Part shown: piece by piece, positions 1 to 40,194 of the stretch
How the letters are laid out: each line of letters opens with the position of its first letter
Position numbering within the stretch: position 1 is the stretch's first letter
NCBI GenBank assembly: GCA_028279045.1
Contig: JANQSZ010000029.1
Span: 1 to 40,194 of the forward strand
DNA length: 40,194 bases
Direction: 5' to 3'
DNA from: Candidatus Nanoarchaeia archaeon
GTDB taxonomy: Archaea; Nanobdellota; Nanobdellia; Woesearchaeales; UBA10216
The notes under the pieces: model-generated
What the model saw: the letters and a program-made list of their open reading frames with translations, nothing else
What the model was told of the DNA's origin: nothing
The model's database searches: none
Made by a program: the position numbers and the translations under genes

Positions 1-1
1 A

Positions 2-811
2 GGACTAAATGAAGTATGTGAACTTCCAGGATCCGGCAACAACAATCTCTGCGGTCAATCCCAGCTTGAATGCCTCGGCAACCAAGCTGCTGTCCGCGAC
101 GAGTTTGGTGATTGTAACAACATCTGTATGTGTGAGCCAGATCCACTTGTCTACGAATGTGTAGAAGGATTGTGCGGTGCTGAATGTGATGAAGACATCG
201 ATTGTGATGACAACGATGAAAACACCATCGACATCTGTTCACCAGATAACTGTGGTTGTTTCAACATCGAAACAGGAATCGTTCCTGGCGATGCCAAAGT
301 TGCACAAGCACAACCAGATACAAACTTCGGACTTGGAAGATACATGATGGTGAATCCGAAAGATGGCGGTCGTGATCGAAGCTACGTCCGTTTAGATGTT
401 TCCGGTCTTGTCGGCCAAAACATCAGCGATGCAGACTTGGATATCACGGTGTTCTACACAGGAAGCGAAGCACCGGGAACAGATTTGGAAGTCTGGTACT
501 GTCCAGATCATGACTTTATTGAAGTAACAATTGATTGGCAAAACCAGCCACTCGATGGAGATTGTTCGCTTGCAGATGTCTTCACCATTCCAACAATGGT
601 GCAGGGCGGTATTCCAGAATCGCATCATGTCTTTGACCTGTTTAATGAGACACGGGAAGAACTCGCAAGCGGAGATGGCCTGTTTACAGTAGTTATCTTG
701 CATTCAGAAGAGCAAGATGATGTACAGGACAACAAGAAATTCGTCCAATACTTGACTAAAGAGTACAGCGAACCAGAGTTCAGACCAATGTTCGATGTAT
801 CCGTGATCTAG
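2..811 (+). CDS. Cys-rich / DNRLRE-like surface protein, 5'-truncated by window edge
   Basis: The frame of the 128..811 ORF stays open to the window start (GLNEVCELPGSGNNNLCGQ...). C-terminal part 'AQPDTNFGLGRYMMVNPKDGGRDRSYVRLDVSGL' resembles DNRLRE domains. Confidence 0.75.
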   Translation, partial: GLNEVCELPGSGNNNLCGQSQLECLGNQAAVRDEFGDCNNICMCEPDPLVYECVEGLCGAECDEDIDCDDNDENTIDICSPDNCGCFNIETGIVPGDAKVAQAQPDTNFGLGRYMMVNPKDGGRDRSYVRLDVSGLVGQNISDADLDITVFYTGSEAPGTDLEVWYCPDHDFIEVTIDWQNQPLDGDCSLADVFTIPTMVQGGIPESHHVFDLFNETREELASGDGLFTVVILHSEEQDDVQDNKKFVQYLTKEYSEPEFRPMFDVSVI

Positions 812-874
812 GGTTTTCGTCCCTAGGTCCGGACGAATCCCTCGTCGAGCAATTGCAAAAATATAAAAACATCC

Positions 875-3800
875 GTGCATTCCGCAACTACAGTATACTT
901 GGGGGAGTTAGACATTACTAAGATTCGAACATCATTCACCATTTTTCTTCTAGTCATGTCCCTATTGACCACATTTCCAGTAAGCGGAACAGGCGGTCAG
1001 CACGATACAGGTTCGCTAACAGTCTGTAAAGTAATCGCAGATGATGGAGAAGTCAACGATGGTATTGACTATGTAGGTGATTCGTTTGAAATCGACATCA
1101 CAGGCCCAAACAACTTTGATGAAACAGTAACCTTTGAAACTCCTCTTGATCTTAATACGCAGGTTTTCCAGAATGGCGATGAGGCACAATGTGTTGAATT
1201 CGACAACCTTCCTTTAGGAAGCTATGATTATTCTGAAGAGACCATCGATGGTGATGGTTGGGCAGAACCACTCTATAATGATCAGTACAATCAAAATGTT
1301 AACACGCTTGATGACTTTTATGCATTTGATGAAGATAACGTCAACAGCAACGGGGGCGTTCAACTCACAAGCAACAAGCCAGATCGTGAGATCATCATTT
1401 TGAATCAACGTCAGCTTGATATGGTTGAGCGTGGTATCAACACGTGTACTGGTGAAGGCGAACTCTACCTTTACCAAGGTATCCAAACACAACCGATCGC
1501 AACAACATTTGAAGTTGACCGCGATCAAGTACTTATTTTCGCACGAGCTCACGCTTCATTGTCAGCTAAAGTAAATGGTGCAAATGCTCCTTTAACATTA
1601 GAAGCTGACGAAGCATCTCCTTTCGCAATCAAGATATGGTCTATCGAAACCAGTCCTGGCGATGTTGTTGAAATCTCAGGTACTGCAGACTGGAATGCAC
1701 GTTCTGTCCAGGGATATATTGCACAAGATGAAGCAAACCCTGTCTTTGACTTATCCACTCTTGAAGTCGTCTACGATGATGGCGACTCAAATGAAATGTT
1801 CCTTACTCCAGGAGAATACTCATATGTAGTTTTCGACAAATACACAAAGCACAATGGCGGTGGACAAGACAACCGCGTGCTTAACGTCGACGTTACAGGT
1901 CCTTCTGGTTCAGTTTATGATGACACATTCACACAACCGCTTCCTGTTGGAACACAGGGTGTTGTTGTTGATGAGTTTACTGTAACAGAATCTGGTTCCC
2001 ACGTTTTCTCTGTAGAAACGCAAGATAGCGTCTACTGGATGAACTTCGAATGCCCAGAAGAAGAACTTCTTTGTGGCGACGGCGAAGTCAACCAAGAATG
2101 GGAAACTTGTGATGACGGAAACAACGAAGACGGCGATGGCTGTTCTGCTTTCTGTCAAGAAGAAGTATGTGATGACATTCACATTATTGATTTCGAAGAC
2201 CTTGATGCTGGTGAAATTGTAAATACACAAATCAGCGGCGTTGAAATTTTCTGTAATAATAACAATGGTCCTGATGAATGTATTGTATTTGATTCTGCAA
2301 ACCCAACTGGCCAGGATGAAGACTTGGGAACACCAAACGAATTGTATGGTGGCCCTGGTATCGGCGATGCTGGTGCATCCAACCAGGTAGCAATGGATAA
2401 TATTCTTATCGTTGCCGAGGATGTTGTTGACAACAACAACGATGACCTTGTCGATGATCCTGACGACGAATCTCAAGGAGGACGATTTGTTTTCGACTTC
2501 GGAGACAATGTTCAACTTACAGAAGTAGTTATTGTTGACATTGAAGAAACCAGCGGTACTATTTCAACAGACGAATCAGATGTTAATATTCCAGACACAG
2601 GAGATAATTCTGTTCAAGTACATCCTTTGGATGACTCGACAGATAGCCTTGTTGTTATTCTTTCCGGCTCTGGTGCAGTCGGCCGTGTAGCATACTGTCC
2701 ATTGGCTTTCTGTGGTGATGGCGTTGTTGACGATGGTGAGCAGTGTGATGATGGTAACGATAACAACGATGATGAATGTACAAACGAATGTAATTACACT
2801 TTTTGTGGAGATGAAATAGTTCAATCACCAAACGGTGAAGGGCAAGGCGGCCCTAACGACGACGGTTACGAAGAATGCGATGATGGCAACTTTGACAATA
2901 ACGATGACTGCCGAAACGATTGTACTGTTCCGTTCTGTGGCGACTACATCCTAGATGATGGCGAGGATTGTGATGATGGTCCTAATGGCTCTGATCAATG
3001 TACGCCTGAATGTACGTTTACCTTCTGCGGTGACGGTGTCGTTCAAGATCCTAACGGCTTAGGCCAGTCGGAAATGTGTGACGACGGCAACGATAACAAT
3101 AATGATGCATGTCGCAACGACTGTACATATTCAATTTGCGGTGATTACATTGTAGACGAAGGCGAGGATTGTGACGACGGACCTAACGGTTCTGAGCAAT
3201 GTGATGCTCAATGTTTGCATACGTTCTGTGGAGATGCTTCTGTTCAATCACCAAACGGTGAGGGAACTGGTGGCCCACTTGATGATGGCTATGAGGCCTG
3301 CGATGACGGCAACCTAGCTTACGATGATGCTTGTACACCATTGTGTACAAAGACATTCTGCGGTGACGATATTATTCAATCACCTAACGGCAACGGCCAG
3401 TTTGAAGAGTGTGAAGATGGTAACGCTGTGGACGGAGATGGTTGTGATCATAAATGTCGTATTGAAGAGTGCGGCAACGGTCGACTAGATGTTGGCGAAG
3501 AGTGTGATGATGGCAATCTAGTTGATGGTGATGGTTGCTCAGCATTGTGTACTGTTGAAGAATGTGGAAACGGTATTATTGATGCAGGCGAAGAGTGCGA
3601 CGATGGTAACGATGACAACTTCGATGAATGTCGTAACGATTGTACTGCGCCTTTCTGTGGAGATGGCATCCAAGATGATGACGAAGAGTGTGATGACGGC
3701 AATGATGACAACAACGACGATTGCCGAAATGACTGTTCTGCTCCGTTCTGCGGTGACGGTATCAAAGATGATGGCGAACAATGTGATGATGGCAACAATG

Positions 3801-6800
3801 TCGATGACGATGGTTGTTCTGCTGAATGTATCACAGAAATCTGCGGTGACGGAATCGTTCACCCAGGTGAAGAATGTGATGACGGTAACGATATTGACGA
3901 TGATGAATGTACGAATTCCTGTACAACCACGTTCTGTGGTGATGGTGTAATTCAAGATCCTAATGGCGATGGCCAATCTGAAGTGTGCGACGACGGTAAC
4001 AACGACAGCACAAACGGCTGTAATAACGTCTGTCAGCTAACATTCTGTGGCGATGGCCAAGTTCAATCTCCTAACGGTCTCGGTGTATTCGAGCAGTGTG
4101 ATGACGGAAACGTAGATGATTTTGATGGTTGTGACCAGCAATGTCAGTATGAGATTTGTGGTGATGGTATTGTTCATCCTAACTTAGGTGAGCAGTGTGA
4201 TGACGGTAATTTAGATGATAATGATGGTTGTTCATCTTCCTGTCAATACGAAATCTGTGGAGATGGTATCCAACAGCCGGGTGAAGCCTGTGATGACGGC
4301 AATGATGACAACAATGACGACTGCCGTAATGATTGTACTGTACCAATTTGTGGAGATTACATCGTAGACGATGGTGAAGATTGTGACGCAGGTCCACAAG
4401 GTAATGAATTGTGTGATGCTCAGTGTCAATACACCTTCTGCGGCGATGGAATTCCTCAAGATCCTAACGGTCTAGGAGAATCAGAACAATGTGATGATGG
4501 CAACCTAGACAACAATGATGATTGTCGTAACGATTGTACTGTTCCTTACTGTGGCGATGAAATCGTAGACGCTGGTGAGCAGTGTGACGATGGCCCTGGC
4601 GGCAGTGCAACCTGTGATGTGAACTGTATGAATACAGTGTGTGGCGATGGCGTTGTTCAATCACCAAACGGTGAAGGTGTATTCGAAGTCTGTGATGACG
4701 GTAATACCGACAACAACGATGGATGTTCCTCAGTCTGTCTTCCAGAAGAATGTGGAGATGGCATTAAGCAAGATAATGAGCAGTGTGACGATGGTAATGA
4801 TAACAACGATGATTCCTGTCGTAACGACTGTACCATCCCAATGTGTGGCGATGGTATCCACGATGTAGGAGAAGAATGCGATGACGGAAACGACATCAAC
4901 GATGATGAATGTACAAACGAATGTACACTAACCTTCTGCGGAGATGGAGAAATTCAAGATCCTAACAGTAACGGCCAATCTGAAGTATGTGATGATGGCA
5001 ATAACGATGGTACAAATGGTTGTAACAACGTTTGTCAATTCACCTTCTGCGGTGACGGCCAAGTACAAACACCAAACGGACTCGGCGTTCACGAACAATG
5101 TGACGACGGCAACGTAGATGATTTTGATGGTTGCGATCAGCAATGTCAGTATGAAATCTGCGGCGACGGCATCGTACATCCTAACTTGGGTGAGCAGTGT
5201 GATGATGGTAACCTAGATGATAATGATGGTTGTTCATCCTCTTGCCAATACGAAATCTGTGGTGACGGCATCCAACAGCCAGGTGAGGCATGTGATGACG
5301 GCAATGATGACAACAATGACGACTGCCGTAATGATTGTACTGTACCATTCTGTGGCGATTACATTGTAGACGAAGGCGAAGATTGTGATGTTGGCCCAGA
5401 GCCAACTGATCAATGTGACGCACAATGTCAGCACACATTCTGTGGAGATGCTTCTGTTCAATCACCAAATGGTGAAGGACTAGGCGGGCCACAAAACGAT
5501 GGCTACGAAGCCTGCGACGATGGAAACTTAGACTCTGATGATCAATGTACTCCACTCTGTACTGAAACGTTCTGTGGCGATGATATTATTCAATCACCAA
5601 ACGGCCAAGGCCAGTTTGAACAATGTGAAGATGGCAACGCTGTTGACGGAGACGGTTGTGATCACAAGTGTCGTATTGAAGAGTGCGGCAACGAGCGCCT
5701 CGATGTTGGCGAAGAATGTGATGATGGCAACTTAGTTGATGGTGACGGCTGCTCAGCTGAATGTACAGTTGAGTTCTGTGGCGATGACATTCTACAAGAA
5801 GGCCTAGGAGAAGCGTGCGATGATGGCAACAATGAAGATGGCGATGGCTGTAACGCAGAATGTCAAATTGAATTCTGTGGTGACGGCATCCTCCATCCTA
5901 ACTTAGGTGAAGAATGTGACGACGGAAACAACGACAACGGAGACGGTTGCTCAGCAGAATGTACTGTTGAAGACATTTGTGAAAACTCGCTAGATGTCAT
6001 GTTCGTAATCGACCGATCGGGTAGCATGTCCGCACCAGAAAGTAAGTTCCAAGATGCAAAAGACGCAGCAATTGCATTCGTTAATTCGCAAAACTTTGCG
6101 CAAGACACCTCTGGTGTTGCTTCCTTTGCACAGAACGCATCCCTTGATCAACCACTTACTGACAATCAAGCAGCTGTTGTAGCTGCAATTAACAGTTTGA
6201 ACGCAAACGGTCCAACAGCATTAGGAGATGGTATCCTAACCGGCCGTACCGAACTAAACAACGGTGCAAACAAACCAATCATGATTATTTTGAGCGACGG
6301 TGCTCCTAACGTGCACCCTGGTGGATTCTGTTTCGTAGATCCTATGAATCCAACGACGTGTACTGAATACGCACTCGACCAAGCAGATCTTGCTAAGGCT
6401 GACGACATCACAGTCTTCACTATCGGCCTCGGTGTGAACAATTTCACCGAAGATCTCCTGAAGGACGTCGCAAGTACGAACGATCATTACTTCTTCGCTC
6501 CTTCCTCAGAAGAACTCGCAGCAGTCTATGAAGAAATTTCAAACGCTGCATGTCTTTGCGGTAACGGCGAATTAGATGAAGGCGAACAGTGTGACGGTGA
6601 TGCAGGCGTTGGTCCGAACCAGCAATGTTCAGCATCCTGTACACTTGAAGAATTAACATATTGCGGAGACGGAATTAAGCAGTCTCCTAACGATGCAGGA
6701 ACCGGCGGTCCACAAAATGATGGTCACGAAGAATGTGACGGTCAAGATGGCGTTGGCGAAAATCAAGAATGTTCAGAACAATGTACACTCGTTGGCCTCC

Positions 6801-7720
6801 CATTCTGTGGAGACAACGAAGTAAACCAAGAAAGCGAACAGTGTGATGATGGCTTACAAGGAAGCAGTGAGTGTACTGCTGAATGTCAGCTTACATACTG
6901 TGGTGATGAGGTTGTTCAAGCTCCAAACGGCTACGGCCAAAACGAACAGTGTGATGACGGTAACAACGACGGCACAAACGGTTGTAACAACGTTTGTCAG
7001 CTAACATTCTGTGGCGACGGAACAATCCAGCAACCAAATGGCCAAGGAGTTGTCGAACAGTGTGATGACGGTAACGTCATCGATGGCGATGGCTGTGACC
7101 AACGTTGTCAAATTGAAGAACCTCCTGTCTGCCACGCAGACATCAGTGCAATGCTCCTAATTGATAGATCAGGAAGTATGGGAAGCCCTATACAGAAACT
7201 TATTGATGCGAAGAACGGTGCAAAAGCATTCGTTAACGCAGTTGACTATACAGAAGGCCTTGTTGGTGTCGCCTCTTTCAACAATACAGCAACCCTAGAC
7301 CAAGGATTGTCTGATGACAAAGTCGCAATTATGAATGCAATCAACAGCTTGCAAGCTGCGGGCCAGACAAATCTGGGAGACGGTGTCCTAGTGTCTAGCA
7401 CAGAACTGAACGGAGAAACAAATCCAGTACTCATTATCTTGAGTGACGGCGCTCCGAATACTTGGCCGAACGGATTCTGCTTTGTAGACCCGCAATCACC
7501 AAACGACTGTACCAACTATGCACTAACCCAGGCTACTGATGCCAAGAATAACGGTGTACGTATCTATGCGATCGGACTAGGTGTAAATGCATTCACAGAA
7601 GGACTCCTTACAGACATGGCTACTGACGCAAATCACTACTACAGTACTGGTGATGCAGCAGACCTCGAACAGATCTACATGGAGATCGCTGAGGACGCCT
7701 GTCCAGAAGAGCCTCAGTAG
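875..7720 (+). CDS. Giant secreted Cys/Asp/Asn-rich protein with about 38 DUF4215-like repeats and two VWA domains
   Basis: 2281 aa. N-terminal hydrophobic segment ([20 protein letters not shown]); repeated 'CGDGxxxxxGExCDDGNxxxxDxC'; VWA MIDAS motifs DRSGS at about 6010 and 7165. GTG at 875 is the annotated start; a downstream TTG at 899 is possible. Confidence 0.93.
3840..4438 (+). repeat. Higher-order repeat block, copy 1 (six DUF4215-like units)
   Basis: Same unit order as 4842-5438 ([36 protein letters not shown], DxGP). Includes 57 nt (4289-4345) identical to 5291-5347. Confidence 0.85.
4842..5438 (+). repeat. Higher-order repeat block, copy 2
   Basis: See copy 1; period about 1 kb. 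Confidence 0.85.
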
Positions 7721-7756
7721 ACACCTTTTTAAATATCAAATTCTACCCACTCTCTT

Positions 7757-8143
7757 ATGAACAAGATCGTAGTCTTGGTTGCACGGCTCTTGCTGGGCAT
7801 CATGTTGATCGGCTTCGGCCTGAACGTATTCCTCCAGTTTATGACTGGTGGCTCGTTTGGTGAAGCAGGAGACGCATTTCTAGGTGCGTTACTGGCAACT
7901 GGCTACGTTATGCCTGTCATGGGTCTTGTTATGCTCCTCGTTGGTGCGATGTTGGTGTCGAATTACTTTGTGCCGCTCTCGTTGGTTATACTTGCGCCAT
8001 TAGTACTGAACTGGACGTTGTTCCACATCTTTTTACATCTTGAAAGCATTCCGTTCTTACTTCCAATCGCACTACTCTATCTCTTTTTGGTCTACATCAA
8101 TTGGCCTGCATACAAAACACTACTTACACCTAAGCAGGCATAA
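7757..8143 (+). CDS. DoxX-like small membrane protein
   Basis: 128 aa, four hydrophobic segments, N-term 'VARLLLGIMLIGFGLNVFLQF'; TATA-like ttttaaata upstream. Confidence 0.7.
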   Translation: MNKIVVLVARLLLGIMLIGFGLNVFLQFMTGGSFGEAGDAFLGALLATGYVMPVMGLVMLLVGAMLVSNYFVPLSLVILAPLVLNWTLFHIFLHLESIPFLLPIALLYLFLVYINWPAYKTLLTPKQA

Positions 8144-8173
8144 TTTATAAACAGGAAATACTTTCTTTATTAC

Positions 8174-8596
8174 ATGCAAACAAACTACAAAGTGGAAGCA
8201 ATCATGTCAGAGAACGTGATTGTTATTGAGCCAGAAGTATCTGTTACAGTATGCGCTCAGAAAATGAATGACAAAAAGATAGGCAGCGCTATTGTGTCCG
8301 GTACAGAGGGTGTTGTCGGCATCTTAACAGAACAAGACATAACCAGAAAGATAGTCGCAGCAATTCAGAATCCTAACGATCTTCAAGTAGAAGACATCAT
8401 GTCTGCTCCATTGATCAGCATTGAACCAGATAAGGATGTGTATGATGCAATGGTTGTCATGGGTAAGCATAACATCCGTCATCTTCCTGTTATTCGGGGA
8501 GACGTTGTCGTGGGGATTGTATCGCTTCTTGATATCATCAAGATTGAACCAGCTCTTCTCGAGCTTGAAGAGTTCAAAGAATCCATGGCAGAATGA
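8174..8596 (+). CDS. CBS-domain protein (two CBS motifs)
   Basis: 'AIMSENVIVIEPEVSVTVCAQKMNDKKIGSAIV' and 'DIMSAPLISIEPDKDVYDAMVVMGKHNIRHLPVI'; TTTATAA centred 27 nt upstream of ATG. Confidence 0.92.
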   Translation: MQTNYKVEAIMSENVIVIEPEVSVTVCAQKMNDKKIGSAIVSGTEGVVGILTEQDITRKIVAAIQNPNDLQVEDIMSAPLISIEPDKDVYDAMVVMGKHNIRHLPVIRGDVVVGIVSLLDIIKIEPALLELEEFKESMAE

Positions 8597-9282
8597 GCGC
8601 TACCGCAATTCAAAAAGAACTCCGCAAGCATGCCCGTAAAGAAAAAGTAGCTATTTACCAGAATTTCTTCAAAACAGGCCCTGGCCAGTATGGCGAAGGA
8701 GATGTATTTATTGCCGTTGCAGTACCAGATCAGCGTAGGGTAGCTAAAAAGTACAAGGACATTTCTCTAAAGCAGATAGAGATTCTCCTGAACAGCAAAG
8801 TTCACGAGGATCGATTAACAGCAGTGTTCATTCTCGTAGATAAGTACACCAAAGCTGACAACAAGAAAGAGATCGCTGATTTCTATGTCAAGAATCGCCG
8901 ACAGATTAACAACTGGGATTTGGTTGATTCATCTGCCCACAAAATTCTTGGAGAATACTTGAAAGACAAAGACAGAAAACTCCTCTACAAGTTTGCACGG
9001 TCAAAGAATTTATGGGAACGACGCATTGCAATCATTGCTACGTTTGCTTACATCAAAGACAACGACTTCAAAGACGCACTTAAATTAGCAGAGATTCTTG
9101 TGCATGACGACCACGACTTAATCCACAAAGCAGTTGGGTGGGTGCTCCGCGAAATAGGTAACAAAAACCTTGCAGCAGAAGAAAAATTCCTCAAGAAACA
9201 CTATAAAACAATGCCCCGCACAATGTTGCGATATGCTATCGAAAAGTTCCCAGAGAAAAAACGAAAGTACTACATGAAATGA
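8593..9282 (+). CDS. DNA alkylation repair enzyme, AlkD-like HEAT-repeat family
   Basis: 'YGEGDVFIAVAVPDQRRVAKKYKDI', 'NNWDLVDSSAHKILGEYL', 'LIHKAVGWVLREIGNKN' are typical of the family; overlaps the preceding stop. Confidence 0.9.
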   Translation: MSATAIQKELRKHARKEKVAIYQNFFKTGPGQYGEGDVFIAVAVPDQRRVAKKYKDISLKQIEILLNSKVHEDRLTAVFILVDKYTKADNKKEIADFYVKNRRQINNWDLVDSSAHKILGEYLKDKDRKLLYKFARSKNLWERRIAIIATFAYIKDNDFKDALKLAEILVHDDHDLIHKAVGWVLREIGNKNLAAEEKFLKKHYKTMPRTMLRYAIEKFPEKKRKYYMK

Positions 9283-9458
9283 CCTCAGTAAAAGCACTAA
9301 CATTAATTGTGGGCGGTCTTATCACCGCAGTACTCTTGTATGTCGGCGTTGCATTCCTCGCAGCAGGCATCAGCCCGTTCCGAACAGGGTCTGTCTTCTT
9401 ACTAGCAGGATTTGTCTTGCTTATTGTCGGCATTCTAGAATTTAGGAAAGCTACCTAA
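9279..9458 (+). CDS. Small two-TM membrane protein
   Basis: 59-aa ORF overlapping the preceding stop (ATGA): MTSVKALTLIVGGLITAVLLYVGVAFLAAGISPFRTGSVFLLAGFVLLIVGILEFRKAT. Confidence 0.6.
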   Translation: MTSVKALTLIVGGLITAVLLYVGVAFLAAGISPFRTGSVFLLAGFVLLIVGILEFRKAT

Positions 9459-9490
9459 CATTTAAGAAGGGAATATTAATTTCTCACTGT

Positions 9491-10591
9491 ATGAAACTCG
9501 TCATACTGCCAGCACTCTTTATTCTGCTAGCAATTACAGTAGTAGCAGAACCAACTCCGTACGAGTTTGCAGTTATGAGCCAGCAAGCATACCAGGATGA
9601 CGGCGGCACCCCTCCAATTGGTTGGGAAGTGCTCATGATATCAGGTCATTACGGTAACGGCTACTACGGTGTTGCCTATTGGAATGATCAGGAAAATACG
9701 GTAATCATCGCGCACCGCGGTACTGACGACTTGCTCTCCTACTATTTTATCCCTTCAGATCTCCTTGCAGATATCACACTCTCGCTAGGTAACATCCCTT
9801 CTCAATTTGACTCCTCGCAAATCTTCACTCAACAAGTTGTAGCCAGAATAAACAATTCAGAAACCCCAATACTCCACACAGGCCATTCCCTCGGTGCTGC
9901 ACTTGCTGAATTACAAGCTGCTCAATCAGATTCCCGTGCAGTTACATTCGACAGTCCAGGTTCAAAAAAACTCATTGAGTCTCTCGACTTGTCTCCAAGT
10001 GCAAATGTAACAGAGTATCTTGCCCCTCCGCACTTGCTCAACACCGTAAACGCACACATCGGCGACATCACCATGATTTTCCCGCCACAAAATTTCGACA
10101 TTTATCGCCGCCCAACCTTTTTCGAATTCATCCGCGATGAGTTTTCAGTAAACTACTGGCTCTACACCCGCGATATTCATACACAAACAAAATTACTGGA
10201 CGCGTTCGATTCATTAACAGGGCAACCTGTTGATGCCCAACCAGTACTCGAGTGGCCAACATCTCAAGATGACGCGTATTTGCACTTCCTCTCCTACGAA
10301 CAAAACAATCAGTTCTGGCAATCCTATTCAGAAGTCATCTGGAATAAGTACTACAACGAATCAATCACGCTTGAAGAATACAATCAAGACCTCCAGACAA
10401 GACTGCAAGAGTACTCTGCCACTCATCAAGAAGCAGTCAGCCAGCTGCGTGTAGAAGAAGGCGATACGCTTTCACCAATCCTACTAACCCGCCTTGCACT
10501 AGGCAAGTTCGAAAACTGGCCTGTGTTCCTCGTAACTGTCCTCCTCATTCTCCTATTCAGACCAAGGTGTAAGCTTTATAAACGAGAATAG
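9491..10591 (+). CDS. Secreted/membrane lipase-like protein (class 3 lipase, alpha/beta hydrolase)
   Basis: Signal-peptide-like N-term; 'VIIAHRGTDD' and nucleophile elbow 'TGHSLGAALAELQA'; C-terminal hydrophobic helix. Confidence 0.82.
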   Translation: MKLVILPALFILLAITVVAEPTPYEFAVMSQQAYQDDGGTPPIGWEVLMISGHYGNGYYGVAYWNDQENTVIIAHRGTDDLLSYYFIPSDLLADITLSLGNIPSQFDSSQIFTQQVVARINNSETPILHTGHSLGAALAELQAAQSDSRAVTFDSPGSKKLIESLDLSPSANVTEYLAPPHLLNTVNAHIGDITMIFPPQNFDIYRRPTFFEFIRDEFSVNYWLYTRDIHTQTKLLDAFDSLTGQPVDAQPVLEWPTSQDDAYLHFLSYEQNNQFWQSYSEVIWNKYYNESITLEEYNQDLQTRLQEYSATHQEAVSQLRVEEGDTLSPILLTRLALGKFENWPVFLVTVLLILLFRPRCKLYKRE

Positions 10592-10604
10592 CTTCGCTTG
10601 AGGT

Positions 10605-10931
10605 ATGAACGCCACACGAAATCCAATCAAAAGGCCATCTAGGGATGATATGGATGATGTTGTCTATGCTGTCCAACGATTGACCAGAAGATTTAGAACG
10701 CATGATCTGAAAGATCCAATTTATTTCGGAGCGCTTGAACAATTAGCTAATCGCTTCACTGACAAAGGAATGACAAGTAAAACTGCTGGCTCACTTGTTC
10801 TAGTGTATGGTGAAATTGTAGAAGAATATGGTCTTACTCACGAAGACCGCGAAGCATTCAGTGTTGTTGTATTCGGCTACATGGGCCGAAACCCTGACGC
10901 AGTACGCGCTCAATACGATAGCTATTTATAA
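10605..10931 (+). CDS. Hypothetical protein (108 aa)
   Basis: ORF with TTTATAA centred 27 nt before ATG. Confidence 0.65.
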   Translation: MNATRNPIKRPSRDDMDDVVYAVQRLTRRFRTHDLKDPIYFGALEQLANRFTDKGMTSKTAGSLVLVYGEIVEEYGLTHEDREAFSVVVFGYMGRNPDAVRAQYDSYL

Positions 10932-10951
10932 TTCTCAATTACAAGTTCTCT

Positions 10952-11506
10952 ATGCAAGAGATTCTCGTTACGGACGCGAAAGATTTCCGCGCGTGGCTAA
11001 AAGCAAACCACAAAAAAGAAGATCGCGTCTTTGTTGTCAAGTACAAAAAACACACTGGCCACAAAGTTGTTCCTCACTTAGCTTGTATGAAAGAAGCAAT
11101 TTGTTTCGGTTGGATCGACACAACAGTCAAGACGGTCGACGACGACAAATATGGTCATACTTTTGTAAAACGCAAACCAAACGCTGGCTGGAGTGAAAAC
11201 ACATTAAAGTACGCCAAAGAAATGATTGCCAAAAGAAAGATGACCAAAGCCGGTTTGGAGGCATACAAACGTGCACTTCTGAAGTCAACTCCTAAACCGT
11301 TTCCAAAAGTTCTTCCTGTTCCCAAGGAACTCCAAGCTGCACTAAACAAAAACAAGAAAGCAAAAGAGAACTTTGCAAACCTCGCTCCTTCTTACAAAAG
11401 AATCTACATCATCTGGCTCCTCACCGCTAAACTCCCAGAAACAAAACAGAAGCGCATCAAAGAAATCGTGCAGCGTTCTAAGCAGAATAAGAAGTGGGGC
11501 GAGTAA
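10952..11506 (+). CDS. YdeI/OmpD-associated family protein
   Basis: 'FRAWLKANHKKEDRVFVVKYKKHTG', 'EAICFGWIDTTVKTVDDDKYGHTFVKRKPNAGWS'. Confidence 0.85.
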   Translation: MQEILVTDAKDFRAWLKANHKKEDRVFVVKYKKHTGHKVVPHLACMKEAICFGWIDTTVKTVDDDKYGHTFVKRKPNAGWSENTLKYAKEMIAKRKMTKAGLEAYKRALLKSTPKPFPKVLPVPKELQAALNKNKKAKENFANLAPSYKRIYIIWLLTAKLPETKQKRIKEIVQRSKQNKKWGE

Positions 11507-12404
11507 CTCGTTCTGCAGCAATGCGGTCAACAAATGCAAATCCTTCTTCAAGTGCTGTAACATCTCTGTTGGTAGAATATTTTACGCCGTAGTTCGCCAT
11601 AAAGTGTTCATCTAACAGTTGCTCTGCTAACCCACTCAAGTCATCTACTTCGACGAGCGATGTTCCCGCGCGCTCCCGTAGGTTTCCAATTAAGAGGTCG
11701 TGTATTTTTTTGAAACTAGATTTTCTAGCAGTTCTGTGATTGTTCAAATCTAGGGCAAGAGCGAGACGTGGTTCAGGACTGTACGCTATTTGCGCCAAAT
11801 TAGCTCCATACTCTATACCAACAATATTTTCCTCAGTTATCTTCGACGTATACTGATCTAAATCATAACTTATTGCGTTTTCATCTGCATGTTCCAATTC
11901 ATGAGCAACAGTGCTTTTGTAGAAATTTCTGTCATGTCTGAACAGATCACTTGGTTTCTCTACATCATATTCGCCGAGAATCTTCCGCGCCTCAGGATCC
12001 TCAGTCAGCAGCAATCCGATCATTGCAATATCAATAGTGAGGGGAAACAGCGTAATGTAGCTATGTACTTCTCCGCTGTAGATTAGACCTGTTGTATGGC
12101 CTAGCCGTTCATGTGAAAATCCTTCAGACCAATAGATTTCGTGACCGCCTATTTGTTGAGCTGCGCTAACTTCATTTTCTATCTTCCATTCATTCAAAAG
12201 GCGTTCGACTTGCCACTCCCTTAATTCGTCAGAGGTGAATCGATATGCAAAGAAACCTGTAGATGCCAAGAGTGCGGTCACACTAACCGCACCTAGTCCA
12301 CCGAGAAACCATCGTCTACTACGAACAGGCACCTTTTCTTCCAGGTCCTCATTGAACTCTTGCATATCCCAAAGAGTCCGAATTCTGTATATAAACTTAC
12401 GCAC
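11478..12404 (-). CDS. Membrane-anchored putative zincin-like protein
   Basis: 308 aa; 'SRRWFLGGLGAVSVTALLASTGFFA' TM segment and 'STVAHELEHADE' (HExxH-like). Confidence 0.6.
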   Translation of the reverse strand: MRKFIYRIRTLWDMQEFNEDLEEKVPVRSRRWFLGGLGAVSVTALLASTGFFAYRFTSDELREWQVERLLNEWKIENEVSAAQQIGGHEIYWSEGFSHERLGHTTGLIYSGEVHSYITLFPLTIDIAMIGLLLTEDPEARKILGEYDVEKPSDLFRHDRNFYKSTVAHELEHADENAISYDLDQYTSKITEENIVGIEYGANLAQIAYSPEPRLALALDLNNHRTARKSSFKKIHDLLIGNLRERAGTSLVEVDDLSGLAEQLLDEHFMANYGVKYSTNRDVTALEEGFAFVDRIAAERVTRPTSYSA

Positions 12405-12436
12405 ACCTTAAAAACACAAACCAATTCACTTTCTTC

Positions 12437-12961
12437 ATGAGTATTCGTCAAAGTGTCGATGATTTTGTCCAAGTCTGGGAACTGAAGAGAACAGAGTCTG
12501 TCGCAGACGTATTGGATGGAATGGAAATGGATACCCAAGCTCGCGAAGCACTAAAAGAAATAGTCGGCGATGAAGTTGTTATCTCAGCGTCTGCCGAGCA
12601 AATCGAGCGCTACAGGAATAGCGAGTTCACTAAAGGTATGCTGGGAATTCTTGGAAATCTTATTGCGCCACTCAATCTTACTGATGCGTGCAAAGAATAC
12701 CTTACCGACGCCCGGTTGCAAACATGGTTGTACGGTGCTCCAGCAACCCAACAAATATCTTACCATGTACTTGCTTTAGAACCTCACAAACTTCGTTTTG
12801 GTTTCTTCGATGCAGATCAAGCCCGTTCAGTTGAACAGAACTTATACAACCTCCACGCAGGAGTCTTACTTGCCGAATCCGACGGCGGCGAAGCAGTCAA
12901 ATTCCAGATGCGTTGGGCAGAACAATTCGAGCAATTGCATGGCTATAGCCCGAGTAATTAA
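12437..12961 (+). CDS. Hypothetical protein (174 aa)
   Basis: ORF in good context. Confidence 0.6.
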   Translation: MSIRQSVDDFVQVWELKRTESVADVLDGMEMDTQAREALKEIVGDEVVISASAEQIERYRNSEFTKGMLGILGNLIAPLNLTDACKEYLTDARLQTWLYGAPATQQISYHVLALEPHKLRFGFFDADQARSVEQNLYNLHAGVLLAESDGGEAVKFQMRWAEQFEQLHGYSPSN

Positions 12962-12967
12962 AGAATA

Positions 12968-13432
12968 TTATCTTCTGAGATCCGCCAACGTCTTGGTTTT
13001 GATCTCGTCAAAAAGTGTTTCACCTTTCATACCGTTCCCGTTGTAAAAGGCAACAGTGTTATTGCCATGCTTTGCCACTGGCGAGACATATGGAAAGCTG
13101 CCTTCCTGCAATGCATCTGCCAAATTCTGTGCTTCATCCAAAGATACTGTGCCTGTGATTTCCATCCGCGCCGCACCATTATCAGTTGCGTGGACAACAT
13201 CTAGCTCTAAACCAGCTTCCTGAATGTACTCTTCTGCGTGCTCCGTAGCCTCAAATACAGCATGCGCCCGATCTTCTTTGCGGTCTGCCACTCCTGCTCC
13301 GTAGACAGCGAGAATTCTGACTTGCACCTCATCTGCGTTACGCTTTCGCTCAAGGTGGATGGGATATTGATTCGGCCGGAAGTCCAATTGGTCTTCGAAC
13401 CCTTTTATATGCTCAAGAAGTTCAGTTAACAT
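12968..13432 (-). CDS. Hypothetical protein (154 aa)
   Basis: Complete ORF convergent with the previous gene. Confidence 0.6.
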   Translation of the reverse strand: MLTELLEHIKGFEDQLDFRPNQYPIHLERKRNADEVQVRILAVYGAGVADRKEDRAHAVFEATEHAEEYIQEAGLELDVVHATDNGAARMEITGTVSLDEAQNLADALQEGSFPYVSPVAKHGNNTVAFYNGNGMKGETLFDEIKTKTLADLRR

Positions 13433-13476
13433 AGCGCAAAGAAATGAAGAACTGCTTAAGTAGGTTGTGGTAGAAG

Positions 13477-13595
13477 TGCGCCGGCGCTGGGAATTTCAAC
13501 TCTTGGCTCGTAACCACAAAGTATTTGAACCCAGAAGCCCTAACGGGCACTAAGGTTTCAGCTTAGCGGCCTCGCCAATGGCCACGCGCCGGCAC
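13477..13595 (-). tRNA. Class II (long variable arm) tRNA gene with T-loop intron; anticodon reads GAA
   Basis: Minus strand GTGCCGGCG/CGCCGGCGC acceptor (7 bp GCCGGCG/CGCCGGC plus 2 further pairs), D-stem GGCC/GGCC, anticodon arm CTAAG-CTGAAAC-CTTAG, variable arm GCCC-GTTA-GGGC, T-stem CTGGG/CCCAG. The T-loop becomes TTCAAAT after removing 13493-13523. Confidence 0.72.
13493..13523 (-). other. Predicted 31-nt BHB intron in tRNA T-loop (position 59/60)
   Basis: TTCA/TGAA 4-bp central helix flanked by 3-nt bulges (AA|T and AT|T), inner helix ACTTT..AGAGT and TGG..CCA; splicing restores canonical TTCAAAT. Confidence 0.65.
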
Positions 13596-13736
13596 AAATT
13601 ATTTTATGTCGGCTTTCTTTTTATTCTCTACGCGCACTAGAATCGTGTCCAGTGAAAACCTCGACGACGAATATCTTCCGATTGTCCAGTGAGAACATCC
13701 GGAATCAATAAGAAGGACACTTCATTTCTCTTCTGT

Positions 13737-14144
13737 ATGTCAAATGCATCACTTGATGAGGCTCTTGAGGCAGTGCAGAACGGGCAGCGCGTTGATATCG
13801 GTGATATTGCGTTCGGACCACCACAAGATATAGGTGTTAGTCTGTTTTATCTTTCCATGCCTCATCGTAACCTTGATTCGTATGCGTGGCATATTCCTGG
13901 TGCAGGGTTTGCAAATCGCAGGACGTTTGGTTACAAAGCACTCGTGCACTTGCTTGGTCACGTAAACGAAAGGGTGCCACTCACCGAACTTAATGAAACT
14001 GTAGGGTCTCGCTCCACATCCTCTTTGCCGACGTACATGGCAGAACTGAAACACAGTCTTGGATATTCAAAAGTGTTTGATTTAGAAGAATTTTCAGAGC
14101 CACGTGCATTTATGCTACGGGCAGTAGATAAAGTTGATTTCTGA
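13737..14144 (+). CDS. Hypothetical protein (ORF track starts at 13689)
   Basis: MSNASLDEALEAVQNGQRVDIGD...; internal ATG preferred. Confidence 0.55.
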   Translation: MSNASLDEALEAVQNGQRVDIGDIAFGPPQDIGVSLFYLSMPHRNLDSYAWHIPGAGFANRRTFGYKALVHLLGHVNERVPLTELNETVGSRSTSSLPTYMAELKHSLGYSKVFDLEEFSEPRAFMLRAVDKVDF

Positions 14145-14237
14145 AACCGTCGGAAGAATTCCTAAGTCCTCATAACTGCTGTTATGCGAAGGTCTATGGA
14201 ACCAAATTATAATTAGTTTATTCATTATAGTTATGTA

Positions 14238-17200
14238 CTACCATGAATAAGCAAGATCTTCAATGAAGTCCATCGTTCCATCGTACAATCCCATCCAAGA
14301 GGAAGCCACACTTAAAGGATGCGGCTTCGATGCTGGAAAATTCGAGCCTTTTAAGGGATATGAATCCATGCCCAGGAAAAGATAGTTCCACGTTGACTTT
14401 ATAGCAAACTCTGGCACAGATAACCAAGCAAGTCCGTATCCCCAAAGGGGTGACAGGCCTGCTCTTTCTCGAACATGTAAGTACCTGTTTAATGCTGCTA
14501 GCCCTTGGCTTTGGCTTAGCTCAAAAAGATTATTCCGGTTACTAATTACATCTGAATTTGCTTTGGATACTTTGCTTGTGATATCATCTCCCGGATATTT
14601 ATTTGCAAAGTCATTAGCCAATTTCCTTATGGTTTTCAAATCCAATGTGGAGAATTCTTTCAACGGATCATACATTTGAAACCAACGTACAAAGGGATTC
14701 GGATCTGTATTTGTTACTGGGTTGATAGGCTCAAAAACTGGCTCTTCGATGTCAGCATCCTTACCAGGTTCATTATCATCTAGCCGACTCACTAAGGGTC
14801 TTTCGGGATTATAGACATCAGGATCGTCCCAAATATGGTCACTTTGCTGACTAGTTACATCCGTGCCCGCTTTCGCCGCTGTAGTACCAGCCTCTTGTAT
14901 TTTCGCAGTTTCGGCACCTACCTTTCCGCCAGTTTCTCCTCCAGAAGAGCTACCTGAGCTTGGATCTGTGCTGTTAGGCTGTGAGTTGCCTCCAGAGGTA
15001 CCATTGCCAGAGCTACCCGATCCAGATCCGCCACCATTTCCTGAGCCGCCTCCACCTCCATCACCTCCTCCGTCTTTCAAACCAAAAAAATCCATTCTAT
15101 TCACGGGATCATTACTGGCATACTCATAGATATTTAATCCATCTGCAAAGTTAATCGGATCTCGTTGAAGGAATCGTCCCAATTTTGGTGAATAAGAACG
15201 AGCACCAAAATTAACAAGACCCGTTACGGAATCAGTAAACTGTGAGGCAAAGGTAAACGGGTTAGTGCTCTGTCCGCCAAGTAATTCTCCAAAAGGAGAA
15301 TGATGCAAAGATTCTGCAACGCCATTTTCATCGATTAGTGCATGCACATTTTGTGATAGATCATGCATGTAGTACCGCTCCTGTCCGTCTGCTGAAACCA
15401 CTAAAGGTTTTTGGAAGAACGGTCCAAAAACAAATTGTTGTGCTTCACCCTGTTCATCAACTATGTCTATTACATTTCGATTGTCGTACACCAACGTATC
15501 AAGCTCTTGGCCATGCGAAACAGCAATTCGTCTTCCAAGTGCATCGTAACTGTATTCAGCGATTGTGCTCCCACTCATATTATCTACACGGACAAGTCGA
15601 TTAGCATAGTCATAGAAATATTGATGAGTTCCATCATCAACAAGATTTCCTACCGCGTCATAAACATGGATGACATTCTGAACTGCGCTATATTGATTCA
15701 GGTCATTAGTATCATACACAATATCATTCTCTCCAGTTACAGTTGTTCTTGTTCTATTTCCTAACAAATCATACTCAAAAGTACGAACAGCTCCTTGAAG
15801 ATTGGGAACTGCTGCTATTAGTGCTTCAACATCTGCTTGCAGAGGAGACGATTGAATTTCAGAAACAGGAACTGATGACGGTATTAGCCCATTTACTGCA
15901 ATCGGGACAGCATTTGCATCCTCTTTTGATTCAATCAATCGCCCGTGCGCATCATACAGTCGGGTTTGTGAAATAGATCCATCTGAATCTATTTGTTGAG
16001 ATAACTTCTCTCGATTTGCAGCATCCTTCAGAGATACGAGCGAAATATGCTCTGCATTCACATGAGTGAATTCGCTCTGAATTGTACGTTGATCGCCATC
16101 ATAGGTAAAAGAAAACGTTCCAAAAGGCGTAACCATGATCCCGACTCTTGATCCATTATATGCAATCTGGGCAACAATATCATTCGGGTTTAATGCGCCT
16201 GGATAAGAGGTTCCATTAACTTCATTTGTAATTCGTTCAAGTCTGCCCATCTTGTCATGCTCAAACGCAACTCTTCTCTGATCGGGGAACGTCAAGCTTG
16301 TTCTTCTGCCAAGCGCGTCAAACTCAGATGAAACTTCATGTCCATTTTGTGATTGCAAAACAAGATTTCCCACAGAATCGTACAACAGTTGAACAGCACT
16401 TTCACTGTTACTTGCCTCTATCAATCTACCAAGACCATCATAATAATAAGTTTCTTGATGTGAACCAACCACAGGATTTCCCGCTACGTTATTATCATCA
16501 ACCTGCAATTCAGCAAGCAAGTTCATTTCATCAAAAACACGAATGATGCGCAAACCATTTGGTAAATTTTCAATGACAGGATTTCCGTTACCATCGTATT
16601 GCAAGGTAGGTCCTAATCCATCAGGGTGAGTGATAGAAATTGTTCTTCCCAGTTCATCATATTCAAAACTGAGTTCTCTGTCCAAAGCGTCCAAAATCGT
16701 AGCAATTCTATCTGTTCCAGTGTATTTGAATTCTGTTTGAAGAGGTGTACCTTGAACATCCTGAACTGTTCGAATTAACCTACCTGCAGGATCATGAATG
16801 AAGGTTGTGCGTATCCCAAGAGGATCACGCTCTGCTTTCAATAAACCTCTACTGTCATATGTACGGATAACTGTATTTCCTAAATTTGTTGTAACAGATT
16901 CTACGAGGTCAAGCTCGTTGTACGAATATTCTGTAACATAGTAAGATGGATTATTTCCAAGTCCCAAATGCGTATCTATTTGCTTGATAAGATTGCTATT
17001 TTCGTCATATTCGCGTTCGACTGAATTCCCTTCCGAATCAACCAATTTAATAGGTCTTCCATGAACATCAAAGATTGTATCAAATATTGCATCTATACCG
17101 CTAGCATCGGCTACAGTTCTTATGCGATTGTTATGCTCATCGTAGTAAAACGCATGTCGAACAATTTGAGATGTTTGCAAATCTCCATCCTGAAACAAGA

Positions 17201-19799
17201 AATCATCCCTTGCAACTAATCTACTTAGTTCGTCGAAGGTATTTTCTTGATGAAATAGTACAGTTCCACTGGAGTCAGTCACCGTAGCACTCGTAACATT
17301 TCCAAGTTTATCATATGTTAACGCTCTGTTGGTGCCATTTGGAGCGGATTGATTCGTAACTCGAGAGAATTCATCGTATTCAAGTTCCCATTTGTTCCCA
17401 TTTGCGTCAATCAATGCAATAGGTTGCCCTCGCCCATCATATTCGATGTTCCAGTGGGCTTGATTTGGCGATCCATATCCTTCAACAATGCCAGATACAA
17501 GATCTTTATCATTGTACAAAAGATGTTTTACATTTGAATCTTCATCAGTGATAAAGTCGACCATATCTGACGGTGTGAAGGTTCTTTTAGATTTAGTTCC
17601 TGGAAAATCTCCGAGAGCTTCTCGGATTACTTCAGTAAGGTTGTCATTATGGTCGTAGTCAAAACGCATCACAAAAGGTGCACTTGATATAAATCTACTC
17701 CCAGGGTCTTTTACATGCTCGCTAACACCAACTAATCGTCCATTATCATTGTATTCGTACTCTGTTGTCGCACCATGAAAGGGAGATGAAACGCTGGTTA
17801 CTTGATCAAGCAAATCATACGCAAAAACAAAATCAAGTTTTCGACCATTTCTTAGCTTTACAACATTACCGCGTTCGTCAACGTTAAAATGGATATCAAT
17901 AGAATCAGAAGATCCAGCTCCGGCTCTGATTTGTCGTAAGTAGCCTTGTTTCTGAGGATCTTGGGCCGCTGTAAAATAGTAAAATCTGCTCTCGCTAGTT
18001 TCTGCCTGATTTACAACAACAGTTCCATTTACGATTGCTGTACTTCTCGGTCTTTTTTCAGCAGTAATTTGTCCGTGATCGTTGTATTCGTACTCTATGG
18101 AATTATTTTGAACACTGCCGTCAGGTAATGTAGTCTGAGGTAAAACTATTCTTCTCAGGAATTTTCCTTGTGGGTCTTCCACAATTGCCCCACTAGCGTC
18201 ATTTGAGTAAACAAATTTCGTTTGCCAACTCGGGTCACGTGGATCTGTTCGAGAAACAACATCAGAATATAGAGGGTGATGCTCAAACTCAACAACTATA
18301 TCTTCTGGATCAATAATCGGAGGATTAAGTCCAAGCACAGTAGCACTATTCTCACTCTGTCGAATTTCCATAATGACTTCTGTGAATTTACGTCGTTGTT
18401 CTGGTGTCGGATTTTGAGGTACCAGATGCCAATCTCTATAGTGAACTGTTTTCTTGATGTTTCCAAGTTCGTCTTTGTGAGAAACTAGTTGCCCATCTTC
18501 ATTGTATTCTGATGATGTTTCGGTAGTTTGAAGACTTCCGCCTGCAGTCAGCATAGATTCAATCTTGTGAACTTCCTTACCATCTGCATTAAATTGGTAA
18601 CGAACTATGTGGCCGTTTCGATGTTTTACGATTGTCTCAGTTATTGGTTCGTTCAATCCCAATCCGCTATTTAATGGATTGAGCGTCACATAATTATAAA
18701 TTAGTTCTCCAGCAGCAATCCGCTGACGCACCACATGATTAAAATCTTCTTGTCCAGGAGTTGTTCCATATTCGTTTTCAAGTATGTGGTTACCTTCGCC
18801 GTCAACAATTCTTTCTAAATTGTGAGTAAACCGACCAGAGAATGCAGTAACGTATTCGTAAGATCGTACCGCTGGATCTTCATGTGCCGCAGGTTTAGGT
18901 TTTACAACCTGTGTCAAATTATTATGCTGATCATACTCATATTCAACTGTTCGTTCTCCCTGCGTGACACTCTTAATTCTTTTTTTGTCGTCATGAGTGA
19001 AATTTATTGATCTCCCAAGTGAATCTACGACGCTTTGCAATAATTCTGTGCCCAGATCATAAATGAATGTCAGAGTATTTCCATAACGATCTTCAATACT
19101 TGTCACTCTATACATGGTACCTGCATTTAAAGCATCATACGTATACGTATCTCCATTTGATGCTTCCATTACAAATGAATTCCCAATTTGTTGAAGGGTT
19201 GATGTAGAACCATCTGGAGCAAAATAGATTTGCGAATTAAAATCAAATGTGTATGTATCTTCTCTCAAGCTTCCATTCGAACGAGCAATTTGATTTCCGC
19301 CGTTCTCAACACGAAGCCATAAGTTGTACGAATGATCCCAGTTACCGCCAAGCGGACCGCTATAAACAACTTGGCTTCGATAGGTTCTCTCAAAAGTAAA
19401 ATTAATTCCCCTTCCTTTGAGAAACAAATCCGTTTCCGAATGAGTATACTGCCCGCTTGATACTTCAACATTTCCAACATTCTTTTTTGGACTAAGACCT
19501 TTATTGAAATCAACAATCCCATCTAAACTTTCTGCTCCCGTAAGATACTGAGACAGATTCGAATACCCTTGCTGTGCTGTTTGATCTTTTTGCAGTTGCT
19601 CAATTCTTGATTGAACAGCTTCTGGGCCAATCAGAGCTGTTAAATCTGATATGATGTCAGGTTCGGGTACATCTGAGATAACGTCTAACAATTTGTCACG
19701 AAGTTGAAACTGTAAATGCGAGCTAGCGTTTCCAGAAGTATATTCCGATCGTAGATGTTGATATTGTACTCGTGCATCCAAAGCAAGGTTTGCTGGCAT
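14238..19799 (-). CDS. RHS/YD-repeat protein with RHS core and unique C-terminal tip
   Basis: 1853 aa; 'GRGINFTFERTYRSQ' (DUF6531-like), dozens of YD repeats (e.g. 'YEYDQHNNLTQV', 'YDGLGRLIEA'), core 'SPFGELLGGQSTNPFTFASQFTDSVTGLVNFGARSYSPKLGRFLQRDPINFADGLNIYEYASNDPVNRMDFFGL', then Gly/Ser linker and about 200-aa tip. Confidence 0.95.
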   Translation of the reverse strand: MPANLALDARVQYQHLRSEYTSGNASSHLQFQLRDKLLDVISDVPEPDIISDLTALIGPEAVQSRIEQLQKDQTAQQGYSNLSQYLTGAESLDGIVDFNKGLSPKKNVGNVEVSSGQYTHSETDLFLKGRGINFTFERTYRSQVVYSGPLGGNWDHSYNLWLRVENGGNQIARSNGSLREDTYTFDFNSQIYFAPDGSTSTLQQIGNSFVMEASNGDTYTYDALNAGTMYRVTSIEDRYGNTLTFIYDLGTELLQSVVDSLGRSINFTHDDKKRIKSVTQGERTVEYEYDQHNNLTQVVKPKPAAHEDPAVRSYEYVTAFSGRFTHNLERIVDGEGNHILENEYGTTPGQEDFNHVVRQRIAAGELIYNYVTLNPLNSGLGLNEPITETIVKHRNGHIVRYQFNADGKEVHKIESMLTAGGSLQTTETSSEYNEDGQLVSHKDELGNIKKTVHYRDWHLVPQNPTPEQRRKFTEVIMEIRQSENSATVLGLNPPIIDPEDIVVEFEHHPLYSDVVSRTDPRDPSWQTKFVYSNDASGAIVEDPQGKFLRRIVLPQTTLPDGSVQNNSIEYEYNDHGQITAEKRPRSTAIVNGTVVVNQAETSESRFYYFTAAQDPQKQGYLRQIRAGAGSSDSIDIHFNVDERGNVVKLRNGRKLDFVFAYDLLDQVTSVSSPFHGATTEYEYNDNGRLVGVSEHVKDPGSRFISSAPFVMRFDYDHNDNLTEVIREALGDFPGTKSKRTFTPSDMVDFITDEDSNVKHLLYNDKDLVSGIVEGYGSPNQAHWNIEYDGRGQPIALIDANGNKWELEYDEFSRVTNQSAPNGTNRALTYDKLGNVTSATVTDSSGTVLFHQENTFDELSRLVARDDFLFQDGDLQTSQIVRHAFYYDEHNNRIRTVADASGIDAIFDTIFDVHGRPIKLVDSEGNSVEREYDENSNLIKQIDTHLGLGNNPSYYVTEYSYNELDLVESVTTNLGNTVIRTYDSRGLLKAERDPLGIRTTFIHDPAGRLIRTVQDVQGTPLQTEFKYTGTDRIATILDALDRELSFEYDELGRTISITHPDGLGPTLQYDGNGNPVIENLPNGLRIIRVFDEMNLLAELQVDDNNVAGNPVVGSHQETYYYDGLGRLIEASNSESAVQLLYDSVGNLVLQSQNGHEVSSEFDALGRRTSLTFPDQRRVAFEHDKMGRLERITNEVNGTSYPGALNPNDIVAQIAYNGSRVGIMVTPFGTFSFTYDGDQRTIQSEFTHVNAEHISLVSLKDAANREKLSQQIDSDGSISQTRLYDAHGRLIESKEDANAVPIAVNGLIPSSVPVSEIQSSPLQADVEALIAAVPNLQGAVRTFEYDLLGNRTRTTVTGENDIVYDTNDLNQYSAVQNVIHVYDAVGNLVDDGTHQYFYDYANRLVRVDNMSGSTIAEYSYDALGRRIAVSHGQELDTLVYDNRNVIDIVDEQGEAQQFVFGPFFQKPLVVSADGQERYYMHDLSQNVHALIDENGVAESLHHSPFGELLGGQSTNPFTFASQFTDSVTGLVNFGARSYSPKLGRFLQRDPINFADGLNIYEYASNDPVNRMDFFGLKDGGGDGGGGGSGNGGGSGSGSSGNGTSGGNSQPNSTDPSSGSSSGGETGGKVGAETAKIQEAGTTAAKAGTDVTSQQSDHIWDDPDVYNPERPLVSRLDDNEPGKDADIEEPVFEPINPVTNTDPNPFVRWFQMYDPLKEFSTLDLKTIRKLANDFANKYPGDDITSKVSKANSDVISNRNNLFELSQSQGLAALNRYLHVRERAGLSPLWGYGLAWLSVPEFAIKSTWNYLFLGMDSYPLKGSNFPASKPHPLSVASSWMGLYDGTMDFIEDLAYSW

Positions 19800-19816
19800 A
19801 GGAATGAGAAATAAAG

Positions 19817-21391
19817 CTAAGAAGATCGTCTATTGAGTCTACTGACTGAGGTGGCCGTTTTTGCAATTACTTTCTCTAGTTTGCTAGCGGCCAACTGGAT
19901 TTTCGGATCTTCCTCTTCGGAATCAATGATGTCTGAGTAATTGGTAACACCTCTTCTGGCCAATTGGTCTATGAGACGTTTTGGGAGTGCTCCTGCTAGT
20001 GCTGACAAAGGTAAATTGACTTCAGAAGCAGCTTGTGAAAGCAATTCTTGAAATAAAGGGGTTTCTGAAATCAGTTGCGGTTCAAATCCAGCAGCCCTTC
20101 CTTCTTGAACAGCACGCATCATGAGTTGATTTCTTCGGCCGAGTTGTTGAGACGCTTCCGCTTTGTAGAGTGGATTGGACAGGGCATTTATGTCAATACT
20201 TACTGGAGGTATGTACGTTCCGCTCATCGACGTGACATATGGACTAAATTGCCATTCTTCTGCTGGCAGTGGTTGTGATATCAGGCCGCCATCACCGAGT
20301 TGGAAGCAAGAATGAATGGTTCTGCGCAAACTAAATGTGCGACCAACAGCACTTGCTTGCACATTTGCTCCAAGCATCATATCGTGCCCTGTGTCAATAG
20401 ATGCTTCAATACACAGCTCATCTACTGATTTGGGTGCGTTAACAACAAGAAAGAATTCTTGAATTCCTTCCAACTGCCTTCCTACAAGTATCTTTCCTGA
20501 TTCATCAGGTTGTGATACATAAATGAAGACATTCTCGGAATCAACAGTCCTCGGTCGTGGCGTTAATACCCAAGACGCATTGTTGACACCAATATTGTAT
20601 GCAATAAGCGGTTGGTAAATATGGCTTAGTTGTGTTGTGTGGCTTTGCGTCTCTCGGCTATTTGTTGCAAAATCTGCTCCAAATCCAGTTCTATCTTCAA
20701 TACCCGATATAAATTTGTCGTTAATTGCCATATCAACTTTGTCCACACTAGGATCGTCCTCGTCTTTCTGGACTCTCGATATATCATAAGTCGACTGCAA
20801 ACCGTTATTGGCCAACCTTATTTCTTCAGCCCCCAAGCTCGTGGTAATTGCTTTATCTAATCGGATTGTAGAATCAGATCCTCCCAGTATCTCACCACTC
20901 AAAGATCCAGCTTCATACAATTCTCTTTTTTTCGGTTCAATATCATGTATATAGGGGTAATCGTCAAGCTCTGTTCCTGGTCTCTTTGGGAAAACTGCTA
21001 CATCAACAATTGCTCCTTGTGCCGGAAGGTAAGCATGCATCTGTGTAACAGCCTGCTCAAGCAACGACGACTGGAATGTTGTAGTTCCGGAACCCATTTT
21101 ACCAATGTCGAGCCGTTTCCCTGATTTATCTGCGAAAGCGCCATTAACCCAATTTGCACCTGTAATACTTGCAGAAAGCTTAACATAAAATATTCTCCGC
21201 TCGGGATAGTCTTCCTGAGATTCTGCTTCTGGAACAGCATAGCCAAACGCAGAAATTGAACTCATCCAACGATGAGGTGAAGCGTTGCTAAACGATGTGG
21301 CACTGCCGGCAGCACTTGTAACAATCAGATCTGGAGAATACGCCAATCTCTGCCAAGGAATGTGCTTCGGTAAATCAAGATTTTGTGGCAT
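19817..21391 (-). CDS. Unknown protein encoded just upstream of RHS gene, likely operon partner
   Basis: ORF track start 21412; start at 21391 (MPQNLDLPKH) preferred because a TATA box (ctataaa, 21417-21423) would lie too close to the 21412 start. 17-nt gap to the RHS ORF. Confidence 0.75.
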   Translation of the reverse strand: MPQNLDLPKHIPWQRLAYSPDLIVTSAAGSATSFSNASPHRWMSSISAFGYAVPEAESQEDYPERRIFYVKLSASITGANWVNGAFADKSGKRLDIGKMGSGTTTFQSSLLEQAVTQMHAYLPAQGAIVDVAVFPKRPGTELDDYPYIHDIEPKKRELYEAGSLSGEILGGSDSTIRLDKAITTSLGAEEIRLANNGLQSTYDISRVQKDEDDPSVDKVDMAINDKFISGIEDRTGFGADFATNSRETQSHTTQLSHIYQPLIAYNIGVNNASWVLTPRPRTVDSENVFIYVSQPDESGKILVGRQLEGIQEFFLVVNAPKSVDELCIEASIDTGHDMMLGANVQASAVGRTFSLRRTIHSCFQLGDGGLISQPLPAEEWQFSPYVTSMSGTYIPPVSIDINALSNPLYKAEASQQLGRRNQLMMRAVQEGRAAGFEPQLISETPLFQELLSQAASEVNLPLSALAGALPKRLIDQLARRGVTNYSDIIDSEEEDPKIQLAASKLEKVIAKTATSVSRLNRRSS

Positions 21392-21521
21392 TCTCAAAAA
21401 GAGCCATACCACGCAACTATAAATAACTATTTTATATGCATTATATAATTCGAACTGAAGGTTCTCGTCCTGGATTGGTAGTGATTCTCGTCAATTTGGG
21501 TTTGAAACCTTGGAGGGTCAA

Positions 21522-22379
21522 ATGTCGCTCGACGGATACAGAAGTGTTATAAATTCAACAATCTTTGCTGGTCAAATGAAGGACAAAATTCGACAGAAAT
21601 TAGAGATTCTTCTTGAGGAGGGAAAAAGTTTCAACTTCTCCAATTTTGCTATGATAAGTTTGATGGGGTATCCAGAATCATATAGTTCCGAGTACATCAG
21701 CTGGCGAACCCGAGTCTCAACCATCATAGAGAAGGCCTTTGGCCAGAGCAGTGCGGTTTATCAAAATTATCAAAAAGGGGGAGAAGTAAGAGTTCTGGGA
21801 TACCCCTCTAGCAATTTCAATAAAGCTCATGCGTACTTTCTAGGAGCAATTAGGTCAGGAATAGATTTGATGGACTTGGGTATTGGCAATGATGAAGAAA
21901 AAACTGCACCTAGTACAGCTTCATTGGGCAAGGAAGTCTTCATTGTTCATGGTCACGATGAAAAATTAAAACAACAAGTCGAAATATTCTTGAAGGAACG
22001 TGGCCTAACTCCGATAGTCTTACATAGGCAACCAGATGAAGGTAGAACTGTGATTGAAAAGTTTGAAAAGCACAGTAAAGTTGGCTACGCGATCATTTTG
22101 CTTACTCCAGATGACATCGGTTATTCCTCTGCAGAAGGAATTAAAGAAGAGAATGAAAGAAAAATCAATTTTAGAGCGAGACAAAATGTTATCTTTGAGT
22201 TTGGGTACTTTGTAGGCAAACTTGGAAGGGGCCGGGTGTGTTGTATTTTTAAAGAAGGGGTTGATCTACCAACAGATGTGTCTGGAATGATTTACAAAAG
22301 TGTTAAGGATAATGTTGAAGAGGTTGGCTTATCAATAATGAAAGATCTGAAGGCAGTGGGTTATTCAATTGCGATATGA
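21522..22379 (+). CDS. TIR-like predicted nucleotide-binding protein (PF10137-type, CAP12/PycTIR-like)
   Basis: 'KEVFIVHGHDEKLKQQVEIFLKERGLTPIVLHRQPDEGRTVIEKFEKHSKVGYAIILLTPDDIG...RARQNVIFEFGYFVGKLGRGRVCCI'. ATG 21522 follows SD-like GGAGGG; a TTG start at 21510 is also possible. Confidence 0.88.
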   Translation: MSLDGYRSVINSTIFAGQMKDKIRQKLEILLEEGKSFNFSNFAMISLMGYPESYSSEYISWRTRVSTIIEKAFGQSSAVYQNYQKGGEVRVLGYPSSNFNKAHAYFLGAIRSGIDLMDLGIGNDEEKTAPSTASLGKEVFIVHGHDEKLKQQVEIFLKERGLTPIVLHRQPDEGRTVIEKFEKHSKVGYAIILLTPDDIGYSSAEGIKEENERKINFRARQNVIFEFGYFVGKLGRGRVCCIFKEGVDLPTDVSGMIYKSVKDNVEEVGLSIMKDLKAVGYSIAI

Positions 22380-22528
22380 CTCATTGCATGGCTATTGTTC
22401 CGATAGAATTTCAAAGTTAACCCGATTTGATTGTGCTTACTGGGTCCAAACTAAATCGTATTACGTGGAGATTACTAATACAAATAGCAAAGCACTATCA
22501 AAGTAAGTTTATGAATTGAGGCACACTT

Positions 22529-23548
22529 ATGTTTCGTACGGTAAAAGCTAGGGTCAAAAAAATAACAGTATCGTCGCTGAGGTTTTGTGTACTAGTCTGG
22601 AATTGGTACTCTCTTCCTAATCTTTTTGATGTTAAAGTGAGACGAAAGGTTACTGAACTTGTGGTTTTTGTTGCACTAATAATTCTCTTGTTTCATTTTC
22701 TAGGACAACTATTGCCGATAACTGGCAGTGTTCTTCCGGAAGCTATTGGGGCTGATTCATGGGATTTGTTCACGGAATCGCTGGGGTGGATTGTGGGTGC
22801 TTTTCTATTGGTGTACGCCATAATTGTTCTGCTACGAAATGAAGTTCATGACACTGTGAATATATACCTGGTTCTGCTCGTCCTGTTGTTTTTGCTAGAC
22901 CCATCTGTGAGAGGAGCCGTTTGGTTTTGGGGTTCTGTGGTTCTTACTGCGCCAAGGGTGATCAATTCATGGAAGGCGCCCATTAAACCAATGGTACTGT
23001 TCGTAGTAGTTTTGTCATTACTTGTTTTGACGATAGGACTCACTTTCATTTCGAATAACTATGAATTAAACCCTTCCCTGATGACTGAACTAGATTGGTG
23101 TGATAACTTTTCTCCTTCGGCTACCTATTGGCTAAACTGTGGGACGCCCTCCAACAGAGTTGTGGCCGAAAGAGTACTATATTGCAATCTGCTACCTTGG
23201 GGCATTACAAACGTGTCTGCTGAAACTAGCATACTGACTAGTGAAGGCTTTGTTTTAGGTAATTTGAATGAAAGTTCCTCTAACGTTGAAATATTCATTG
23301 GTGACCACAACCCAGATTTTTCGTTCTTCTCCTTCGAAAGCACTGAGGTAATTTCATTTAAGATAACTGGGATCCAGGGTAACGAGCCTGTTTGCCTAGA
23401 AAAAAACCTAGCCTATGAATTTATGAGTGAAGAGGATTTGCAAGATAGTAAACAGAACTTTGTAACCTATCTATTCGCGTTGATGTTTATAACATTGTTC
23501 ACCATACCAAAGTTTGTGATTGAAGTAGCAAGGAAAGAGAAATCTTAG
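22529..23548 (+). CDS. Multi-pass membrane protein with about 150-aa extracytoplasmic segment
   Basis: 339 aa, about five hydrophobic helices (VVFVALIILLFHFLG..., LGWIVGAFLLVYAIIVLL, VLFVVVLSLLVLTIGLTFI, FVTYLFALMFITLFTIPKF). Confidence 0.7.
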   Translation: MFRTVKARVKKITVSSLRFCVLVWNWYSLPNLFDVKVRRKVTELVVFVALIILLFHFLGQLLPITGSVLPEAIGADSWDLFTESLGWIVGAFLLVYAIIVLLRNEVHDTVNIYLVLLVLLFLLDPSVRGAVWFWGSVVLTAPRVINSWKAPIKPMVLFVVVLSLLVLTIGLTFISNNYELNPSLMTELDWCDNFSPSATYWLNCGTPSNRVVAERVLYCNLLPWGITNVSAETSILTSEGFVLGNLNESSSNVEIFIGDHNPDFSFFSFESTEVISFKITGIQGNEPVCLEKNLAYEFMSEEDLQDSKQNFVTYLFALMFITLFTIPKFVIEVARKEKS

Positions 23549-23661
23549 TAACCTTCGCCTAACCAATATTAAGCGTTCTTAGGAAATCTTCCGAATTCTT
23601 CCCAACAATTCTTTTGAATCCCAAAGATAACTATTTATACATGAAAGATTCATCAAACGTC

Positions 23662-23766
23662 ATGAAGGAAGGCATATGGTATGTTAATTTTCAACCAACT
23701 GATGTAGCGTTCGATCCGTCGGTTTTTGATGAAGTCTTGAAGGAGCTTCATGAAAAACGACAGTAA
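23662..23766 (+). CDS. Micro-cassette 1, small ORF a (34 aa; 41 aa if started at 23641)
   Basis: MKEGIWYVNFQPTDVAFDPSVFDEVLKELHEKRQ; TATA (tttata) centred 25 nt upstream of this ATG; paralogous context at 23993. Confidence 0.55.
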   Translation: MKEGIWYVNFQPTDVAFDPSVFDEVLKELHEKRQ

Positions 23767-23911
23767 GTTTGTTCTGATGATTGAGCAAGATAGAAATACG
23801 TATAGTATGCGTTGGGGTAGTGTTGGCGTTCCTAAGGAGATTATTATGGCGAGACTAGAAGCCCTACTTCGCAGGTTTAAAGACGAGTTCTATAGCGATT
23901 TGAAGAAATAG
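23750..23911 (+). CDS. Micro-cassette 1, small ORF b (53 aa)
   Basis: MKNDSKFVLMIEQDRNTYSMRWGSVGVPKEIIMARLEALLRRFKDEFYSDLKK; similar to ORF b of cassette 2; overlaps ORF a by 17 nt. Confidence 0.6.
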   Translation: MKNDSKFVLMIEQDRNTYSMRWGSVGVPKEIIMARLEALLRRFKDEFYSDLKK

Positions 23912-23992
23912 CGTCGATTTTCCGACTCAATCTAAGCAAACATTAAGAACTCCAAAGATACTTATTTATACATGGAACAATCAAAGGGGAAT

Positions 23993-24097
23993 ATGAAATA
24001 TCTCAAACCTGGAGTTCTGTACTTAAGCAAGAACTACTCGAAGGAAGACATCCCCCGTATTAGAAAATTTATGGGGCTGGATGATGAAGACGAGTAG
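23993..24097 (+). CDS. Micro-cassette 2, small ORF a (34 aa; 41 aa if started at 23972)
   Basis: MKYLKPGVLYLSKNYSKEDIPRIRKFMGLDDEDE; TATA centred 25 nt upstream. Confidence 0.55.
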   Translation: MKYLKPGVLYLSKNYSKEDIPRIRKFMGLDDEDE

Positions 24098-24275
24098 ATT
24101 TCAATTCTTTATTGAGGACTTAGGTCCTGACTCACCTACGAGGTTTGGTTTTGGTTGGCAAGACGGCAATATTCCGAAAGAAGTCGTTCTCTCTATGACT
24201 GCTGCTTTTCTTGAAATCCAGAAGGATGAATATCAACGCTGGTTTGAAGGTAACTTGGGAGAACAATCAGAATAA
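24081..24275 (+). CDS. Micro-cassette 2, small ORF b (64 aa)
   Basis: MMKTSRFQFFIEDLGPDSPTRFGFGWQDGNIPKEVVLSMTAAFLEIQKDEY...; aligns with 23750..23911 product; overlaps ORF a by 17 nt. Confidence 0.65.
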   Translation: MMKTSRFQFFIEDLGPDSPTRFGFGWQDGNIPKEVVLSMTAAFLEIQKDEYQRWFEGNLGEQSE

Positions 24276-24285
24276 ACGCGTAGGA

Positions 24286-24582
24286 TTATTCAATTCTCAA
24301 ATCGATTCCAAACTTTACAAGTACATTGTATACAAGTGCTCCGACAAGTCCAGCAACAAACCCAACTACAGCACCGATTAGTGGCATGCCAATCAAAGCG
24401 CCAAACGCAAGTAACGTTCCACTACTCAGTCCAGGTGTTTCTGAAGAAGTCATCAGACCTGCACTCACGAGTCCATCAATGAGTAGCCCACCAAAAGAAT
24501 ACACTATTCCTGCAAGCAATCCAACACTGCCTATTAACACTCCTGTTAACTTCGCTGCACGAAACACGTTAAGTGTTGCCAT
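24286..24582 (-). CDS. Small Gly-rich membrane protein
   Basis: 98 aa, two hydrophobic segments. Confidence 0.6.
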   Translation of the reverse strand: MATLNVFRAAKLTGVLIGSVGLLAGIVYSFGGLLIDGLVSAGLMTSSETPGLSSGTLLAFGALIGMPLIGAVVGFVAGLVGALVYNVLVKFGIDLRIE

Positions 24583-24712
24583 AGGTGTTGATTGTTTTTG
24601 AGCTTATTATATCTTTCCCTATTCGAACATCTTCCGACGAGATCGGAAGTTTGCACAGGCCACTAGACACGTTACCGTAGCTGTTTTTAATGATGAAAGA
24701 ATAAAAGAAATT

Positions 24713-24837
24713 GTGCCGGCGTAGGCAAGTCTGGCAAGCCGCTTAGTTGAGAACTAAGTGTCCATAAGGACTCCTGGGTTCAAAAACTTTTCGGTCACTA
24801 GACTGGCCGGTGAGTTGAATCTCCCAGCGCCGGCGCA
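24713..24837 (+). tRNA. Class II tRNA, anticodon GAG (Leu), with T-loop intron
   Basis: GTGCCGGCG...CGCCGGCGC acceptor pairing, D-arm GGC/GCC, anticodon arm CTTAG-TTGAGAA-CTAAG, variable arm GTCC-ATAA-GGAC, T-stem CTGGG/CCCAG, followed by ACCA. T-loop TTCAAAT restored by removing 24785-24821. Confidence 0.8.
24785..24821 (+). other. Predicted 37-nt BHB intron in tRNA T-loop (position 59/60)
   Basis: TTCA/TGAA central helix, bulges AA|A and TC|T, inner helix ACT../..AGT. Confidence 0.65.
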
Positions 24838-25039
24838 CCATTCCAATAAGAATATTCTATTCAACACAATATTAATACTCGAATACTACAGAAACAGCAT
24901 GATACACAAACATCTTGTTGCAATTCGTAACATGAGTTTCGAAGAAATACATTCGTTGCGAACGTGTTACGATGCAGCGTGGGAAAGCGAAGATGAGTGA
25001 TGCACAACATTTAATAACTTCATTTGATTACATTTTTTT

Positions 25040-26194
25040 ATGGCAAGAACAGATACTTCTGACACTGAAGAGGGACTAAAAGCGGATGAACTTTCTGCTA
25101 TCGGAAAAAATCTCAGAGACCGATTCATAGTGGATGCATATGATTCTGAGGAAACTGCTTCAATGAACAGAATCAGTTTTGGTTTTCCGGGTGCTGATAT
25201 TGGTGAAATGACGCTTACAGATAATGAGCAAGTGATGGGTTCATTGCATCTTAGCTTTGGTGAGAAACCTGTAACAACTGCTGGGTTTTCTTTTTCTTAT
25301 GATGAAATTGTGGCAAATGCACTTGTACGAGCAACAGGACTTCCTTTTGAAGCGTTCTCCGACCAAGAAACTGGCGGAGAATTGGAAGCCATTGCAAATG
25401 GCGCAGAAGTGGGAGGGAGATACATTGGCAGGTTTGGTCGAAGTACTTATTCTCTTAAAGGGTCATCACACTCAGAACAGTTTGATCCCCGGGAATTTCC
25501 TGATAACTACGAGAGTCTTTTTTTAGAAACAAGGGGCAGTGCTTTGAATGCTATTAGAATATTTACTAAGCCTAGTGTGCAGGAACTCTTACAAGCTCAC
25601 GCCGAAATTTTACAAGCTGCAGAATCAGCAGTTTTCGAAAGTTTTGGTGAGTCTCCTGACTACAATGTTGCAAGCCGTATTTGGCAACCTGAACAAAGGA
25701 ATTCATTTGGACTTGAACTAGCAAAGGAGTCTGGTGCTGAATATGATTTTTTTGAGGAAGACAGGCTTCATAGATTTAGCATTAATGGATTTGGAGTTTT
25801 GCTGCAAAGATTTCCAACCGTAGGTTCTGAAGATGGGGCTCCACAAGATCCAGTGTATGATTCTGTTGATCTTTATGCCTTTGCCGGAAGGACAGAGCTT
25901 CACAATGCAGTTAGATCGGGAATTGTGCGCGGTGTTGCTTCAAAGGCGACAACCCTGGAAGGCAGAGACGCCAAGTATCATCTAATTGGACCTTTCTTGT
26001 CCCCTACTGAAGATTCACAAGTGAAGATATCAGTTCCTTTCACGAGTGGCGCGCCTCGATATGCACATGAGGTCACCGAGCAACTTGTAGGAATTGCTGC
26101 AGCTGCAGGAGATCTTAACGAGATGGTGGATGAACGCTTTGGTCAGGAGATCGGAAAAAGCCAGGCTGAATTGCACAGAGCTATTTCGTATTAG
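25040..26194 (+). CDS. Hypothetical protein (384 aa)
   Basis: Long ORF, no recognised family. Confidence 0.75.
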   Translation: MARTDTSDTEEGLKADELSAIGKNLRDRFIVDAYDSEETASMNRISFGFPGADIGEMTLTDNEQVMGSLHLSFGEKPVTTAGFSFSYDEIVANALVRATGLPFEAFSDQETGGELEAIANGAEVGGRYIGRFGRSTYSLKGSSHSEQFDPREFPDNYESLFLETRGSALNAIRIFTKPSVQELLQAHAEILQAAESAVFESFGESPDYNVASRIWQPEQRNSFGLELAKESGAEYDFFEEDRLHRFSINGFGVLLQRFPTVGSEDGAPQDPVYDSVDLYAFAGRTELHNAVRSGIVRGVASKATTLEGRDAKYHLIGPFLSPTEDSQVKISVPFTSGAPRYAHEVTEQLVGIAAAAGDLNEMVDERFGQEIGKSQAELHRAISY

Positions 26195-26877
26195 GATATG
26201 GGGCTGTTTTCACTTTCTCTACCGACCCGCACAAACCGTCCTGCTTCTGATTTTTCAACAATCAAGTAATAATCTCCTTTCTTCATTGTTGTGTACTGGT
26301 CTGTGTCGTAGACAGCAACAAATTCTTTTCCTTCGTAAAACAACACAACTGTATCTCGCGCATTGTTTGTTTTGAACGACAGTTCCATGCTTTCGTCTTC
26401 AAGTGATCGTCCATCGTGATAATCATAGTACACAACGCCAGGATATTGCGCTTCCAAGAATAATTTCTCTGCTACGGGTAACCGTTCAGTTAGAAGGTAC
26501 CGTTCATCAACATCACTCACGTAGTCATTAACCAAGAACGCAACTCCAACAAGAACAATCAGTACAATAACTCCGCTAGCTATTGCCCAAATTTTATCAG
26601 TCAACAAATATAACCCAATCGCCAATAAGAGTGCAGCTCCAGCAGCATAAAGAAACATCTCGTTTCCCATGCTAATTGTCTTCCCTGCTTCTGCAATAAA
26701 CACTCCAGCTAAGTCTTCTCCTGCAGTGATTTCTTGTGTAAAATTCCAGATTTCAATAGGTCCTTCTGCAAGAGTCAACCGCTGCAGTATCAAATAGGAG
26801 AAAAACACCAGTCCACCAGCAAGTAATGCAATAAAAGCAGCTAGTGACCGAACCATGATTTGTGTGTGATACTTCAT
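26191..26877 (-). CDS. Membrane protein (228 aa)
   Basis: Multiple hydrophobic segments in N-terminal half. Confidence 0.65.
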   Translation of the reverse strand: MKYHTQIMVRSLAAFIALLAGGLVFFSYLILQRLTLAEGPIEIWNFTQEITAGEDLAGVFIAEAGKTISMGNEMFLYAAGAALLLAIGLYLLTDKIWAIASGVIVLIVLVGVAFLVNDYVSDVDERYLLTERLPVAEKLFLEAQYPGVVYYDYHDGRSLEDESMELSFKTNNARDTVVLFYEGKEFVAVYDTDQYTTMKKGDYYLIVEKSEAGRFVRVGRESENSPIS

Positions 26878-26914
26878 ACTGTAGTTCAGTGTAGCTCAGA
26901 TTAAAAAGATTTGC

Positions 26915-27088
26915 TTACTTGTTTCGAAAAACAAAAGCCCCGATCAATCCCAATCCAAGCCCGATGAATAGTCCTGCTGGAATATTGCCTATCAAGAACC
27001 CAACACCCATTCCGAGGACTACACCTCCTCCGATGAGCAAACCAGTGGAGTCATCTTTCTTTTTTGCAACTGGTACTTTCTTTGCCAT
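26915..27088 (-). CDS. Small Gly-rich membrane protein (57 aa)
   Basis: MAKKVPVAKKKDDSTGLLIGGGVVLGMGVGFLIGNIPAGLFIGLGLGLIGAFVFRNK. Confidence 0.55.
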   Translation of the reverse strand: MAKKVPVAKKKDDSTGLLIGGGVVLGMGVGFLIGNIPAGLFIGLGLGLIGAFVFRNK

Positions 27089-27157
27089 ACTCCTAAAATG
27101 TCTTTGAATTATTTAAATCTTCACAATAATTATATAGCTCCCAACATTACAAACATC

Positions 27158-27361
27158 ATGCATCCAAAGCAACGCAAAGCAATCGCATACGTCATTATCA
27201 TTCTTCTTGTAGGTGTACTCGCAGCAATCATCCACAATTTCTTTTACGCTCTAACAGGAATTGAAGAAGCAGTGTTTTTCATCATCGGCGTCTCCCTAAT
27301 CTTCCTCGCGTTCCCAATATCAATAGCCTACGCAGGTTTCACATTCTGGAAGTACAGGTAA
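27158..27361 (+). CDS. Small membrane protein
   Basis: MHPKQRKAIAYVIIILLVGVLAAIIHNFF...; TATA (attatata) about 26 nt upstream supports this ATG over 27098. Confidence 0.6.
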   Translation: MHPKQRKAIAYVIIILLVGVLAAIIHNFFYALTGIEEAVFFIIGVSLIFLAFPISIAYAGFTFWKYR

Positions 27362-27392
27362 CTATTTATACTCCAACTACCAGATACATTCT

Positions 27393-27590
27393 ATGATTTT
27401 AGCGAAATGGTATGACGCAAAGAAGGACAAGTTGCAGTGGTACGACATTTCTTTGTTGAAGATTAGCATGGTTGCGTTTGGTTTGTTATTGGCTAAGCTC
27501 TACGCTCCAATACTGACCCTCGACACAATCTGGTATGCTGTCGTGTTCCTCGTACCGTCTATCTACTTGATGGTCAAAACACTGCGTTAA
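27393..27590 (+). CDS. Small membrane protein
   Basis: 65-aa hydrophobic ORF just upstream of 27592. Confidence 0.55.
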   Translation: MILAKWYDAKKDKLQWYDISLLKISMVAFGLLLAKLYAPILTLDTIWYAVVFLVPSIYLMVKTLR

Positions 27591-27591
27591 A

Positions 27592-28212
27592 ATGCTGAAC
27601 AAGCTCCTGATTATTGCAGGAATGGCTTCTCCGTTAGTGTTACTTGCAACAATCATCGCTTTCGGTTTCATTCTTCCCGATTTTACCCAGTCAAGTAATT
27701 ACATCAGCGAGCTCGGCGCGCGAGAAAGCCCCGTTCAACTTCCAGCAAATATTTTCGCATTCCTCATTCCCGGAATTCTCTATCTGCTCTACGGCATTGG
27801 CTTGTTCCGCGTACTAAACGATCATTGGGCAGGCAAAGTCGGTGGATTATTCATCATTCTTGGCGGATTAAGCATGCTGCTCATTACTTTTTTCCCGTGC
27901 GATCCTGGTTGTATTACAACAACGCAAGGCGGCGAACTACATGAGTTCTTCAGCGACAACGCGCTCTATTTGGCAATCGTTGCATTCGTCTTCTTTGCAT
28001 TATATTTTGCTAAGAGTAAAGACTTCGGTATGAAGTGGGTGTACGCAGCATTCGGTTTTACCATTAGCACTGCACTCTTTACTTATCTCTATTTAGAACT
28101 CAGCCATCTTGTTCCGTTCCCGCACATCGTCCAGAGATTAGCAATAGCAACACCGTTCCTGTTCATGCTCGTAACTGCAATTGTCATTTACAAAAAGAAA
28201 ATACAAAACTGA
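27592..28212 (+). CDS. DUF998-like membrane protein
   Basis: 'FTQSSNYISELGARESPVQLPANIFAFLIPG', 'FFPCDPGCITTTQGGELHEFFS' typical of DUF998. Confidence 0.7.
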   Translation: MLNKLLIIAGMASPLVLLATIIAFGFILPDFTQSSNYISELGARESPVQLPANIFAFLIPGILYLLYGIGLFRVLNDHWAGKVGGLFIILGGLSMLLITFFPCDPGCITTTQGGELHEFFSDNALYLAIVAFVFFALYFAKSKDFGMKWVYAAFGFTISTALFTYLYLELSHLVPFPHIVQRLAIATPFLFMLVTAIVIYKKKIQN

Positions 28213-28252
28213 TGAAGAAAATTTTATAAGTTACTTTTAGCTACTTCTCTTC

Positions 28253-28480
28253 ATGACTCTCGATGTAATCACAAGGTTTCAGGAAGGACGTAGGATTGCT
28301 AATGATCAAGTGAGAGACTTCAGAGATCCAGAGCATGCTCAGCTATCTCCCTACGCCCATGAAACTCGTGTGGAAGGGATAAGAAAGCCTTCTGAATCTT
28401 TGGGGTATATCGCAGGAATTGCTGAGAACTGCCTGAAACATCCCAGGACAATGTATCAGGTTTTTTTCCGTCAAGATTGA
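28253..28480 (+). CDS. Hypothetical protein (75 aa)
   Basis: TTTATAA centred 27 nt upstream of ATG. Confidence 0.5.
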   Translation: MTLDVITRFQEGRRIANDQVRDFRDPEHAQLSPYAHETRVEGIRKPSESLGYIAGIAENCLKHPRTMYQVFFRQD

Positions 28481-28540
28481 AACAACGGTTTAAATACCTT
28501 ATACGACGATTTTATATAGCGAATTCCACCACTTTTTTCT

Positions 28541-29368
28541 ATGAGTACACTTGAAGAAGAACTTGAATTTGCAATAAAAATTGCAAGAGAAGCGTGGAAA
28601 CTCGCAGAACCGATTTACGACGGTCCACGAATCTTTCCAAAAAGAAAGCCGGATGGCTCTGAAGTTACGCCAGGAGATTTAGAGATCAATGATTTTATTT
28701 CTACAGCAATTCAACAGACATATCCTTCGGATGGTTTAGTTACAGAAGAATCAGATGACAGAACTGTACAAGAAAGAACATGGTATGTTGATCCGATTGA
28801 CGGAACAAAAGGATTCATTAGTCGCAGCGGTCAATTCGCAATTCAAATTGGGTTAGCAATTGATGGTGATCCAGAACTTGGTGTTCTTTACGCTCCTGCA
28901 AATGGTGATTTGTATGCTGGTGTTGCTGGAAAAAAAGCACTACGAAGTAGCCGAGGAAGAACACATCAATTAACCGGCGGACAAGCTGCAGTTTCGTATG
29001 ATCGTTTGATGGATCGCATGCATCCTGACAGAAATCCTGAATGGGTAAAAGCGTTTGTTGATGAAATGGATTTTGGAACACACGCAAATCACGGAAGTGA
29101 AGGATTACGTTTCATGCGTCTTGCAGAAGATTCAGCTGATGTGCGAATCATGCATCGGAAATATCTCAACACCTGGGACATTTGTGGTCCGCAAGCAATT
29201 CTTGAGGCAGCTGGTGGTTGGGTAGGCAGTGTCGAAGGCACGCGATTCACATATGATTTGGAACCGAAAATACAGACTCCTCTTATCGCTGCACGCTCTC
29301 TTGAAATCTACCAACATTTCGTAGATGCGATCGAAGAAACTGGTTTTCTTGAGCATGCTCTAGCGTAA
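28541..29368 (+). CDS. Inositol monophosphatase / 3'(2'),5'-bisphosphate nucleotidase family
   Basis: 'WYVDPIDGTKGFISRSGQFAIQIGLA', 'TWDICGPQAILEAAGG' motifs. Confidence 0.9.
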   Translation: MSTLEEELEFAIKIAREAWKLAEPIYDGPRIFPKRKPDGSEVTPGDLEINDFISTAIQQTYPSDGLVTEESDDRTVQERTWYVDPIDGTKGFISRSGQFAIQIGLAIDGDPELGVLYAPANGDLYAGVAGKKALRSSRGRTHQLTGGQAAVSYDRLMDRMHPDRNPEWVKAFVDEMDFGTHANHGSEGLRFMRLAEDSADVRIMHRKYLNTWDICGPQAILEAAGGWVGSVEGTRFTYDLEPKIQTPLIAARSLEIYQHFVDAIEETGFLEHALA

Positions 29369-29411
29369 TATATGCAGAAGCTTTATATGCAAAAAGGGGT
29401 TAGATAGGCAT

Positions 29412-30092
29412 ATGGTTAGTGGTGATGTGGGGCTCGAAGATCTTCTTGAAAGGAGTTATCTTGAAAGAATGGGTGCTGTAGGAGATGCAGCAATAGTTGA
29501 TCCTATAAGAGCACTTCCAGGAGCCGCAAAGAACTATGTTTCTAAGATTTTACATATGAATTGGCGTACTGCTACCAGAACAGTTGCACCAGCCACCTTG
29601 GCACTGGGCATGACGGCATATGTATTCGCAACAGGTAATATCGACACGCCTGCACCAGATGGTATGGATCCAAGTCTTGCAGGTGCAGCTGTTGGGGCAA
29701 CTGCTCGTGCTCCATCATACGCACTATCGCGAATCGGTCAACTCGGCGCAAGTGAAATGGGCGGCAAGACTGCAAGCTATTCATGGGCAACTGCACGAGT
29801 GAGTGGCTTATGGCTTCCTCTTGAAAATGGAGTTGGTGCAGCGTTTAGCTGGCTGACAGGAACTCCTATGGAAATTGCTGTTGCTACATTTCAAAAGGGA
29901 ACAGCTCCATTCAAAACAGTTAGTCATGAGGAAGTAAATGATGGCATTGATGAAGGAAGGCGCCCTGTTGATGAATATTTTAACAGAGTGCGCTATGCCT
30001 GGACAGGACCAAAGCCAACAGTTCCTATACCAGAATCACGGGCTCAGGCAGAATCATATGACACAGGATCACACGATCCACTCAACCTATAA
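29412..30092 (+). CDS. Hypothetical protein with hydrophobic segments
   Basis: 226-aa ORF preceded by gctttatatgc. Confidence 0.65.
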   Translation: MVSGDVGLEDLLERSYLERMGAVGDAAIVDPIRALPGAAKNYVSKILHMNWRTATRTVAPATLALGMTAYVFATGNIDTPAPDGMDPSLAGAAVGATARAPSYALSRIGQLGASEMGGKTASYSWATARVSGLWLPLENGVGAAFSWLTGTPMEIAVATFQKGTAPFKTVSHEEVNDGIDEGRRPVDEYFNRVRYAWTGPKPTVPIPESRAQAESYDTGSHDPLNL

Positions 30093-30122
30093 CTTCTTAA
30101 ATTCTAAAAACATTCTATCAGC

Positions 30123-30509
30123 ATGCAAAACATGGTTGCTAATCTCGGCGGAGTTTTCATTTATTCTAAAGATCCAAAGACTTTGGCTGAGTGGTACAAG
30201 GAACATTTAGGTATTCAGTACGACTACAGTAAAGAACACGATACGTATTACATTTCTTTTTACTACAAAGAAAAAGATACCGGAAATAAAGCATACACTG
30301 CTTGGGGAATAATGAAAAGAAAAGCCGGCAATCCGTTGCAAGGTATTGTTGCTGTAAATTACCGCGTGTTTGATTTGCAAAAAGTTATTGATCACCTCCG
30401 ATCAAAAGGTATTGAAGTTGACGGACCAAAGAACTTCCCAGAAGGCAAGTTTGCCTGGTGTAATGATTTGGACGGCAACAAGATAGAACTCTGGGAAGAT
30501 ACAAATTAA
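30123..30509 (+). CDS. VOC (glyoxalase-like) family protein
   Basis: 'GGVFIYSKDPKTLAEWYKEHLGI' and 'FAWCNDLDGNKIELWED'. Confidence 0.88.
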   Translation: MQNMVANLGGVFIYSKDPKTLAEWYKEHLGIQYDYSKEHDTYYISFYYKEKDTGNKAYTAWGIMKRKAGNPLQGIVAVNYRVFDLQKVIDHLRSKGIEVDGPKNFPEGKFAWCNDLDGNKIELWEDTN

Positions 30510-30547
30510 ACCACAGTTTTATAAGCAATTCTCCAGTCTCTTCTCGT

Positions 30548-31207
30548 ATGAAACCAGTTATTTTCCTCATAGCTCTCTTGCTGCTAGCAACAGCAGTCAC
30601 AGCGCAGGACGCTACTCATATCTGGTTTAGCGACAACAAGAAAGTTGACGGTAACAACGTAATAACTGTTAACGTCCACACCGCAGACAATAACAACAAT
30701 GCAGATTGGGATGGTGGTAAGTTTTCTTTAACATCAGCACACGTTCTCCGCGTAAACAGAATTGATTGGGAGAAAGTCTGCGACATCACCCGTTCGCATT
30801 ACGAATGTGTTGAAGCAGGCAGAACAATTTTGCAATGGTACAATTATGTTGCAAACGAACAAGATTATTTTACATTCGATGTCCAATACGAAGATAACGG
30901 CGTACTTATTCTAGAAGAAACTGGCGGCATGGAGTGCGGCGCATATTCTACATCTGCACGCACATCTTCTTTCTCTGGCTTCCCCGATGGCTCTGGTGGT
31001 TTGCCGTGTTCAGCAGAGAAAACATTTCTTTCCGGATTCCAAGTGAGCGAACTCGGCGGTTTCCCAGTACGCGTACAACTTGAACGCGCTGTAGAAAATC
31101 AAGGAACAGTATTTGAAGAACAAAACCCCTATCTCTATTACATTGTCCTCGGTAGTGTGTTTGCAGTTACAATGCTATATCTAGTAGCACGTCGCCTGCC
31201 AAGATAA
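30548..31207 (+). CDS. Secreted hypothetical protein with C-terminal TM
   Basis: Signal peptide MKPVIFLIALLLLATAVTAQ; C-term YYIVLGSVFAVTMLYLVARR. Confidence 0.7.
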   Translation: MKPVIFLIALLLLATAVTAQDATHIWFSDNKKVDGNNVITVNVHTADNNNNADWDGGKFSLTSAHVLRVNRIDWEKVCDITRSHYECVEAGRTILQWYNYVANEQDYFTFDVQYEDNGVLILEETGGMECGAYSTSARTSSFSGFPDGSGGLPCSAEKTFLSGFQVSELGGFPVRVQLERAVENQGTVFEEQNPYLYYIVLGSVFAVTMLYLVARRLPR

Positions 31208-31823
31208 AGATAATGATGTTCCAAACAGTGTTTGTTACAATAAAGTACAACGCCTTAATTCTGATTTCTGGATCGCCACCAAGTAAATAGATTGGCATTG
31301 AAATTAAGTTGAATACAAACAACATGATCAATCCTAACCAAACAACGCCTAATCCTGCGCCGCTTGCATACAAGAAGTACACAACAACTGCTGCAATTGC
31401 GCGCGACACCATGTAAAATAGTGTGTTCATGTCAAACGCTGCACTAATTAATTCACTTGTCAACGTTGTAATAATTCCAAACAACGCACCAATCAACGGA
31501 CCGTATGCAATCGCTGTAACAAACGTCCCTAGCGTTACCAGTTCAACAGAACTCGGTACGCGAATGTAGCGCTTGTATATAGTTGAATACGAAGCAAGCA
31601 CACCAAGCACGGCAATGATGAAGAAATCAACTAAAGACAATCCTAATACAAGCATGATTAGTATAACGAGAATGCCAAGGAGATAGTGTTTGACAGATAG
31701 CATCTTCCGATATTCCAGAATTTCTTGCATGACGTTCAGGAACTCTTTGTACAATTCTGCCATCTGTTCGGTATGCTCGGACTCCTTATAAAAGTTCGGG
31801 CATGATTCAGTATTTATTTTCAA
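31167..31823 (-). CDS. Multi-pass membrane protein
   Basis: 218 aa, about six hydrophobic segments; overlaps the opposing gene by 41 nt. Confidence 0.7.
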   Translation of the reverse strand: MKINTESCPNFYKESEHTEQMAELYKEFLNVMQEILEYRKMLSVKHYLLGILVILIMLVLGLSLVDFFIIAVLGVLASYSTIYKRYIRVPSSVELVTLGTFVTAIAYGPLIGALFGIITTLTSELISAAFDMNTLFYMVSRAIAAVVVYFLYASGAGLGVVWLGLIMLFVFNLISMPIYLLGGDPEIRIKALYFIVTNTVWNIIIFILAGDVLLDIAL

Positions 31824-31940
31824 TATGGAAAATACTCAATACAACCCTTCGCTTGATTTATTTTCAGTATACATTTTTATATACTAGTGTCTGTATTTCC
31901 GCAAAACTTATAAAGCCAAAGTTTCGATATACAATCTCCT

Positions 31941-32351
31941 ATGACGAATGTAATGCAAGTTAGCCGGAGCGCTCTGATTACGTCTTCGCTAGCTTCACAA
32001 CGTTTAGCTAAATCTGCAAGAGTCAAGTATCAAGATCATTCTCGTAAAAGAAAGCACGCGCAGTACGCGCATCGTAAACCCATCACAGTGAAAGAGGTCA
32101 CAAATTTCGCAGGCAAATACGCAATTTATCTCAGCCTGCTTGCACCAATTATGGTGTTTTTCAAAACAGCACAAGTCTGGGTGTTCCATACAACATCCGG
32201 CATTCCTTTTCTCGCTTGGGCAGCGTTCACCATAACAAGTTTGTTTTGGTGGAGACACGCAAGAGAGAATAATAGACAGATGGTCTTAGTACATTCCTTG
32301 AATTTCCTCGGCGCTGCGCTCATTGTAGCAGGTCTGTTAATTTTAGGTTGA
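31941..32351 (+). CDS. Small membrane protein
   Basis: 136 aa, hydrophobic C-terminal half; upstream acttataaag. Confidence 0.55.
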   Translation: MTNVMQVSRSALITSSLASQRLAKSARVKYQDHSRKRKHAQYAHRKPITVKEVTNFAGKYAIYLSLLAPIMVFFKTAQVWVFHTTSGIPFLAWAAFTITSLFWWRHARENNRQMVLVHSLNFLGAALIVAGLLILG

Positions 32352-32405
32352 ACATAATCCTGTACACAAAATATTTAAACCACTTTTTACATAGTCGGCA
32401 GCATA

Positions 32406-32801
32406 ATGGTAAATGTTGTTGCGAACGAAACGAGTACTAATGACGTTATGCGTGCTGTTTCTCCGCTTAAGGAATTCGAACCAGTGACTGATCCTCAATC
32501 GTTAGAAGGACGTACTAAATCAAGTGTGTTTGTTGTTCATGGTGTTGATGGTGTTAAGGCAAGCGAAGATGGCCTCACTTTTCACGATCGTTATGTTATT
32601 GCAAATTGTGCAGAAGTGTGTGATGAAGGAGTTAGAATTCAATCAGGATCATATGCTTTTGCCAAGAATTTGCGTGCACGTGAACCTCACAATGAGATGC
32701 CTGGAATTTACCTTGCAGGCGGTCACCAGATTACTTATGATGAGCCACTTGTCATCCCACGCGAGCTCATTGAGCAGGGCAGAGTAGAACGCCTTCAGTA
32801 A
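32406..32801 (+). CDS. Hypothetical protein
   Basis: 131 aa; atatttaaac promoter-like element upstream. Confidence 0.55.
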   Translation: MVNVVANETSTNDVMRAVSPLKEFEPVTDPQSLEGRTKSSVFVVHGVDGVKASEDGLTFHDRYVIANCAEVCDEGVRIQSGSYAFAKNLRAREPHNEMPGIYLAGGHQITYDEPLVIPRELIEQGRVERLQ

Positions 32802-32848
32802 TTCTCCGTAAAGCTTAAAAACCCCTATTTGTTCGCCCAGCTTGATAT

Positions 32849-33154
32849 TTGTCCCTATTAAGAGGCAACATGACAGCAGAACAGACAATTGATCGATTCC
32901 TTGAAGCGAACAACATTCATAGTGGTACGTTTGTCTATAGCCAGCATAGCAGGGCACTTTTTCATCCGCAAGGACTCGGCAAAGTTGTTGAAACTCCTTT
33001 ATCTCCGCTTGTTGATGAAGTTAATCGAGAAATGCAAGAATGCGGTGAAGAAGGGAAGCCATTGCATGTTGTTGCGAATGCTTTACAAGATCGTGGCTAC
33101 GAAAGATTCGGTAGACGAGCTAAAGCTTGGTGCGAAGCATATAAAGTTGCTTAG
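32849..33154 (+). CDS. Hypothetical protein (probable start at MTAEQTIDRF, 32870)
   Basis: ORF of 101 aa. Confidence 0.5.
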   Translation: MSLLRGNMTAEQTIDRFLEANNIHSGTFVYSQHSRALFHPQGLGKVVETPLSPLVDEVNREMQECGEEGKPLHVVANALQDRGYERFGRRAKAWCEAYKVA

Positions 33155-33202
33155 TATTTTCTCAACATTTTTATATTCTGAAATTTATTGTAAACCCTTG
33201 CG

Positions 33203-33703
33203 ATGAATTTAGAAAATCGTCTTGGTTTCACTCACTTTGTAGCTAATTACACAATTCTCCGTCGGGATGGCAAAGGAAGTTTGTTGTTTAGAGACGAGGA
33301 GTTTAAAGGAAAAGTAAAAAGAGTTCTTAACAAAAGAAGAAACGCTGACGAAAACACAATTAGTGAAATTGGAGATGTTGCATTTGCAAGTGAGTTAGCA
33401 ATCGATATACGTAACTTTCTCGAGGGTGAAGAAGGGTTTTACATTGCGCGAGATATTATTACTCTTCCGCCGTTTGAAAACGCTGCGCTGTACAAAAAAC
33501 TTGGATTACTTGCAGCATTTAGCAGCGCCTTGAGTACGCAAATAGGTTCTGTCGTCGGTGTACCCACGCTGATTGCAATATTTGGTATCACTGGTCATCA
33601 TTTATATAAACATCACAACGATGAGCTCGTCGAGAGATTAGAAATTCCAATTACAGATTTCTATGAAAGATTTGAAAGATATTCTCAACTAAAAGTAGCA
33701 TAA
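33203..33703 (+). CDS. Hypothetical protein
   Basis: 166-aa ORF. Confidence 0.6.
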   Translation: MNLENRLGFTHFVANYTILRRDGKGSLLFRDEEFKGKVKRVLNKRRNADENTISEIGDVAFASELAIDIRNFLEGEEGFYIARDIITLPPFENAALYKKLGLLAAFSSALSTQIGSVVGVPTLIAIFGITGHHLYKHHNDELVERLEIPITDFYERFERYSQLKVA

Positions 33704-34072
33704 CTATCTGTGTTGATCAAACAATATCGGATTTCCGTCGGGGTCGACTATAGAAAAACTTCCAGGTCCTGATTCAGAATCAATATCCTCGCCGGTATCA
33801 ATGCCTTGTTCTTTCAATTTCTTTTGCAATTCCCGAACGTCAACAAAAGATTCAACGTTCTGCGCACTTTGATCCCATCCAGGATTAAACGTCAACATGT
33901 TTTTTTCAAACATTCCCTGAAACAATCCAATAATGTGCTCGCCATTCTTCATGATCAACCAGTTCTGCGATTCATCACCGCCAAACTTCTCAAAACCCAA
34001 CTTTTCGTAGAACTCTTTCGACGCTGCTAAGTCTTTTACTGCTAAACTTACTGAGAATGCTCCGATTGTCAT
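33704..34072 (-). CDS. VOC (glyoxalase/bleomycin-resistance-like) protein
   Basis: '[30 protein letters not shown]', '[20 protein letters not shown]'. Confidence 0.92.
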
Positions 34073-34120
34073 AAGAGGTTGAAAAAGTTTAGTGTTTAAT
34101 AACCTTTGGTTAGAATGAAA

Positions 34121-34483
34121 TCACTGATCTCTTTCAGCAACCAATTCTTGATAACGCAGGTACGCATCGTACTTGTTTGATGGAACTTCAGTTCCTTCTA
34201 TGTACAGTGCAATTCCGCCTGCGTATTCTCTGCCAGATACATCAAACGCTCTTTCTTCGACAACAACGCCGTCATAGAATTCCCCGTAAGCTTGTACTAA
34301 AAGGCCAACATCTTCGTGAGCAGAAAAATTTGTAATGCGTCCTCGGCCTGCCCTGTTGTGTTCACGCTCAACTTCACTTTTCACGTGTGGCCCTGTTGGT
34401 GCCTTACTTTTTTCAATAGACCCAATTTTAATCCGGTCGTATCTTCTACTTCCAAATCCCTCGTTTTGATACTCTTGGCCCAT
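34121..34483 (-). CDS. Hypothetical protein
   Basis: 120-aa ORF. Confidence 0.55.
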   Translation of the reverse strand: MGQEYQNEGFGSRRYDRIKIGSIEKSKAPTGPHVKSEVEREHNRAGRGRITNFSAHEDVGLLVQAYGEFYDGVVVEERAFDVSGREYAGGIALYIEGTEVPSNKYDAYLRYQELVAERDQ

Positions 34484-34517
34484 AAAATATCGAGATCAGT
34501 TTACTCTTATAAGCGTA

Positions 34518-34868
34518 GTGACCAAAAAATCTTTCAATCCAGGCGACGTCCCTCAAAGCATGTCAGTCCGAGCCAAATACGTGGGTGCAGCAGTTTCAGG
34601 TTTAGCTGGACTGACTCTGCTATTGCATGCAGGTACCTCAGTTATTGTAGGATCAACTAATTTCAGTGAGCAACCTGCTGATAGGATAGAAGGAAACGCA
34701 GCGGCAAGTTTTCTAAGATCATATGACGATTACATTCCAGATCCGGTAGATCTTGGGCTTGCGATGCTAGAGGCTGCCCTTGCAGGTACAGCGATTAGCT
34801 ACGGCTTCAATCTAAACAGAGAAGCTTGGTACGAAAGTATTGAAGAAAGAGACCGGGATTCAACGTAA
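34518..34868 (+). CDS. Hypothetical membrane-associated protein
   Basis: 116-aa ORF. Confidence 0.5.
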   Translation: MTKKSFNPGDVPQSMSVRAKYVGAAVSGLAGLTLLLHAGTSVIVGSTNFSEQPADRIEGNAAASFLRSYDDYIPDPVDLGLAMLEAALAGTAISYGFNLNREAWYESIEERDRDST

Positions 34869-35001
34869 AACCCCTACTTTTTCGACCCATTTCCGGCCAT
34901 CAAAATTTTACTTATAAACAGAGTTCGTTTAATGGCGGTTACGCGAACTCTAGCGAAGATGGAAGAAAAAATTATATAGAGGATGCACACTTTCTCAGAT
35001 T

Positions 35002-35316
35002 ATGTCAATAACTTATTCAGGGGATGATGCGGATCGTTGGTACAACAGCCCCGGGGTTACTCTAGGGGGTATTTTGGCTGGTGGCGGTATCGGGGTAGGT
35101 ATTGCTGCTTATGGAATTTTGAGCGGGTTTGCTGCAATTTTTAATTCATTCGGGCCATCTGTCAATGATGTTCGGATTGCTGAAGCTCAGGCAGGTCTTA
35201 CTGAACAACAAGAAAATGTCCTTCAAGGAAGCCAGCCTGAAACGTTCATTGAGCATGACGGCAAACGCTATTACCTTGAGATTGATGGCAGACCATTAGA
35301 AGAAGTAATCAGATAA
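35002..35316 (+). CDS. Small membrane protein with soluble C-term
   Basis: 104 aa; Gly-rich TM 'GVTLGGILAGGGIGVGIAAYGIL'. Confidence 0.6.
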   Translation: MSITYSGDDADRWYNSPGVTLGGILAGGGIGVGIAAYGILSGFAAIFNSFGPSVNDVRIAEAQAGLTEQQENVLQGSQPETFIEHDGKRYYLEIDGRPLEEVIR

Positions 35317-35396
35317 TTCTCGCATTATGCGCACTTTTCCAAACATATTTATACCAGTAATTTCAGAATTACACCTCCCACAGAGGTGATTTTTTA

Positions 35397-36194
35397 GTGC
35401 TGAATGAACTGGAAGCAGAGATACGACTACGCGGCTTTTCGCAGAACACAGTAGATTCCTATATGCTGCATAATCAGCAGTTTCTCAACTTCTCTAAGAA
35501 GACTCCAGATCAGATAGAGGAAGCCGATATTAAGGCCTATTTGGGCCATTTACTAGGGCAAAAACAAGCTCCCAGTAGTGTAGCACTGGCTCGCGCAGCC
35601 CTGAAATTCCACTATGATACTGTTCTAGACAAGAAAATAGTGACTGCTAAGCCTCCAAAGAGGCGAAAATCCCTTCCTACAGTGCTTTCACGGGATGAAA
35701 TCGGCAGCTTAGTACGAGCTGCACGAACCAGAAAATCAAAACTCTTGATCAAGCTTCTGTATTCCTCAGGATTACGCGTTTCAGAGGCTCTAAGCCTCAA
35801 AATGAGCGATTTCGACCTTGAGCAAAACGTCGGTTGGGTCCGCGGAGGTAAGGGTGGAAAGGATAGAATGTTCATTATTTCCAGAAAAGTTGGTGATGAG
35901 GTCTCAAAGCTCAAAAAAGAGCCGCACGAGCACGTATTTAGCACGAAAAATGGCCCCCTTACACCCAGAAACGCCCAAAAAATCGTTTCTACAGCCGCTA
36001 AGAACGCTGGTGTACACAAAAAAGTAACCCCGCACACCTTACGGCATTCATTTGCTACTCATCTACTCCAAAACGGGGTTGATTTGCGCAAAATCCAAGA
36101 ATTGCTAGGCCATTCTAACCTGCAAACAACGCAAATCTATACTTCTGTATCGAACGAAGAGTTAAAGGCTGTTCAAAGCCCTCTAGATGCTTAA
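35397..36194 (+). CDS. xerA: Tyrosine recombinase, XerA/XerC-D type
   Basis: 'LLYSSGLRVSEALSLKMSDFDLEQNVGWVRGGKGGKDRMF', 'TPHTLRHSFATHLLQNGVDLRKIQELLGHSNLQTTQIYTSVS' (R..HxxR..H..Y). GTG start. Confidence 0.95.
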   Translation: MLNELEAEIRLRGFSQNTVDSYMLHNQQFLNFSKKTPDQIEEADIKAYLGHLLGQKQAPSSVALARAALKFHYDTVLDKKIVTAKPPKRRKSLPTVLSRDEIGSLVRAARTRKSKLLIKLLYSSGLRVSEALSLKMSDFDLEQNVGWVRGGKGGKDRMFIISRKVGDEVSKLKKEPHEHVFSTKNGPLTPRNAQKIVSTAAKNAGVHKKVTPHTLRHSFATHLLQNGVDLRKIQELLGHSNLQTTQIYTSVSNEELKAVQSPLDA

Positions 36195-36491
36195 ATCGTC
36201 AAGAAATTGCCTGTCTTCTGCTGAATAGCGCTCGAATGGTGTTCTGAAAAGGCTCATATCAGGCATGGTGTCAGGATAATGACACTCAACCCAATCTTCT
36301 CTGCGGATCGGGTGTGGAAATGACTCTGCTCCAGTGCCAAATGGCCGCGGAAGGTGAGTCTTCTCAACTCTAGAAAGTACGATTTCAGGCGCTAAAAGCC
36401 CATATTTCATCACATTTCGAGCTATGCCTGCAAAATCAAACAGTTTGTGCATGTACGGCTCGGAATATTGAACCAAGTAGGGGTTTTCCAT
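36183..36491 (-). CDS. Hypothetical protein (102 aa)
   Basis: Complete ORF; TTATATAA promoter-like element at about 36533-36540; overlaps xerA 3' end by 12 nt. Confidence 0.55.
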   Translation of the reverse strand: MENPYLVQYSEPYMHKLFDFAGIARNVMKYGLLAPEIVLSRVEKTHLPRPFGTGAESFPHPIRREDWVECHYPDTMPDMSLFRTPFERYSAEDRQFLDDLSI

Positions 36492-36500
36492 TGTTTCGTA

Positions 36501-37060
36501 ACACCAAAAAACAGGCTAATCAAGGTTACCTTTATATAATTTATGTACTGCAGTATGCAATAAAAGTATTAGTTATTTAGCGTATTTATTGCTTCCATTA
36601 TAGTACAATAGTTTTAGATAATTCCTAAATGTTCTATAGCATACCATGTAATATAGAATCATACATGACCACTAGGAAATATATGTTCTATTTTTGACCC
36701 ATTATGGCGGTATTTATTATTTTCAATATTGAAATTAAATGCTCAAAGTACACCCATATAGGGAAAATGCCCAAGATAGGGGGAAAACTATACTGGTTCA
36801 GCTAGCAAAATGCGAAAAGTGAGTGTTCAAAGGTGAGATTATGCGCTGGTTAGCATGCAACAATCAAGGGTATGCTCACAAAACACCCCAAAACAGGCCA
36901 AATCAAGTAAAATTGCCCAAAATACGCTCAAAACCTTGTTAGGCACCAGTCAAAGGTATAGCAAAAAGCCCCAGATTTACACAAGTCTATACTAGTTCAA
37001 ACAACGAATTTTCAAAAGTGAGCTATATAGTATTTCTTTATAAAGGCCAATTCCTTCCCA
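36501..37060. repeat. Repeat-rich AT-biased non-coding region adjacent to xerA
   Basis: Imperfect pairs 36501-36524/36883-36907 (ACACC..AAAACAGGC..AATCAAG) and 36788-36823/36987-37022 (CTATACT.GTTCA...AAAAGTGAG, 26/36), plus several TCAARGKTA-like motifs. Confidence 0.5.
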
Positions 37061-37066
37061 TATCCT

Positions 37067-37393
37067 ATGGCAGTCGATGACGAGTACATAACTGGCTCCG
37101 ATCTCTCGAAGGAAGCCATCTCAGACAAACACAGTAGCTACATCTATGAAATCCCTGTCTACGACCGAGAAACACTGCATCAAATTGAAAAATTGCTCGC
37201 CGAGAACGGCTACAAAGATATCGATCAAGTTACCGATCACATTTCTTGTTTAGAACAACTCGAACAACGCATCGCAGCAGTAGTTTCGCAGGAATCCTCG
37301 ACGAGAATAACAGATAAGGATCTTCTCATTTACTTAGAGAGAATCCGTGATCGTTTACATCAATTATTTAAAGTACGGGATCGTTTGAAATAG
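37067..37393 (+). CDS. Hypothetical protein, tandem paralog 1
   Basis: Shares Y-D-x-E...QI..LL.E..Y.D...DHISCLE..E.R.A with the next ORF. Confidence 0.7.
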   Translation: MAVDDEYITGSDLSKEAISDKHSSYIYEIPVYDRETLHQIEKLLAENGYKDIDQVTDHISCLEQLEQRIAAVVSQESSTRITDKDLLIYLERIRDRLHQLFKVRDRLK

Positions 37394-37394
37394 A

Positions 37395-37712
37395 ATGCCA
37401 GAAGATTTCGAACATTACGGACGATCTGTCGACGATATCGAGTTTCATAGTAGTTCATTCTACGACGATCTCCCTCATTACGACGCTGAATCTATTCGAC
37501 AAATCAAAACATTTCTCAAAGAAAAGAAGTACACTGACAAAAAAACAATTAACGATCATATTTCTTGTTTAGAAAATATTGAGAAACGTCTTGCACTATT
37601 TGTAAGCAATATGCAAGAAGAAGGACGTTACGATCAAGACCTTGACCACGACGTGAAAATGGTCAGAAACCTTGTCTCAGAACTCATTAGAATTAAACAA
37701 TCTATTGCTTAA
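37395..37712 (+). CDS. Hypothetical protein, tandem paralog 2
   Basis: See previous; separated by 1 nt. Confidence 0.7.
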   Translation: MPEDFEHYGRSVDDIEFHSSSFYDDLPHYDAESIRQIKTFLKEKKYTDKKTINDHISCLENIEKRLALFVSNMQEEGRYDQDLDHDVKMVRNLVSELIRIKQSIA

Positions 37713-38265
37713 CAAAGATACAGTGTTTCTCATTTCCTGCAATTTCTTCCAAAATCCGTTTAACAACTGCTTTTTCTGGATCTGGAATTAACTTGACGCG
37801 TTTCCGCAAGTCTTCAAAACTAGCAAACTCTTCTTTTCGTCTCTCGTCGAGAATCTCCCACATTCGCTTCTTTCCCATTCCTGGAATTAACTCTAGCGAA
37901 TGCATTCTCGTACTCAATGGTTGTGCAGTGTTGAAAAACGAAACAAACTTTTGTTCTTCTTTCTTCACAATGTCAGCAAGCACATATTCCAATTCGCTCC
38001 GCGCTGTTGGAGTCATCTTTGCCGGCGACAAACGACCATTAATGTGGTGTATTTGGTCTCGTTTACCTTCTCCTAAATACACTTCATCGTGCGGTTGCAA
38101 ACTAATTTCTTTTTTCGGAACTAATTCAAGAAGTACAAAATGATTCTTACCAATCGCTTGTATGATTGGTGTTTTCATGTGGCTCGGCCGAGTATCGTAG
38201 GGATAGCCGTTCGGCAAGAAATCCAAAACTATTGCGTGTTCTTCGTGTACTTGTCGACGTTCCAT
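37702..38265 (-). CDS. DUF655 family protein (archaeal, HhH-containing)
   Basis: 'EEHAIVLDFLPNGYPYD', 'LELIPGMGKKRMWEILDERRKEEFASFEDLRKRV'; next to rpoF/L21e as in other archaea. Confidence 0.88.
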   Translation of the reverse strand: MERRQVHEEHAIVLDFLPNGYPYDTRPSHMKTPIIQAIGKNHFVLLELVPKKEISLQPHDEVYLGEGKRDQIHHINGRLSPAKMTPTARSELEYVLADIVKKEEQKFVSFFNTAQPLSTRMHSLELIPGMGKKRMWEILDERRKEEFASFEDLRKRVKLIPDPEKAVVKRILEEIAGNEKHCIFVKQ

Positions 38266-38332
38266 GGCCCCTCACCCAACTCATGAGCAAGAGCTATTAG
38301 TGTAATCGCGCTTATATATGTTTGCACAATAC

Positions 38333-38668
38333 TTACTCGTTTAGAGCAGAAATAACTTTCTTAAGGTTGTCTTGTGAAACCGCCACTGAGTATCCTTGAA
38401 GGATAACCTGTGCTTCATTTACTGAAGCAGGCATCAAATCAACCAATTTGTAAATGTGAATGTCTTTCAATCGTGGAATATCAAGGTCCTGTAGCTTCTT
38501 TACCAATTCTCGTGCTTTCGTAGGCTTTTGCTCGACGAACGCATCCAAGTATTCTTCAGTCTTCGCAACACGGAAATTAGGTTCCTCATCGCGTTTCTTG
38601 ATCTTGTCAAGCTCGCTTTTAAGCTCTGCCATAAGAAGTGGTTCTTCGCTAACAATTTCTGGTTTCAT
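38333..38668 (-). CDS. rpoF: RNA polymerase subunit F (Rpb4-like)
   Basis: MKPEIVSEEPLLMAELKSELDKIKKRDEEPNFRVAKTEEYLDAF...; start at 38668 rather than 38743, which overlaps L21e. Confidence 0.85.
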   Translation of the reverse strand: MKPEIVSEEPLLMAELKSELDKIKKRDEEPNFRVAKTEEYLDAFVEQKPTKARELVKKLQDLDIPRLKDIHIYKLVDLMPASVNEAQVILQGYSVAVSQDNLKKVISALNE

Positions 38669-38955
38669 AGTCGTTTCAAGTGTGCAGGGTGCACAATCAC
38701 TCTCTTTTTCTTGTTGATATCGGTAATCTCGACTTCGTAACAAGCTCCTCTCTGGCTCTTGACTTCTCCAGCCAAGCCATGGAATCGTGGAAAATATTGG
38801 CCTTTACGGAAGGATGGATCGATTTTGAGTGCTATCTTGTCTCCTACGTTAAAAGTCGACAGAATGCGCCGAATAGCGATTCTTCCCCTCTCCCTCTTCG
38901 GGATGCTGAGCTTCTGGCGTGTTTTTCGCCTTGCAGTACCTATTCGTTTTACCAT
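38665..38955 (-). CDS. rpl21e: Ribosomal protein L21e
   Basis: MVKRIGTARRKTRQKLSIPKRERGRIAIRRILSTFNVGDKIALKIDPSFRKGQYFPRFHGLAGEV. Confidence 0.95.
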   Translation of the reverse strand: MVKRIGTARRKTRQKLSIPKRERGRIAIRRILSTFNVGDKIALKIDPSFRKGQYFPRFHGLAGEVKSQRGACYEVEITDINKKKRVIVHPAHLKRL

Positions 38956-38987
38956 AGTGAGAGAGAAAAACAGGTGCTTTAAAAAGG

Positions 38988-39581
38988 TTACCGTTTGCGG
39001 CGCTTAGCAGGCTTCTTCTTGCCAGCCTTCTTTTTGGCCTTCTTCGGAGCCTTCTTTTTCGCTTTCTTAGCTACTTTCTTGGCTTTCCGCTTTGGCGCCT
39101 TCTTCTTTGCTTTTTTCTTGGCTTTCTTCGGAGCTTTCTTTTTGGCCTTCTTCGGCTTCTTCTTCGCTTTCTTTTTCGCAGCTTTCTTTTTCGGCTTCTT
39201 CTTAGCTGCCTTCTTCTTTGCTTTCTTCTTAGCAGCTTTCTTCTTCGGCTTAGCAACCTTCTTCTTTGGTAGCTTTGCTTCGAGTGATCGTAATTCTGCA
39301 ACGCGCTCAGCGATCTTCCGCTGCAGTGTCTCTTTTGTCTTTACTCTAGAAATTTCTCGGGCAAGCTCTTTATCTTGAATAATGTCCCGAATCCATACTT
39401 CGAAGTCATTCTTGTCCCGGTTTACATGATACCGAAACACATCGTCATCAATCTTCGCGAGTGTTGCAGCTAAACTCTGGATGTCTGGCAACATATCATT
39501 CGTACATAACCAGAAATTAACCTCTGCTGGAACCTTCGACAGAATTCTATGAGCTTCGTTTGGTGTTACAGTTTTCTTCAT
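38988..39581 (-). CDS. DUF5752-like N-terminal domain fused to histone-H1-like Lys/Ala/Pro tail
   Basis: N-term '...NFWLCTNDMLPDIQSLAATLAKIDDDVFRYHVNRDKNDFEVWIRDIIQDKELAREI'; C-term KKAAKKKAKKKAAKKKPKKK repeats. Confidence 0.75.
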   Translation of the reverse strand: MKKTVTPNEAHRILSKVPAEVNFWLCTNDMLPDIQSLAATLAKIDDDVFRYHVNRDKNDFEVWIRDIIQDKELAREISRVKTKETLQRKIAERVAELRSLEAKLPKKKVAKPKKKAAKKKAKKKAAKKKPKKKAAKKKAKKKPKKAKKKAPKKAKKKAKKKAPKRKAKKVAKKAKKKAPKKAKKKAGKKKPAKRRKR

Positions 39582-39697
39582 TAAGAGCCCCTATACTCCC
39601 TTAAATACACAGGGTCATCGTGAAACTATATATACTTTATTTCCCACTACAGAGTTGCACCACTAAGAATAAATAGATTTATTCCTCTAAGGGTCCC

Positions 39698-39823
39698 ATG
39701 GATAAGCGGGGTAGCTTTTTCGCAGACTTTTTCTTCGTCGATGTTAAAGACATTTCTAACTGGATAGCCCTTGCACTTGCAATTGGCCTATTCTGGTGGT
39801 CATTCAAGCAGATTTTCGGATAA
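39698..39823 (+). CDS. Small single-TM protein (41 aa)
   Basis: MDKRGSFFADFFFVDVKDISNWIALALAIGLFWWSFKQIFG; preferred over the antisense ORF 39679..39939. Confidence 0.5.
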   Translation: MDKRGSFFADFFFVDVKDISNWIALALAIGLFWWSFKQIFG

Positions 39824-39886
39824 ATCCAAAATTTTCTATAAATTATATACCATATTTTTATATTAGCTTCAACACTAAACAACAGC

Positions 39887-40036
39887 ATGAATGAACTAAA
39901 CTTCTTCCAATCAGTAAACTTTCTCGAGCCGAAGTGCACGAACTGCGAGGAAGCATTGGACTATGGTTCCAATACACGGTACGAAGAAAAAGAGAACACA
40001 CACATCTGCCTTAATTGTGGCACTCCTATTCGGTAA
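39887..40036 (+). CDS. Small zinc-ribbon protein (49 aa)
   Basis: MNELNFFQSVNFLEPKCTNCEEALDYGSNTRYEEKENTHICLNCGTPIR; CxxC...CxxC. Confidence 0.65.
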   Translation: MNELNFFQSVNFLEPKCTNCEEALDYGSNTRYEEKENTHICLNCGTPIR

Positions 40037-40047
40037 TTCTACAAATC

Positions 40048-40054
40048 TTTATAA
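40048..40054 (+). promoter_or_regulatory. Archaeal TATA box of leaderless promoter
   Basis: TTTATAA, centre 27 nt before ATG 40078; same spacing at 8144-8150, 10575-10581, 28223-28229, 30518-30524. Confidence 0.7.
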
Positions 40055-40077
40055 GCAAATTGTCGTGACCAATAGCT

Positions 40078-40194
40078 ATGTTCCTCGATAGGTACGATTT
40101 CAAAGAAATTGAGTCTAAAGCGCATAAGCGCTGGGAAGAACACCGTGTTGCTGAGCAAACAATCAAGCATGATCCAAGCAAACCACTTTTTTCT
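40078..40194 (+). CDS. Class I aminoacyl-tRNA synthetase N-terminus, probably ValRS (3'-truncated)
   Basis: MFLDRYDFKEIESKAHKRWEEHRVAEQTIKHDPSKPLFS; TTTATAA centred 27 nt upstream. Confidence 0.6.
   Translation, partial: MFLDRYDFKEIESKAHKRWEEHRVAEQTIKHDPSKPLFS

Follow-up and report, generated by a model that had tools for sequence, protein, structure and literature searches.

The analysed stretch of DNA (the window, 40,194 nucleotides), one contig (C22) of a 1.0-Mb MAG (genome G000), contains two tandem copies of a two-gene cassette in which the proteins have diverged and the promoter has been kept. Direct reading of the sequence showed that each unit comprises a TATA promoter, a small ORF a and an overlapping ORF b, and that the units are spaced 331 bp apart (Table 1). 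Homologues retaining both ORFs were found in more than 20 genomes. The reading that we tentatively prefer, while stopping short of calling it probable, is that a and b form a translationally coupled small-protein pair, probably present as one complex and co-regulated, with a plausible link to proteostasis or stress. Conserved and selected two-gene microprotein operons missed by standard annotation thus lie in the intergenic gaps of DPANN genomes.

The promoter 23-mers starting at 23621 and 23952 match at 21 of 23 positions, the near-identity reported by the first-pass annotation, and the best other match in the same genome did not exceed 18 of 23 (998 kb scanned); the promoter pattern has two occurrences only in the genome of the window. 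The element CCAAAGATA was found upstream of none of 888 other genes and is not a general promoter element in this genome, so joint duplication of promoter and ORFs is the best interpretation. Upstream of 888 genes of the window genome, the TATA hexamer forms a sharp peak at −30 to −28, and many transcripts of this genome should therefore be leaderless. Since TTTATA lies exactly at −28 of ATG 23662 and ATG 23993, inside the genome-wide peak, a leaderless ORF a of 34 aa is the likely reading for both units, in agreement with the start that had been assigned to them; both frames also allow a start seven codons earlier (41 aa). A TATA promoter precedes ORF a only and is missing before ORF b. The ORF b products of the two units align as claimed (16 of 51 residues identical, pairwise E-value 2e-6), and BLAST gave no alignment between the two ORF a products. 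No Rfam match was obtained in the region.

Table 1. Features of the two cassette units in the window (positions are those of the whole window).
Feature	Position	Strand	Remarks
Unit 1 operator-like palindrome TTAGGAAATCTTCCGAAT	23579–23596	+	83 bp before leaderless start; score 17.3
Unit 1 promoter core	23621–23643	+	CCAAAGATA and TATA element TTTATA (23634–23639), −28 of ATG 23662
Unit 1 ORF a, 34 aa	23662–23766	+	Position and similar helix pattern as in other cassettes; 41 aa if start at 23641
SD-like GGAG within unit 1 ORF a	23742–23745	+	4 nt ahead of ORF b ATG
Unit 1 ORF b, 53 aa	23750–23911	+	Family profile match; in alignment A4
Unit 2 weak palindrome copy GTCGGAAAATCGACGCTA	23909–23926	−	84 bp before leaderless start; score reached by 4% of background
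Unit 2 promoter core	23952–23974	+	CCAAAGATA and TATA element TTTATA (23965–23970), −28 of ATG 23993
Unit 2 ORF a, 34 aa	23993–24097	+	Low-confidence AF2 model, two short helices; 41 aa if start at 23972
SD-like GGGG within unit 2 ORF a	24073–24076	+	Precedes ORF b
Unit 2 ORF b, 64 aa	24081–24275	+	Family profile match; predicted beta hairpin and long helix

A first scan of genome contigs with the two sequences gave no match; a two-sequence ORF b profile found homologues in other genomes, and an iterated profile search yielded an alignment of 24 members (A4). At E ≤ 1e-3, ORF b was matched in 26 of 359 Woesearchaeales genomes (about 7%, a lower bound because families shorter than 70 aa are under-detected, and with all comparisons made among MAGs). 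It was also present in a few genomes of other orders of the same class, and none was found outside the class in the phylum sample. The loci inspected in G192, G288 and G303 contain ORF a and an overlapping ORF b behind a TATA-like element, and loci L007/L088 and L008 are genuine family loci as well. Weak matches of the first class search (L009, L011, L013, L016, L019 and others) were rejected as chance. The overlap of exactly 17 nt holds for both units of the window (23750–23766 and 24081–24097), but it is not a hallmark of the family, since a overlaps b by 1–52 nt in 26 of the 27 loci at which the ORF b start could be measured, and a gap of 10 nt separates them in one. The SD-like sequences of ORF b are located within ORF a. 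A separate observation concerns L043 (G484 C19, 530–781), where a deletion fuses ORF a to the ORF b helix in one frame with loss of the beta hairpin; this locus is a decayed or fused cassette.

The rough consensus of ORF b is F.L.I...(G)...N.GIP.E.VL..LR.WLR..E..Y...F. The alignability of ORF a is far below that of ORF b. The divergence of ORF a noted in the first-pass annotation was borne out for the two units, but most members have in common a short helix pattern of the type [FW]xx[VIL]xx[LMF][FLI]G, and by eye many ORF a peptides could be read as an amphipathic helix D..[FW][FWI]..[VIL]..[LMF][FLI]G. The AF2 model of unit 2 ORF b had a pLDDT of 81.7 and contained strands at 6–12 and 21–27 and a helix at 33–63, and that of ORF a was of low confidence; the input alignments had five rows only. 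Foldseek searches of PDB and BFVD with ORF b gave no significant match, and no match worth the name was obtained for the family in Pfam, NCBIfam, PADLOC or PDB sequences. Matches in PHROGs were isolated and weak, and none was convincing; that of one member to phrog_6248 (4.6e-5) was judged to be chance because no other member matches it. On these sequence and profile comparisons, ORF b is the founder of an undescribed family.

Evidence of selection came from the related genomes G481 and G490. Between them, dN and dS were 0.083 and 1.04 for ORF a and 0.029 and 0.73 for ORF b, which corresponds to a dN/dS below 0.1 for both ORFs. Outside the overlap, 18 codons of ORF a differed, of which only 5 changed the amino acid (dN 0.078, dS saturated). 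A dN/dS far below 1 indicates that, in that lineage at least, both ORFs are translated and under selection; the purifying selection on ORF a was measured in this pair. Chance small ORFs behind a duplicated promoter, which their shortness and the lack of matches in family libraries could suggest, are refuted by these ratios and by the retention of both ORFs in more than 20 genomes, and the probability of this explanation is practically nil: by conservation and substitution pattern, a and b are not chance ORFs. The functional overlapping pair proposed by the first-pass annotation was thus upheld by the homologues and by the dN/dS values, and the SD-like GGAG and GGGG make its coupling likely.

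A near-identical promoter next to fast-diverging a and b was observed in three cases: the window units, a tandem pair in G288, and the orthologous cassettes of G401 and G402. The G288 copies, 389 bp apart, have near-identical promoters and first codons, with b identical at 19 of 51 residues; tandem copies are known in two genomes, that of the window and G288. In G401 and G402 the core promoter GACGATAGAAATATAAATAAGTTC is identical and the flanking proteins are mostly 78%–90% identical (66% for one Nudix-like neighbour), with b 38% identical and a about 45% identical over the aligned part. These alignments show that a and b changed rapidly, or were replaced, at a fixed site. Elsewhere in the window, at 37067–37712 (+), there is a tandem paralogous pair encoding proteins of 108 and 105 aa with 37% identity.

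Alignment of the upstream regions revealed a palindrome with a consensus of about TCGGAAANNTTNCCGGA, mostly starting 62 bp (±1) before the leaderless ATG. For 15 of 24 cassettes, the palindrome had a background fraction below 0.02 (leave-one-out PWM, congeners excluded, 318 TATA promoters of other genes), with the consensus derived from the cassettes themselves, a circularity that the leave-one-out design addresses only in part. The best-scoring "background" promoter has its site in common, divergently, with a cassette. The unit 1 score was reached by none of the 318 background promoters, and this palindrome ranks with the highest-scoring intergenic sites of the genome; its position at −83 is about two helical turns further than −62. 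Exact matches to the palindrome are rare, 0–7 per genome versus 0–2 for a reversed control pattern. Other genes also have the palindrome upstream, frequently with an unchanged spacing: small-protein genes, of which many encode membrane proteins, an L10e-type gene and a tRNA. The TCGGAAANNTTNCCGGA box, a cis-element at fixed spacing, defines a candidate small-protein regulon in these uncultured archaea of the Woesearchaeales.

Several further sites were recorded. At loci L102, L106, L108, L110, L114 and L115, the TCGGAAANNTTNCCGGA box precedes genes for small membrane proteins; several of these genes are bicistronic, and the spacing is often 62 or 83 bp. At L105 (G351 C2), an operator-like site precedes an 84-aa gene that is VapB-like by eye, with a different spacing (about 104 bp). 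In the window, a second palindrome, CTTCCGACGAGATCGGAAG (24628–24650), lies upstream of a minus-strand gene for a 98-aa membrane protein (24286–24582); its spacer is longer than that of the operator. A 172-aa HTH protein (G000 C19, 1438–1956) with a near-perfect copy of the site upstream of itself was considered as the regulator and rejected after inspection of 14 genomes: the site is missing at its homologues, and the protein is missing from several motif-rich genomes.

Distant ORF b homologues of 79–119 aa, lacking ORF a, were found between dnaK and dnaJ in G210, G564, G565 and G566. The same gene run includes grpE, and in G565 also hsp20 as well as an HD-type gene between dnaK and dnaJ; Pfam HSP70, DnaJ, GrpE and HSP20 were identified at these loci. 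Profile A8, built from the dnaK-operon homologues and one other b homologue with no cassette member, found the cassettes with both ORFs in six genomes (1e-11 to 8e-5), and hhalign against A4, which contained no dnaK-operon members, gave a probability of 96.5% (E-value 1e-9). Homology of ORF b to the gene in the dnaK–dnaJ gap is thus supported by profile matches in both directions, the link comprising four genomes of two families and profile similarity of sub-100-aa proteins. In the grpE-dnaK-dnaJ operon of the window genome (G000 contig C30), tblastn found no ORF b in the dnaK–dnaJ gap; b may therefore work in trans, or else the association may be confined to particular lineages. No palindrome was found at the DnaK operons, apart from a single weaker one ahead of hsp20 in G565.

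The genes around the cassettes encode mostly housekeeping functions, such as topoisomerase, lysyl-tRNA synthetase, Rpb7-type proteins, NDK, methylases and others. Among 19 other cassette neighbourhoods, one contained a clear adjoining defence-type gene (AbiEi, in G303), and PADLOC "mad2" and DinG-type matches near cassettes probably reflect generic methylase or helicase similarity. A TIR gene located 1.2 kb upstream of the window cassettes strongly matched the PADLOC candidate PDC-S35. The first-pass annotation had pointed to the adjacent TIR/RHS genes; since the other neighbourhoods are mostly housekeeping, these genes give no guide to function, and the setting looks incidental. Conservation of neighbours was also set aside as a clue, since it holds between related genera only, and cassette synteny is kept between only some of these. 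No mobile-element context of the cassettes was seen, annotated phages and plasmids contained no convincing ORF b match, and neither they nor the 19 neighbourhoods pointed to a consistent defence-island or phage location.

Other features of the surrounding DNA were as follows. The TIR gene with the PDC-S35 match, at 21510–22379 (+) of the window, encodes a CAP12/Pycsar-type protein and is followed by the gene for a 339-aa membrane protein without a family. At 24715–24838 (+), there is a tRNA-Leu-like gene (anticodon loop TTGAGAA) with the T arm split by about 34 nt (AAACTTTTCGGTC...GGCCGGTGAGTTG), and a second tRNA-like gene, L171 (G000 C28, near 1560–1720, minus strand), has the same insert in the same place. 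The insert probably represents a non-canonical archaeal tRNA intron; a search with ARAGORN in its bacterial mode gave no match at these genes.

The spacing of the TATA promoter puts the start of transcription on the ATG of ORF a or immediately beside it, so that ORF a should be read leaderless, and the start codon of ORF b lies within the last part of ORF a, preceded by an SD-like sequence. In the preferred reading as a coupled pair, the short amphipathic-helix peptide a and protein b, with its beta hairpin and long helix, could be produced in a fixed ratio by translational coupling and may bind each other, and one regulator may switch the pair together with other small proteins. The position of ORF b homologues in the dnaK–dnaJ gap of four related genomes suggests, less strongly, that the pair might also be an accessory of protein-quality control or the stress response. 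A chaperone role fits poorly with how quickly a and b diverged between two species whose flanks are otherwise similar; such speed would be unusual for a core chaperone accessory. Rather doubtful, in our estimate, is a larger scheme of a Woesearchaeota-specific stress system, in which the TCGGAAANNTTNCCGGA box at a fixed −62 (or −83) would be the target of a dedicated regulator that switches on microprotein operons including a/b, and b would be a partner of the Hsp70 system, diversifying between species behind a fixed promoter.

The first-pass annotation had named, as one example, a toxin-antitoxin-like module, in which one small protein would inhibit growth and the co-translated other would neutralise it. 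Such a module would suit a pair of very small co-translated ORFs that is patchily distributed (about 7% of genomes), occurs in tandem in the two genomes named above and diverges rapidly between species at one conserved site, but Pfam, NCBIfam and PADLOC gave no match to a toxin-antitoxin family and PHROGs no usable one. Moreover, ORF b occurs without ORF a in the dnaK-dnaJ operons and apparently also in G274, the pairing being seen in all close relatives only; no mobile elements were seen in the context; and the regulator site is common to unrelated genes and is not an obvious autoregulatory site. By these comparisons the module fails on two tested features, family similarity and pairing in all relatives, and we consider it unlikely. 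An anti-viral, anti-defence or host-interaction effector pair engaged in an arms race is improbable. The conserved promoter with diverging a and b in three cases, the TIR defence candidate upstream and the AbiEi gene adjoining the G303 cassette are what would be expected of it, but the neighbourhoods are otherwise housekeeping, the cassettes are retained in synteny between related genera, and annotated phages and plasmids lack a convincing match. Neither the toxin-antitoxin-like nor the anti-defence module suggested at the outset was supported by these comparisons.

ORF a could alternatively serve as a coupling or leader ORF only: translating it would expose the SD and start codon of ORF b, and the peptide itself would have no role. 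The SD-like sequences of ORF b inside ORF a agree with this, as do the GGxTGG codons of the common LGW motif, which could double as an SD, and the far poorer alignability of ORF a. However, the substitution pattern of ORF a outside the overlap in G481/G490 and the amphipathic helix pattern common to most members argue for a selected peptide, which makes a leader-only role quite unlikely. The pair represents a reproducible and testable small-protein system missed by ordinary gene callers, and nothing found in this analysis marks it as a defence or toxin system.

With type II toxin-antitoxin modules, the cassettes share size, overlap, bicistronic order, patchy occurrence and tandem copies; unlike them, a and b have no sequence or profile similarity to any toxin-antitoxin family, and ORF b is also found alone. 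Complete, acquired DnaK-DnaJ-GrpE (KJE) systems are present in many DPANN (PMC8204110), and in four genomes such a bacterial-type operon includes an ORF b homologue between dnaK and dnaJ, whereas the window cassettes are separate operons with ORF a and have no KJE gene nearby. We found no description in the literature of a small b-type protein as part of the KJE system; the DnaK-DnaJ link makes the function directly testable with the acquired bacterial-type Hsp70 system. The stop/start overlap of co-directed genes is shared with the archaeal translationally coupled pairs described in PMC6728339. Compared with these, the overlaps of the cassettes often exceed ATGA/TGATG and reach up to 52 nt, both genes encode microproteins, and coupling is read from the arrangement of the genes. 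A second start inside the first ORF, an internal SD-like sequence and a single promoter were all found in units 1 and 2, and the overlap recurs in 26 of the 27 loci.
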